Source of the DNA: Chromatiales bacterium
GTDB lineage: Bacteria; Pseudomonadota; Gammaproteobacteria; SpSt-1174
Direction of reading: 5' to 3'
Assembly (NCBI GenBank): GCA_014762505.1
Contig: JABURS010000037.1
Span: 62,001 to 126,000, forward strand
DNA length: 64,000 nt
Each line of letters begins with the position of its first letter. The stretch's first letter is position 1. A program made the translations under genes and the position numbers. The notes beneath the pieces are model-generated. The model was not told where the DNA came from. It searched no databases and was given only the letters and a program-made list of their open reading frames with translations. Shown in pieces: positions 1 to 64,000 of this stretch.

Positions 1-786
1 GACCAGCAGGTCGTTGCCCACGCATTTCACCAGCTCGGTGCGTGAGCCGCGCAACAGGCCGGCGAAGGCATGCTCGGAGAGGCTGTCGGGCACCGGGGTG
101 ACGGCGCCGAGGATGGTGGCCGGGTCGGCACCCAGCGCTACCGAGATCGGGAATGGCTCTCCCGGGTGTTCCTGCTGCCAGTCGCGAAAGTCCAGCGCGC
201 CGCCACGATGCGAGAGCCAGCGCATGATCACGCGGTTCTTGCCGATCACCTGCTGGCGGTAGATGCCCATGTTCTGCCGCGACTTCAGCGGCCCCTTCGT
301 CACCACCAGTCCCCAGGTGATGAGCGGACCGGCATCGCCGGGCCAGCAGGTCTGCACCGGGATGCGGCCGAGGTCCACGTCATCGCCCTCGATCACCACC
401 TCCTGGCAGGGCGCCTTCTTCACCGTCTTCGGCGCCATGTCCAGCACCTTCTTGAAGATCGGCAGCGTCTTCCAGGCCTCCTTCATGCCCCTGGGCGGAT
501 CGGGTTCCTTGAGGAAGGCGAGCAGCCTGCCGACCTCGCGCAGGGCCTCCACCGAGTCCTCGCCCATGCCCAGGGCGACACGCCGCGGCGTGCCGAAGAG
601 GTTGCCGAGCACGGGCATGTCATGGCCCTTGGGGTTCTCGAACAGCAGCGCCGGACCGCCCGCGCGCAGGGTACGGTCGCAGATCTCGGTCATCTCCAGC
701 CTCGGATCGACCTCGGCGGTGATGCGCTTCAGTTCGCCCTGCTTCTCGAGCAGCTCGATGAAGTCGCGCAGGTCACGGTATTTCAT
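1..786 (-). CDS. ubiD: UbiD, 3-octaprenyl-4-hydroxybenzoate decarboxylase (partial, N-terminal 262 codons)
   Basis: Member of the UbiD family, prenylated-FMN-dependent decarboxylases that act on 4-hydroxy-3-polyprenylbenzoate in ubiquinone biosynthesis. The reading frame starts at ATG 786 and runs off the left edge, so about half of the usual ~490 residues is present. The translation begins [20 protein letters not shown] and contains family blocks such as [55 protein letters not shown] and [20 protein letters not shown], which align without gaps with what I recall of Escherichia coli UbiD. It lies 9 bases after the xthA stop, at the downstream end of a minus-strand gene string. The cut is due to the window, not to a mutation. 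Confidence 0.96.
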
Positions 787-795
787 GACATCGCC

Positions 796-1563
796 CTAGA
801 GGTCGAACTCGGCCACGGCCGGGGCGTGGTCGGAGGGGCGTTCGAGGCGGCGGGGCGCAATATCGATGTAACTGCCCGTGCACTTCTCGGCCAGGGGCCT
901 GCTCGCCAGCACCAGGTCGATACGCAGGCCGGCGTTGCGGCGAAAGCCGGCGGCGCGGTAGTCCCACCAGCTGAAGGTGTTCGCCTCCTGCTCGAAGCGG
1001 CGGAAGGTGTCGACGAAGCCCAGGTCCAGAATCTTCTGCAGCGCCTGGCGTTCCGGTGTGGAACAGAGGATCTTCTCGTGCCAGCGCACGGGATCGTGCA
1101 CGTCCGCATCAGTGGGGGCGATGTTGAAGTCGCCCATCACCACGTAGCGCTCGTGGTGCTGCATGTCCTGCGCGATGTAGTCGGTGACGCGCTGCAGCCA
1201 GTCGAGCTTGTAGGCGAATTTCTCCGACCCCACCTCCTGGCCGTTGACCACGTAGAGGTTGAGCACCCGCACGCCGTCGATCGTCGCCCCGAGGATGCGC
1301 CGCTGCGGATCGTCGAGATGGGGCACGTCGGTGATGACGTCCTCGATCGGCGTGCGGCTCAGTACAGCCACGCCGTTGTAGGTCTTCTGCCCGGCGTAGG
1401 CGACCTCGTAACCGGCCGCGCGGATCTCCTCGACGGGAAAGGCGTCGTCGGTGAGCTTGGTCTCCTGGATGCCCAGCACGTCAGGCCTGGTCTCGGCCAG
1501 CCAGTCCAGCACCTGGGGCAGGCGCACGCGCAGGGAATTGACGTTCCAGCTTGCGATCTTCAT
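796..1563 (-). CDS. xthA: Exodeoxyribonuclease III (AP endonuclease)
   Basis: 255-residue exonuclease III/EEP-family enzyme that cleaves abasic sites and degrades 3' ends during base-excision repair. The N-terminus MKIASWNVNSLRVRLPQVLDW is the family signature, with the metal-ligand Glu in the GIQETKL block, the GDFNIAPTDADVHDP block with catalytic Asp and Asn, and RIDLVLAS followed by the C-terminal SDHAP with the catalytic His. Length is close to the usual ~265 residues. Start ATG at 1563. It sits between the SH3-domain gene and ubiD, all on the minus strand. Several bacterial paralogues (ExoA, XthA) are similar, so the exact subfamily symbol is less certain than the function. Confidence 0.94.
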   Translation of the reverse strand: MKIASWNVNSLRVRLPQVLDWLAETRPDVLGIQETKLTDDAFPVEEIRAAGYEVAYAGQKTYNGVAVLSRTPIEDVITDVPHLDDPQRRILGATIDGVRVLNLYVVNGQEVGSEKFAYKLDWLQRVTDYIAQDMQHHERYVVMGDFNIAPTDADVHDPVRWHEKILCSTPERQALQKILDLGFVDTFRRFEQEANTFSWWDYRAAGFRRNAGLRIDLVLASRPLAEKCTGSYIDIAPRRLERPSDHAPAVAEFDL

Positions 1564-1626
1564 GACGTTTTTGTGTTCTTGTCGTTTGTTGCTACCCGGT
1601 CGACTGTTGCCCGACCGGCCGGGTCC

Positions 1627-2232
1627 TCACTCGCCCAGGCTCAGGCCGAAGAAGCGCTGGCGCATGCGCCGCTCGTGGCGCCTGCCGCCCAGCCAGATAC
1701 CGAGCAGGAACAGGAGCACCGTGGCTGCGCCGAACAGACCGAGCAGGGCCGGGTCGTTGAGCAGGCGATGGATCACGTTGCGCCTCGCGGCGCGGTAGCC
1801 CGCCAGCTCGGTCTCCAGCGCGTTGATGCTCTGATTGGCGGCCTCCAGGCTCTCCCGCAGGCGAGTGTGCACGGCATCGGTGTCGGCGTACTCGGCACGC
1901 AGCTCCTCGATGCGTGCCTCGGCCGCCAGCCGTGCCGCCTCGGTTTCGGCGACGATGAGTGCGGCCGGCTTGTCCTTGACGAGGAAGGCCGCCTTCACCC
2001 AGCCGGTAACACCATCGGCGGTGGTCACGCGGGCGAAGTTTCCCCGCCGCTCCACCACCTCCAGGGCATCGCCGCTGGCGAGCATCTTCAGCCGCTGGCC
2101 ACTCGCCTGTTCGCCGGCGAACAGGCCCAGGCGCAGCTGGTCGGTGACATAGACGGTCTCGGCCATGACGGGAGCCGCCAGTAACAGGCCGATGACGAAC
2201 AGGCTGGCAAGTAGGCGTGTCTTCATCTGCAT
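1627..2232 (-). CDS. TIGR04211-like SH3 domain protein with C-terminal membrane anchor
   Basis: 201 residues. An N-terminal signal peptide (LLASLFVIGLLLAAPVMA) is followed by a bacterial SH3 domain over about residues 28-88 (YVTDQLRLGLFAGEQ, then WVKAAFLV). A predicted coiled coil follows (ARIEELRAEYADTDAVHTRL to ALETELAGY), then one C-terminal membrane segment (LLGLFGAATVLLFLLGIWLGG) and a basic tail. This layout matches the YgiM/TIGR04211 family, thought to act at the cell envelope; the molecular role is not known. Start either ATG 2232 or the second Met at 2226. The gene begins only 3 bases after the prlC stop, suggesting translational coupling. Confidence 0.85.
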   Translation of the reverse strand: MQMKTRLLASLFVIGLLLAAPVMAETVYVTDQLRLGLFAGEQASGQRLKMLASGDALEVVERRGNFARVTTADGVTGWVKAAFLVKDKPAALIVAETEAARLAAEARIEELRAEYADTDAVHTRLRESLEAANQSINALETELAGYRAARRNVIHRLLNDPALLGLFGAATVLLFLLGIWLGGRRHERRMRQRFFGLSLGE

Positions 2233-2235
2233 TCC

Positions 2236-4278
2236 TCAGGCGGCCAGGCCACTGTGACGCAGCAGGGCGTCGATCTCGGGTTCGCGACCGCGGAAGGCCC
2301 TGAAGGAGTCCATGGCGGGGCGCGTGCCCCCCACCTCGAGGATCTGCTCCAGGAAGTCCTGCCCGACCTTCGGGTTGAACAGTCCCTCTTCCTCGAAGCG
2401 CGCGAAGGCGTCGGCCGACAGCACCTCGGCCCACTTGTAGCTGTAGTAACCGGCCGCATAGCCACCGGCAAAGATGTGCGAGAAGCCGTGCTGGAAACGG
2501 TTGAAGGCCGGCGGCTGCACCACCGCCACCTCGGCACGCACCTCGTCCAGGATCTCCTGGATGCGGCCGCCGCGCGCGGGGTCGTATTCCAGGTGGATGC
2601 GCATGTCGAACAGCGCGAACTCGATCTGGCGCACCATCATCATGGCGGCGTGGTAGTTCCTGGTCGCCAGCAGTTTCTGGAAGAGCGTGTCGGGCAGCTT
2701 CTCACCGGTCTGCCAGTGGGCGGCGAACAGATCCAGGGCCTCGCGCTCCCAGCACCAGTTCTCCATGAACTGGCTGGGCAGCTCCACGGCGTCCCATTCC
2801 ACGCCGTTGATGCCGGACACGGCAGGGTAGTCCACCCGCGTGAGCATGTGGTGCAGCCCGTGGCCGAATTCGTGGAACAGCGTGATCACCTCGTCGTGGG
2901 TGAACAGTGCAGGCCTGTCGCCCACGGGCGGGGTGGAGTTGCAGGTCATGTAGGCGACCGGCAGCTGCAGCCCCTCGGGGGTGCGCATGCGACCCATGCA
3001 GTCGTCCATCCAGGCGCCGCCGCGTTTCTTCGACCGGGCGTAGAGGTCGAGATAGAACTGGGCGCGCAGTTCGCCGTCCTCGCCGCGCACCTCGTAGAAG
3101 CGCACGTCCGGATGCCAGGTGTCCACACCCTCGACCGGCTGGATGCTCACGCCGTAGAGCCGCCCGACCAGCTCGTACAGCCCCTTGAGCACCTGGTCCA
3201 CCGGGAAGTAGGGCTTGAGGTCTTCCTGGGAGATGGCATAGCGCTGCTGCTGCAACTTCTCGCTGGCATAGCCGATGTCCCAGGCCTGCAGGTCGTCCAG
3301 TCCGAGTTCCTTGGCGGCAAAGGCTCGCAGCTCCTCGATCTCGCGCATCGCCCCCGGCTTGCTGCGACCGGCAAGGTCGCGCAGGAAGTCGAGGATGGTC
3401 TGCGGGTCGTCGGCCATCTTGGTGGCCACGGACTTGTGCGCATAGCTCGCATAGCCGAGCAGGCGGGCGGCCTCGTGGCGCAGGGCGAGGATCTGCTCCA
3501 TCAGGTCCGAGTTGTCCCATTCGGGGTGGCCGCCCTGGTCGGAGGCACGGGTGCTGTAGGCGCTGTACATCTCCTCGCGCAGGTCGCGGGAGTCGGCGTA
3601 GGTCATGACCGCGTAGTACGAGGGGAAGTCCAGGGTGAAGACCCAGCCGTCCATCTCGCGCTCGGATGCCGCCTGGGCAGCCATGTCGCGGGCGGAATCC
3701 GGCAGTCCGGCGAGCTCGGCCTCGTCCGTCACCTGCCGGGTCCAGGCATTGGTCGCATCCAGCAGGTTTTCCTCGTAACGTGACTGCAGGCGGGACAGCT
3801 CCTGCTGTATCGCCTTGAAGCGCGCCTTCTCGGCGTCCGGCAGGTCCACCCCACTCAGGTGGAAGTCACGCAGCGCATCGCGGACCGTCTTCTGCTGGGC
3901 CGTATCCAGGCGTTCGAATTCGGGCCCTTCGGCGATGGACCTGAAGGCCTGGTAGAGCGCGGCGTTCTGCCCGATCTCGGTGCCGTACTCGGTGAGCTTG
4001 GGCAGGCAGCGGTTATAGGCCTCGCGCAGGGCCTCGCTGTTCACCACCGAATTCATGTGCTGCACTGGCGACCAGATGCGGCCCAGTCGGTCCTCGGCCA
4101 GTTCCAGCGGGGCGATGAGGTTGTCCCAGGTGTAGCCGGTGGCCTTGCCCGCCGCCAGCAGGCGTTCGAGCAGGGCGCGGTTCTCGGCCAGCTGGTGGTC
4201 GATGGCCGGTTCCACGTGCTCCGGGCGGATCCGGGAAAAGGGCGGCAGCCCCTGCATCTCGAGTAGCGGATTGGACAT
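2236..4278 (-). CDS. prlC: Oligopeptidase A (M3 zinc metallopeptidase)
   Basis: 680 residues, the same length I recall for E. coli PrlC. Cytoplasmic M3-family thermolysin-like peptidase that degrades oligopeptides, including cleaved signal peptides. The zinc site HEFGH lies at residues 469-473, with the second block GINGVEWDAVELPSQFMENW providing the Glu ligand. The frame stays open upstream to 4731, but ATG 4278 (MSNPLLEMQGLPPFSRIRPE) is chosen because the family's N-terminus begins there and the upstream extension overlaps the neighbouring gene. The SH3 gene follows within 3 bases. Confidence 0.96.
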   Translation of the reverse strand: MSNPLLEMQGLPPFSRIRPEHVEPAIDHQLAENRALLERLLAAGKATGYTWDNLIAPLELAEDRLGRIWSPVQHMNSVVNSEALREAYNRCLPKLTEYGTEIGQNAALYQAFRSIAEGPEFERLDTAQQKTVRDALRDFHLSGVDLPDAEKARFKAIQQELSRLQSRYEENLLDATNAWTRQVTDEAELAGLPDSARDMAAQAASEREMDGWVFTLDFPSYYAVMTYADSRDLREEMYSAYSTRASDQGGHPEWDNSDLMEQILALRHEAARLLGYASYAHKSVATKMADDPQTILDFLRDLAGRSKPGAMREIEELRAFAAKELGLDDLQAWDIGYASEKLQQQRYAISQEDLKPYFPVDQVLKGLYELVGRLYGVSIQPVEGVDTWHPDVRFYEVRGEDGELRAQFYLDLYARSKKRGGAWMDDCMGRMRTPEGLQLPVAYMTCNSTPPVGDRPALFTHDEVITLFHEFGHGLHHMLTRVDYPAVSGINGVEWDAVELPSQFMENWCWEREALDLFAAHWQTGEKLPDTLFQKLLATRNYHAAMMMVRQIEFALFDMRIHLEYDPARGGRIQEILDEVRAEVAVVQPPAFNRFQHGFSHIFAGGYAAGYYSYKWAEVLSADAFARFEEEGLFNPKVGQDFLEQILEVGGTRPAMDSFRAFRGREPEIDALLRHSGLAA

Positions 4279-4324
4279 GGTGCGCAAGCGTATCCGTTGG
4301 CTGTCGGGTGAACTGCCTACTCTA

Positions 4325-5251
4325 TCACGCCGTGAAACGCGCAAGCAGCAGATAGGCGCTGCCCGCCAGGGCCAGCAGGAAACCGCTCGCATAGGCCAGG
4401 GCACGTCGCCGATACCGTCCGGAGAGTTCGTCCTCGTGGTGGGAGGAGAGGATGTAGGGCCGGCGCCGGTCGCGGCTGCGCGAGAGCAGGTTCGTGACGT
4501 GTATGACGCTGCGCTCGGCACGCTGCCGCAGCGCCTCCCGCTCGGCGGCCTGCCGCGCGGCCTGCCATTCCCCGGGGTCGATCTCGCCGTCACCGTTGGC
4601 ATCGAAGCGCTCCTTGAGGGTGGCCTGGTCCGCCTTCCATTCGCGCAGGATGGCGCCGGTATCCTCGTGGAGGTCTGCCTGGTAGTCGGTACCCAGGGTC
4701 CGGAATTCGCCGATCGCGTATAGCGGTTCATCGGGCATCAGGCGGCTTTCACGGTAACGGTAGTTGCCGGTGGTGAACAGGCCGCCATGCCGCGGCAGGT
4801 CCGGCGATGGCCAGGGCGTGGCACCGTACCAGACATCGTGATGCTCGCAGTGCACGGTGGCCCCCTCAGGATCGACCAGGCAACGCCCAGTGCCGTCCTC
4901 CATCAGGAACAGGTCCCGGCTGGCCCCGCTGCGAATGCGCTTCCAGGTGACGCGGGTGCCGCTGCGGGTGCGACGCACCTCACGCTTCTCGACGCTGTAA
5001 CGGTACCAGTTGCAGGCCTGGCCGGTGAGCGGCGCGACGATGGGCGTGCCATCCATGATCCTTGTGAAACCGATCAGCTCCACATAACCCTGGGGTGCCG
5101 AACGGATCTTCGCCGTGGGTGTATCCTCGATCAGGCGTGCCCGGTGAAAGGCACGGGCGAAGAGATACAGGCAGACCAGGGTGGCCGCCGCCAGTGCCAC
5201 CACCCAGAACCAGAAGGAGGGCGTATCGAGGCCCTGTATCTCCGCCTGCAT
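4325..5251 (-). CDS. GIDE-domain membrane protein with an embedded EF-hand loop
   Basis: 308 residues. One membrane segment lies near the N-terminus (residues ~12-34, FWFWVVALAAATLVCLYLFA) and another at the extreme C-terminus (LAYASGFLLALAGSAYLLLA). Between them is a GIDE-like domain: the block APLTGQACNWYRYSVEKREV followed by FLMEDGTGRCLVDPEGA is typical of the bacterial proteins annotated as GIDE or E3-ligase-related. Residues 217-228 read DANGDGEIDPGE, a complete canonical EF-hand loop with acidic residues at positions 1, 5, 9 and 12. The gene starts 18 bases after lemA, a common pairing. Function unknown; calcium binding is inference from the loop. Confidence 0.8.
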   Translation of the reverse strand: MQAEIQGLDTPSFWFWVVALAAATLVCLYLFARAFHRARLIEDTPTAKIRSAPQGYVELIGFTRIMDGTPIVAPLTGQACNWYRYSVEKREVRRTRSGTRVTWKRIRSGASRDLFLMEDGTGRCLVDPEGATVHCEHHDVWYGATPWPSPDLPRHGGLFTTGNYRYRESRLMPDEPLYAIGEFRTLGTDYQADLHEDTGAILREWKADQATLKERFDANGDGEIDPGEWQAARQAAEREALRQRAERSVIHVTNLLSRSRDRRRPYILSSHHEDELSGRYRRRALAYASGFLLALAGSAYLLLARFTA

Positions 5252-5269
5252 GCCCCGGCCGGTCGCTAC

Positions 5270-5845
5270 TTACTGGCCGAACAGGGCCTTGATGTCGACG
5301 TCGGCCGTCTCGGCGGCATCGAACTGCAGCAGTTCGAAGGGGCCGAAGCCGAACACGCGGGCGACGATCACATCCGGGAACTGCTCGATACGCACGTTGT
5401 TGCGGTTGACGCTCTCGTTGTAATACTCGCGCCGGTCGGCGATGGCGTTCTCCAGCCCACTGATGCGCTGCTGCAGGTGGCGGAAGTTCTCGTTGGCCTT
5501 GAGCTCGGGATAGTCCTCGGCCACGGCGAAGAGCTGCCCCAGCCCCATGCGCAGCATGCCTTCCGCCGCACCCAGGCCCTTCATGTCGTGTGCCTGCTGG
5601 GCACTGGCCACCTGTGATCGGGCCTGCATGACGCGCTCCAGCGTCTCCTGTTCATAGCCCATGTACTGGCGGCAGACCTCCACCAGCTTCGGCAATTCGT
5701 CGTGGCGCTGTTTCAGCAGGACCTCGATGTTGGACCAGGCCTTGGACACGCCGTGTTTCAGGGAGACCAGGTTGTTGTAGATGACGACCAGATAGATCGC
5801 GGCCACCACGAATACCCCGATCACGACGATGCTGGATATCTCCAT
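5270..5845 (-). CDS. lemA: LemA family protein
   Basis: 191 residues. A single N-terminal membrane helix (IVVIGVFVVAAIYLVVIYNN) is followed by a helical domain with the family blocks VSKAWSNIEVLLKQRHDELP, ENFRHLQQRISGLENAIADR and REYYNESVNRNN, and ends in FEAAE-like text (FDAAETADVDIKALFGQ). LemA proteins are membrane-anchored helical-bundle proteins of unclear role, often encoded beside GIDE or TPM-domain partners, as here. It is first in the minus-strand string that leads to ubiD. The gap to the divergent PstS-like gene (5846-6008) must hold both promoters; it also holds an inverted repeat with arms ATGGGA and TCCCAT near 5877-5895. Confidence 0.92.
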   Translation of the reverse strand: MEISSIVVIGVFVVAAIYLVVIYNNLVSLKHGVSKAWSNIEVLLKQRHDELPKLVEVCRQYMGYEQETLERVMQARSQVASAQQAHDMKGLGAAEGMLRMGLGQLFAVAEDYPELKANENFRHLQQRISGLENAIADRREYYNESVNRNNVRIEQFPDVIVARVFGFGPFELLQFDAAETADVDIKALFGQ

Positions 5846-5961
5846 TTTGCGAACTCCATAGCATTTTCATGCGGATATGGGACTTTTTCCCATGGGATGC
5901 CCATCTCAGTATGTGGTGGAGTGTACGCCTACCACCCCGTCACACGGACGTGCGCAGTCAC

Positions 5962-5967
5962 TATAAA
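5962..5967 (+). promoter_or_regulatory. Possible -10 box for the PstS-like gene
   Basis: TATAAA at 5962-5967 in otherwise GC-rich sequence, 41 bases ahead of the start. The hexamer 17 bases upstream (GTCACA, 5939-5944) is only a weak -35. A purine-rich ribosome site (GAGAGGAGAG) directly precedes ATG 6009. Confidence 0.35.
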
Positions 5968-6008
5968 CCGGCAACAGACCGGGAACCATACAGTGAGAGG
6001 AGAGAAAC

Positions 6009-6893
6009 ATGCGACGTCTCGTCATCCTGGCGCTGGCACTGATGGCACCCGCCGTCCTTGCCCAGACCGAAACCCCCAAGACCAGCCTTACCTGGGCCGG
6101 CTGCGGCATCACTCAGAAGGCCTTCATGCGTGCCCTGGCCGAGGCCTACGAACAAAAGTCCGGCGTCCACATCGACATCCGTGGGGGTGGCGCCACCAAG
6201 GGCATTCGTGCCTCCACCGCCCAGGAAGTGGACATGGGCGGCACCTGTCGCCTGAAGCTCGAGGACGAGGTCTCCGAGGCAAATGCCTATCTGGAGCCGG
6301 TGGCCTGGGATGCCCTCGCCGTGATCGTGCACAAGGACAATCCGGTAAACGACATCAGCATCGGGCAGCTCAAGGCCCTGTACGAAGGCCGGATCAGCAA
6401 CTGGTCCGAGCTGGGCGGCCCGAATGCCCCCGTGGAGCTCTTCGTGCGCCGCGGCAAGATCTCCGGCGTGGGTCGCACCCTGCGACAGCTAGTATTCGCG
6501 AATTACGAACAGGAGTTCCCGTCGGGTCGCGAGTTCCCGTCCACCGGTCCGCTGGAAGAGGCCCTGGAAAAGAACATTCACGCCATCGGCGTGACCGGCA
6601 TCAGCAGCGCGCGCAAGCGGGACGTGAAGATCCTGACCCTGGACGGCAAGTCGCCGAACTACGAGAACATCAAGTCCGGTGCCTACCTGCTCTACCGTCC
6701 CCTGTACATCGTCTACAACCCGGACACCCCGCAGAAGGAGGAGATATCCAAGTTCGTGCAGTTCGCCCAGACGCGTGATGGAAAGGCCATCATCAAGGCC
6801 AACGGCGTGGTGCCCTACACCGAGGCCCTGTCGCTGATCATGAAGCAGCTGGAACAGGAACGGATTGCGCGTGATGCAGGCCTCTATCGCTAA
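6009..6893 (+). CDS. PstS-like periplasmic substrate-binding protein
   Basis: 294 residues with a clear signal peptide (MRRLVILALALMAPAVLA, probable cut before Gln19). The mature part resembles phosphate ABC transporter binding proteins: GGGATKGIRASTAQEVDMGG corresponds to the ligand loop, and LKALYEGRISNWSELGGPNA plus VVPYTEA are typical PBP-like-domain blocks. No permease or ATPase gene is adjacent, so it is either a solitary binding protein using a transporter encoded elsewhere or a periplasmic sensor protein. Ligand specificity cannot be read; phosphate or another oxyanion is inferred from family resemblance. It converges on gyrB across a bidirectional terminator. Confidence 0.82.
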   Translation: MRRLVILALALMAPAVLAQTETPKTSLTWAGCGITQKAFMRALAEAYEQKSGVHIDIRGGGATKGIRASTAQEVDMGGTCRLKLEDEVSEANAYLEPVAWDALAVIVHKDNPVNDISIGQLKALYEGRISNWSELGGPNAPVELFVRRGKISGVGRTLRQLVFANYEQEFPSGREFPSTGPLEEALEKNIHAIGVTGISSARKRDVKILTLDGKSPNYENIKSGAYLLYRPLYIVYNPDTPQKEEISKFVQFAQTRDGKAIIKANGVVPYTEALSLIMKQLEQERIARDAGLYR

Positions 6894-6908
6894 GGCACGG
6901 TTCCATCA

Positions 6909-6949
6909 ACCAACAAAAAGCCCGGCATCATGCCGGGCTTTTTGTTGGT
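6909..6949. terminator. Bidirectional Rho-independent terminator
   Basis: A perfect 41-base palindrome centred on 6929. A GCCCGGCAT/ATGCCGGGC core is flanked by five A on the left and five T on the right, extended by ACCAAC/GTTGGT. It can end transcripts from both the PstS-like gene (plus) and gyrB (minus), which converge here. Confidence 0.93.
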
Positions 6950-6968
6950 CTCGCTGCAGGCCGGACCG

Positions 6969-9392
<2,424 letters not shown>

Positions 9393-9411
9393 TCAATGGC
9401 CAGTCGGGCCA

Positions 9412-10488
9412 TTATACCAGTTCTTGCAGGCGACCATGTTCCACGTGGAACATTCGCCCTCCCTCCTCACCCGGCAGGTCGATCGCGCCCTCCTCGATGG
9501 CAGTGAGGAAGACCTGACCGCCCAGGGCAAGGGCCCCTCGCAGGACGCCCGCACGATGCTCACGGTCGAGTTCGGAGGCAACATCATCCAGCAGCAAGAC
9601 CGGAGGTTCCATCCTGACCAGGGAAAACAGACGTGCCTGGGCGAGCTTGAGTACGGCGACCACTGCCTTTTGCTGACCGCGGGACGCAATCCGTGCAACC
9701 GAATCGCCGTCCAGCGTGATATCGAGATCGGCACGGTGTGGTCCGGCCCCGGTGAAGCCACGCTCCTTGTCCATATCCAGACGCCGGGACAGTGACTCGG
9801 CAAGGGACTCCCCCTGCGCCCAACCCTGACGATACTGCAGCTTCAGGCGCTCGGCGCCCAGTACAGAGCCGGCCATCGACTCAATCTCCGGTCCGAGGGC
9901 AGCCAGGTAGGCCAGGCGCAAGGCAGTCAGTGACTCGGCCTCCTCGACCAGTTGCCGATCGATGGCCGCCAGGGTGCGTGTGTTCAGACCACGTTTGAGC
10001 AGAGTGTTGCGTTGACCGAGTAGACGACCATAACGCTGCCAGTTGCCAAGAAAGGCTTCGGCATGGTGGAAGACACCCCAGTCCAGAAAGGCCCGTCGTT
10101 CACTGGGCGCTCCAGAGACCAGCGTGACACTCAGGGGCTCCATGACCACGGCGGCCAGGCGTCGGGCCAGCTCGGCCAGTGCCCCGGCATCCTGGCCGTC
10201 TATGCGTGCTCGAGTCGTGCCGGCCCGCCGTTCGATACCCAGGCGAGACAATTGATCCTTGTTCTCGACCCGGGCCACCACCTGACAGGCATCGCAACCC
10301 GAACGGATGAGCTCGTCCGGGCGGGCAGAACGGAAACTGCGACCGCGGGAGAGGAAATCGATGGATTCCAGGAAAGAGGTCTTGCCGGAGGCGTTGTTAC
10401 CGACAATCAGATTCACGCCGGGAGAAGGTTCCAGCTCCGCCGACTCGATGATCCGAACCTGGCGGAGCTGGATGGAGCGGATGTGCAT
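9412..10488 (-). CDS. recF: DNA replication and repair protein RecF
   Basis: 358-residue SMC-like ATPase that helps load RecA at gaps and stalled forks together with RecO and RecR. Walker A is GNNASGKTS (near residue 30), the ABC-type signature is SRGQQK, and Walker B is VLLLDDVASELD. It starts 5 bases after the dnaN stop. The last residues, MFHVEHGRLQELV, are partly dictated by a parS palindrome inside the coding sequence (9437-9452), so the C-terminal tail is under double constraint. The gap to gyrB is 28 bases, so the four genes probably share transcripts. Confidence 0.97.
   Translation of the reverse strand: MHIRSIQLRQVRIIESAELEPSPGVNLIVGNNASGKTSFLESIDFLSRGRSFRSARPDELIRSGCDACQVVARVENKDQLSRLGIERRAGTTRARIDGQDAGALAELARRLAAVVMEPLSVTLVSGAPSERRAFLDWGVFHHAEAFLGNWQRYGRLLGQRNTLLKRGLNTRTLAAIDRQLVEEAESLTALRLAYLAALGPEIESMAGSVLGAERLKLQYRQGWAQGESLAESLSRRLDMDKERGFTGAGPHRADLDITLDGDSVARIASRGQQKAVVAVLKLAQARLFSLVRMEPPVLLLDDVASELDREHRAGVLRGALALGGQVFLTAIEEGAIDLPGEEGGRMFHVEHGRLQELV
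9437..9452. other. parS: parS centromere-like site (ParB binding)
   Basis: TGTTCCACGTGGAACA, a perfect 16-base palindrome with the CACGTG core that ParB proteins recognise; it matches the consensus I know from Pseudomonas. It lies inside the 3' end of recF, encoding MFHVEH. parB is in this window at 28405-29274. No second full match was found here; other CACGTG occurrences (for example near 4215 and 18340) diverge outside the core. Confidence 0.88.
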
Positions 10489-10493
10489 GCAGA

Positions 10494-11594
10494 CTAGAGG
10501 CGCATCGGCATCACGACGAAGACCGAATCCGGATCGGCAGGATCACGCAGCAGGGCGCTGCTGTTGCCATCCTTCAGTGTCCCCTCGACGGCGTCGCCCT
10601 CGACGGTATTGAGCACGTCCAGCAGGTAGTTGACGTTGAAGCCGATCTCTACGGGATCGCCCTGGTAGTCGATCTCGATCTCGTCCTGGGCCTCCTCCTG
10701 CTCCGGGTTGTGGGCCTGGATGCTGAGAATCCCGTTGCTGAACCCCAGGCGGATGCCGCGGTATTTCTCGTTGGACAGGATCGATGCGCGTTGCAGGGCC
10801 TGGCGCATGGCGTCGCGATGGATGCGGACCTCCTTGTCGCCCCCTTGCGGCAGCACACGCTCGTAATCCGGGAAACGACCGTCGATCAGTTTGGAGGTGA
10901 ACCGCACGCCGTTGAGACTGACGCGTATGTGGTTGCTCGAGAGTTCGACCGTGGCCGGCTCCTCGCTGTCATCCAGCAGCCGCATCAGTTCCTGGACGCC
11001 CTTGCGCGGAATGATCACCTGCTGGGTGGCCTCGGCATCGATCTCTGCCGTGCACTGGGACATAGCCAGGCGATGCCCATCCGTTGCCACCGCACGCACC
11101 CGGTTCGATGCCACCTCGAGCATGAGGCCATTGAGGTAGTAGCGCACGTCCTGGTTGGCCATGGCAAACCCCGTCTTCTCGATGAGCCGCTTGAGTGCCC
11201 CCTGGGGCATTTGAAACTCGCGACTGCTGGCGATCTCCTCCAGCGAGGGGAACTCCGCGGCCGGCAGGGTGGTGAGGGAAAAACGGCTCTTGCCGCTGGT
11301 AACCGTCGCCTTGTCGCCTTCGGTCTGAATGGAGATCTGTGCCGATTCCGGCAATGCCTTGCAGATATCCGCCAGTTTCCTTGCCGGAATGGTGACTTCA
11401 CCGGACTCGTCCGCGACCGTGGGCACCTGAGCGACGAGCTCGACCTCGAGGTCGGTTGCCGTCACGGACAGGCCGTTGCCCTCGCTGCGAATCAGTACGT
11501 TGGCCAGCGCAGGGAGGGTCTGGCGCTTTTCGACGGCCCCGATGACCTGCTGCAAGGGTTTGAGGAGATCTTCCCGCTGGATACTGATTTTCAT
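10494..11594 (-). CDS. dnaN: DNA polymerase III beta subunit (sliding clamp)
   Basis: 366 residues, the standard length. The ring-shaped clamp tethers polymerase III to DNA. The N-terminus MKISIQREDLLKPLQQVIGA, the internal blocks LANVLIRSEGNGLSVTATDL, VRAVATDGHRLAMS and DGRFPDYERVLP, and the C-terminal VFVVMPMRL (the M-P-M-R-L end that closes the protein-binding pocket) are diagnostic. Start ATG 11594. It lies downstream of dnaA, from which it is separated by the oriC-like 240-base gap, and 5 bases ahead of recF. Confidence 0.98.
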   Translation of the reverse strand: MKISIQREDLLKPLQQVIGAVEKRQTLPALANVLIRSEGNGLSVTATDLEVELVAQVPTVADESGEVTIPARKLADICKALPESAQISIQTEGDKATVTSGKSRFSLTTLPAAEFPSLEEIASSREFQMPQGALKRLIEKTGFAMANQDVRYYLNGLMLEVASNRVRAVATDGHRLAMSQCTAEIDAEATQQVIIPRKGVQELMRLLDDSEEPATVELSSNHIRVSLNGVRFTSKLIDGRFPDYERVLPQGGDKEVRIHRDAMRQALQRASILSNEKYRGIRLGFSNGILSIQAHNPEQEEAQDEIEIDYQGDPVEIGFNVNYLLDVLNTVEGDAVEGTLKDGNSSALLRDPADPDSVFVVMPMRL

Positions 11595-11760
11595 GGCTCC
11601 GGTGTTCCCCAGTTATTAAAGATAGATGTATTAATGATAGTAATAAGGGGCCTGTCGGCCTGTGTGTAAGTCTTATTTATTTCTTTTAAATCAAGTAATT
11701 AAGTTGCCATACCGGTTGTGTGAACAGCGCCTAAAAGCCACGCGCAGACTGTGCATCGAT

Positions 11761-11769
11761 TGTGGATAA
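11761..11769 (-). promoter_or_regulatory. DnaA box
   Basis: TGTGGATAA on the plus strand, the exact reverse complement of the consensus TTATCCACA, in the dnaA-dnaN gap. Confidence 0.75.
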
Positions 11770-11782
11770 CTCTGGCAGCGAG

Positions 11783-11791
11783 TTTTCCACA
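11783..11791 (+). promoter_or_regulatory. DnaA box, near match
   Basis: TTTTCCACA, one base from the consensus TTATCCACA, between the two perfect boxes. Confidence 0.5.
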
Positions 11792-11806
11792 CGTCCTGCG
11801 GACAGG

Positions 11807-11815
11807 TTATCCACA
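11807..11815 (+). promoter_or_regulatory. DnaA box
   Basis: TTATCCACA, exact consensus, 20 bases from the dnaA stop codon. Confidence 0.75.
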
Positions 11816-11834
11816 GGGACCTGCGCATGCCTCA

Positions 11835-13220
11835 TCAGGTGGTGAGGGTGCGCAGCAGGTTCGTGTAATCCTCGTTGATCCGGTTGTCTTCCTCGCGCAG
11901 CGAGGCGATCTTGCGGCAGGCATGCAGCACCGTCGTGTGATCGCGGCCGCCGAAGGCATCGCCGATCTCCGGCAGACTGTGGTTCGTCAGTTCCTTGGCC
12001 AGCGCCATGGCCAGCTGCCGCGGCCGGGTGATCGAGCGGCTGCGGCGGGTGGACAGCAGCTCGGCCACCCGGATCTTGTAGTACTCGGCCACCGTCTTCT
12101 GGATGTTGTCGATGGTGACCAGCTTGTCCTGCAGGGCCAGCAGGTCACGCAGGGCATCCTTGGCGAAGTCCAGGGTGATCGGCCGCCCGGTGAAGTGGGC
12201 GTTGGCGATCACGCGGCGCAGCGCCCCTTCCAGCTCGCGGATATTGGAGCGGATGCGCTTGGCCATGAAGAAGGCCACCTCGCTGGGCAGATCCACCCCC
12301 GCCTGTTCGGCCTTGCGCTGGAGGATCGCCACCCGGGTCTCCAGTTCCGGCGGTTCGATGGCCACCGTCAGGCCCCAGCCGAAGCGGGACTTCAGGCGTT
12401 CTTCCAGACCGTCCACCTCCTTCGGGTAGCGGTCGCAGGTGAGGATCACCTGCTGCTGGCTCTCCAGCAGGGCGTTGAAGGTGTGGAAGAACTCCTCCTG
12501 GGAGCGCTCCTTGCCGGCGAAGAACTGGATGTCGTCGATCAGCAGGGCATCCACCGAGCGGTAATAGCGCTTGAAGTCCTCGATGGCGTTGTGCTGCAGC
12601 GCCTTGATCATGTCGGCGACGAAGCGCTCCGAATGCAGGTAGACCACCTTGGCATTCGGATTGAGTTCCAGGATCTTGTTGCCCACCGCATGCATCAGGT
12701 GGGTCTTGCCCAGGCCGACCCCGCCATAGATGAAGAGCGGGTTGTAGGCCAGCCCGGGGTTTTCGGCGATCTGCAGCGAGGCCGCACGGGCCAGCTGGTT
12801 GCTCTTGCCCTCGACGAAGTTGTCGAAGGTGAAGTTGCGGTTGAGGTTGTTCGTGAACTGCGGCGAGCTGGCCGCCGGTTGGGGCGGCATCGGGGCCGGA
12901 CGCGGACTGTCGCCAGCCTCCGCCGGGGCCGCAGCACGCGGTGGCGCGGTCGCCGGGCGGGCCAGTTCACGCGAGCCCGAGCCCACCTCGAGCAGCACGC
13001 GCAGCGCAGTACTGCCCGATAGCTCGTGGGCAGTCTCGTTGATGCGTTCGAAGAAGTTGTCCTTGACCCAGTCCATCACGAAGCGGTTGGGCGCGAGCAG
13101 ACGCAGCGTGTCCGAATCTTCGATTGCGTGCAGCGGGCGGATCCAGGTGTTGAGCTGCTGCTCCGGCACCTCGGATTCCAGCCGCGCAACACACTGCTGC
13201 CAGAGTGAGCTGCCAACCAA
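11835..13220 (-). CDS. dnaA: Chromosomal replication initiator DnaA
   Basis: 461 residues. AAA+ initiator that binds DnaA boxes and opens oriC. Domain I starts [21 protein letters not shown] Pro/Ala-rich linker (about residues 90-125) follows. The AAA+ domain has Walker [15 protein letters not shown] and Walker [11 protein letters not shown]. Domain IV carries the DNA-binding helix-turn-helix with [20 protein letters not shown] and the signature [15 protein letters not shown]. The start is TTG 13220: a GGGAG ribosome site sits 10 bases upstream, an in-frame stop precedes it, and no ATG or GTG gives the full domain I. First gene of the minus-strand dnaA-dnaN-recF-gyrB series, divergent from rpmH. 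Confidence 0.97.
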
Positions 13221-13355
13221 CGGTCGTGTCTCCCGAAAGGGTCATGTGTTGTGCAAGGGCGGGAGCGAGAGTCTATACCTTCTGCCCGTCTCACGAAACC
13301 TCGGGGGGTCCGCCCGCAGGCCCCTAATCTACACCCCTGACGCGCCCGCTTAAAG

Positions 13356-13384
13356 TTGACAAAAGCGGCCAATCCCAGTAGATT
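13356..13384 (+). promoter_or_regulatory. Sigma70-type promoter for rpmH-rnpA
   Basis: TTGACA (13356-13361), a 17-base spacer, then TAGATT (13379-13384), about 55 bases before rpmH. The -35 is a perfect consensus and the -10 matches at four of six positions. Confidence 0.75.
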
Positions 13385-13439
13385 TCGCCTCCTTTTGTTC
13401 GAACCATCCACCGCATAACCGAATTGGCGGACTGAAACC

Positions 13440-13574
13440 ATGAAGCGTACTTTTCAGCCCAGCGTTCTGAAACGCGCCCGCACCCACGGCTTTCGTGCCC
13501 GTATGAGCACCCGCGGCGGCCGCAAGGTCCTGGCCGCTCGTCGCGCCAAGGGCCGTAAGCGCCTGACCCCGTAA
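13440..13574 (+). CDS. rpmH: 50S ribosomal protein L34
   Basis: 44 residues, very basic: it begins [20 protein letters not shown] and ends [11 protein letters not shown], the universal L34 pattern. Component of the large ribosomal subunit. It starts at ATG 13440 and stops at TAA 13572-13574, just 3 bases before rnpA, the usual rpmH-rnpA pairing next to dnaA. Confidence 0.97.
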
Positions 13575-13577
13575 GCC

Positions 13578-13970
13578 TTGACCGGATCGCGGCCGCCGGG
13601 GTTTGCGCGCGAAGCGCGCCTGACCAGGCCCCGGCAGTTTCGCCGCGTCTTCGAGCAGCCGGTCCGTGTCACGGACCGTGCCTTCACCCTGCTCGCCCGT
13701 CCGCGATCCGACACCGCCGCCCTCGACGAGGGCGCGCGGCTCGGTCTCGCCATCTCGAAAAAATGCGCCCGGCTGGCGGTCGATCGCCATCGTCTCAAGC
13801 GACTGATCCGCGAGAGCTTTCGCCAGGTGCGCCATGAGCTGCCCGCCGTCGACGTCGTCGTCATGTGCCGGCCGGCGGCCACCACGTTGACCAAGCAGGC
13901 GGCACGTGCCGCCCTCGACAAACTCTGGCAACGACTGATACGGCAATGCGCAGATTCCTCATCGGCCTGA
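13578..13970 (+). CDS. rnpA: Ribonuclease P protein component
   Basis: 130 residues. Basic protein subunit of RNase P, which trims the 5' leaders of pre-tRNAs. Diagnostic block: [29 protein letters not shown], containing the RNR-like basic motif; [18 protein letters not shown] is the usual N-terminal region. TTG 13578 is the only start that gives a full N-terminus, 3 bases after rpmH; a short leader means expression is probably coupled to rpmH. The 3' end overlaps yidD by 25 bases. Confidence 0.95.
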
Positions 13971-14182
13971 TCAGGCTCTACCGCTTGCTCCTGAGCCCCT
14001 TCCTCGGGCAGCATTGTCGCTTTACGCCAACCTGTTCCTGCTACGGTATCGAGGCCATCGAGCGCCACGGGCCCTGGCGCGGTACCTGGCTGACCCTGCG
14101 TCGCCTCGCCCGCTGCCACCCGTTCGCCGAGGGCGGCTATGACCCCGTACCGGATAAACCACACAGGCACCCGCATGGATAA
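13946..14182 (+). CDS. yidD: Membrane protein insertion efficiency factor YidD
   Basis: 78 residues, beginning [20 protein letters not shown], an amphipathic membrane-associated helix, followed by the conserved [19 protein letters not shown] and GYDPVP. YidD is a small peripheral inner-membrane protein thought to help YidC insert proteins. The frame is open further upstream, but ATG 13946 matches the family start. It overlaps rnpA by 25 bases and yidC by 8, as in the classic rpmH-rnpA-yidD-yidC arrangement. Confidence 0.94.
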
Positions 14183-15833
14183 TCAACGCCCGTTTCTGAT
14201 CATCGCCCTCGTCTTCATCCTGTTCATGATCTGGCAGGCCTGGGAAGTGGACCACGCACCCAAACCCGCGGCCAGCGAGAGCACCGAAGCCACCGGGCCG
14301 GCTACGCCGACGGATATCCCGGCCGCCGCCCAGGCCCGGCCCGGCGACCTGCCGGTGGATGCCGGCGAGGCCAGCGTGGCCCCCGAGCGCAAGCGCATCC
14401 GCGTGGTCACCGACGTGCTGGACCTGGAGATCGACACCCGCGGCGGCACCATCCTGCGCGCCGAGTTGCCGACCTATCCTGTGAGCCTCGACCAGCCGGA
14501 CGAGCCGATCCGCATCCTGGATGACGTGCGCCGCCGCTACGTGGCCCAGTCCGGTCTGCGCCATGTCGAGATCGAGGGCGAGGATGCCCTGGCACTCGCA
14601 CCCAGCCATCATGACATCTACCAGGCCGAGGCCGACGAGTACCGCCTGCCCGCCGGTGAGGATACGCTCACCGTGCCGCTGACCTGGACCAGCCCCGAGG
14701 GCGTCACCGTCACCAAGCTCTACACCTTCAAGCGCGGCGACTTTCTCATCGACGTGGCGCATCGCATCGACAACCGCGGTGAGCGTCCCTTCACCGCCCA
14801 GCAGTATCGTCATCTGCGCCAGTCCGGTGACGGCGGTGACGACGGCAACCTGTTCCTCTACACCTTCACCGGTGCCGCCTATTTCGACGGCGCCTTCCGC
14901 AAGCTGTCCTTCGACGACATGGCAGACAAGCCGCTGGACGCCGACCTGACCGGCGGCTGGGTCGCCATGCTGCAGCACTATTTCCTCTCCGCCTGGGTGC
15001 CGGAGGAAAAGGCCACCAACCGCTACTACAGCATGGTGATCCCGGAGAACGGCCGCACCGACTACATCATCGGCATGCGCTCCGAGCCCATGACCGTGGC
15101 CCCCGGCGAGAGCGGCGAGTTCCACACGGGCTTCTACGTCGGGCCCAAGATCCAGGAGCGTCTGGAAGAGATCGCCGAGGGCCTGGACCTGTCCGTCGAC
15201 TACGGCGTCTTCACCATCTTCGCCAAGCCGCTGTTCTGGCTGCTGGAGTTCATCCACGACCTGATCGGCAACTGGGGCTGGGCCATCGTCGCCGTCACCG
15301 TGCTGATCAAGCTGGTGTTCTACAAGCTGTCGGCCACCAGCTACCGTTCCATGGCGAAGATGCGCCAGGTACAGCCCAAGCTGGTCGCGCTCAAGGAACG
15401 CTTCGGCGACGACAAGCAGCGCATGAACAAGGAACTGTTCGATCTGTACAAGAAGGAGAAGATCAATCCGCTGGGCGGTTGCCTGCCGATCCTGATCCAG
15501 ATCCCGGTGTTCATCGCCTTCTACTGGATGCTGCTGGAGGCCGTGGAACTGCGCCAGGCGCCGTGGATCCTGTGGATCCAGGACCTGTCCACGCGCGATC
15601 CCTACTTCATCCTGCCGATCCTCATGGGCATCACCATGGTGATCCAGCACCGGTTGAACCCGCAGCCGATGGACCCGATCCAGCAGAAGATCATGATGAT
15701 CCTGCCGGTGGTGTTCACCGTCTTCTTCGCCTTCTTCCCGGCGGGCCTGGTGCTCTACTGGTTCGTCAACAGCCTGCTCTCCATCGCCCAGCAGTGGTAT
15801 ATCATGCGGCGCATGGAACAGGGCGCGAAGTAG
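14175..15833 (+). CDS. yidC: Membrane protein insertase YidC
   Basis: 552 residues, the long proteobacterial form. An N-terminal membrane anchor ([20 protein letters not shown]) is followed by a large periplasmic domain (about residues 40-340) and the five-helix insertase core: [40 protein letters not shown] and [20 protein letters not shown], with the conserved cytoplasmic hydrophilic loop. It inserts membrane proteins, among them the Fo c-subunit encoded at 30694. Start ATG 14175 (MDNQRPFL) rather than the longer frame, because the family begins with MDxQR. A terminator-like hairpin follows. Confidence 0.97.
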
Positions 15834-15840
15834 GATTGAC

Positions 15841-15869
15841 GAAGCGGGGAGCCACAAGCTCCCCGTTTC
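15841..15869 (+). terminator. Probable terminator after yidC
   Basis: Stem of 12 base pairs (one G-U): GAAGCGGGGAGC, loop CACAA, then GCTCCCCGTTTC. The trailing T-run is short, so it may only attenuate; mnmE starts 26 bases later. Confidence 0.55.
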
Positions 15870-15894
15870 GTATCCGGGCGGTTATCCTGTTGCG

Positions 15895-17235
15895 ATGAAT
15901 CAGCACGCAGACACCATCGCCGCCGTCGCCACCCCCACCGGTCGGGGCGGCGTGGCCATGATCCGCGTGTCGGGACCCGGGGTGGCGGACATCGCCCAGG
16001 CCATCGCCGGCGAGCTGCCGGCACCACGGCGAGCCGTATACCAGCGGTTTCGCGATGCCCGCGGTGAGGTCATCGACGACGGCATTCTTCTCTACTTTCC
16101 GGGGCCGGCCTCCTTTACCGGCGAAGACGTACTGGAGCTGCAGGGTCACGGTGGCAAGGTGGTGGTGGACATGCTCCTGCGTCGCTGCCTGGAACTCGGC
16201 GCGCGCCTGGCCCGACCCGGCGAGTTCTCCGAGCGCGCCTTTCTCAACAACCGGCTCGATCTCGCCCAGGCCGAGGCCATCGCCGATCTCATCGACGCCG
16301 GTTCCGAACAGGCGGCCCGTTCCGCCCAGCGCGCCCTGCAGGGCGCCTTTTCGCAGGCGGTGAACGAACTCCTCGATCGGCTGATCGAACTGCGGATCTA
16401 CGTGGAGGCGGCGCTGGACTTTCCGGACGAGGAGATCGATTTTCTCGCCGACCGCGCCGTGAGCGAGCGCCTCGACGGGATCAAGTCCGCACTGGACACC
16501 ATCCGTGCCCGCGCCAGCCAGGGCGCCCTGCTGCGCGATGGCCTGAGCCTCGTCATCGTCGGTCAGCCCAATGCCGGCAAGTCCACCCTGCTCAACCGGC
16601 TCGCCGGCTTCGATGCCGCCATCGTCACCGACATCCCGGGCACCACGCGCGACGTGCTGCGCGAGCGCATCAGCCTGGACGGCCTGCCCCTGCACGTCAT
16701 CGACACCGCCGGCCTGCGCGAGAGCAACGATCCCGTGGAACAGGAAGGCATCCGTCGTGCCTGGCAGGCGGTCGAGCAGGCCGATGTGGTGCTGCTGCTG
16801 CTCGACGGCACGCGCGGCCCCACCGATGACGACCGCGCGATCATCGCCCGCCTGCCCGAACGCCTGCCCGTGCTGCGCGTACACAACAAGATCGACCTGA
16901 CCCGCCATGCCACCGGGGCGCGTGATGGTGAGCTGTATCTCTCGGCGAAGACCGGCGAGGGTGTGGATGTGCTGATCGCGCAGCTCAAGCAGCTGGTCGG
17001 CTATCACGAAACGGCGGAGGACGTCTTCATCGCCCGCCGCCGTCATCTCGATGCCCTGGCCCGTACCGAGGCCCACGTGCTGGCCGGCGAAGACCACCTG
17101 CGCACCACCCGCGCCGGCGAACTGCTGGCCGAGGAGCTGCGTCTCGCTCAGGAGGCCCTGGGCGAGATCACCGGCAGGTTCACGGCCGACGACCTGCTCG
17201 GGCGCATCTTCTCGAGCTTTTGCATCGGAAAGTAG
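15895..17235 (+). CDS. mnmE: tRNA modification GTPase MnmE
   Basis: 446 residues. With MnmG it installs the (carboxymethyl)aminomethyl group at U34 of certain tRNAs. The N-terminal tetrahydrofolate-binding domain starts [20 protein letters not shown]; the G domain has [16 protein letters not shown] (G1), the DIPGTTRD loop and DTAGLRE (G3) and HNKID (G4); the C-terminus is FCIGK, the invariant CIGK motif with the catalytic Cys. All expected parts are present. Its partner mnmG lies about 6.4 kb downstream, separated here by a signalling and efflux module. Confidence 0.97.
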
Positions 17236-17246
17236 ATCGTGCGCGT

Positions 17247-18362
17247 TCAGACTGAAAAGTGAACGAGCACGTTCTTGCCGGACTTCTTCCCCTGATACAG
17301 CGCGTCATCGGCCTTTTTCAGGACGGCTTCGACATCGTCTCCCGGGTGGAAGATGGCCGACCCGATACTGACGGTATAGGCCGGGATGTCGGCCGCTTCG
17401 CTGGCTGAAGTGACGATCTGCGCGCGCAGGTTTTCGAGGATGCGGGGCGTGACGGCATCGTCCGCCTCGGTGAGCATGACCAGGAATTCCTCCCCGCCCC
17501 AGCGACCGACCGCGTCGTGTGTGCGAATGTTATCCCGTATAGATGTGGCGACATGGCGGATCACATTGTCGCCGACGTCGTGACCGTGGGTATCGTTGAT
17601 GGCCTTGAAGTCGTCGATGTCGACGATGGCGATGGCGAAGCAGCAGGCACTGCGGCCGGTGCGGCTGGCCTCTTTCTTCAGCAGCTCGTCCATGGCGCGC
17701 CGGTTGTAGATGCCGGTGAGCATGTCCAGGTGTGCCTTGCGCTCCCAGTCGGCGGTGGCGGCCATGAGCCGGTTTTCCGCCCGCTTGGCGATCACGCCAT
17801 AGGTATAGACGATGAAGCCGAGCGTGAAATAGACGGCGACGGTGTTGCCCAGGTGCAGAAGGCCCAGCGCCCCGGGTGCCACCGTCAGCAGGGTGAGGTC
17901 GGTATCCATCCCGCCGAAGAACAGGTACAGCATACCCTTGACGATGATGGCCAGGACCGCGAGGACGAGACGGAACAGCAGCGGCCAGTGAGTGTTGAGC
18001 AGGACCACGGGGCCCACGGCGAAGAGGTAATAGGGAAAGCCCGCCATCCAGCCGAGGAGGATGGTGGCGAGGATGGCGTGCAGGACCACCTCGACATACA
18101 CGAGCAGCAAAGCCGAGGACCAGTGGCGTCCGTGGTTGAGGGCGAGTGCCAGCAGATAAGTGGCGATGCTCGCCAGGTTGAACAGGGCGAGACTCCCTAT
18201 TCCCAGGAACAGGAAGACGACGAAGAAACCGAGGTGCAGCAGCAAGGCCAGGTAGTAGATCTGATGCAGCACCTGGTTGAAGCTGAGGCTCTGGTGTGTG
18301 CCCTGGGGCAGGGACAGCAGCCGGGTTGTGAGCGAGGGTTCCACGTGGCGGTGTCTCGGCAT
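17247..18362 (-). CDS. Membrane-bound diguanylate cyclase (GGDEF)
   Basis: 371 residues. The N-terminal ~190 residues hold five or six hydrophobic segments (for example YLALLLHLGFFVVFLFLGIG, LVYVEVVLHAILATILLGWM, VYFTLGFIVYTYGVIA), possibly a MASE-type sensor. Residues ~210-371 form a GGDEF domain starting LDMLTGIYNRRAM, with active-site GGEEF at about 289-293 and an intact inhibitory I-site RTHD five residues upstream. It should make c-di-GMP and be subject to product inhibition. No EAL domain. It converges with mnmE (11 bases apart) and is followed on the same strand by the RND pump genes upstream; no shared operon is evident. The input signal is unknown. Confidence 0.92.
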   Translation of the reverse strand: MPRHRHVEPSLTTRLLSLPQGTHQSLSFNQVLHQIYYLALLLHLGFFVVFLFLGIGSLALFNLASIATYLLALALNHGRHWSSALLLVYVEVVLHAILATILLGWMAGFPYYLFAVGPVVLLNTHWPLLFRLVLAVLAIIVKGMLYLFFGGMDTDLTLLTVAPGALGLLHLGNTVAVYFTLGFIVYTYGVIAKRAENRLMAATADWERKAHLDMLTGIYNRRAMDELLKKEASRTGRSACCFAIAIVDIDDFKAINDTHGHDVGDNVIRHVATSIRDNIRTHDAVGRWGGEEFLVMLTEADDAVTPRILENLRAQIVTSASEAADIPAYTVSIGSAIFHPGDDVEAVLKKADDALYQGKKSGKNVLVHFSV

Positions 18363-18415
18363 GGAGTTGGGGGCCTCGCTCCGTGAAACCGGTGCAGTGA
18401 TTATGACGTATTTAT

Positions 18416-21400
18416 CTATCTCTGTGCGCCCGCTTCGACTCGCACCATACCCCAGTCATCCAGGATGACGTAGAGCGCGGGAAGCAGTATCAGGATCAAC
18501 ACGGTCGAGACGAGCAGGCCGAACACCACCGAGATGACCAGTGGGATAATGGCCACTGCCTGGGTGCTGGTCTCGGCCAGCAGGGGCAGCAGGCCTGCGA
18601 TGGTGGTGGTACTGGTGATGAAGATGGCACGGAAGCGGTCGCGGCTGGCCTGTCCGGCGGCGGCAGCGGCGGAGAGGCCGGCTCCACGGTGGGCGTTGAT
18701 GAACTGTACCAGCAGGATGGCGTTGTTCACCACGATGCCGGCGAGCGACGCGGCACCGACCAGCGAGGGCATGGAGAGGTTGTAGCCCATGATGACATGC
18801 CCCCACACCGCGCCCATGAAGGCCAGCGGAATGGTGAGCATGACGATGACGGGCTCCAGGTAGCTGCGGAACTGAAAGGACAGGATCAGGAAGATGCCGA
18901 GCAGGCCGATGAGCAGGCCGCGGGCGATGGATCGCCCCGTCTCCTGCGAGCGCGCCGCCTGGCCCTCGATGTCATAAGCTACGCCCGGATGGCTGGCGGC
19001 GAGCGCAGGGAGCACGCGGGCCTGCAGGTCGCGCACGATGGCATCGGCATTGGTGATGCGACCGTCGACATCGGCCGTCACCGTCACGGTCCGCACCCCG
19101 TCGATACGGGTGATACGTCCCCAGCCACGGGTCTCCGTGACGCTGACGACCTCGGTGAGGGGCACCGCCGCGCCCTGCGGCCCGCGCACCACGGCCGAAT
19201 CCAGAAACTGCAGGCTGCCGCGCTCGGCCTCGCCCTGACGCACCAGGACCTCCACGCGCTGGGGGCCGATCTGCAGCTCGTCGACGATGTCGCCGAGCAC
19301 GCCCGCGCGCAGCTGGTCGGCGATGTCGGCGGCGGTGAATCCCATGGCCAGCGCCCCATCGGCCAGGGCGAGCTGGCGTTGCGGCTTGCCCGGGCGCAGG
19401 TCGTCGAGCACGTTGAAGACACCGCTGTACTGTCCGAGCTGCTCGGCCAGCGAGCTGGCCGCGGCCTTGAGCGTCACAAGGTCGTCACCCTGGAGGCGGA
19501 TCTCGAGCGGAATGCCCGCCGGGCCGAAGCCCGGCTCCTGGATGACGAGGCTGAGCAGGCCCGGCACCGGGCCGATGGCCTCGTGCCAGCGCCGGGTGAG
19601 TTCATCCAGGTCGATGCGTCGGCGTTCGGCGGTGAGCAGGTCGACCATCACGGTGGCCACCTGCGCCCCGCTCTCCTGGGCACTCGCATTCAGTCCGTAG
19701 CGCACCTGGATGGAGCGTACCAGGGGGCCGCCGCCGGGTTGTTCCGGGCCGAGTTGCGCGTCCAGCGCCTGCATGGCCGCCACCACCTGCCCCACCACCG
19801 CCTCGGTACGGGCCAGCGGGGTGCCCTGCGGCAGGAGGATGCGCGCCTCCAGCACGTCGCCGTCGATGGCCGGCATGGCCTCCATCTTCACGTGGCCGCC
19901 GGCAAAATAGCCGGCCGAACCGAGCAGTACGAGGAGCATGCCGGCAAGCACGACGTAACGCCGGTGGACGGCGGCGTCGGCCAGTCGTCCCAGGGCGTCC
20001 TGCAGGGCCGTGAAACCCGTCTCGACGCGTTGCCGCCACCGCTGATCCGGGGTGGTGGAGAGACCGGCAAGCCCCCCCTTGAGGTGATGCGGCAGGATCC
20101 AGAAGGCCTCGACGAGGCTCGCGGCCAGGGCCGCGATCAGCGCCACCGGCAGCACCTCCAGCACGGCCCCCAGCTCGCCGGCCAGAAAGGACAGCGGCAG
20201 GAACACGGCGGCGGTGGTGAGGAAGGAGGACAATACCCCGGGCAGCACCTCGCCCGCCCCCGCGGCGGCCGCGGCCAGTGGCGTGCCGCCGCGTGCGGCA
20301 TGGCGGGCGATGTTGTCGGTGATGACCACCGAGTCGTCCATGACGATGCCGATGGTCATGAGCAGGGCGACCAGGGTGATCATGTTGAGCGACAGGCCGA
20401 ACAGGGCCATCACGACGAAGGCCCCGGCAAAGGCCACCGGCAGGCCGAGCAGGGCCCAGAGCGCGAGGCGGGGGCGGAAGAACAGGCTCATCACCAGCCC
20501 CACCAGCAGCAGACCCTGGATGCCGTTGACCACCAGCATCTGCAGCCGGTCGCGCACGATGGAGGTCATGTCCTGGGTGACGTCGAGCCGCAGGCCCGCG
20601 GGGTGCCGACGGCGCTCCTGTTCGACCTGGCGATGCAGGGCCGCCATCACGTCCAGCGCGTCGGCCTGGCGGCCCTTGTACACCTCCAGCACCAGCGCCC
20701 GTTCGCCGTCAAACCAGACCTGGTCCTCCGCCCGCTCCCAGTCCTCGGTAAGGGTGGCGATGTCGCCCAGCCGCAGCTCGCCGCCGGCCGGGCCGGCGAG
20801 TACCACCAGGTCGGCCAGCGCCTGGATACTGCGACGCTGGTCGACGAAGCGCAGCTGCACGTCCTGATCCGGCGTCTCCAGCGTGCCGAGCGGGAGGTCG
20901 ACGCTCTGGCTGCTGATGAGGCGACCGATGTCGCGCACCGTGAGGCCGTGCTGGCGCAGCACCTCGCGCGACAGCGTCACCACCCACTGCCGCTGCGAGA
21001 GCCCTCGGATCGACACGTCGGTCACCCCGGGCAGGCGGCGCAGCCGGTCGCCGAGGCCGTCGGCATAGGTCTCGAGATCGGCGAAGGCCATGTCGCCGCG
21101 CAGGGCCACGGCGGCCACCAGATCGCTGCGGTGCAGCTCGCGCACCACGGGCGTCTCGGCGCGTGACGGCAGGTCCGTGATGGCGTCCACCTCCGTGCCG
21201 ATGTCGTCGATGAAACGGCCGATCTCGCCGCGCGGATCCATGCGTGCCACCGCGCTGGCGAGGTTGTCCTCGGCGTGACACTGCAGCTCCTCGAGATAGT
21301 CCACCCCCTGCAGGGCATCGATCAGGCGCAGGCAGATGGCCTCCTCCACGTCGGCGGCCGTGGCGCCACGGTACTCCACGGTGATGCCGACCTCGGTGGG

Positions 21401-21517
21401 CAGGTAGTCCGGGAAGGTCTCGCGCTTGAGCTGGGGGGCGGCGAACACCCCCATGGCGAGCAGCAGGATCAGCAGCAGGTTGGCCGCCGTCGGGTGCCCG
21501 GCGAACCAGCGGATCAC
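18416..21517 (-). CDS. RND-family efflux permease
   Basis: 1033 residues, typical of AcrB/MexB-like inner-membrane proton antiporters. The N-terminal helix (TAANLLLILLLAMGVFAAPQ) is followed by a porter domain, the helix-4 region MTIGIVMDDSVVITDNIARH with the adjacent Asp pair needed for proton relay, a second periplasmic domain, and the C-terminal membrane bundle (PLAFMGAVWGHVIMGYNLSM, GIVVNNAILLVQF). The closest group looks like the uncharacterised multidrug-type RND pumps rather than heavy-metal CusA, but the substrate cannot be told. Its start overlaps the stop of the adaptor gene (ATGA), so the two are coupled. No outer-membrane channel gene is nearby. Confidence 0.92.
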   Translation of the reverse strand: MIRWFAGHPTAANLLLILLLAMGVFAAPQLKRETFPDYLPTEVGITVEYRGATAADVEEAICLRLIDALQGVDYLEELQCHAEDNLASAVARMDPRGEIGRFIDDIGTEVDAITDLPSRAETPVVRELHRSDLVAAVALRGDMAFADLETYADGLGDRLRRLPGVTDVSIRGLSQRQWVVTLSREVLRQHGLTVRDIGRLISSQSVDLPLGTLETPDQDVQLRFVDQRRSIQALADLVVLAGPAGGELRLGDIATLTEDWERAEDQVWFDGERALVLEVYKGRQADALDVMAALHRQVEQERRRHPAGLRLDVTQDMTSIVRDRLQMLVVNGIQGLLLVGLVMSLFFRPRLALWALLGLPVAFAGAFVVMALFGLSLNMITLVALLMTIGIVMDDSVVITDNIARHAARGGTPLAAAAAGAGEVLPGVLSSFLTTAAVFLPLSFLAGELGAVLEVLPVALIAALAASLVEAFWILPHHLKGGLAGLSTTPDQRWRQRVETGFTALQDALGRLADAAVHRRYVVLAGMLLVLLGSAGYFAGGHVKMEAMPAIDGDVLEARILLPQGTPLARTEAVVGQVVAAMQALDAQLGPEQPGGGPLVRSIQVRYGLNASAQESGAQVATVMVDLLTAERRRIDLDELTRRWHEAIGPVPGLLSLVIQEPGFGPAGIPLEIRLQGDDLVTLKAAASSLAEQLGQYSGVFNVLDDLRPGKPQRQLALADGALAMGFTAADIADQLRAGVLGDIVDELQIGPQRVEVLVRQGEAERGSLQFLDSAVVRGPQGAAVPLTEVVSVTETRGWGRITRIDGVRTVTVTADVDGRITNADAIVRDLQARVLPALAASHPGVAYDIEGQAARSQETGRSIARGLLIGLLGIFLILSFQFRSYLEPVIVMLTIPLAFMGAVWGHVIMGYNLSMPSLVGAASLAGIVVNNAILLVQFINAHRGAGLSAAAAAGQASRDRFRAIFITSTTTIAGLLPLLAETSTQAVAIIPLVISVVFGLLVSTVLILILLPALYVILDDWGMVRVEAGAQR

Positions 21518-22884
21518 GGCGCGTCTCCCAGGGCGGCGGCGGCCAGGCGTCCGGCCGCCGCCGTATCCACGGTCACAGCGAGCTTCGTGCCCTCGATCGC
21601 CGGGCTGAGATCGTCGAGGATCACACGGTCACCGGGATCGAGCCCCGCGCGGATCACGGCCAGGTCGCGCTGGGTGTAGGCGACCTCGACCGCACGCCGT
21701 TGCAGGCGATCCGCCGGGTCGGCGAGATAGACCTCTCCCGCATGCAGGGCCGAGCGGGGAATGACCAGCAGGGGCACCGGCGCCGGGGCCGAGAGCACGG
21801 CCTCCACGTACATGCCGCGCACCAGCGGCGGGCGCTGTGGCGGCTGCGCCCGGCGATAGGGCTCGTCCACGCCCAGCACCACCTGCACCGTGCGGGTGTC
21901 CGGGTCGATGCCATTGGCCATGCGCAGGACACGGGCAGGCCAGTGCACGTCCGGGCTGCCGGCGAGTGCCAGGCGGGCCGTAAGGGCATCCAGGTTCACC
22001 TGTGCCCCGATGTCCGGCCAGTCGTCGGCAGCGGACGGTCCGCTCCTTGGCACCTGCGCGAGCAGTTGGCGCAGGGCGGGCAGCGGGACCTGTACCAGGG
22101 CCTCGGCGCGTTCGATGCCGTCACCGACAAACAGGGTCTGCCCCGGACTGACGTGCTGGTGCAGTTCCACGTCCACGGCGCCCACGCGCAGGTCGTAGGG
22201 GGCGTCGAAGCGGGTATCGGCCAGGTCGCGTTCGGCCTGTGCCAGGGCCGTCGCCGCCCGATCGCGGCGGGCGGCGAGGTGCTCCAGACGGCTCGGCATC
22301 AGTCGCAGGGCGTTTTCCAGGCCCTGCACGGCCTGGCGTTGCTGCAGGTTGGCGCGCTGCTGTTCGTCCAGCAGGTTGGCGGCGAGCACCCCCTGCTCGG
22401 CCAGCCGCTGGGCGCGGGCCAGTTCGCGGTCGGACAGCGTCAGGCGCCGGCGTTCCAGTGCCAGCAGGTCGCGGGTGTTCTGCTGCTCCTGCTCCAGCTG
22501 GGCGAGTTCCGTGTCCAGGGCGGCGAGGTCGGCCCGTGCCGCGGCCACTGCCAGCTCGTAACGGCTGGGGTCGATCTCCAGCAGCCGGGTGCCGGCCGGC
22601 AGGATGTGGCCGTTCAGCAGGCGCGGGTGGCGGAAGGTGACGCGGCCGGCCACGTTGGCCACGGCCTGCCAGCGGCGGGCAGCCGCCACGCTGCCGAAGC
22701 CGCGCGCCTCCACGGTAATGGGCAGGGGCCTCACCTCCAGCACGCGCACCGCCTGCAGGGTCTCGGCCGTGGCATCCTGCGGCGGGCCCTGGCGCAGGGC
22801 CAGCATCAGGAGCAGAAACAGGAGCCCGCCGACCAGTGCCAGGGCGACGGGCCACAGCCGCCGGGTGCCCGCCGGCCGGCTCAT
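21514..22884 (-). CDS. RND efflux periplasmic adaptor (membrane fusion protein)
   Basis: 456 residues. An N-terminal membrane anchor ([20 protein letters not shown]) is followed by the barrel/lipoyl halves around the blocks [20 protein letters not shown] and [20 protein letters not shown], an alpha-helical hairpin rich in Leu, Gln and Arg (about residues 120-225), and a C-terminal beta-barrel. It should link the permease to an outer-membrane channel of the TolC type. ATG 22884 overlaps the TetR stop by 4 bases, and its own stop overlaps the permease start: a tightly coupled three-gene operon. Confidence 0.9.
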
Positions 22885-23483
22885 GCCGCGATCCCCCGGC
22901 GATAGAGGGCGAATACCCCGGGGGCATGCGCCCGTGCATGGGCCATGTTACCCGAGACCAGCGCCTGCACGACCAGCCCCTGGATCGCACCGGCGAAGAG
23001 GACGGCCGCCCCGGACACGTCGAGGTCGGCACGCAGCTCGCCGCAGGCCTGCCCGTCCCGCAACAGGGTCTCGATGCGGGCGCGGTACGTCGCGAGGGCC
23101 TGGGCGATGACCCGCCGTGCGGGACCCTGTGCGGGCTTTTGCAGCTCACCCAGCATGACGCGTGGCACCCCCGGGTGCTCGGCGATGAAGGCCACGTGGG
23201 CGAGGAACATGGCCTCCAGCCCGGCCAGCGGGCTGGTCTGTCCCTCGGCGACCGCCGCCACCCGCGAGATCAGCTGTTCCGCCACCCAGCCGGCCACGGC
23301 CTGCCAGACCGCCTGCTTGGTCGGAAAATGGCGGAACAGTGCGGCCTGGGAGAGCTTCATACGCTGCGCGATGGCCCCGGTGGTGATGGCGGCCGGTTCC
23401 TGTTCGGCACAGAGCTCGATGACGGTCTCCACCGCCTCGCTACGGCGTTCATCGGCGGGACGGTGGCGGGTGGGCTCGGTCAT
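22881..23483 (-). CDS. TetR/AcrR-family transcriptional regulator
   Basis: 200 residues. The N-terminal helix-turn-helix is [29 protein letters not shown] (residues ~32-60), the TetR pattern; the remaining helices form the ligand domain. It is the first gene of the efflux operon, so it most likely represses its own promoter and the pump until a pump substrate binds. A palindrome matching a TetR operator lies 13 bases upstream of its start (23497-23512). Confidence 0.93.
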
Positions 23484-23496
23484 GGCGGTCTTGTAA

Positions 23497-23512
23497 GTGA
23501 GTGGTCACTCAC
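23497..23512. promoter_or_regulatory. Probable TetR operator of the efflux operon
   Basis: GTGAGTG, two central bases GT, then CACTCAC: a perfect 7+2+7 inverted repeat immediately upstream of the tetR start (23483), where a repressor would block the tetR-adaptor-permease transcript. Also near the divergent mnmG (23634). Confidence 0.72.
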
Positions 23513-23633
23513 ACAGTGTAGACGCTGTTGCCGGCAATGCAATCCCCATCGTCGAACCTATGCTGGCCGCCGGGGTCCTATGGGGCGTAAAATTAGCGAT
23601 TCAGTGAGAAAACACCCAGGTTTCGAGCAATCC

Positions 23634-25520
<1,887 letters not shown>

Positions 25521-25525
25521 GCCTT

Positions 25526-26287
25526 TCATTCCCCCGCTGTCGGGCCGGTCTGGCCCAGGAAAAGACACCACTGCATGCGGTCGCCCGCCGGCAGGGCCAT
25601 CACCCGCAGGCGGGTGCGCAGCACCCGGCCGTCGCGGTGGCGCAAGCGCTCGGCCGCCGTGCCGCCGCTTTCGGCCAGCAGGCCCAGCCGGGTGCCGGGC
25701 GCGACATCACCGCTCTCGACGAACAGATCCGCCAGCATCATGGCCGTCCATTCCCCCGGCCCGTAGCCCAGGTACTGCCGTGCCCCGGGGTTGGCCTCGA
25801 TGATCGCCAGCGAGGCCGCGTCCACCAGCAGCAGCGCGTCGCTGCTGTGCTCGAACAGCCCCCGGAAGCGGTCATCGCTCTCCTGGATGCGTTCCAGGGC
25901 CTCGATACGGTCGGTGACGTCCATGAGCACGAGCACCACCCCGCCGACGCGGCCATCGGGGTGTTTGATCGGCAACAGGCTCCAGTCCCAGTGCGTGGTG
26001 CCGCGCTCCGGGGCGTGGGCATATTCGAAGGGCCGGGCGAAGCCGTGGTAGGGCTCGCCGCTCTCGACCACCTGACGGAAGATGCGCTGGTTGCGCGCAT
26101 CGGGATAGAGGTCGAAGTGATTGCGTCCGGGGAAGAAGTCGGGGCTGCGGCGGTCCACGGTGGCGTAACGGGCGTTCACGCGCAGGAAGTTGAAGTCGCA
26201 GTCCATGTAGGCGATGGCGACGTTGTGTACGGTGAAGGCCACGTCGAGCAGCAGGCTCGCTTCTGCCTCTGGTGCTGTCATGGTCAC
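25526..26287 (-). CDS. Tandem PAS-domain protein without an output domain
   Basis: 253 residues with two PAS folds: about residues 15-125 (VAFTVHNVAIAYMDCDFNFL, GFARPFEYAHAPERGTTHWDW, VVLVLMDVTDRIEALERIQE) and 133-250 (FRGLFEHSSDALLLVDAASL, GYGPGEWTAMMLADLFVESG). The first ends in a typical PAC segment. No kinase, GGDEF, EAL or HTH domain follows, so it would have to act by binding a partner. GTG 26287 is preferred over ATG 26281 because GGAGG is 7 bases before it. It sits between mnmG and a DUF302 gene, and converges with mnmG. Confidence 0.8.
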   Translation of the reverse strand: MTMTAPEAEASLLLDVAFTVHNVAIAYMDCDFNFLRVNARYATVDRRSPDFFPGRNHFDLYPDARNQRIFRQVVESGEPYHGFARPFEYAHAPERGTTHWDWSLLPIKHPDGRVGGVVLVLMDVTDRIEALERIQESDDRFRGLFEHSSDALLLVDAASLAIIEANPGARQYLGYGPGEWTAMMLADLFVESGDVAPGTRLGLLAESGGTAAERLRHRDGRVLRTRLRVMALPAGDRMQWCLFLGQTGPTAGE

Positions 26288-26454
26288 CGACCGTCCTCCA
26301 CCGGTTTCGCCTTCCCGTCGCGCGGGCTGGCGACTAGCCTAGAGCATGGGCCCGGGGTCGGCAATCCCGGGATTGATAAAGGAATGCGGGCGGCGCCCCG
26401 GGCCTCTACCCGGTACGGGCGCGCCGCGCCCGATCGTCCGAGGAGGATAGCGAC

Positions 26455-26922
26455 ATGATACGCAGCCTGTTGATTACCCTGATATTCCTGCTGCCCACGG
26501 CGGTTCTGGCGGGGTCGGCCCAGGAGGTCGACGGCCTGATCGCCAGGCCGAGCCCGCATGGCGTGGGCGAGACGCTCGATCGCCTGGAGGCGGCGCTCAA
26601 GGCCAAGGGCATCACCATTGTCACCCGCTGGAGCCACGACGCGGGTGCACGTCGCGCCGGCATGGAGCTGCGTCCCACGGAGCTGTTGCTGTTCGGCAAC
26701 CCGGCCCTGGGTACCCATTTCTTCACCAGCCGGCAGACGGCGGGTATCGACCTGCCGATGAAGGCCCTGGCCTGGGAGGATGCCGACGGTCAGGTCTGGC
26801 TGGCGTACAATGACCCGGGCTATGTTGCCGCCCGCCACGGCATCACCGACCGGGACGAGATCGTGGCGAAGATGCGCGGCGCCCTGCGCGGCCTGACCGA
26901 CCAGGCGGTCGCACCCGACTGA
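26455..26922 (+). CDS. Secreted DUF302-family protein
   Basis: 155 residues. Signal peptide MIRSLLITLIFLLPTAVLAG, then a DUF302 domain: SPHGVGETLDRLEAALKAKG, RPTELLLFGNPALGTHFFTS, IDLPMKALAWEDADGQVWLA and the typical C-terminal YNDPGYVAARHG. DUF302 proteins are small and of unknown biochemical role; the conserved folds suggest binding rather than catalysis. A strong ribosome site GAGGAGG lies before ATG 26455. It is transcribed toward rsmG, 18 bases away, so it may be part of that transcript. Confidence 0.86.
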   Translation: MIRSLLITLIFLLPTAVLAGSAQEVDGLIARPSPHGVGETLDRLEAALKAKGITIVTRWSHDAGARRAGMELRPTELLLFGNPALGTHFFTSRQTAGIDLPMKALAWEDADGQVWLAYNDPGYVAARHGITDRDEIVAKMRGALRGLTDQAVAPD

Positions 26923-26940
26923 CACGATCCGGAACCGTGA

Positions 26941-27588
26941 ATGACCGACTTCCATGAACTGACCCGACCGCTGGCCACGGGGGTCGAGGCCCTGGGCCTC
27001 GAACTCGAGACCGGCGCACTGCACCTGCTGCTGGACTACCTGGCCCTGCTCGACAAGTGGAACAAGGTCTTCAACCTCACCGCCGTGCGCACGCCGCGCG
27101 AGATGCTGAGCCACCACCTGCTGGACAGTCTGGCGGTGGCGCCGCATCTGCACGGCGTGCGCATCGTCGACGTGGGTGCCGGCGCCGGCTTGCCCGGGAT
27201 CCCGCTGGCCATCGTCTCGCCCGAGCGGCGCTACACCCTGCTCGACAGCAACGGCAAGAAGGCACGCTTCATGCGTCAGGCCGTGATCGACCTCGGGTTA
27301 TCGAATGTCGAGGTGGTGCACGAGCGGGTGGAAAACTACCGCCCGGAGGAAGGCTTTGATACAGTCATCAGCCGCGCCTTTGCCGCCATCGCCGACTTCG
27401 TGACGCTGGCCGGGCCGCTGTGCCGCCAGGGGGGGCGGCTGCTGGCCATGAAGGGGCGCTATCCCGAGGACGAGATCCACGCCCTGCCGGCCGGGTTTGC
27501 GGTGGCAGCCGTGCATCGTCTGGTCGTTCCCGGGCTGGATGCCGAGCGCCATCTCGTCGAGATCACCAAGGAAGCGAGCCGTTCATGA
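26941..27588 (+). CDS. rsmG: 16S rRNA (guanine527-N7)-methyltransferase RsmG
   Basis: 215 residues. S-adenosylmethionine-dependent methylase of G527 in 16S rRNA. Motifs: YLALLDKWNKVFNLTAVRTP, the SAM-binding loop VDVGAGAGLPGIPLAIV, LLDSNGKKARFM and VISRAFAAIADFV. Loss of this enzyme gives low-level streptomycin resistance in other bacteria. The stop overlaps the parA start (ATGA at 27585-27588), the frequent rsmG-parA-parB coupling. Confidence 0.97.
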   Translation: MTDFHELTRPLATGVEALGLELETGALHLLLDYLALLDKWNKVFNLTAVRTPREMLSHHLLDSLAVAPHLHGVRIVDVGAGAGLPGIPLAIVSPERRYTLLDSNGKKARFMRQAVIDLGLSNVEVVHERVENYRPEEGFDTVISRAFAAIADFVTLAGPLCRQGGRLLAMKGRYPEDEIHALPAGFAVAAVHRLVVPGLDAERHLVEITKEASRS

Positions 27589-28370
27589 GCAAGATCATCG
27601 CCATCACCAACCAGAAGGGCGGCGTCGGCAAGACGACCACCAGCGTGAATCTCGCCGCCTCGCTGGCCGCGACCAAGCGCCGCGTCCTGCTGGTCGATCT
27701 CGACCCCCAGGGCAATGCCACCATGGGCAGTGGCCTGGACAAGCACGACCTGGAAGAGACCAGCTGCGAGGTCCTGCTGGACGGCATGCCCGCGGCCAAG
27801 GCCATACGCCGCCTGCCCGAGGCGGGCTACGACATCCTGCCGGCCAACGGCGAACTCACCGCCGCCGAGGTGCAGCTCACCGGTGCCGACCGCCGTGAAT
27901 TCCGCCTGCGTGACGCGCTGACCGCCGTGACCGACCGCTACGACTACGTGCTGGTCGACTGCCCGCCGTCGCTGAACATGCTCACGGTCAACGCCCTGGT
28001 GGCGGCGCACGGCGTGCTCATCCCGATGCAGTGCGAGTACTATGCCCTGGAGGGGCTGTCCGCGCTCATGAGCACCATCGAACAGATCCGCTCCAGCGTG
28101 AACCCCGAGCTGCAGATCGAGGGTCTGCTGCGCACCATGTACGACCCGCGTAACAACCTGGCCAATGACGTCTCCAGCCAGCTCACCGAGCACTTCGGCG
28201 ACCGCGTCTATCGCACCATCATCCCGCGCAACATCCGCCTGGCCGAGGCCCCCAGTCATGGCCTGCCGGTTTTGCTGTATGATAAGGCCTCGCGCGGCGC
28301 GCTGGCCTACCTGGCGCTGGCCGGCGAAATCCTCCGACGTGAATCCAACCTCGCGGCGGCGGCCGGCTGA
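27585..28370 (+). CDS. parA: Chromosome partitioning ATPase ParA (Soj)
   Basis: 261 residues. Deviant Walker-A ATPase, starting MSKIIAITNQKGGVGKTTTS with the signature Lys pair; RVLLVDLDPQGNATMGSG is the A' box and YVLVDCPPSLNMLTVNALVA the Walker-B region. It has no N-terminal HTH extension, so this is the small chromosomal type. Works with ParB bound at parS to segregate origins. Start overlaps rsmG by 4 bases. Confidence 0.97.
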   Translation: MSKIIAITNQKGGVGKTTTSVNLAASLAATKRRVLLVDLDPQGNATMGSGLDKHDLEETSCEVLLDGMPAAKAIRRLPEAGYDILPANGELTAAEVQLTGADRREFRLRDALTAVTDRYDYVLVDCPPSLNMLTVNALVAAHGVLIPMQCEYYALEGLSALMSTIEQIRSSVNPELQIEGLLRTMYDPRNNLANDVSSQLTEHFGDRVYRTIIPRNIRLAEAPSHGLPVLLYDKASRGALAYLALAGEILRRESNLAAAAG

Positions 28371-28404
28371 CCGGCCGGCGGCGCCCACTAGCGAAAGCGA
28401 CACC

Positions 28405-29274
28405 ATGGCACGCAAGAAACCGGGACTCGGACGCGGACTTACCGAGCTGTTGAGCGCCTCTGCGGCGCAGCCGGCCAGCCCTGAAGAAGAGGCGGCCAAT
28501 CTCCGGCACATCCCGGTGGAGAAGATCCGCCGCGGCAAGTACCAGCCCCGTATCCACATCCGGCCCGAGGCCCTGCAGGAGCTGGCCGACTCCATCCGCG
28601 CCCAGGGCGTGGTGCAGCCAGTGGTGGTGCGCCCGGTGGACGGAGGCTACGAGCTGATCGCCGGCGAACGACGCTGGCGCGCCTCGCAGCTGGCCGGCCT
28701 GCACGAGGTGCCGGCGGTGGTGCGCGACATCCCGGACCAGGCCGCCGCGGCCATGTCGCTGATCGAAAACATCCAGCGCGAGGACCTCAACCCGCTGGAA
28801 GAGGCCAACGCCCTGCAGCGCCTGATCGAGGAATTCGGCCTCACCCACCAGCAGACGGCCGAGTCGGTGGGCCGCTCGCGCACCTCCGTTACCAACCTGC
28901 TGCGCCTGCTGGAACTCACCGAGGAGGTGAAGGCCTTCCTCGACGAGGGTCAGCTCGAGATGGGCCATGCGCGCGCCCTGCTGGCGCTGGCCGGTGCCCG
29001 CCAGGGCGAGGCCGCCCGCAAGGTCGTGGCCCGCGGACTGTCGGTGCGCGAGACCGAGCGCCTGGTGAAGAAGCTGCAGGCCGAGGCCGCCGAGGGCGGG
29101 GCCGCGAAGCCCGGCCAGGCCAAGAACCCGGACGTGCGCCGCCTGGAGTCCGACCTCGGCGAGCGTCTGGGGGCACGGGTGAGCATCGACTACAACCAGC
29201 GAGGCAAGGGCAAGCTGGTCATCACCTACAACTCGCTGGACGAGCTCGACGGCATCCTCGAACACATCAAGTGA
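28405..29274 (+). CDS. parB: Chromosome partitioning protein ParB (Spo0J)
   Basis: 289 residues. Begins MARKKPGLGRGLTELLSAS. The CTPase/clamp domain has the conserved VVRPVDGGYELIAGERRWRA (containing the GERR motif), and the HTH region EEFGLTHQQTAESVGRSRTSVTNLLRLL reads parS. The C-terminal dimerisation part is ERLGARVSIDYNQRGKGKLV. ATG 28405 is used; a longer open frame extends into parA. A matching parS site lies in recF at 9437-9452, about 19 kb away. Confidence 0.97.
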   Translation: MARKKPGLGRGLTELLSASAAQPASPEEEAANLRHIPVEKIRRGKYQPRIHIRPEALQELADSIRAQGVVQPVVVRPVDGGYELIAGERRWRASQLAGLHEVPAVVRDIPDQAAAAMSLIENIQREDLNPLEEANALQRLIEEFGLTHQQTAESVGRSRTSVTNLLRLLELTEEVKAFLDEGQLEMGHARALLALAGARQGEAARKVVARGLSVRETERLVKKLQAEAAEGGAAKPGQAKNPDVRRLESDLGERLGARVSIDYNQRGKGKLVITYNSLDELDGILEHIK

Positions 29275-29299
29275 CACGAAACGGTCACGAACCGCTCGG

Positions 29300-29328
29300 T
29301 TGACCGTGTATTAGGGCTTCTCTATACT
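29300..29328 (+). promoter_or_regulatory. Sigma70-type promoter of the atp operon
   Basis: TTGACC (29300-29305), a 17-base spacer, TATACT (29323-29328), 93 bases before atpI. Both hexamers match the consensus at five of six positions. Confidence 0.78.
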
Positions 29329-29420
29329 TCGCGCTCCAGCGCCGCACCCCGTCCGCCGGGCCCCGGGGGGTAGCAGACGGGTCGAGCCGCGCCGGATCGT
29401 GAGACAGTGACACCGTACCA

Positions 29421-30657
<1,237 letters not shown>

Positions 30658-30681
30658 TTCATTTTTAACCTTAAGACTTAG

Positions 30682-30930
<249 letters not shown>

Positions 30931-30985
30931 GAAGCCTGAGCGAAAAGGTTCATCGCTTTAACAGCCAAAACCACGAGGTACCGGC

Positions 30986-31456
30986 ATGAATTTCAACGCT
31001 ACACTGATCGGCCAGATGATCACCTTCGCGGTGTTCGTTTGGTTCGTCATGAAGTTTGTGTGGCCGCCGCTCATCAACGCGCTCAACGAGCGTAAGGCGA
31101 AGATCGCTGACGGACTTGCTGCTGCAGAAAAGGGCAAGCACGAGCAGGAGCTCGCCAAGAAACGCGCCACCGAGCAGCTTCACGAGGCCAAACAGCAGGC
31201 CGCCGAGATCATTTCGCAGGCGCAGAAGCGTGCGAATGAAATCGTCGAGGAGGCCAAGTCCGCCGCGCGTACCGAAGGTGAGCGCATCAAGGAGGCGGCC
31301 AGGGCCGAGATCGATCAGGAGGTCAACCGTGCGAAGGAACATCTGCGCGGACAGGTTTCCTCGATCGCTCTTGCTGGCGCCGAGAAGGTGCTGAAGAAAG
31401 AAATCGACGCAAAGGCTCACAGCCAGGTGCTGGACGAGCTCGTCGCACAAATCTAG
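30986..31456 (+). CDS. atpF: ATP synthase Fo subunit b
   Basis: 156 residues, as in E. coli. N-terminal membrane anchor ([20 protein letters not shown]) followed by a long charged helix ([20 protein letters not shown] and onward) that forms the peripheral stalk. Located between c and delta as expected. Confidence 0.96.
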
Positions 31457-31466
31457 GTAGCTCACG

Positions 31467-32003
31467 ATGTCTGAAATCACCACCGCCGCGCGGCCGTATG
31501 CGCGCGCTGCCTTCGAGGTCGCGAAGGAAAAGGGCGCGATGCAGGTCTGGAGTGATCAGCTGATCTTTATGGCAGCTGTCGCCAATGATCCGCAGATGCG
31601 TGCCGTTCTGGACAGCCCCGCGCTGACCCGTAGCCAACGCGCCGATCTCATGATCAGCGTGTGTGGTGACCACATCGACGACCAGGCCAAGAACCTGGTC
31701 AAGCTGCTGGCCGAAAACGGGCGTCTCACCGTTCTTCCGGAAATCGCCGCGCTGTACGAAGTCATGCGCGCCGAGGCCGAAGGGTCGGTCGATGCCGAAG
31801 TGATCTCGGCTCAGGATGTAAGCGACGCGCAGCTGGCGAAAATTGCTGAAGCGCTCAAGGGTCGCCTGGGACGTGAGGTCAAGCTCACGACGCGCATCGA
31901 TGACTCGCTCATCGGCGGCGCGATTGTCCGCGCAGGTGATTTGGTGATTGATGGTTCGATTCGGGGCCGACTGGCAAAGCTGACCGGCGCCCTGAGCCGC
32001 TAA
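31467..32003 (+). CDS. atpH: ATP synthase F1 subunit delta
   Basis: 178 residues. Starts [20 protein letters not shown], the family's N-terminal block, and ends with [20 protein letters not shown], the conserved OSCP signature. Connects the b stalk to the top of F1. Ten bases after atpF and 13 before atpA. Confidence 0.96.
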
Positions 32004-32016
32004 GAGGATACAGACT

Positions 32017-33558
<1,542 letters not shown>

Positions 33559-33626
33559 CTGAAATCCGCGGGCCCGGGAAGCTTCCGGGCCCTGTTCGCG
33601 GCCGCAACGTTTGAGGCTTTACTGAT

Positions 33627-34487
33627 ATGGCAGGCGCAAAAGAAATCCGCACCCAGATCAAGAGTATCCAGAATACTCAGAAGATCACCAAGGCGATGGA
33701 GATGGTCGCCGCGTCCAAGATGCGCAGAGCACAGGACCGGATGGCCGCGACCAAGCCGTACGCGGAAAAGATGCGCAACGTGATTGGCCACCTGGCCATG
33801 GCGCATCCCGAGTACAAGCATCCGTTCCTGATCGAGCGCGAAGCCAAGCGCGTCGGTTTCATCATCGTGTCCTCGGACCGTGGTCTTTGCGGCGGCCTGA
33901 ACATCAACCTGTTCAAGCAGGCCGTGCTGGCGATGAAGGAATGGCAGCAGAAGGGTGTCGAAATCGACCTCGTCCTGATCGGTCAGAAAGCCAGCCAGTT
34001 CTTCAAGCGCATGGGCGGCAACGTCCTTGGCCAGGTGACCCACCTGGGTGACCGTCCGCACCTGTCCGATCTGATCGGCACGGTGAAGGTCATGCTGGAT
34101 GGCTACACCGAAGGCCGCATCGACCGTCTGTTCCTGGTGGAAAACGAGTTCGTCAACACCATGACCCAGAAGCCGCGCGTCAGCACCCTGCTGCCGATCG
34201 CCGCCTCCGGTGAGGAAGAGCTCAAGCACCACTGGGATTACATCTACGAACCCGATGCGCAGGATGTCCTCGACGGACTGCTGATGCGCTACGTGGAATC
34301 GCAGGTGTATCAGTCCGTGGTCGAAAACGTTGCCTGTGAAATGGCGGCGCGAATGATTGCTATGAAATCTGCCACCGACAACGCGGGCGAGCTCATTGGC
34401 GATCTTAAGCTGGTGTACAACAAGGCACGCCAGGCGGCAATTACCCAAGAAATTTCCGAGATCGTGAGCGGCGCCGCTGCGGTGTAA
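33627..34487 (+). CDS. atpG: ATP synthase F1 subunit gamma
   Basis: 286 residues. Central rotating shaft. N-terminal helix [20 protein letters not shown] with [15 protein letters not shown]-terminal signature [23 protein letters not shown]-rich hairpin-like stretch (GGGCCCGGGAAGCTTCCGGGCCC around 33570-33592) sits in the 68-base gap after atpA and may adjust stoichiometry. Confidence 0.97.
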
Positions 34488-34518
34488 CGCGGTCGGTACT
34501 GAATTCGAATTGAGTTAA

Positions 34519-35919
<1,401 letters not shown>

Positions 35920-35950
35920 TTCCGAGGCTAAACCGAACAGAGGCTAGAAT

Positions 35951-36379
35951 ATGGCTATGACCATGCACGTAGACATTGTCAGCGCTGAGGAGTCGATCTT
36001 CTCCGGTACTGTCGAAGAGCTCTACGCCCCGGGTGAGATGGGTGAGCTCGGGATCTTCCCGCGCCACACCCAGCTCGTCACGCGTCTGAAGCCTGGCGAA
36101 GTCCGTGTGAAGCGGGAAGGTCAGTCAGAGCAGGAGATGTATTTTGTCTCCGGTGGCATTCTCGAGGTGCAGCCGCACGTGGTGACGGTCCTGGCCGACA
36201 CCGCCGTGCGCGCCAAGGACCTGGACGAAGCCGCGGCCCTGGAGGCGAAGAAGCAGGCCGAGGAGGCGCTGGCCGACAAGAAGGCCGACTTCGACTATGC
36301 CAAGGCCCAGACAGAACTCGCCGAGGCGGTTGCCCAGCTGCGCACGATCCAGAAGATCCGCAAGCAGGGCGGTCAGTAA
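35951..36379 (+). CDS. atpC: ATP synthase F1 subunit epsilon
   Basis: 142 residues. N-terminal beta sandwich ([40 protein letters not shown]) and a C-terminal helical hairpin ([20 protein letters not shown]) that can inhibit ATP hydrolysis. Last gene of the atp operon, followed by a strong terminator. Confidence 0.97.
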
Positions 36380-36411
36380 GGCCGCTGTGTTTCGTGGCAT
36401 CAGGCTAGAGA

Positions 36412-36440
36412 AAAAGGCAGCTTCGGCTGCCTTTTCTTTT
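36412..36440 (+). terminator. Rho-independent terminator of the atp operon
   Basis: AAAAGGCAGC, UUCG tetraloop, GCTGCCTTTT, then CTTTT: a 10-base-pair stem with a very stable loop and T-rich tail, 33 bases after atpC. Confidence 0.93.
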
Positions 36441-36520
36441 TCCAGTCCGTGCACCAGGCCATGGACGGTGCCACAGGGACCGTTGATAATGTGCCAGGTA
36501 CAGCCAACACACCACCCAGC

Positions 36521-37894
36521 ATGAATCTCGCAGTCGTCATCCTCGCCGCCGGTCAGGGCACCCGCATGCGCTCGAACCTCCCCAAGGTTCTGCAGCCGCT
36601 GGCCGGCCGTCCCCTGCTCGAGCATGTGATCGGCCGTGCTCAGGCGCTCGACCCGGCCGCCATCCATGTGGTCTACGGCCATGGCGGGGACCGGGTGCGT
36701 GCGCAGTTCGCGGATACGCCGGCCTTGCGCTGGGCACTGCAGTCCGAGCAGCTCGGCACAGGGCATGCCGTGGCCCAGGCACTGCCCGACATTTCGGACG
36801 AGGCCGTGGTACTGGTGCTCTATGGTGACGTGCCGCTGACCGCACCGAAGACGCTGGAACGCCTGATCGAGATGCTAGAGGGACATGCGCTGGCGCTGCT
36901 CACGGTAAGCCTCGACGACCCCACGGGTTATGGACGCATACTGCGTGACGATGCCGGCGCGGTGCAGCGCATCGTCGAGGAAAAGGACGCCTCGCCCATC
37001 GAGCGACGCATCCACGAGGTGAACACGGGCATACTCGCCGCCCGGGCCGGCGACCTGCGTCGCTGGCTGGCGGCGGTGGATGCGAACAATGCCCAGGGCG
37101 AGTATTACCTGACCGACTGTATCGCCCTGGCCGTGAGCGAGGGCGGGAGCGTGCAGGCCATCACCTGCCATCACCCCATCGAGGTGATGGGGGTGAACGA
37201 CAAGGCGCAGCTCGCGCGCCTGGAGCGTGCCTGGCAGCAGCAGCTCGCCCATGAGCTCATGCTGGCCGGGGCCACCGTGATCGATCCGGCACGTCTCGAT
37301 ATCCGCGGCCGTGTCGAGGTGGGCCGGGACGTGACCATCGAGCCCAACGTGCTGTTCGAGGGGGTCGTGGTATTGGGCGATGGTGTCAGCGTCGGGCCCG
37401 GCTGCGTGCTGCGCGACTGCGTGGTGGAGGCCGGTACGCGCATCGATGCGCACAGCGTCATCGACCGGGCAGAGATCGGCCCCGACTGTCGCATCGGGCC
37501 GTTTGCACGCATCCGCCCGGAGACACGCCTGGCGGCCCGCGCCCATGTCGGCAATTTCGTCGAGATCAAGAAATCCGAGGTCGGCGAGGGCAGCAAGATC
37601 AATCACCTGAGCTACGTGGGCGACAGTAGCGTGGGGGCGCGCGTGAACATCGGTGCCGGCACCATCACCTGCAACTACGACGGGGCCAACAAGCACCGCA
37701 CCGTGATCGGCGACGACGCCTTCATCGGCTCCGACACCCAGCTGGTCGCCCCGGTGACCGTCGGGCGCGGGGCCACCATCGGTGCCGGCTCCACGATCAC
37801 GAAGAACGCCCCCGAGGCCGAGCTGACCCTGAGCCGTTCGAAGCAGCTCACCCTGAAGGGCTGGCAGCGGCCAGAGAAAAAGGAGACCCGCTAG
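36521..37894 (+). CDS. glmU: Bifunctional UDP-GlcNAc pyrophosphorylase / GlcN-1-P acetyltransferase
   Basis: 457 residues (usual ~456). Makes UDP-GlcNAc for peptidoglycan and lipopolysaccharide. N-terminal uridyltransferase: [20 protein letters not shown] and VLYGDVPLT; linker near residue 230; C-terminal left-handed beta helix with hexapeptide repeats ([40 protein letters not shown]). ATG 36521 matches the family start; the frame is open slightly upstream. Two bases separate it from glmS. Confidence 0.97.
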
Positions 37895-37896
37895 CC

Positions 37897-39729
37897 ATGT
37901 GCGGCATCGTCGGCGCCATCGCCCAGCGCGATGTGGCCCCCATCCTGCTCGAGGGGCTACGGCGCCTGGAATACCGCGGCTATGACTCGGCCGGCCTGGC
38001 CGTCATCGGGGCAGAGGGGAGCTTCGCCCGCCACCGTCGCGTCGGCAAGGTGGCCGAACTCGCCCAGGCCCTGGAGGCGCAGCCGCTGCCCGGACACATC
38101 GGCGTGGCCCATACCCGCTGGGCGACACATGGCGTGCCCAGCGAGAAGAATGCCCATCCGCATATCTGCAATGGCCGTGTCGCCGTGGTGCACAACGGCA
38201 TCATCGAAAACCACGCCGAACTGCGCGAGAAACAGCTTGCACAGGGCTACCGCTTCACCTCGGATACCGATACCGAGGTGATCGCCCACCAGGTGGCACA
38301 TTACCTCGACCAGGGCCAGGACCTGCTGGCGGCCGTGGCCCATGCCACCGCCGATCTCCGGGGGGCCTACGCCCTGGGCGTGATCAGCCTGGACGAGCCG
38401 GAGCGCCTGGTGGCAGCGCGCCAGGGCAGCCCGCTGGTCGTGGGGCTGGGTATCGGCGAGCACTTCATCGCCTCCGACGTCCAGGCCCTGCTGCCCGTCA
38501 CGCAACGCTTCATCTACCTGGAAAACGGCGACCTCGTCGACCTGCGCCGCGACACGCTGGCCGTGCACGACCGCGACCTCGCCGCCGTCGAGCGGCCGGT
38601 GAAGGAGTCACAGCTGAGCGTGCAGGCGGCCGATCGCGGGCCCTACCGCCACTACATGCTCAAGGAGATCTTCGAGCAGCCGCGTGCCATCGCCGATACC
38701 CTGGAAGGCCGGATCATCGGCGATCATGTCCCGGACGCGATCCTCGGCCCGCAGGCCGCGACGCTGCTCGATGCCGTGCGCAACGTGCAGATCATCGCCT
38801 GCGGGACCAGCCATCACGCGGGGCTCGTGGCCAAGTACTGGTTCGAGGGCATTGCCGGTGTCCCCTGCCAGGTCGAGGTGGCCAGCGAATTCCGCTACCG
38901 GCCGCACGTGGTGCAGCCCGGCACGCTGTTCGTCACCATCTCCCAGTCCGGCGAGACCGCCGACACGCTGGCCGCCCTGCTGGATGCCCGCACGCAAGGC
39001 TATCTCGGCAGCATCGCCGTATGCAACGTGGCCGAGAGTTCGCTGGTACGCGAGTCCGACCTGGCCCTGATGACCCACGCCGGCCCCGAGATCGGCGTGG
39101 CCTCGACAAAGGCCTTCACCACCCAGCTCGTGGCACTGCTGCTGCTGGTGATGGTCGTCGGGCGCCGTCACCGCCTGGAGGCCACGGAAGAGGCGCGGCT
39201 GCTGCGCGAGCTGCAGGCGTTGCCGGGGCGTGTCGAGGAGGTGCTGGCACTGGATCCGGCCATCGAGGCCTTCGCACGCCACTTCGCCCAGCGCCAGAAC
39301 GCGCTGTTCCTGGGGCGGGGCACGCAGTATCCGGTGGCGCTGGAAGGCGCATTGAAGCTCAAGGAAATCAGTTACATCCATGCCGAGGCCTACCCTGCCG
39401 GCGAGCTCAAGCACGGACCGCTGGCCCTGGTCGACGAGGAGATGCCGGTGATTGCCGTGGCGCCCTCGGGCGAGCTCCTGGAAAAGCTCAAGTCCAACCT
39501 CGAGGAGGTGCGGGCGCGCGGCGGCGAGCTGCTGGTCTTCGCCGACCGGCGTGCCGGTTTCGCCAGCGGCAATGGCATCGAGGTGTTGGACGTCGTGCCG
39601 GTCGAGGAGGCCACCGCCCCCATCCTCTACACCGTGCCCCTGCAGCTGCTGGCCTATCACACGGCGGTGATGAAGGGCACCGACGTGGACCAGCCGCGCA
39701 ACCTCGCCAAGTCGGTGACGGTGGAGTAA
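37897..39729 (+). CDS. glmS: Glutamine-fructose-6-phosphate aminotransferase
   Basis: 610 residues. First committed step of UDP-GlcNAc synthesis. N-terminal glutaminase with Cys2 nucleophile (MCGIVGAIAQRD) and RRLEYRGYDSAGLAV; two SIS isomerase domains with ACGTSHHAGLVAKYW and GRGTQYPVALEGALKLKEIS; the C-terminus is DQPRNLAKSVTVE, typical. No ribozyme-like leader precedes it, since glmU ends 2 bases upstream. Confidence 0.98.
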   Translation: MCGIVGAIAQRDVAPILLEGLRRLEYRGYDSAGLAVIGAEGSFARHRRVGKVAELAQALEAQPLPGHIGVAHTRWATHGVPSEKNAHPHICNGRVAVVHNGIIENHAELREKQLAQGYRFTSDTDTEVIAHQVAHYLDQGQDLLAAVAHATADLRGAYALGVISLDEPERLVAARQGSPLVVGLGIGEHFIASDVQALLPVTQRFIYLENGDLVDLRRDTLAVHDRDLAAVERPVKESQLSVQAADRGPYRHYMLKEIFEQPRAIADTLEGRIIGDHVPDAILGPQAATLLDAVRNVQIIACGTSHHAGLVAKYWFEGIAGVPCQVEVASEFRYRPHVVQPGTLFVTISQSGETADTLAALLDARTQGYLGSIAVCNVAESSLVRESDLALMTHAGPEIGVASTKAFTTQLVALLLLVMVVGRRHRLEATEEARLLRELQALPGRVEEVLALDPAIEAFARHFAQRQNALFLGRGTQYPVALEGALKLKEISYIHAEAYPAGELKHGPLALVDEEMPVIAVAPSGELLEKLKSNLEEVRARGGELLVFADRRAGFASGNGIEVLDVVPVEEATAPILYTVPLQLLAYHTAVMKGTDVDQPRNLAKSVTVE

Positions 39730-39821
39730 ATCCGAGTATGGTCCTCGGGCTTTGTTGTGCGCCCGTCCCGACTCGTGTACCTTTGGCGCGCGAAAAATCT
39801 GGTGTCTTGAGGAATCACGAG

Positions 39822-40118
39822 ATGGAAAAGACTGAACTGAACGCCCGTTGCGTCGAGCTCTACAACCACCCCCGCGTGCAGAACATGATGTGGAATGCCC
39901 GCATGTTCTGGGACTTCGGCCGCAAGCTGAACCCCACGAACGAGGACCTGACCACCCCGCGCGTGGACCTGTGCGAGCTGGAGGTCATGCTCTCGGCCGC
40001 CGCCTGGAGCGAGTCCCAGTGTGCCGCCGACCTGAACGGCCGTAACCCGGGCCGCGCCGACTTCATCCGTCGCGCCGTCCAGACCGGTCAGCGTCCGATC
40101 CTGTCGCGCATCGCCTGA
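39822..40118 (+). CDS. Small protein of unknown function downstream of glmS
   Basis: 98 residues, soluble, no signal peptide. It starts MEKTELNARCVELYNHPRVQ and contains MMWNARMFWDFGRKLNP, VDLCELEVMLSAAAWSESQC and NPGRADFIRRAVQTGQRP. Four Trp and three Cys in 98 residues is unusual. The longer open frame reaching back into glmS is out of frame with glmS and is not coding. ATG 39822 is preceded by TTGAGGAATCACGAG, with GAGG at good spacing. The gene has normal codon usage for the window and its own bidirectional terminator. A weak hairpin (CCGAG/CTCGG, 39732-39748) follows glmS, so it may have a separate promoter. I do not recognise the family. Confidence 0.78.
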   Translation: MEKTELNARCVELYNHPRVQNMMWNARMFWDFGRKLNPTNEDLTTPRVDLCELEVMLSAAAWSESQCAADLNGRNPGRADFIRRAVQTGQRPILSRIA

Positions 40119-40155
40119 TCGACCGTTGTCCGGCCTGCCTCACGGCGGGCCGTTC

Positions 40156-40196
40156 GCACAAAAAAACCGGGCACAGGATGCCCGGTTTTTTTGTGC
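40156..40196. terminator. Bidirectional Rho-independent terminator
   Basis: GCAC, seven A, CCGGGC, 7-base loop, GCCCGG, seven T, GTGC: a perfect 17-base-pair stem between the small unknown gene (plus) and the DJ-1 gene (minus), serving both. Confidence 0.95.
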
Positions 40197-40210
40197 CTGT
40201 CGTAATGTCC

Positions 40211-40765
40211 TCAGGATGGACGCTGCAGCGGCCCTTCCACCTCCGCGCGTTGCTCCGGACCCGCCAGCTTGGCGATCAGGTCCAGCGCGAAGTCCATGGC
40301 GGTGCCCGGACCACGCGAGGTGACGATGCGCCCGTCGGTCTCGACGGTATTGGTGGTGAGCACGGTATCGGCCAGGGCCAGTTTGTCGAGCACGCCGGGG
40401 AAGCTGGTGGCGCGACGCCCCTTGAGCAGCCCGGCGCTGGCCAGCACCTTGGGCGCCGCACAGATGGCGCCGATGTACCTGCCCGCGTCGGCGTGGCGCA
40501 GCAGGAGGTCGCGGATACGGGGATCGGCCTCCAGGTGGTCGGCGCCGGGCTGACCGCCCGGCAGGACGATCATGTCGAAGTCACGCCCGAGCACCTGGTC
40601 GAGTGCCACGTCCGGCACCAGCACGGTGCCACGCGAGGCCCTGACGGGGCCCGGTTTGAGGCCGGCCGTGATCACCTCGATACCGGCACGACGCAGCAGG
40701 TCGATGATGGTGACGGCTTCTAGTTCTTCGCAGCCGTCGGCGAGGGGGACAAGGACGCTTGCCAT
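40211..40765 (-). CDS. DJ-1/PfpI family protein (YajL-like)
   Basis: 184 residues. N-terminal MASVLVPLADGCEELEAVTI with the conserved Glu, and the nucleophile elbow GAICAAPKVL with Cys102; PGGQPGADHL is the usual loop. Members include YajL and DJ-1, linked to oxidative or carbonyl stress; exact activity is debated. Its 5' end overlaps the 3' end of yibQ by 46 bases on the same strand, an unusually long overlap. Confidence 0.92.
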   Translation of the reverse strand: MASVLVPLADGCEELEAVTIIDLLRRAGIEVITAGLKPGPVRASRGTVLVPDVALDQVLGRDFDMIVLPGGQPGADHLEADPRIRDLLLRHADAGRYIGAICAAPKVLASAGLLKGRRATSFPGVLDKLALADTVLTTNTVETDGRIVTSRGPGTAMDFALDLIAKLAGPEQRAEVEGPLQRPS

Positions 40766-41526
40766 GCCTGTCTCCTTTCCCGAAGGTCGAGTAGTTCGCT
40801 GACCGGTACCAGCTCGATGCCATGCGCCCGGAGTTCGCCCAGACGGGACTCCAGTACCTCGAGCGTGGCCGGATAGGGGTGACCGATGCCCACCGCCATG
40901 CCGTGACGTCGGGCGATGGCGATGAGCTGGTCGAACTGGCGGCTGACGTAGTCGGGGTCACCCGGTTCGCTGTCGAGGAAGACGTCGCGGTCCACGGAGG
41001 GCACGCGCCGCTCCATCGCCACCCGCAGGGCCACGGACTCGGCCGTGGTGCGGCTGTCGACGAAGTACAGATCGCCGTGCTCGGCCAGTACCTGCATGAG
41101 CCAGTCCATGTGACCGGGATGCCGGGTGAGCAGGCTGCCCATGTGGTTGTTCACGCCGCGCACGTGCGGGATGGTGGCGAGGCTGGACTCCAGGGCGCGC
41201 TTCACCGCCTGTTCGCTCATCTCCATGGTGACGCCGCCGGGACCCAGCGGCCGGTCATGCACGGCCTGCATGGGCAGGTGCAGCATGACCTCCTTGCCCT
41301 GGGCGTGGGCGAGGCTGGCGATCTGCACTGCCCAGGGCGTGTCGGGCAGCACGGCATAGGTGACCGGGCCGGGCAGCGCCACGCTGCGCAGGCCCTCCTC
41401 GCGCTGGTTGCCCAGGTCATCGAGGATCAGGGCGATGACCGGGTGCTGATGGGGCGGCGGGTCCGCCGATGCGGCCGCCCAGGGCAGGGCGGCACACAGC
41501 AGGATCAGCCAGCGCAGACGGTGCAT
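40720..41526 (-). CDS. yibQ: Divergent polysaccharide deacetylase YibQ
   Basis: 268 residues. Signal peptide (LILLCAALPWAAASA) then the family blocks VIALILDDLGNQREEGLRSV, EVMLHLPMQAV, GVNNHMGSLLTRHPGHM and DLYFVDSRTT, and AVGIGHPYPATLEVL. The family resembles carbohydrate deacetylases, though the function in the envelope is unproved. It sits downstream of ctpA and envC, as is common in gammaproteobacteria, and starts 2 bases after the ctpA stop. Confidence 0.93.
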   Translation of the reverse strand: MHRLRWLILLCAALPWAAASADPPPHQHPVIALILDDLGNQREEGLRSVALPGPVTYAVLPDTPWAVQIASLAHAQGKEVMLHLPMQAVHDRPLGPGGVTMEMSEQAVKRALESSLATIPHVRGVNNHMGSLLTRHPGHMDWLMQVLAEHGDLYFVDSRTTAESVALRVAMERRVPSVDRDVFLDSEPGDPDYVSRQFDQLIAIARRHGMAVGIGHPYPATLEVLESRLGELRAHGIELVPVSELLDLRERRQAWQASLSPSPTAAKN

Positions 41527-41528
41527 GT

Positions 41529-42866
<1,338 letters not shown>

Positions 42867-42951
42867 TCTCTCCAGATCTTGCGTGACGGGGTCGCACTCC
42901 TTAATGGAGGCTATCTTAGCATCCCGGAGCTTTGGACCAAGCCGCCCGGGA

Positions 42952-44148
42952 TTAATTCGCCGAGCGGCTGGCGACGGACTGGCCGCACCACTGGGCGGGG
43001 TTGACCGGTTTGCCCTGGTGACGGATCTCGAAATACACGCCGGCCGTCTCGTGCCCGCCGCTACGGCCGGCCGCGCCGATGACCTGGCCGGGCTCCACCC
43101 AGTCGCCGACCGAGGCGTACAGACTCTGGTTGTAGCCGTACAGGCTCATGTAGCCCTGGCCGTGGTCGACGATGATCAGCAGGCCGAAGCCGCGCATCCA
43201 GTCGGCAAAGGCCACGCGCCCGTGGGAGATGGCCCGCACCTGGCGACCCTCCGGGGCATTGATGAGTACGCCCTGCCAGCGCAGCCCGGTACCGGATTGT
43301 CCGCGTGCCTCGCCGAAGCGCGCCTGCAGCTGGCCGTCGGCGGGCCAGGGCAGCTGTCCCTTGAGGGCCGGGAAGGGGCGCAGGCCGTCCTCGTTGGGGA
43401 TGTCGGCGAGGACCCGGGCGAGCTTGGCCAGCAGCGCCTTGAGCTGTTCCTCGTCCTCGCGCAGCGCGGCCAGGCGCTCATCGCTGCCGCGGATCTCGGC
43501 CTCGAGGCTGGCGAGCACCTGCCCGCGTTCGCGCTTGCCGGTCAGCAGTGCCTGCTGGCGTTCCTGCTGTGCCTGGCGGGCCGTCTCCAGGGTCTGGGTC
43601 TCCTTGCCGATCTCCGCCTCGGTGCGTCGCAGGTCGGTGAGCGTGGCCTCCACCGCGTTGATGCGCTCGAGCCGGGCGGTCTGCAGGTAGTGATAATAGG
43701 CGAGCACGCGGCCGACCGCCGCCGGATCCTGCTGGTTGAGCAGCAGCTTGACCTGGGCCTGGCGGCCGCCGGCATGGGCCGCGCGCACCTGCTGCGCGAG
43801 CAGGACGCGTTGCTCTTCCAGGGCATCGAGCTGGCTCCGGCGGGTGGCGCGCAGGGCATCCAGGCGCCGCTGGCTGCGGACGAGGCGTGCGTCGATGTCG
43901 CGCAGTTCGCGGTTGCTCTGGCCGATCTCACGCTCGAGGCGGCGCAGTTCGCGTTCCAGCTGGCCCTGACGGCCGCGCGCCGCCTGCAGCCGCTCCTGTA
44001 CCCGGGCGATCTCGGCCTGCAGTGCCTGCAGGCGCTTGGCCACCCTGGCTTGGTCGTCGGCCAGCGCCGGGCCCGCCAGCAGGCAGAGGACCAGCAGCGG
44101 CAGGAGCCGTCGGATCAGGTGGGAAAAGGCGTGCAGGTCGCGCATCAT
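42952..44148 (-). CDS. envC: Murein hydrolase activator EnvC
   Basis: 398 residues. Signal peptide (LIRRLLPLLVLCLLAGPALA), a long coiled coil (about residues 25-265, KRLQALQAEIARVQERLQAA and onward), and a C-terminal LytM-like domain: GVLINAPEGRQVRAISHGRV, DWMRGFGLLIIVDHGQGYMS, LYGYNQSL. As in E. coli EnvC the zinc ligands are degenerate, so it should activate amidases at division rather than cleave. ATG 44148 gives the shortest sensible signal peptide; the frame opens further to 44226 but that would put charged text before the signal peptide. Confidence 0.93.
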   Translation of the reverse strand: MMRDLHAFSHLIRRLLPLLVLCLLAGPALADDQARVAKRLQALQAEIARVQERLQAARGRQGQLERELRRLEREIGQSNRELRDIDARLVRSQRRLDALRATRRSQLDALEEQRVLLAQQVRAAHAGGRQAQVKLLLNQQDPAAVGRVLAYYHYLQTARLERINAVEATLTDLRRTEAEIGKETQTLETARQAQQERQQALLTGKRERGQVLASLEAEIRGSDERLAALREDEEQLKALLAKLARVLADIPNEDGLRPFPALKGQLPWPADGQLQARFGEARGQSGTGLRWQGVLINAPEGRQVRAISHGRVAFADWMRGFGLLIIVDHGQGYMSLYGYNQSLYASVGDWVEPGQVIGAAGRSGGHETAGVYFEIRHQGKPVNPAQWCGQSVASRSAN

Positions 44149-44230
44149 GTCGAGGGCATTTTGCCCGCAGGACCGCCGACAGGGAAGCGGCCACCTTGTC
44201 TCTGCGCTTCCCTTATGACCGGCCAACGTA

Positions 44231-44247
44231 TTATTGTATAATGCATT
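44231..44247 (+). promoter_or_regulatory. Possible promoter and operator of the ArsR-like gene
   Basis: TATAAT (44237-44242) in an AT-rich island upstream of the regulator, overlapping the 8-base palindrome AATGCATT (44240-44247). The -35 hexamer is poor. An autoregulatory site here would be typical for ArsR proteins; this is inference. Confidence 0.35.
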
Positions 44248-44271
44248 GCTAATTTACCTGTGACCGCATTC

Positions 44272-44604
44272 ATGACCGAGGCCGCGATCTTGACCACCCT
44301 AACGCCCCAACTCATGACCCGCGAAGAGGACATCGAGCGGGCCTCCCGTTCGCTGAAGGCCATGTCCCATCCCCTGCGCCTGAAGATCCTCTGTACGCTC
44401 GGTGATCGCGAGGTCAGTGTACAGGAGATCGTGGAGAACGTCGGGACCTCGCAGAGCAACATCTCCCAGCATCTGGCCATTCTGCGCGACAAGGGCATCC
44501 TGGCCTCGCGCAAGGATGCCAACCGCGTCTACTATCGTGTCGGTGATGCGCGCACCCTGCGCCTGATCGGCATGATGCAGGAAGTCTTCTGCACCCAGGC
44601 CTGA
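44272..44604 (+). CDS. ArsR-family regulator, YgaV/SqrR/BigR-like (candidate persulfide sensor)
   Basis: 110 residues. Winged helix: LKAMSHPLRLKILCTLGDRE, EIVENVGTSQSNISQHLAIL, DKGILASRKDANRVYYRV. With start ATG 44272, the only two Cys are C41 (in KILCTL) and C107 (in EVFCTQA), the same arrangement as in YgaV/SqrR/BigR thiol switches, which respond to persulfides by disulfide or polysulfide formation. GTG 44260 and ATG 44314 are alternative starts; none has a clear ribosome site. It is followed by a rhodanese gene, as in E. coli ygaV-ygaP. Sensing function is inference. Confidence 0.85.
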   Translation: MTEAAILTTLTPQLMTREEDIERASRSLKAMSHPLRLKILCTLGDREVSVQEIVENVGTSQSNISQHLAILRDKGILASRKDANRVYYRVGDARTLRLIGMMQEVFCTQA

Positions 44605-44708
44605 GCCGCCCTCCCGTAATCGCGCCAGACGCGGTATGATCCCCCGTCCGGCACGCTCGTCGTGGCGGACGACAACGCAAACAGCCAGGCCCAAACGCGG
44701 TATCGCAC

Positions 44709-45137
44709 ATGGACCAGTATCTCGAATTCGTCGGTAATCATCCCCTGCTCTTCGCGGCACTGGCCGCGGTCATCGCCATGCTGGTGTGGACCGAGCTGCG
44801 TCGCTTCACGGCACGTTACCAGACCATCACGGCAAACGATGCGGTGCGTCTCATGAATCAGGGCGAGACCCTGGTGCTGGACGTGCGCGAGGACAAGGAG
44901 GTGCGCCAGGGCTTCATCGAAGGTGCCAAGCACATCCCCCTGGGGGTGCTCACCAAGCGCATGGACGAGATCGCCGGCAGCAAGGACAAGCCCGTCATCG
45001 CATACTGCCGCAGCGGCAACCGCTCGGCGGCGGCCTGCGCCATGCTCACCAAGGCCGGCTTCCAGAACGTCAACAACCTCAAGGGCGGCGTGATGGCCTG
45101 GAGCCAGGCGAACCTGCCGCTGAAGAAAAAGAAATGA
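44709..45137 (+). CDS. yibN: Membrane-anchored rhodanese-like protein YibN
   Basis: 142 residues. N-terminal membrane helix (HPLLFAALAAVIAMLVWTEL) and one rhodanese domain ending in the active loop CRSGNRSA with Cys100; DVREDKEVRQGFIEGAKHIP is the family block. It may transfer or relay sulfane sulfur. The stop overlaps the grxC start (ATGA), giving a yibN-grxC-trxC run in line with the E. coli order yibN-grxC-secB-gpsA. Confidence 0.93.
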   Translation: MDQYLEFVGNHPLLFAALAAVIAMLVWTELRRFTARYQTITANDAVRLMNQGETLVLDVREDKEVRQGFIEGAKHIPLGVLTKRMDEIAGSKDKPVIAYCRSGNRSAAACAMLTKAGFQNVNNLKGGVMAWSQANLPLKKKK

Positions 45138-45409
45138 GTGCCCAGCCCAAGGTCCTGATGTACGCCACTGCCTACTGCCCCTACTGCATGTGGGCGCGGC
45201 AGCTGTTCGAGAAGAAGGACGTGGCCTACGAGGAGGTCCGCGTGGACAAGGAGCCCGGGCGTCGCGACGAGATGGAGTCGCGCAGCGGGCGCAGCAGTGT
45301 GCCGCAGATCTTCATCGGCGACTTTCACGTCGGCGGCTACGACGACATGGCGGCGCTGGACCGCGCCGGCGAGCTCGACGTGCTGCTGGGGCGCAACGTC
45401 ACGGGATGA
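45134..45409 (+). CDS. grxC: Glutaredoxin 3
   Basis: 91 residues. Active site Cys15-Pro-Tyr-Cys18 in YATAYCPYCMWA, the TVP-like cis-Pro region SVPQIFIGD and the GGYDD glutathione-binding turn. Reduces disulfides with glutathione. Starts inside the yibN stop and ends inside the trxC start. Confidence 0.96.
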   Translation: MSAQPKVLMYATAYCPYCMWARQLFEKKDVAYEEVRVDKEPGRRDEMESRSGRSSVPQIFIGDFHVGGYDDMAALDRAGELDVLLGRNVTG

Positions 45410-45840
45410 ACGCCGCCGTGCACGTCGTCTGCCCGCACTGCGGCCGGACCAATCGCGTGCCGGCCGACCGTCTCACGGCCGCCCCCGTCTGCGGTGCCTG
45501 CAAGAAGCCCCTGTTCACCGGTCATCCCGCCGAGGTCGACGGTGCCGGGCTGAAGGCCCAGGTCGGCCGCAGCGACCTGCCCGTGCTGGTGGACTTCTGG
45601 GCACCCTGGTGCGCCCCCTGCCGCATGATGGCCCCGGCCTTCGCGCAGGTGGCCGCCCGGTTCGAGCCGCAACTGCGCTGCCTCAAGCTCAATACCGAGG
45701 ACCACCCGGAGGCCGCCGCGCCCTTCGGCATTCGCGGCATCCCCACGCTGATCCTGTTCCGCGGCGGACGCGAGGCCGCGCGCATCTCGGGCGCCCTGGA
45801 TGCGGGGCGCCTGGCCGACTGGGTGCGCCAGCAGCTCTGA
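45406..45840 (+). CDS. trxC: Thioredoxin 2 (zinc-ribbon thioredoxin)
   Basis: 144 residues. N-terminal zinc site with two CxxC pairs (Cys9/12 and Cys29/32), then the thioredoxin domain with active site Trp-Cys69-Ala-Pro-Cys72 in FWAPWCAPCRMM. The active site is WCAPC where E. coli TrxC has WCGPC. Cytosolic disulfide reductase, in relatives linked to oxidative stress. A4-base overlap with grxC. The gap 45841-46000 to secB holds a promoter. Confidence 0.93.
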   Translation: MNAAVHVVCPHCGRTNRVPADRLTAAPVCGACKKPLFTGHPAEVDGAGLKAQVGRSDLPVLVDFWAPWCAPCRMMAPAFAQVAARFEPQLRCLKLNTEDHPEAAAPFGIRGIPTLILFRGGREAARISGALDAGRLADWVRQQL

Positions 45841-45909
45841 TGGACAGACCCTGGCGGATGTGGGGCGCCCTGTCCGCCAGGCAGGCACGGTCGTTGCCTC
45901 GCCGTGCAT

Positions 45910-45938
45910 TTGATCCCCGCCGGGCCAGTCCCTATCAT
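45910..45938 (+). promoter_or_regulatory. Sigma70-type promoter of secB-gpsA
   Basis: TTGATC (45910-45915), a 17-base spacer, TATCAT (45933-45938), 63 bases before secB. Four and five of six consensus matches. Confidence 0.55.
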
Positions 45939-46000
45939 TCTCGCCATTCGCCGGCCCGCCGCGCGCCGGCCATCCCGTCACGTACCGACAGAGACCCATC

Positions 46001-46489
46001 ATGACCGATCAGGACCAGACCCCCGACGCCACCGGGAACGAACAGGCCCCCGCCTTCGGCCTGCAGAAGATCTATCTCAAGGACGTCTCCTTCGAGTCGC
46101 CCAATGCCCCTGCCGCCTTCGTCGGCGAGTGGCAGCCCAAGCACGAGGTGCAGCTCACCACCGAGGTGCATCCCCTGGAGAACGACCACCACGAGGTGGT
46201 GCTGAACGTCACCGTCACCGTGACCAACGGCGAGAACACCGCCTACCTGGTGGAGATCAAGCAGGCCGGCATCTTCCTGGTGCGCAATTACGCCGAGGAA
46301 CAGAAGGGGCCGCTGCTCGGCAGCCTGGCACCCGCCACCCTCTTCCCCTTCGCCCGCGAGGCCATCGCCGGCCTGGTGCAGAAGGGCGGCTTCCCCGAGC
46401 TGCTGCTGCAGCCGATCAACTTCGACGCCCTGTTTGCCCAGCACATGAAGCGGCTGCAGGCGCAGGCCGCTGCCGGCGCGTCGCACTGA
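46001..46489 (+). CDS. secB: Protein-export chaperone SecB
   Basis: 162 residues. Tetrameric cytosolic chaperone delivering precursors to SecA. Blocks: FGLQKIYLKDVSFESPNAPA, LNVTVTVTNGENTAYLVEIK, QAGIFLV and LFPFAREAIAGLVQKGGFPE followed by LLQPINFDALFAQ. An acidic N-terminal extension and a short Ala-rich tail bring it above the usual ~155. GpsA follows 11 bases later. Confidence 0.97.
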   Translation: MTDQDQTPDATGNEQAPAFGLQKIYLKDVSFESPNAPAAFVGEWQPKHEVQLTTEVHPLENDHHEVVLNVTVTVTNGENTAYLVEIKQAGIFLVRNYAEEQKGPLLGSLAPATLFPFAREAIAGLVQKGGFPELLLQPINFDALFAQHMKRLQAQAAAGASH

Positions 46490-46499
46490 GGACCGGGGC

Positions 46500-47516
46500 G
46501 TGAACGGCGCGGATCGCGAACGGACCATCGCCGTCTTCGGCGCCGGCTCCTGGGGTACGGCACTGGCCATCCAGCTCGCGCGCAACGGCTATCGCACGCT
46601 GCTGTGGGGGCGTAACGCGGAAAAGATGGCGCGCATGCGCGCCGAGCGCTGCAACCCCTACTACCTGCCGGATGCGCCCTTCCCCGAGACGCTCGAACCC
46701 AGCAGCGACCTGGCCGCCGTCCTGGACCAGGCCGACCGCCTGCTGGTGGTGGTGCCCAGCGAGGCCTTCCGGCGCTTCATGCGCGACCTCGTGCCCTACC
46801 TGCACCGGGGCATCCGCCTGGTATGGGCGACCAAGGGGCTGGAGACCGAGACCGGCAAGTTCCTGCACGAGATCGTGGCCGAGGAGATCGGTCCCGAGGT
46901 CCCCTGCGGCGTGATCTCCGGTCCGTCCTTCGCCAAGGAGGTGGCGCAGGGTCTGCCCACCGCGGTGACCGTCGCATCGCGCCACGCGGGCTTCGTCGAC
47001 GAGGTGGTCACCTGGTTCCACAGCGACACCTTCCGCGTCTACACCAGCGAGGACATCGCCGGGGTGGAGCTCGGCGGGGCCCTGAAGAACGTGCTGGCCG
47101 TGGCGGCCGGCATCTCCGACGGCCTGGGTTTCGGCGCCAACGCACGCGCCGCCATCATCACCCGCGGCCTGGCCGAGCTGATGCGCCTGGGCGACCGGGC
47201 CGGCGCCCAGCGCGAGACCCTGATGGGGCTGTCCGGGCTCGGCGACCTGGTGCTGACCTGCACCGACGATCAGTCACGCAACCGCCGCCTGGGCCTGGCG
47301 CTGGGCGCCGGCAAGGACTTCGCGGCCGCCGTGGCCGAGATCGGCCAGGTGGTGGAGGGCGCGAAGAGCGCGAAGGTGGTGATGCGCAAGGCCGCCGAGC
47401 TCGACGTGGAGATGCCCATCTGCCACCAGGTGCACCGCATCCTGTATGAGGGGCACGCCCCGGGCCGCGCCGTGGCCGAGCTGCTGGGCCGCGACCTCAA
47501 GCCCGAAACGGTGTAG
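46500..47516 (+). CDS. gpsA: Glycerol-3-phosphate dehydrogenase [NAD(P)+]
   Basis: 338 residues. Produces sn-glycerol 3-phosphate for phospholipids. N-terminal dinucleotide fold with VFGAGSWGTALAIQLARNGY; SGPSFAKEVAQGLPTAVTVA; the substrate-binding ELGGALKNVLAVAAGISDGL; MGLSGLGDLVLTCT. GTG 46500 is the start since it lies 10 bases after secB and gives the full N-terminus. secB-gpsA-trmL is a conserved order. Confidence 0.96.
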   Translation: MNGADRERTIAVFGAGSWGTALAIQLARNGYRTLLWGRNAEKMARMRAERCNPYYLPDAPFPETLEPSSDLAAVLDQADRLLVVVPSEAFRRFMRDLVPYLHRGIRLVWATKGLETETGKFLHEIVAEEIGPEVPCGVISGPSFAKEVAQGLPTAVTVASRHAGFVDEVVTWFHSDTFRVYTSEDIAGVELGGALKNVLAVAAGISDGLGFGANARAAIITRGLAELMRLGDRAGAQRETLMGLSGLGDLVLTCTDDQSRNRRLGLALGAGKDFAAAVAEIGQVVEGAKSAKVVMRKAAELDVEMPICHQVHRILYEGHAPGRAVAELLGRDLKPETV

Positions 47517-47522
47517 ACCGGC

Positions 47523-47984
47523 CTAGGCCCCGGCGAAGCCCTGCTGGCGCCAGGCCTCGAAGACGATGACCGCGGCGGCATTGGAGAGGTTGAGACTGCG
47601 ATTGCCCGGCACCATGGGGATGCGGATGGCCGGCGCCTCCGGTCCGTGGTCCAGGAGTTCGTCCGGCAGGCCGCGGGTCTCGGGGCCGAAGAGGAAGGCA
47701 TCGCCCGGGCGGTAGGCAGGTTGCGTGTAGACCGCCGTGCCGCGGGTCGAGCAGGCGAACACGCGGGTGGGGCCAATGGCGGCCAGGCAGGCGGCCAGGT
47801 CATCGTGCACGGCCACGCTCGCCCATTCGCGGTAGTCGAGCCCGGCACGGCGCAGCTTGCTGTCGTCGAGATCGAATCCCAGTGGCCGCACCAGGTGCAG
47901 CTGGCTGCCCGTATTCGCGCAAAGGCGCATAATGTTCCCCGTGTTCGGGGGAATCTCCGGTTGATAGAGGATGACGTGAAACAT
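47523..47984 (-). CDS. trmL: tRNA (cytidine/uridine-2'-O-)-methyltransferase TrmL
   Basis: 153 residues. SPOUT methylase for the wobble 2'-O position of tRNA-Leu. Starts MFHVILYQPEIPPNTGNIMR; later LFGPETRGLPDELL and IPMVPGNRSLNLSNAAAVIV, the trefoil-knot SAM site. It converges with gpsA and is divergent from pyrD: the two start codons overlap by two bases in CATG (47982-47985), so there is no intergenic DNA and each promoter lies within the other gene. A longer open frame upstream is rejected. Confidence 0.95.
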   Translation of the reverse strand: MFHVILYQPEIPPNTGNIMRLCANTGSQLHLVRPLGFDLDDSKLRRAGLDYREWASVAVHDDLAACLAAIGPTRVFACSTRGTAVYTQPAYRPGDAFLFGPETRGLPDELLDHGPEAPAIRIPMVPGNRSLNLSNAAAVIVFEAWRQQGFAGA

Positions 47985-48954
47985 GGCGGATGACCTGTCC
48001 CGTAGCAACAACCCGCTGGCGGTCGAGTTCTGCGGTCTGCAACTGAATAGCCCGCTGGTGCTGCTGTCGGGCTGCGTGGGGTTCGGCGAAGAATATACGC
48101 GCGTGGAGGGCTTTTCCAATCGCGACGTCGGCGCCGTGTGTCTCAAGGGCACCACGCTGGAACCGCGCCTGGGCAACCGCCCGCACCGCGTCTACGAGAC
48201 GCCGGAGGGCATGCTCAACGCCATCGGCCTGCAGAACCCGGGCACGCATCATGTCGTCAAGGAGATCCTGCCCACCCTGGACTTCAACGAGACCCGCTTC
48301 ATCGCCAACGTCTCTGGCTCCACGGTGGAGGAGTACTACGAGGTCACGCGGCTGTTCGACGACTCGCCCATCGACGCCATCGAGATCAACATCTCCTGCC
48401 CCAACGTGAAGGAAGGCGGGGTGGCCTTCGGCAACAACCCGGACATGTCGGCGCGCGTGGTCGAGGCCTGCCGCAAGGCCACGAAGAAGCCGCTCATCAC
48501 CAAGCTCTCGCCCAACCAGACCGACATCGCCGAGAACGCGCGGCGCTGTATCGAGGCCGGTACAGACGGCTTCGCCGTGATCAACACCCTGATGGGCATG
48601 TCCATCGACATCGAGTCGCGTGCGCCGATCATCGGCAACAACCAGGGCGGCCTCTCGGGCCCCGCCATCAAGCCCATTGCCCTGCTCAAGGTGCACCAGG
48701 TCCACCAGGTGGCGCGCCAGCACGGCATACCCATCATCGGCCAGGGCGGCGTACTCACCGCCGAGGATGCCATCGAGTTCCTGATCGCCGGGGCCACGAC
48801 CGTGGGCGTGGGCACCGCGCTCTTCTACGATCCGCTGGTGTGCAAGAAGATCAATGCCGGCATCCGGAGCTACCTGGCGCGCCACGAGCTGACCAGTGTC
48901 GCCCAGCTCACCGGCACCCTGCGCCTCAACGACAACACGCGGGCCTGTGGATAA
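47983..48954 (+). CDS. pyrD: Dihydroorotate dehydrogenase, class 1B-like
   Basis: 323 residues. FMN enzyme of pyrimidine synthesis. Class 1 features: LNSPLVLLSGCVGFGEEYTR, LKGTTLEPRLGNRPHRVYET, GMLNAIGLQNPGTH, and Cys139 in NISCPN as catalytic base (class 2 enzymes use Ser). Class 1B enzymes normally work with an iron-sulfur/FAD subunit PyrK, but no pyrK is here. No N-terminal membrane segment, also unlike class 2. Most gammaproteobacteria use class 2, so this is uncommon. Start ATG 47983 overlaps the trmL start codon. Confidence 0.9.
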   Translation: MADDLSRSNNPLAVEFCGLQLNSPLVLLSGCVGFGEEYTRVEGFSNRDVGAVCLKGTTLEPRLGNRPHRVYETPEGMLNAIGLQNPGTHHVVKEILPTLDFNETRFIANVSGSTVEEYYEVTRLFDDSPIDAIEINISCPNVKEGGVAFGNNPDMSARVVEACRKATKKPLITKLSPNQTDIAENARRCIEAGTDGFAVINTLMGMSIDIESRAPIIGNNQGGLSGPAIKPIALLKVHQVHQVARQHGIPIIGQGGVLTAEDAIEFLIAGATTVGVGTALFYDPLVCKKINAGIRSYLARHELTSVAQLTGTLRLNDNTRACG

Positions 48955-49000
48955 ATCGGCAGGGTATCTGCACCGGCCGGGATTGTGGACTAAAATTTAC

Positions 49001-49072
49001 ATTATCGACAGGTACTTGGCTTGATAATCTCAAGCGAGTTCGATAATGTGCCTGCACGACTAAAACGATAAT
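49001..49072. repeat. Repeated GATAAT boxes upstream of the msh operon
   Basis: The heptamer CGATAAT occurs at 49041-49047 and 49066-49072, and inverted (ATTATCG) at 49001-49007; TGATAAT is at 49022-49028. Four copies in 72 bases of a GC-rich genome. They may be regulator sites, or partly -10 elements; nothing identifies the protein. Confidence 0.5.
49021..49049 (+). promoter_or_regulatory. Possible promoter of the msh operon
   Basis: TTGATA (49021-49026), 17-base spacer, TAATGT (49044-49049), about 65 bases before mshI. The -35 is good, the -10 weak. The two hexamers overlap GATAAT boxes. Confidence 0.4.
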
Positions 49073-49074
49073 TC

Positions 49075-49090
49075 TGTGAAGTATTTCACA
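49075..49090. promoter_or_regulatory. CRP/Vfr-like palindrome (TGTGA-N6-TCACA)
   Basis: Exact TGTGA and TCACA half sites with the canonical 6-base spacer, extended to CTGTGAA/TTCACAG. Centre 33 bases upstream of mshI ATG. Downstream of the putative promoter it would repress if bound; as RNA it could instead form a hairpin near the ribosome site (AGGTGAG at 49097-49103). Confidence 0.5.
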
Positions 49091-49114
49091 GTACGCAGGT
49101 GAGTCCGACAAGAC

Positions 49115-50098
49115 ATGAAGGGGCGTTCGCTATTTGCGCGCCTCCGGGGAGGGTCGCAGGCCGCCGGGAGGGCGGGCCTGTGGATGGACGGGCGGGGAAT
49201 GACGCTCGTCCACCTGCCGCCGCCGGGTGCTGAGGCGCCACGCGCGGCACTGCGCACCCTGGAGACGTCTGCCGACACCGACACGGCCGAGGCCCTGCGC
49301 CGGGCCGTCGGCGAGCTGCGCCTGACGGACTGCCCCTGCACCCTCACCCTCTCTCCCGGGGACTACCAGACCTTCCAGATCGACAAGCCGCCGGTCGAGG
49401 CCGAGGAGCTCGTGGCCGCGGCGCGCTGGCGCGTGCGCGACCTGCTCGACTACCCGCTGGACGAGGCCATCATCGACGTCTTCGAGGTGCCGGGCCAGGC
49501 CCAGCGCGGCCGCCCGCCGTCGGTGATGGTGGTGGCCGCGCGCCAGTCGCGCCTGCGCGAGCGGCTGGACCTGGTCGAGGCCGCCGGCCTCGTCCCCGAG
49601 CGCATCGACATCGCCGAGCTGGCCCTGCGCAACCTAGTCTGCCGCCTGGGTGAGCCCAGCGAGACCCTCGCCACCCTGTTCCTGGGCCGCGACCGCGGTC
49701 TCATCGTCATCACCCGCGGCGAGCAGCTCTACGTCGCCCGCGGCATGGACCATGGCCTGGAAGACCTGCGCCGCGAGCTCAACCCGGGCGGCGGCGAGCT
49801 GTCGCTGGACGGCGATGTGGAGGGCTTTTACGACCGGGTGGCGCTGGAGGTGCAGCGCACCATGGATTACTACGACAGCTACTTCGGCCTGGGGTCGGTG
49901 CAGCGCCTGCTGGTCGCCCCCGGCCTGGCGGCGCTCGACGGCCTGGCCGAACGCGCCGGCGCCACGCTCGGCCTGCGCGCGCAGCGCCTCGATCTGGGGG
50001 AGGTGCTGGCCGTCGATGCGCCGGGCGAGGCGCTTGCCGAGGGCGTGCTGGCGCTGGGCGGCGTGCTGCGGCTCCCGCAGCGGGAGGCGGCGGCATGA
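49115..50098 (+). CDS. mshI: MSHA biogenesis protein MshI (PilM-like)
   Basis: 327 residues. PilM/actin-like fold protein of the inner-membrane platform: it contains CPCTLTLSPGDYQTFQIDKP, ARWRVRDLLDYPLDEAIIDV and VMVVAARQSRLRERLDLVEA, AGLVPERIDI, and VQRTMDYYDSYFGLGSVQRL. First gene of the msh cluster; it shares 4 bases with the next gene. ATG 49115 with AGGTGAG eleven bases upstream. Confidence 0.9.
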   Translation: MKGRSLFARLRGGSQAAGRAGLWMDGRGMTLVHLPPPGAEAPRAALRTLETSADTDTAEALRRAVGELRLTDCPCTLTLSPGDYQTFQIDKPPVEAEELVAAARWRVRDLLDYPLDEAIIDVFEVPGQAQRGRPPSVMVVAARQSRLRERLDLVEAAGLVPERIDIAELALRNLVCRLGEPSETLATLFLGRDRGLIVITRGEQLYVARGMDHGLEDLRRELNPGGGELSLDGDVEGFYDRVALEVQRTMDYYDSYFGLGSVQRLLVAPGLAALDGLAERAGATLGLRAQRLDLGEVLAVDAPGEALAEGVLALGGVLRLPQREAAA

Positions 50099-50733
50099 GG
50101 CAGGAGATCAACCTCTACCGCGACGCCCTGCGCCCGCTGCAAATCCCCCTGCCGGCGCGGCAGATGCTCCTCCTGCTGGGGCTGCTGGCCGGTCTGCTCG
50201 TGCTCCTCTGGGTCGGGTTCGCGGTGCGCGGCCTCGTGGTCGAAGGTGAACTCGCCGACCTGCGTGCCGAACAGGTCGCGCAGCAGGGGCAGATCGCCCG
50301 TGTCACCGAGCAGCTCGCCCAGCGGCTGAAGAGCCCGGTGCTGGAACAGCAGGTGCAGCAGCTCGAGCGCGACCTGCGGATCAAGCGCCAGCTGCTGGGC
50401 GCCGTGGCCGATGGCGCCCATGGCAACACCGACGGCTTTTCCGCCGCCCTGGCCGGTCTCGGCCGGCATCAGCGCGACGGGCTCTGGTTCCGGCAGATCC
50501 ACTTCAGCCGCGGCGGCGCCGGGCTGACGCTCAGCGGCAGCACCCTGGATGCCCGCGAACTCCCGGCCTACCTGCAGGCCCTGGCCGTGGAGCCGGCCTA
50601 TGCCGGGCGCGAGTTCGGCACCTTCTGGCTGCGTCGCCCCGAACCGTCCGCCGGCCGCCGCCTGGACTTCGTCATCAGCACCCACTGCCAGGTGGATGCC
50701 GAGGGTGGCTGTGTCGAGGAGGCCATGCAATGA
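50095..50733 (+). CDS. PilN-like inner-membrane platform protein of the MSHA pilus
   Basis: 212 residues. Begins MRQEINLYRDALRPLQIPLP, the PilN-type cytosolic tail that binds PilM, then a membrane segment (MLLLLGLLAGLLVLLWVGFA), a coiled coil (VEGELADLRAEQVAQQGQIA) and a periplasmic domain. It corresponds to the gene named mshI2 in some MSHA loci. Overlaps mshI and mshJ by 4 bases each. Confidence 0.85.
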   Translation: MRQEINLYRDALRPLQIPLPARQMLLLLGLLAGLLVLLWVGFAVRGLVVEGELADLRAEQVAQQGQIARVTEQLAQRLKSPVLEQQVQQLERDLRIKRQLLGAVADGAHGNTDGFSAALAGLGRHQRDGLWFRQIHFSRGGAGLTLSGSTLDARELPAYLQALAVEPAYAGREFGTFWLRRPEPSAGRRLDFVISTHCQVDAEGGCVEEAMQ

Positions 50734-51395
50734 AGGCGCGTCTGCTCGAACTCATGGCCCGCATCGACGCCATGGCCGTGCGCGAACGCGTGCTGGTCTT
50801 CGCCGCCGCCGCCGCCATCCTCGCCGGCCTGCTCTACACCCTCCTGGTGGCCCCCGCGCAGCAGCGGGTGGTGCAACTCGGCCGGGAGACGGAGAGCACC
50901 GCCGCGCAGGTTCGCGAACTGCAGATCCAGCTCGACGCCCTGGCGCGTCGCGCCGAGGCCGATCCCGACGAGGACAAGCGCCGCGCCCTGGCCCGCCTGC
51001 GCGAGGAGACGGCGGCGGTGGATGCCGAGCTGCGGGAGCGCACCCTGGAATTCATCTCGCCGGCGCAGATGACGCGGGTGGTCGAGGACCTGGTGACGCG
51101 CACCGAGGGGCTGACCCTGCTCGCCCTGCAGAGCGAGCTGCCGGTGCTGGCCGAGGGCCTGGTCGAGCCAGCCGAGGGCGATGCGACCGATGCCCCGCGT
51201 ATCTACCGCCATGGCCTGAGCGTCGAGCTCAGCGGCAGCTACCACGCCGTGCTGGCCTATACCCAGGCCCTGGAGGCCCTGCCCTGGAAGCTCTTCTGGG
51301 ACGAACTGGAGCTGGTCACCGACACCTATCCGACGGCGCGGGTGCGCCTGCGCGTGTACACGCTCAGTCTGAACGAGGCCTGGATCGGTGTTTAG
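50730..51395 (+). CDS. mshJ: MSHA biogenesis protein MshJ (PilO-like)
   Basis: 221 residues. Membrane helix (VLVFAAAAAILAGLLYTLLV), coiled coil, and a small periplasmic domain ending VRLRVYTLSLNEAWIGV. PilO/GspM-type partner of the PilN-like protein. Translationally coupled to both neighbours. Confidence 0.86.
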   Translation: MKARLLELMARIDAMAVRERVLVFAAAAAILAGLLYTLLVAPAQQRVVQLGRETESTAAQVRELQIQLDALARRAEADPDEDKRRALARLREETAAVDAELRERTLEFISPAQMTRVVEDLVTRTEGLTLLALQSELPVLAEGLVEPAEGDATDAPRIYRHGLSVELSGSYHAVLAYTQALEALPWKLFWDELELVTDTYPTARVRLRVYTLSLNEAWIGV

Positions 51396-51726
51396 GCGGA
51401 TCCTCTACAGCCTGTGCCTGCTGGGCCTGCCGCTGATTTCCATCCCGGCGGCGACGCTGGCGGCGGACGCGATCCGCGACCCGATGCGGCCGCCGGCCGG
51501 CGTGGCCGCCGCGCCGCAGGCGGCCACGCAGTGGACGCTGCACTCCACCGCGGTGGCCGGCGGCCAGCGTTCCGCCATCATCAACGGCCAGGTAGTGAGC
51601 GTGGGGGGCCGTGTGCACGGCGCCCGCGTGCTGGCCATCCAGCCGGGCAGTGTCCGGCTGGCCACGGCCGAGGGCGAGATCACCCTCCGGCTTCCGGTTT
51701 ACGAGATCAAGAAAGGTGCGCGTTAG
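51388..51726 (+). CDS. mshK: MSHA biogenesis protein MshK (PilP-like)
   Basis: 112 residues. Signal peptide (LCLLGLPLISIPAATLAA), the conserved short block DAIRDPMRPP, and WTLHSTAVAGGQRSAIINGQ plus IQPGSVRLATAEGEITLRLP, the PilP/GspC-like pattern linking platform to secretin. GTG 51388 is the start, overlapping mshJ by 8 bases. Confidence 0.86.
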   Translation: MFRRILYSLCLLGLPLISIPAATLAADAIRDPMRPPAGVAAAPQAATQWTLHSTAVAGGQRSAIINGQVVSVGGRVHGARVLAIQPGSVRLATAEGEITLRLPVYEIKKGAR

Positions 51727-51729
51727 GCG

Positions 51730-53448
51730 ATGACCCCGACACGACATGCAATCTTCCTGCTGCTGGTGCTCGCGTTGCTGCTCGCCGGCTGTGAACAGAC
51801 CCCGGTGCGGCCCGGCGAAGAAGGCGCCGACACGCCACGCGCCCAGCTGGCCGAGGAACTGGCCCGCGCGGCCGAGGCGCGGCCCGCGGCACCCGCCACC
51901 CCGCCGCCGGCGGTGGCCGACGAGCTGCTGCCGCCGATGGTCGCGCCGGTGGCCCGGCCCGTCGAGCCGCGCTTCGACTTCGACGTGAATCGCGCCCCGG
52001 CCCGCGCCTTCTTCATGAGCCTGGTGAAGGGCACCCCCTACAACATGGTGGTGCACCCGGATGTGGAGGGGCAGATCAGCCTCACGCTCAGCAACGTCAC
52101 CGTGCCCGAGGTGATGGAGCTGGTGCGCCGCGTCTACGGCTACGAATACGAGCGCAGCGGGAACGGCTACATCGTCCTGCCCGTGCGCCTGCAGTCGCGC
52201 ATCTTCTACGTGGACTACCTGCACCTCAAGCGCCTGGGCGAGTCCAACACCCGCATCAGCAGCGGCCAGCTCACCGAGGGCGGCAACAGCCGCGAAGCCG
52301 GCGATGCCGTGGTGCGCGGCGGCGACGAACAGGTGGTGGAATCCTTCGGCAGCCGCGTGAAGACCAGCTCCGCCTCGGACGTCTGGGCCGAGCTGGCCGA
52401 GACCATCCGCACCCTCATCGGCGAGGCCGAGGGCCGCAGCGTGATCGTCAGCCCCCAGGCCAACATGGTGGTGGTGCGCGCCATGCCGGGCGAGCTGCGC
52501 GAGGTGGAGGAATTCCTCGCCGGCGCCCAGGGCACGCTGCAGCGCCAGGTGATCCTGGAGGCCAAGATCCTCGAGGTGACCCTGAGCGAGGGCTTCCAGG
52601 CCGGCATCAACTGGGCGGGGCTGGGCGACAACAGCAGCGGTGATTCCATCCTGCTCGGCCAGACCGGCGGCGGGACCGTCTTCAGCGGCGATAACGGCGG
52701 GGTGTCCGAGATCGCCGGCCAGGGCGGCAACCTCGATCCGAACAACCTGGACATGGTGAGCAGCGCCCTGACCTCGGCCTTTGGCGGCGTGTTCACCATG
52801 GCCCTGCAGGCCGGCGACTTCACGGCCTTCATCGAGCTGCTGGAATCCCAGGGCGACGTGCAGGTGCTGTCCAGCCCGCGTGTTTCCACCGTGAACAACC
52901 AGAAGGCGGTGATCAAGGTCGGCACCGACGAGTACTTCGTCACCGATATCGAGACCACCACCACGACCGGCACGGCCACCACCACCTCGCCGAGCGTCAC
53001 GCTCACGCCCTTCTTCTCCGGCATCGCGCTGGACGTGACCCCGCAGATCGGCGGCGACGGCCAGGTCACCCTGCACATCCACCCCACGGTGAGCGAGGTG
53101 CAGGACCAGCGCAAGGACATCGTGATCGGCGCGCAGGACCTCAGCCTGCCGCTGGCCTTCAGCAAGGTGCGCGAGTCCGACAGCATCATCCGCGCCAAGA
53201 GCGGCCAGATCGTGGTGATCGGCGGCCTCATGCAGGACACGGTGGAGGACCGCACCGCCAAGACGCCGCTGCTCGGCGACGTGCCGCTGCTGGGCAACCT
53301 GTTCCGCCACACCCAGCAGGTGCGGCGCAAGACCGAGCTCGTCATCCTGCTGCGGCCCGTGGTGGTGGACGGCGACCGCGTCTGGCAGGATCAGCTGCGG
53401 GGCACCTCGCAGCGCATGGAACAGCTGCAGCGGGGGGCGCCGCGCTAG
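51730..53448 (+). CDS. mshL: MSHA secretin MshL
   Basis: 572 residues. Lipoprotein signal (LLVLALLLAGCEQT, lipobox Cys21), an N-terminal STN/secretin-N region (residues ~75-140, VEGQISLTLSNVTVPEVMEL), a NolW-like repeat (IVSPQANMVVVRAMPGELRE) and the C-terminal secretin domain (QVLSSPRVSTVNNQKAVIKV, PLLGDVPLLGNLFRHTQ). Forms the outer-membrane gate for the pilus. Confidence 0.95.
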   Translation: MTPTRHAIFLLLVLALLLAGCEQTPVRPGEEGADTPRAQLAEELARAAEARPAAPATPPPAVADELLPPMVAPVARPVEPRFDFDVNRAPARAFFMSLVKGTPYNMVVHPDVEGQISLTLSNVTVPEVMELVRRVYGYEYERSGNGYIVLPVRLQSRIFYVDYLHLKRLGESNTRISSGQLTEGGNSREAGDAVVRGGDEQVVESFGSRVKTSSASDVWAELAETIRTLIGEAEGRSVIVSPQANMVVVRAMPGELREVEEFLAGAQGTLQRQVILEAKILEVTLSEGFQAGINWAGLGDNSSGDSILLGQTGGGTVFSGDNGGVSEIAGQGGNLDPNNLDMVSSALTSAFGGVFTMALQAGDFTAFIELLESQGDVQVLSSPRVSTVNNQKAVIKVGTDEYFVTDIETTTTTGTATTTSPSVTLTPFFSGIALDVTPQIGGDGQVTLHIHPTVSEVQDQRKDIVIGAQDLSLPLAFSKVRESDSIIRAKSGQIVVIGGLMQDTVEDRTAKTPLLGDVPLLGNLFRHTQQVRRKTELVILLRPVVVDGDRVWQDQLRGTSQRMEQLQRGAPR

Positions 53449-53466
53449 GGGCGCGGCGGGCGGCCG

Positions 53467-54378
53467 ATGTACGAGCAGTTCTACGGCCTGAGGGAGGCGC
53501 CCTTCTCGCTGACGCCCGACACGGAGTTCTTCTACAACTACCGGGCGCACCAGGAGGCACTCAACGTCCTGCTGGTGGCGCTGAAGTCCCGCGAGGGCTT
53601 CATCAAGGTCACCGGCGAGGTCGGCACCGGCAAGACACTGCTCTGCCGCAAGCTGCTCAACACCCTGGACGCGCGCTTCGTCACCGCCTACATCCCCAAT
53701 CCCTGGCTGGACCCCGATGCCCTGCGCAAGGCCCTGGCCACCGAGCTGGGGCTGGACGTGGCGGTGGGCGAGGACGCCCACGACCTCAACAACCGCATCT
53801 ACCAGCGCCTGATCGAGTTCGCCCGTGATAACCGCCAGGTGGTGCTCTGCCTGGACGAGGCCCAGGCCCTGCCGGACGAGAGCCTGGAGGCCGTGCGGCT
53901 GTTCACCAACCTCGAGACCGAAAAGACCAAGCTGCTGCAGGTGGTGCTGTTCGGCCAGCCCGAACTCGACGAGCGCCTGGCCCAGCCGCGCTTCCGCCAG
54001 CTGCGCCAACGCATCACCTTCGCCTACCGCCTCACCCCGCTGGACCGCGAGGGCGTGGGCGAGTACGTGCGCCATCGCCTGCTGGTGGCCGGCCACCAGG
54101 GCGGCGGGCTGTTCCAGACCCGCGCCCTGGGCGCGCTCTACGCGGCCAGCCACGGCATCCCGCGACTGGTCAACGTACTGAGCCACAAGGCCCTGATGGC
54201 CGCCTTCGGCCAGGGGGCGCGCCAGGTCGGCCCGGAGCACGTGCGCCTGGCCGCCGAGGACACGGAGGGTGCCGCACGGGCCCCCGGCTTCCCGCTGCGC
54301 CGCTGGGGCTACGCCCTGGCCGCGACCCTGGTGCTGGCCGTGGGACTCTGGGGCGTGCTGGCCGGGGTGCGTGCATGA
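53467..54378 (+). CDS. mshM: MSHA biogenesis ATPase MshM (ExeA-like)
   Basis: 303 residues. AAA ATPase resembling ExeA/GspA: MYEQFYGLREAPFSLTPDTE, Walker A GEVGTGKTLL, Walker B VVLCLDEAQALP, then a C-terminal membrane helix (WGYALAATLVLAVGLWGVLA). In type II and pilus systems such proteins help assemble the secretin in peptidoglycan. Overlaps mshN by 4 bases. Confidence 0.93.
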   Translation: MYEQFYGLREAPFSLTPDTEFFYNYRAHQEALNVLLVALKSREGFIKVTGEVGTGKTLLCRKLLNTLDARFVTAYIPNPWLDPDALRKALATELGLDVAVGEDAHDLNNRIYQRLIEFARDNRQVVLCLDEAQALPDESLEAVRLFTNLETEKTKLLQVVLFGQPELDERLAQPRFRQLRQRITFAYRLTPLDREGVGEYVRHRLLVAGHQGGGLFQTRALGALYAASHGIPRLVNVLSHKALMAAFGQGARQVGPEHVRLAAEDTEGAARAPGFPLRRWGYALAATLVLAVGLWGVLAGVRA

Positions 54379-55502
54379 GCCTCATCAACCAGATGCTGCG
54401 CGACCTCGAGTCGCGCGAGAATCGCGGGGCGGCCGCCGCCGAGCCACTGCCCGCCGGGCTGGCCCCACCCGTCCGCCGCAACGGTCGTGGCTGGCGGCTG
54501 GCCGCGGGCGTGGGCCTGGGGCTGCTGGTGCTGCTCGTCCTGGGGCTGGGACTGCGCCATTACCTGGGCACGCTGTCGATGGTCAGCGCCCCGCGGGTGG
54601 ATACCGCCCCCGTGCTGGCCGAGGCACCGACGCAGGTGACGGACGCGGCCCTGCCGCCGGACGGGGCGGCAGCGGCCGCGCCGGAAGGCCCAGAGCATGG
54701 GCAAGAGGAAGGACAACAGGCCGGGGCCGTCGAGCCGGTACCGGCAGTGGCGGCAAGTACGTCTGCGGCCAGCGCCGAGCCAGAGGTGGCGGCCAGACCG
54801 GAGCCGGCACCCGCAACGGTAGAGAAGCCCGGGCCGGCACCGGCGCAACCGGCGCCGCCCGAGGCCGAGGCGTCGGCCGAAGCGTCCGGGCCGGTGCGCC
54901 TGAGCCGCAGCGCCCCGCAGCTGAGCCCGGCCGAGCAGGCGGCCGCGCACTACCGCGAGGCCCTGGGCCGGCTGAACGCCGGGGATGCGCGCGGGGCAGA
55001 GGCAAGCCTGCGCAATGCCCTGGCCGAGGATGCGACACATCGCGATGCCCGCCAGACCCTGGCGAGCCTGCTCATCGGCACCGGCCGGGCACCCGAGGGC
55101 GAGGCCCTGCTGGCCGATGGGCTGTCGCGACAGCCGGACAATGCCGAGCTGCGCATGCTGCTGGCCCGCAGCCAGGTGGCCCGCGGCGAGGTGGAGACCG
55201 CGATCGGCGTGCTTGAGGCCGGCACGGCGGCCACGCCGGATTACCGCGCCTTCCTCGGCGCGCTCTATCAACGCGTCTCGCGCCACACGGCCGCCATCGG
55301 CGAGTACCGCCAGGCCCTGGCTGCCAACCCGGCCATGCCGGCCTGGTGGGCCGGGCTGGGCATCTCGCTGGAGGCCGAGGGCCGCGGTGGCGAGGCGGCC
55401 GAGGCCTATCGCCGGGCCCTGCGCCTGCCCGGGCTGTCGGCAGGGCTGGAACAGTACATCCGCGGGCGCCTTGCGGCGTCCGGCCTGGAAGGAAACCGAT
55501 GA
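54375..55502 (+). CDS. mshN: MSHA biogenesis protein MshN (TPR)
   Basis: 375 residues. N-terminal MSLINQMLRDLESRE, shared by MshN/ExeB-like partners, a membrane segment (LAAGVGLGLLVLLVLGLGLR), a Pro/Ala/Glu-rich linker (about residues 65-175) and TPR-like repeats (EQAAAHYREALGRLNAGDAR and onward) in the periplasm. The overlong low-complexity linker explains large shadow frames here. Stop overlaps mshE start. Confidence 0.88.
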   Translation: MSLINQMLRDLESRENRGAAAAEPLPAGLAPPVRRNGRGWRLAAGVGLGLLVLLVLGLGLRHYLGTLSMVSAPRVDTAPVLAEAPTQVTDAALPPDGAAAAAPEGPEHGQEEGQQAGAVEPVPAVAASTSAASAEPEVAARPEPAPATVEKPGPAPAQPAPPEAEASAEASGPVRLSRSAPQLSPAEQAAAHYREALGRLNAGDARGAEASLRNALAEDATHRDARQTLASLLIGTGRAPEGEALLADGLSRQPDNAELRMLLARSQVARGEVETAIGVLEAGTAATPDYRAFLGALYQRVSRHTAAIGEYRQALAANPAMPAWWAGLGISLEAEGRGGEAAEAYRRALRLPGLSAGLEQYIRGRLAASGLEGNR

Positions 55503-57238
55503 ATACCGTAGTCCGCAAGAAGATCCGTCTGGGCGACCTGCTGGTCGAGAACGACGTCATCTCGCAAAAGCAGCTGGAGCAGGCCCTCTCCGAGCAGAAG
55601 AAGATGGGCACCAAGCTCGGCCGCACGCTGATCGAGCTCGGCTTCATCACCGAGCCGGAGATGCTGAACTTCCTCTCCCGGCAGCTCAGCATCCCGATGG
55701 TCGATCTGCGCCATTACGACTTCAAGCCGGACCTGGTGCGCCGTCTGCCCGAGACCAGCGCGCGCCGCTTCCGCGCCATGGTGCTCAGCGAGACGCCCAG
55801 GGGCTATCTCGTGGGCATGGCCGACCCCACCGATATCTTCGCCTTCGACGAGATCGCGCGCCTGCTGGGCCGCGACATCGAACAGGCGGTGGTCAGCGAG
55901 ACGGAACTGCTGCGCACCTTCGACCAGGTCTACCGCCGCACCGACCAGATCAGCAGCCTGGCCGAGGAGCTGGGGCAGGAGCTGTCGGAGGGCGACTTCG
56001 ACGTCGCCCAGCTCATGGTCGGCGACGAGGTGGTGGATGCCCCGGTGGTCAAGCTGCTGCAGTCGCTGTTCGAGGACGCGGTGGGCGTGGGCGCCTCGGA
56101 CATCCACATCGAGCCCGACGAGGACGTGCTGCGCATCCGCCAGCGCGTGGACGGCGTGCTGCACGAGCAGGTGATGAACGAGAAGCGCATCGCCCCGGCG
56201 GTGGTGCTGCGCCTGAAGCTCATGGCCGGGCTCAACATCTCGGAGAAGCGCCTGCCGCAGGACGGGCGTTTCAATATCAAGGTCAAGGGCCGCAACATCG
56301 ACGTGCGCCTGTCCACCATGCCCATCCAGTGGGGGGAGTCGGTGGTGATGCGTCTGCTCGACCAGTCCGGCGCCATGCTCCGGCTCGAGCACCTGGGCAT
56401 GCCCGAGGACATGGTGAAGCGTTTCCGCAAGGTGCTGCATTACCCCAGCGGCATGGTGCTGGTCACCGGCCCCACCGGCTCGGGCAAGAGCACCACGCTG
56501 TATGCCGCGCTGCGCGAGCTCAACGTGCCGGGCAAGAAGATCATCACCGTCGAAGACCCGGTGGAATACCGGCTGCCGCGCATCAACCAGGTGCAGGTCA
56601 ACTCGCGTATCGGGCTGGAGTTTTCCACCGTGCTGCGTACCGCCCTGCGCCAGGACCCGGACATCATCCTGGTGGGCGAGATGCGCGATCAGGAGACGGC
56701 CGAGATCGGCCTGCGTGCCGCCATGACCGGTCACCTCGTGCTCTCCACCCTTCACACCAACGACGCCATCAGCACGGCCGACCGCCTGCTCGACATGGGA
56801 GCGCAGGGCTATCTGCTGGCCGCCTCGCTGCGCGCCATCATCGCCCAGCGCCTGGTGCGCCGCATCTGCGAAAACTGCGCCGAGCCCTTTGAACCGGACG
56901 AGCAGGAGCACGCCTGGCTGCAGTCCATGCTCGGCAACGGCAATGGTTACGCGCTGAAGCACGGGCGCGGCTGTGCGCAGTGCAACAACACCGGCTATCG
57001 CGGACGCGTGGGCGTGTACGAGTACATCGAGCCCGACCGGGCCATGCTCACGGCCCTGCGCAAGGACGATCCGGAGGCCTTCGTCGTGGCCGCCCGCCAG
57101 AGCCGCCACTACCGGCCACTGGTGCGCAGCGCGCTGGACTACATGTGCAGCGGCGCCACCACGCTGGAGGAGGTGCTGCGCATCGCCGGCGAGCTGGAAG
57201 AGACCGAGCACGAAACCCCGCCGGCGGTGGACCACTAG
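55499..57238 (+). CDS. mshE: MSHA pilus extension ATPase MshE with c-di-GMP-binding MshEN domain
   Basis: 579 residues. N-terminal MshEN region with two tandem repeats: RLGDLLVENDVISQKQLEQA and KLGRTLIELGFITEPEMLNF, the pattern that binds c-di-GMP in Vibrio MshE. The GspE-type ATPase follows: GASDIHIEPDEDVLRIRQRV, Walker A GPTGSGKST at ~324-332, Walker B region DIILVGEMRDQETAEIGLRA, and a C-terminal four-Cys zinc site (CENCAEP, GCAQCNNTGY). Powers pilus assembly. Repeat 1 has Asp where the usual motif has Gly (NDV). Starts inside the mshN stop. Confidence 0.96.
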   Translation: MNTVVRKKIRLGDLLVENDVISQKQLEQALSEQKKMGTKLGRTLIELGFITEPEMLNFLSRQLSIPMVDLRHYDFKPDLVRRLPETSARRFRAMVLSETPRGYLVGMADPTDIFAFDEIARLLGRDIEQAVVSETELLRTFDQVYRRTDQISSLAEELGQELSEGDFDVAQLMVGDEVVDAPVVKLLQSLFEDAVGVGASDIHIEPDEDVLRIRQRVDGVLHEQVMNEKRIAPAVVLRLKLMAGLNISEKRLPQDGRFNIKVKGRNIDVRLSTMPIQWGESVVMRLLDQSGAMLRLEHLGMPEDMVKRFRKVLHYPSGMVLVTGPTGSGKSTTLYAALRELNVPGKKIITVEDPVEYRLPRINQVQVNSRIGLEFSTVLRTALRQDPDIILVGEMRDQETAEIGLRAAMTGHLVLSTLHTNDAISTADRLLDMGAQGYLLAASLRAIIAQRLVRRICENCAEPFEPDEQEHAWLQSMLGNGNGYALKHGRGCAQCNNTGYRGRVGVYEYIEPDRAMLTALRKDDPEAFVVAARQSRHYRPLVRSALDYMCSGATTLEEVLRIAGELEETEHETPPAVDH

Positions 57239-57241
57239 CCC

Positions 57242-58465
57242 ATGGCCACCTTCGAGTACAAGGCGCGCAGCAGCGACGGCCGGCCGCTCAAGGGGCAGAT
57301 CGACGCCCCGAGTACCGACGCCGCCGCCGAACAGCTGCTCGGCAACGGCTACACGCCGGTCGAGATCCGCGAGGCGCGCCAGCGCGAGGACCTGGGCGAG
57401 CAGCTCAAGCGCCGGCTCGGCCTGGGCCGGCCCAGCCTGAGCGAACTCGGGCTCTTCACCCGTCAGCTCTATGCGCTGTCCAAGGCCGGCGTGCCCATCA
57501 TCCGCGGCATGAACCAGCTGGCCAGTTCCACCCGCAACACCATGCTGCGCGAGGCCATCGAGGCCATGGTGGAGGACCTGGAATCCGGCCGCGACCTGGC
57601 CGGTGCCATGGCCCGGCATACCGACATCTTCATGCCGCTGTACATCAACCTGGTGCGTGTGGGCGAGGAGTCCGGGCGCCTGGACGAGGCGTTTCTGCGG
57701 CTCTGGGAATACCTCGAGCGCGAGAAGAAGACCGGCAACCAGATCAAGGCGGCGATGCGTTACCCGGCCTTTGTGATCCTGGCCGTGGGCATCGCCATCT
57801 TCATCCTCATGGCCTTCGTCATCCCCGAGTTCGCCAAGGTCTTCGAGCGCTTTCGCCTGGAACTGCCGCTGCCCACGCGCGCCATCATCGCGCTGTCGGA
57901 GTTCACCGCCGCCTACTGGTGGGCGGTGCTCGGTGCCATCGGTGGCGGCATCTATGCCTTTCGCCGGTACATCAACACCGATGCCGGGCGGCTGTGGTGG
58001 GACGAGCAGCGCCTGCGCTTTCCCGTCTTCGGCAGCATCGTGCTGCGCGCCACGCTGGCGCGCTTCTCCCGCGCCTTTGCCATGGCCACGCGTTCCGGGG
58101 TGCCGTTGATCCAGGCCCTGAGCGTGGTCTCGCGCGCCATCGGCAACGAGTACCTGGGCAAGAAGATCGTCGGCATGCGCGAGGGCATCGAGCGTGGCGA
58201 GAGCATCACCCGCACCGCCGCCAACATGGGCGTGTTCACGCCGCTGGTGATGCAGATGCTGGCCGTGGGCGAGGAGACCGGCCAGGTGGACGACATGCTG
58301 GAGGAGGTCGCGGCCTTCTACGAGAGCGAGGTGGACTACGATGTCGGCCGCCTGGCCGAGCTCATCCAGCCGGTGCTGACGGTGGCCGTGGGCATCATCG
58401 TCTTCATCCTCGCCCTGGGCGTGTTCCTGCCCATGTGGGACCTCACGCAGATCGCCGGGCGATGA
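57242..58465 (+). CDS. mshG: MSHA inner-membrane platform protein MshG (GspF/PilC-like)
   Basis: 407 residues. Two T2SF domains with the typical start MATFEYKARSSDGRPLKGQI, LGLFTRQLYALSKAGVPIIR, FVILAVGIAIFILMAFVIPE and FSRAFAMATRSGVPLIQALS, plus MLAVGEETGQVDDML. It couples the ATPase to pilin insertion. Overlaps mshF by 4 bases. Confidence 0.95.
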   Translation: MATFEYKARSSDGRPLKGQIDAPSTDAAAEQLLGNGYTPVEIREARQREDLGEQLKRRLGLGRPSLSELGLFTRQLYALSKAGVPIIRGMNQLASSTRNTMLREAIEAMVEDLESGRDLAGAMARHTDIFMPLYINLVRVGEESGRLDEAFLRLWEYLEREKKTGNQIKAAMRYPAFVILAVGIAIFILMAFVIPEFAKVFERFRLELPLPTRAIIALSEFTAAYWWAVLGAIGGGIYAFRRYINTDAGRLWWDEQRLRFPVFGSIVLRATLARFSRAFAMATRSGVPLIQALSVVSRAIGNEYLGKKIVGMREGIERGESITRTAANMGVFTPLVMQMLAVGEETGQVDDMLEEVAAFYESEVDYDVGRLAELIQPVLTVAVGIIVFILALGVFLPMWDLTQIAGR

Positions 58466-58977
58466 TCGCGGCATGGCGGCGACAGCAGGGGCTGACGATC
58501 TTCGAGGTCACGCTGGTGGTGATCCTCGTCGGCATCCTCATGGTCATCGCCATGGAACGGATGCTGCGCCTGGACGTGCAGGCCGAACGGGTCTATCTGG
58601 AGCGGGAGATCGGCGTGATCCAGAGCGCCCTGCTGATCGAGTTCGCCGACCGGGTGGTGCACCAGGGCCCCGAGGCCGCACGCTCGCTGGCGGCGAGCAA
58701 TCCCGTGGCAGTGCTCGCCCGGCCGCCGGCGAGCTATGCCGGGGAGTTCGACGAGGCCGTCCCGCACGGCCTGCGGGGCGGGGAATGGTACTTCGATACG
58801 CGCAGCCGCAGCCTAGTGTATGTGGTGCGCAACGCCGAGCAGTTCGTCACGAGCATCACCGACCCCAAGCGAGCCCGCTTCCAGGTGCGCCTGGTGGAAG
58901 GGCAGCGCAATGGCCGCGCCCGCATCGAGGGCGTGGTGATCGAGGCGCTGGAGCCCTATGCCTGGCGGCGGGACTGA
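58462..58977 (+). CDS. mshF: MSHA biogenesis protein MshF (prepilin-like)
   Basis: 171 residues. N-terminus RRQQGLTIFEVTLVVILVGI resembles a prepilin: Gly10, then L-T-I-F-E with Glu at +5, and a hydrophobic helix. The periplasmic part (GGEWYFDTRSRSLVYVVRNA, FQVRLVEGQRNGRARIEGVV) is poorly conserved. Named from position after mshG. ATG 58462 lies in the mshG stop. Confidence 0.8.
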   Translation: MIAAWRRQQGLTIFEVTLVVILVGILMVIAMERMLRLDVQAERVYLEREIGVIQSALLIEFADRVVHQGPEAARSLAASNPVAVLARPPASYAGEFDEAVPHGLRGGEWYFDTRSRSLVYVVRNAEQFVTSITDPKRARFQVRLVEGQRNGRARIEGVVIEALEPYAWRRD

Positions 58978-59041
58978 ACCGGCCATACGCAATGGACGAT
59001 GACGCAATGAAGAAGAACGGCACAATCTGCGAGGAAGGACG

Positions 59042-59665
59042 ATGAACGGACTGACCCCCACCGAGAGCCTGCTGGTCGAGGCCGCCCTGCTGGTGCTCAT
59101 CATCGGCCTGGCGATTGCCCTGGTATTCGGCCTGCTGGCCCTGTTCTCGCCGGCCCGTGCCGTGGGCCTGGCCCAAGTGCTGGGGCGCCGGCACTCGCTG
59201 CGCCAGTCGGCGCGGCCGCTGGAAAGACCCATCTACACCGAGCGCGCCTTTTATCACCACCACCGCCCCTTCGGGGCCATGATCGTAGTGGCCGCCGTCC
59301 TCATCCTGCTCTACCTCGGCCTGCGCTTCGATGCCGGGGTCATGCTGCGGGTGCTGGCACAGGGCGAAGAGCGCATCCTGGCCGAGATCCTGGTCGAGAC
59401 CTTCCAGCTGCTCATGTGGATCGGCGCGAGTTTCAGCCTGCTGGTGGGGCTGTTCGTCTTCTTCCGTCCCAGCGCCCTGAAGCACATCGAGGCCCGCGCC
59501 AACGAGTGGATCTCCACCCGCCAGGCCACCCGCGGCCTGGCCATCGAATCCGGGGCGGCGGACCGCTTCTTCGAGTCCCATCCGCGCCTGGTGGGCGCAG
59601 TGGTCACGGTGATCAGCCTGGCGGCCCTGGTGGGCCTGCTCGCCATCCGCGTCGAGTTTCGCTGA
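59042..59665 (+). CDS. Unknown membrane protein inside the msh cluster
   Basis: 207 residues. Four hydrophobic segments: LLVEAALLVLIIGLAIALVF, GAMIVVAAVLILLYLGLRF, LLMWIGASFSLLVGLFVFF and VGAVVTVISLAALVGLLAI. Between segments 1 and 2 there is a basic loop (ALGRRHSLRQSARPLERPIY region) and after 3 a loop (EARANEWISTRQATRGLAIE). No signal peptide or known domain. It lies between mshF and mshA on the same strand; in Vibrio loci no such gene occurs at this place, as far as I recall. Start ATG 59042, with GAGGAAGGA just before it. Role unknown; a pilus accessory is guilt by position. Confidence 0.82.
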   Translation: MNGLTPTESLLVEAALLVLIIGLAIALVFGLLALFSPARAVGLAQVLGRRHSLRQSARPLERPIYTERAFYHHHRPFGAMIVVAAVLILLYLGLRFDAGVMLRVLAQGEERILAEILVETFQLLMWIGASFSLLVGLFVFFRPSALKHIEARANEWISTRQATRGLAIESGAADRFFESHPRLVGAVVTVISLAALVGLLAIRVEFR

Positions 59666-59732
59666 GGGGGCGGATGACGCGGGCTGTATAAAGAATGTCA
59701 CAGGGGTCGCAGACTGAAGACAGCGACATCTG

Positions 59733-59764
59733 CAATGGGTTAGCATCGACAGGCTAACGCATTG
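59733..59764. repeat. Imperfect inverted repeat upstream of mshA
   Basis: CAATGGGTTAGC, 8-base loop, GCTAACGCATTG: 11 of 12 positions pair. Could be a regulator site or an mRNA hairpin in the mshA leader. Followed by TTCGCCC-TGCG-GGGCGAA (59777-59794) and the 16-base palindrome GACCGCCGCGGCGGTC (59808-59823). A TATAAA at 59687 lacks a fitting -35. Confidence 0.6.
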
Positions 59765-59891
59765 AGTACCAAGCGATTCGCCCTGCGGGGCGAAGGCCGG
59801 CCAGCCGGACCGCCGCGGCGGTCACCACGGCACCGGCCAAATCAGCCGGGCTGCGGCCCGATACCGAAGCAATGCAAACGAGGTGATAGAG

Positions 59892-60332
59892 ATGAAAAAG
59901 ATGCAATCGGGTTTTACCCTGATCGAGCTGATCATGGTGATCGTGATCCTGGGTGTGCTGGCGGCCACGGCTGCGCCGCGTTTCCTGGATCTGCAGTCGG
60001 ACGCACGGGCCGCAGCAGTAGATGGCCTGGCCGGTGGTCTGAAGTCGGCTGGCTCGATCACCTACGCGGCTTGTCTGCTTGATGCTGCTTGTGACCAGTC
60101 GGCCGCGACTTCCAGCGCCAGCGTGGGTGGGCAATCCATCGCCGTTGCTTATGGCTGGCCGACCGCAGCCTCCATCGACACCGCTGCAGATGTCACGCTG
60201 GGTAATTTTACGGCAGCGACTTCAGGTACCGCGCGTACCTATACCCTGGCTGCTAACTGCCTGGTGACCTATACCGAGGCAGCCAGTGCTGGCGCAACCG
60301 CCACTGTCACAGTGGACAAGAGCAGCTGCTGA
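59892..60332 (+). CDS. mshA: Major MSHA-type type IV pilin
   Basis: 146 residues. Prepilin leader MKKMQSG cut before Phe8; mature FTLIELIMVIVILGVLAATA with Glu at +5, then AAPRFLDLQSDARAAAVDGL, the MSHA-pilin signature. Four Cys in the mature globular part, two in ACLLDAACDQSA and two near the end (ANCLVTY and the final KSSC), could form disulfides. ATG 59892 has GAGG eight bases upstream; a GTG at 59883 would lengthen the leader and is less likely. Only one such pilin occurs, where Vibrio has mshB and mshA. The flanking 226-base gap contains hairpins. Confidence 0.93.
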   Translation: MKKMQSGFTLIELIMVIVILGVLAATAAPRFLDLQSDARAAAVDGLAGGLKSAGSITYAACLLDAACDQSAATSSASVGGQSIAVAYGWPTAASIDTAADVTLGNFTAATSGTARTYTLAANCLVTYTEAASAGATATVTVDKSSC

Positions 60333-60409
60333 TCCTGACTCCCGATTGATTTGGGAATAGGAGCGGGGTCGGCTGCCAGCAGTGGCGCCGGCCCTGCCAC
60401 TTTTCAGTG

Positions 60410-60913
60410 ATGCGTGAGATTGTGTGGTCTCCCAGCAAGGCGGCTTCGCCAAGGTGCGCACGCGGCTTCAGCTTTATTGAGCTGGTGACGGTACTCCTCC
60501 TGATGAGTGCCTTGGCGGTACTCGTCTATCCTCGTCTGGCCTCCGTCGAAATCGAAGAGGCCGCCTTCGAGCAACAACTCCTCAATGCCCTGCGTTATGC
60601 CCACAAGCAGGCGATGAATTCCGGCTGCGCGATCCGAGTCGAGGTGCGCGCGGCCTCCAACGACTACGGTGTCTACCTGCGCGACGACGCCACGGCGAAC
60701 AGCTGCGGCAGCGCGGGCTTTGGCAGCAATCCCCTGCCCGATCCCGCGGGCGGGGTGTACGCGGGCAGCGCCCCGGATGGCGTGACCATCAGCAGCGGGC
60801 TGGCCTTCACCTTCGATGGCCTCGGCCGGCCGCAGCCCGCCGGCGGCAGCATGACCTTCAACGGCCGCAGCATCGTGGTCGAGAGCGAGACGGGGTACGT
60901 GTATGCCCCATAG
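60410..60913 (+). CDS. mshC: Minor pilin MshC (GspH/FimT-like)
   Basis: 167 residues. Leader of 19 residues ending ARG, then FSFIELVTVLLLMSALAVLV with Glu at +5. The GspH-like body has AYHKQ-type helix (ALRYAHKQAMNSGCAIRVEV) and the C-terminal FNGRSIVVESETGYVY. ATG 60410; GTG 60407 is one codon earlier. Overlaps mshD by 11 bases. Confidence 0.87.
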   Translation: MREIVWSPSKAASPRCARGFSFIELVTVLLLMSALAVLVYPRLASVEIEEAAFEQQLLNALRYAHKQAMNSGCAIRVEVRAASNDYGVYLRDDATANSCGSAGFGSNPLPDPAGGVYAGSAPDGVTISSGLAFTFDGLGRPQPAGGSMTFNGRSIVVESETGYVYAP

Positions 60914-61361
60914 TCCGCGTCAGTCCGGCTTCACCTTCATCGAGCTGGTGATCTCCATCGTGATCATCGCGGCCGCCGTCGGCGGCATCATGGTGACGGT
61001 GGCCAATACCGTGGCGCGCAGCGTCGACCCCATGATCCAGACGCAGGCCATCATCCTCGCCCAGGGCTACCTGGACGAGGCCCTGCTGCGGCCCTACGCA
61101 CCGGGGCCGGCGACCTGCAGCGACCCGGACGGCGCACGCGACCAGTTCGACGACGTGGCCGACTACGGCTGCGTGAACAACCCGAACGGACCGCGCGACC
61201 AGTACGGCAACCAGCTGCCCGGACTGGCGGACTACAACGTCAGCATGAGCGTGACGGATGCCAGCCTGGGCGGCGTGGCGACCCGGCGCGTGGAGGTGCG
61301 CGTCACCCACGACAGCCAGGGCATCGACATCCGCCTGGCCGGACACCGGGCAAGCTACTGA
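60903..61361 (+). CDS. mshD: Minor pilin MshD
   Basis: 152 residues. Leader MPHSPRQSG, mature FTFIELVISIVIIAAAVGGI with Glu at +5; the body includes GYLDEALLRPYAPGP, the MshD/PilV-like block, and ends with RRVEVRVTHDSQGIDIRLAG. Its TGA overlaps the mshO ATG by one base (TGATG). Confidence 0.88.
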   Translation: MPHSPRQSGFTFIELVISIVIIAAAVGGIMVTVANTVARSVDPMIQTQAIILAQGYLDEALLRPYAPGPATCSDPDGARDQFDDVADYGCVNNPNGPRDQYGNQLPGLADYNVSMSVTDASLGGVATRRVEVRVTHDSQGIDIRLAGHRASY

Positions 61362-62278
61362 TGCGCAAAGGCAGCTACACAACGTTCGTAGGAGCGCCGC
61401 AAGGCGCGATCCTGCGTGCGCATCAAAGGCATTATCGCGCCTTGCGGCGCTCCTACGAGGGGTCGAGCCAGCGCGGCTTCACGCTCATCGAGATGGTCAT
61501 CGTCATCACCATGCTGGGTGCGCTGCTGGCCCTGGGCGGGGTGTTCATCGTCCAGCCGTTTGAGGCCTACGAGGACGTCGCCCGCCGCGCGCGGCTGGTG
61601 GACGTGGCCGAGACGGCGATGATGCGCATGACCCGCGAGACGCGCATGGCCCTGCCCAACAGCGTGCGCATCACCAGTAGCAGTAGCGACCCGCGACACG
61701 CGCTGGAATTCCTGGCCACCGCCACGGGCGGGCGTTATCGCCAGCAGGTGGACGACACCGGCGCCGGCGACCCGCTGGACCGCACGCTGGCCGCCGACAG
61801 CTTCGACGTGCTCGGCGGTCTGCAGGGGGCGGTGGCGGTCGGCTCGCAACTGGTGATCTACAACACGGGCGATCTGGGACTCGATGCCTACAAGGGCGAC
61901 AACAGCGCCCCTATCACGGGCGTCGGCGCGGCCAGCCTGAGCTTCGCCAAGGGGTCCGCGCCCGCCTTTCCCGCCGACTCGCCGCAGGCGCGCTTCTACG
62001 TGGTGACGGGGCCGGTGAGCTTCGTCTGCGATGCCGACAGCGGCACCCTGCGCCGCTATGCCGGTTATCCCATTCAGGCCACACAGCCGGTGAGCGATGC
62101 CGCCCTCGGTGGCGCCGGTGCCCTGCTCGCGGACAACGTGAGCAACTGCGGTACGGCCTTCACCTACAACGACGGCGGTGGCAGCCGCAACGGCCTGGTG
62201 ACCTTCCGGCTCACGATCACCGAGGACGGCGAACGGGTCTCGCTGCTGCAACAGGCCCATGTGCTGAACATCCCATGA
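61361..62278 (+). CDS. mshO: Minor pilin MshO with REPIN-derived leader extension
   Basis: 305 residues. Prepilin core begins at Phe40 (FTLIEMVIVITMLGALLALG, Glu at +5) after Gly39; the body has RRARLVDVAETAMMRMTRET, the MshO/PilW-like block. The leader is 39 residues, far longer than the usual 5-25, because residues 9-33 are encoded by a perfect inverted repeat (61386-61458). ATG 61361 is coupled to mshD (TGATG), so the long leader is probably real. In-frame TTG 61442 inside the repeat would give a normal 12-residue leader. Whether PilD-type peptidase handles the long leader is unknown. Confidence 0.85.
   Translation: MRKGSYTTFVGAPQGAILRAHQRHYRALRRSYEGSSQRGFTLIEMVIVITMLGALLALGGVFIVQPFEAYEDVARRARLVDVAETAMMRMTRETRMALPNSVRITSSSSDPRHALEFLATATGGRYRQQVDDTGAGDPLDRTLAADSFDVLGGLQGAVAVGSQLVIYNTGDLGLDAYKGDNSAPITGVGAASLSFAKGSAPAFPADSPQARFYVVTGPVSFVCDADSGTLRRYAGYPIQATQPVSDAALGGAGALLADNVSNCGTAFTYNDGGGSRNGLVTFRLTITEDGERVSLLQQAHVLNIP
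61386..61458. repeat. REPIN-like element (two inverted REP units) inside mshO
   Basis: Two perfect inverted 25-base arms (61386-61410 and 61434-61458) around a 23-base spacer. Each arm begins GTAGGAGC or its complement and has its own hairpin GCGCC-GCAA-GGCGC, the structure of REP sequences in Pseudomonas and other gammaproteobacteria. REP pairs are spread by RAYT transposases; none is in this window, and no second copy was seen here. Confidence 0.85.
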
Positions 62279-62679
62279 TGAACGGACCCGGCAGACAACG
62301 CGGATTCAGCCTCTTCGTCGCGATCTTCCTGATCACGTCGATCCTGGTGATTGCGGTGATCTCCGCCTCCACGCTGACCTCGCGCAGCATCAGCACCGCG
62401 CAGGGCCTGCTCGCCGCGCGCGTGTACTATGCGGCAAAGAGCGGGCTGGACTACGCGACCGCACAGGTCCTGCCCGCCGGTCAGGGTTGCGGCAACGTGG
62501 GTGGCTCGGTGACGGTGGAGGGTATCAGCGTCACCCTGGGCTGCAGCGAGGCGACCATCAGCCAGGGAACGGAGAGCATCGCCGTCTACCAGCTCAGCGC
62601 CCAGGCCAGCACCGGCAACCTGAACGACGGCACCTTCGCCTCGCGCAACCTGCGCGCCACCGTGAGCGGGCAGCCGTGA
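62275..62679 (+). CDS. mshP: MSHA biogenesis protein MshP (PilX-like)
   Basis: 134 residues. Leader MMNGPGRQRG then FSLFVAIFLITSILVIAVIS; position +5 is Val rather than Glu, as in PilX-like proteins. LLAARVYYAAKSGLDYATAQ is the conserved helix. Overlaps mshO by 4 bases and is 11 bases from mshQ. Confidence 0.87.
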   Translation: MMNGPGRQRGFSLFVAIFLITSILVIAVISASTLTSRSISTAQGLLAARVYYAAKSGLDYATAQVLPAGQGCGNVGGSVTVEGISVTLGCSEATISQGTESIAVYQLSAQASTGNLNDGTFASRNLRATVSGQP

Positions 62680-62690
62680 GGGATTCGACC

Positions 62691-64000
62691 ATGTACAGAC
62701 GCCTGTTCCAGATCGCCATCGCGCTGCTCCTGCTGCTGGCTGGCAGCGTATCGGCGGATGTCCTGCTGCAGGGCAGCCAGCACATCGGTGACGACGATGA
62801 CCTGGCCGGCACCTTCCAGCCCGCCGACCCGGTCTACCGGGATCGCCATATCGCCTATCCCTCGCGTTTCGAACTGACCACCACCACCACCATTACGGCC
62901 GTCGAGCTGCAGGGGCTGGTGTGGGAGCAGCAGAGCCGTGCCACTCTGCAGGTGCGCATAAACGGCGCCTTGCAGGGGACCGGGGGGCAGGGTGCGAACA
63001 ACGTGGTACTGGATGCCGCGTTGACGCTGCCGGCTGGTGTGCACAGCCTCTCGGTCGATGCCGGTTGCCTGAACAACGGTGGCCAGTCCGTGGACTGTAG
63101 TGCCGGTTCGGCACGAAGCGAAAACGACATTTCGTTTACTGGCATCAGGCTGATCAGCGCCGAGACCTCTACCTCCATCAATCTCAACCGGCGTCGTCAT
63201 GTGGGCGATAACGCGGATCCCGGTACCGGCGGGTTCTTCTGCCAGGTCTTCGGTGTCGGCTGTACGCCGGATTTCTATGACCGTACTGCAGGTGAACAGC
63301 CCAATTATTATCCGGATGCCACCGAAGGCAACTCGATCGATATCCCGTTCACGGTAAACGTCGGCGGTGTGGCCTCGGTGGTCACCTTCTATGAAGTACG
63401 TGAAGTGGATGCGTCCTTGAATGTACTGATCGATGGGGCATCCATCGGTTCGATCAATGCGGATGGCACGGTGGTGTTGCCGACAAACCGGGTTTTATCG
63501 GCAGGCGCTCATGTGCTGACGGTCGAGAGCACCCTGGCCGGCACGGGCGATTACGATGACGTGTCCTGGGACGACATCATCATCAGCGTCGATACGGTCG
63601 AGCTGTCGTACTTCGAGATCGACGTGGGGGCCGGGAACGCCAGTACCTGTTTCCCGCGCGAGATCGCCATCTCGGCCCGCGATGCCCTGGGCAACGTGGT
63701 CACCGACTACACGGGCACGGTCACGCTGGCCACTTCCAGCGGCCACGGGGACTGGCTGCCGGGCGGCAGCGATCCGGCGCTGGGTGTGCTGGACAACGGC
63801 GCCGGGGACGACGGCGTGGCCAGTTATACCTTCGATGCGAACGACGATGGTTCCATCACGCTGCTTCTTTCGAACAGCCATGCAGACAACCTGGCCGTGA
63901 CCGTTACGGATGCGGGGGCGGCGGTGTCCAGCACCTCGGCCGTGGTGGCGTTTCGCGACAACGCCTTCGTCATCACGCCGCAGACCTGCACGGGCGCGAG
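62691..64000 (+). CDS. mshQ: MSHA biogenesis protein MshQ (partial, N-terminal 436 codons)
   Basis: Open to the right edge. Signal peptide (MYRRLFQIAIALLLLLAGSV, cut near SVSA) and a repetitive, Asp/Thr/Gly-rich extracellular-type body, for example TPDFYDRTAGEQPNYYPDAT and repeated beta-sandwich-like segments (LNVLIDGASIGSINADGTVV; IAISARDALGNVVTDYTGTV, which looks Ig-like). MshQ is a very large protein of unknown role in MSHA loci, possibly displayed on the surface or pilus tip. Position after mshP supports the call; the text itself shows no catalytic motif. Confidence 0.85.
   Translation, partial: MYRRLFQIAIALLLLLAGSVSADVLLQGSQHIGDDDDLAGTFQPADPVYRDRHIAYPSRFELTTTTTITAVELQGLVWEQQSRATLQVRINGALQGTGGQGANNVVLDAALTLPAGVHSLSVDAGCLNNGGQSVDCSAGSARSENDISFTGIRLISAETSTSINLNRRRHVGDNADPGTGGFFCQVFGVGCTPDFYDRTAGEQPNYYPDATEGNSIDIPFTVNVGGVASVVTFYEVREVDASLNVLIDGASIGSINADGTVVLPTNRVLSAGAHVLTVESTLAGTGDYDDVSWDDIIISVDTVELSYFEIDVGAGNASTCFPREIAISARDALGNVVTDYTGTVTLATSSGHGDWLPGGSDPALGVLDNGAGDDGVASYTFDANDDGSITLLLSNSHADNLAVTVTDAGAAVSSTSAVVAFRDNAFVITPQTCTGA

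Follow-up and report, generated by a model that had tools for sequence, protein, structure and literature searches.

The closest described systems to the locus analyzed here are REPINs and GTAG-type REP sequences with their RAYT genes (Bertels and Rainey, 2011, PMC3116915; the 2013 paper on GTAG- and CGTC-tagged repeats, PMC3733652). In SBW25, 14 of the 1,067 counted REP 16-mers overlap genes (PMC3116915). Extragenic placement is the rule but is not absolute in PMC3733652, which describes intragenic in-frame REP dimers that encode 20-30 residues within real open reading frames, some of them N-terminal. The same paper cites Rickettsia palindromic elements (RPE), which lie in frame in working genes and whose N-terminal members are reported to be expressed in vivo. 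Prepilin leaders are cytoplasmic and variable in length, are cleaved after Gly or Ala, and are very long in some pilins (PMC10191384).

Here we describe a repeat of this type in a 64,000-nucleotide stretch of DNA from a Chromatiales bacterium (the window). As in the published REPIN/RAYT systems (PMC3116915, PMC3733652), the element is an inverted doublet with GTAG heads, belongs to a family with dozens of dispersed copies of 66-79 bp, and shares its genome with a RAYT gene that has these repeats on either side. Unlike usual REPINs (PMC3116915), the copy studied here probably lies within a coding sequence, that of the minor prepilin gene mshO. REPINs, RAYTs, and in-frame intragenic GTAG REPs, N-terminal ones included, are already published (PMC3733652), so the kind is known, and the original prediction overstated the case in calling a REP inside coding sequence unusual as such. 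We favor the reading, to which we give a probability of roughly three in four, that a 69-bp RAYT-type REPIN inserted between the mshO start and the cleavage site, where it is translated, discarded with the leader, and near-neutral.

The mshO repeat and its family

The window carries an msh-type pilus operon around position 61361, in which the gene order mshD-mshO-mshP is found as a prepilin gene upstream and an mshP-like gene downstream of mshO (Table 1). The mshD-position TGA shares its final A with the mshO ATG. No curated model matched MshO, whose name comes from homology and gene order. Its prepilin motif scored 27.2 bits against both TIGR02532 (cut-off 16.3) and PF07963 (cut-off 21.2), and residues ~35-305 align to relatives, Vibrio included. 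Beyond the leader, mshO is intact: its codon usage is of the coding type and its homology runs the full length. Codon scores for codons 1-40 (0.03 and -0.12 per codon) were uninformative, and those farther on were mostly 0.1-0.7.

Table 1. Coordinates of the mshO REPIN and surrounding features in the window.
Feature	Position	Strand	Remarks
mshD-position prepilin gene	60903..61361	+	TGA overlaps mshO ATG (TGATG)
mshO, minor prepilin	61361..62278	+	305 aa
MshO leader	61361..61477	+	39 codons, contains REPIN; predicted cleavage after Gly39
Perfect-arm palindrome	61386..61458	.	73 bp; arms 61386-61410 and 61434-61458, loop of 23 bases
REPIN proper, from GTAG to CTAC	61388..61456	.	69 bp = 23 codons, multiple of three
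Left REP arm	61388..61409	+	GTAGGAGCGCCGCAAGGCGCGA
Right REP arm	61435..61456	-	Inverted copy of left-arm sequence
Alternative in-frame TTG start	61442..61444	+	Inside stem
mshP-position gene	62275..62679	+	Ordinary short leader

The frame is open throughout from ATG 61361 to the prepilin core FTLIEM at 61478, and the REPIN lies between the two, as originally predicted. The encoded leader, MRKGSYTTFVGAPQGAILRAHQRHYRALRRSYEGSSQRG, is basic, with 8 lysines plus arginines and 1 acidic residue. When the flanks are joined without 61388-61456, the result is MRKGSYTTFEGSSQRG followed by FTL, a leader of 16 residues. The predicted 73-base element with perfect 25-base inverted arms was confirmed; the palindrome arms are complementary at 25 of 25 positions, and the two inverted REPs form a single hairpin whose stem begins 25 nt past the ATG. 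The palindrome alone folds at -59.2 kcal/mol and RNA from 61340-61500 folds at -81.4 kcal/mol (z = -6.1 versus shuffled sequence). An Rfam search of the hairpin gave only sub-threshold matches, mainly of microRNA type.

Within the window there are two copies of the arm and no third at up to 3 mismatches (0.03 expected). The original prediction called for a genome-wide arm count and a search for a RAYT gene, and both bear out the REPIN identity. First, a search of the 2.77-Mb genome with the 20-base REP arm, allowing 2 mismatches, gave 79 matches, compared with 0 for the reversed control; a looser arm pattern gave 115 matches versus 2 in the control. At least 26 distinct inward REP pairs, 66-79 bp long, were present in the genome stretches fetched. 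The two arms of the mshO REPIN are identical, and perfect arms are present in other REPINs of the genome as well. Second, a gene at G000:C16:6486-6953 (G000 being the genome of the window) matches the RAYT model NF047646 at 143.7 bits (cut-off 80) and has REP arrays of the same family on both sides. The element at 61388-61456 is a REPIN. The arm also has 42 matches in the second genome of the genus and none in a genome from another genus of the family.

Many REPINs of this genome have TTC or TC directly before the GTAG of the left flank, which may reflect a target preference of the RAYT. A second RAYT-type gene (L124, G000:C37:127993-128500; NF047646, 162.6 bits) lies ~2 kb beyond the right end of the window. 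The repeats that flank it belong to another palindrome family, ATAGGGCGGCCCRTGGCCGCC, of which the window has no copy. In a crude scan of REP sites against open frames, made with no gene finder, most of the overlapping frames resembled antisense shadows, or run-in stretches whose coding score was negative. Besides mshO, two single degenerate arm matches fell inside long frames (C40:38718 and C43:72185), and these may be chance matches.

The mshO start codon

Whether this REPIN is intragenic depends upon the start codon; it is intragenic if mshO begins at ATG 61361 and extragenic if it begins at TTG 61442, the sole other in-frame ATG, GTG, or TTG before the core. We surveyed 95 mshD-mshO junctions of relatives, taken from named genomes and a set of 369 class genomes. 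A start codon lay between -4 and +12 nt from the mshD stop in 88 of the 95, and 42 had the TGATG-type overlap (-1) that is also present in the window. Because the position of the overlapping start is conserved across MshO relatives, ATG 61361 is the expected start and is most likely the inherited, coupled one, judging from this comparison of sequences. A REPIN downstream of that start would be translated within the MshO leader, which gives indirect support to the original prediction on this point; GSYTTFVGAPQGAILR is an example of a peptide expected of such a leader. The leader is also unusually long, as had been noted, at 39 residues versus a median of 9 from the stop-adjacent starts of the survey. 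ATG 61361 has no good Shine-Dalgarno sequence (predicted pairing -3.6 kcal/mol), consistent with re-initiation there by ribosomes coming off the end of mshD.

The original prediction also raised TTG 61442 as the start. The REPIN would then be effectively extragenic, with a 12-residue leader, MRRSYEGSSQRG, a hairpin in the 5' untranslated region, and a coincidentally open frame upstream. This TTG is in frame, its leader would be within the survey range, and most N-terminal REPs elsewhere are suspected of being extragenic (PMC3733652). Moreover, the window frame lacked a stop in 33% of shuffles, or 11% once the frame factor is added, so that its openness is weak evidence for translation by itself. 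Against this alternative, TTG 61442 is buried in the 25-bp stem, its only Shine-Dalgarno-like sequence, AAAGG, is not well spaced, at 12 nt, and pairs weakly (predicted -3.2 kcal/mol), and it is ATG 61361 that occupies the conserved TGATG position. We therefore consider a TTG start unlikely, a judgment to which the leaders of other lineages contribute below.

Repeats in other prepilin leaders

Nearly all MshO relatives are without any insert. Comparing mshO among relatives, as originally suggested, turned up genes that do not carry this element, the relatives compared being distant ones only. An empty-site mshO was not found in searches of the genus, family, and order (3 genomes in all), and neither the other genus genome (75% complete) nor the other family genome gave an mshO match. 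Two pattern scans of 369 class genomes, one for a GTAG-REP end and one for a CGGGAATCC repeat end lying no more than 30 nt from a prepilin core, together gave the window itself, one apparent chance match, and no further case; the exact arrangement is therefore rare.

Six surveyed junctions exceeded 100 nt, and in five of these, the window included, no stop interrupts the frame that begins with the start next to the end of mshD. The MshO leader of L134 (G148:C5, about 1470-1720) spans 83 codons from a TGATG start and contains a palindromic GC-rich repeat, of which 96 kb of that genome hold 5 copies, the insert counted (control 0); the MshO leaders of its congeners L136 and L138 have 23 codons. 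In L038 (JALTLP010000087.1, a Chromatiales MAG), both the MshO leader (89 codons) and the MshP leader (82 codons) are long, compared with 22 and 12 codons in its relative L039. The L038 MshO leader contains TCATTGCGAGCGTTAGCGAAGCAATC in both orientations, together with a second, GGCGGGAATCC-type repeat; the former has 35 matches in the genome, against 0 for the control. The mshP leader of L038, at 3745-3990 with an ATG that overlaps the mshO end, carries a separate, perfectly paired copy of the palindrome found in the MshO leader. Both L038 leaders have 0 stops in the coding frame and 4-9 in the other two frames, and the chance of having no stop is ~0.01 for each leader; these frames, kept against ~1% odds each, also argue against the TTG start in the window. 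All three lineages (that of the window, L134, and L038) have basic leader peptides, and the leader repeats of the other two lineages are unrelated in sequence.

Two further loci, L180 (G240:C34) and L193 (G042:C38), have leaders of 38 and 35 codons with stop-overlapping ATGs. Their inserts look palindromic or tandem but did not recur in the genome stretches checked (327 kb for L180 and 183 kb for L193), and they were not counted as repeats. L128 (G010:C205) is a counter-example rather than a supporting case, as stops in the mshO frame require a start farther downstream; it demonstrates that initiation can shift from the coupled start to one downstream, a point in favor of the TTG alternative. 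The mshD-mshO junction of L128 owes its length of 135 nt to a stretch that encodes SRQLSVISCQQSA-like peptides and may be a simple tandem repeat. Separately, L127, L149, and L150 (G095, G093, G096) each have one in-frame TGA in the aligned region of the mshO relatives.

The recurrence comprises 3 genomes and 4 leaders, picked by inspecting junction outliers, and is a lead rather than a rate. It suggests that the prepilin leader is a site where genomes may tolerate such insertions. A broader proposal is that MshO and MshP leaders at stop-start overlaps are recurrent safe harbors, where the peptide is cleaved off and unrelated palindromic repeats enter in frame repeatedly, up to a maximum of ~90 residues; we hold this tentatively and at somewhat less than even odds.

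Proposed origin and comparison with known systems

In the insertion model that we favor, the REP-flanked RAYT would have mobilised the 69-bp REPIN to a site downstream of the mshO ATG. Since mshD and mshO overlap at stop and start, there is no room between the genes, anything inserted past the start falls within mshO, and only insertions that preserve the frame and are free of stops would survive. Ribosomes ending mshD would re-initiate at ATG 61361, traverse the hairpin, and produce a basic 39-residue cytoplasmic leader, which prepilin peptidase is predicted to cut after Gly39, leaving mature MshO unaltered. In-frame insertions would be tolerated because prepilin peptidase takes off the repeat peptide along with the rest of the leader, and this REPIN would be near-neutral because the leader is cleaved and mature MshO is unchanged. 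On this evidence the REPIN is probably tolerated and not necessarily selected. The term 'domesticated', used in the original prediction, goes further than the data, which a tolerated insertion explains.

Domestication would apply if the hairpin were a selected regulator that slows early elongation, or termination-reinitiation at mshD-mshO, and thereby sets the MshO dose. The great stability of the stem, its position 25 nt past the ATG, its perfect arms, and the stable hairpins that are also present in the L038 leaders would fit such a role. Perfect arms, however, are shared by other REPINs of the genome, consistent with recent insertion, the insert is missing from nearly all MshO relatives, and the repeats of the other lineages differ in sequence; we regard regulation as improbable, more so than a TTG start. 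Least probable of all is that the insertion is harmful and mshO is becoming a pseudogene. In favor of this, the leader is far above the survey median and no close relative was found for comparison; against it, the insert is a stop-free multiple of three, the remainder of the gene has the intact coding sequence and homology described above, and the prepilin motif exceeds its cut-offs.

If REPIN insertion and tolerance is the correct reading, then it suggests a rule for the survival of REP-type elements inside genes, namely that their peptides are made and then discarded. The overlap-held start also offers a case against the usual view that N-terminal REPs reflect wrongly annotated starts. Should larger surveys bear out the recurrence, REPIN insertion, tolerance, and frame selection could be measured in prepilin leaders as in a natural laboratory. 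We found no paper that brings prepilin leaders and palindromic repeats together in the literature searched, which was covered in part. Three features seem new: a position within a peptide that is thrown away, a start fixed by gene overlap, and the recurrence of unrelated repeats in two other lineages.

These features set the mshO REPIN apart from its nearest counterparts. Compared with the N-terminal REPs in PMC3733652, which are mostly suspected of being extragenic, the stop-coupled, conserved start of mshO argues for translation; in addition, relative to the REPs described there, the mshO repeat peptide lies in a segment that is predicted to be cleaved off. RPE, as cited in that paper, and the mshO REPIN are both palindromic and in frame in genes and differ in repeat family and host; unlike in RPE, the peptide encoded by the mshO repeat would be lost when the leader is cleaved. 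Type IVb and S. sanguinis pilins (PMC10191384) resemble MshO in having cytoplasmic leaders longer than those of typical type IVa pilins and a Gly before the hydrophobic core, but their leader length comes from a conserved leader, whereas that of MshO comes from a mobile repeat.
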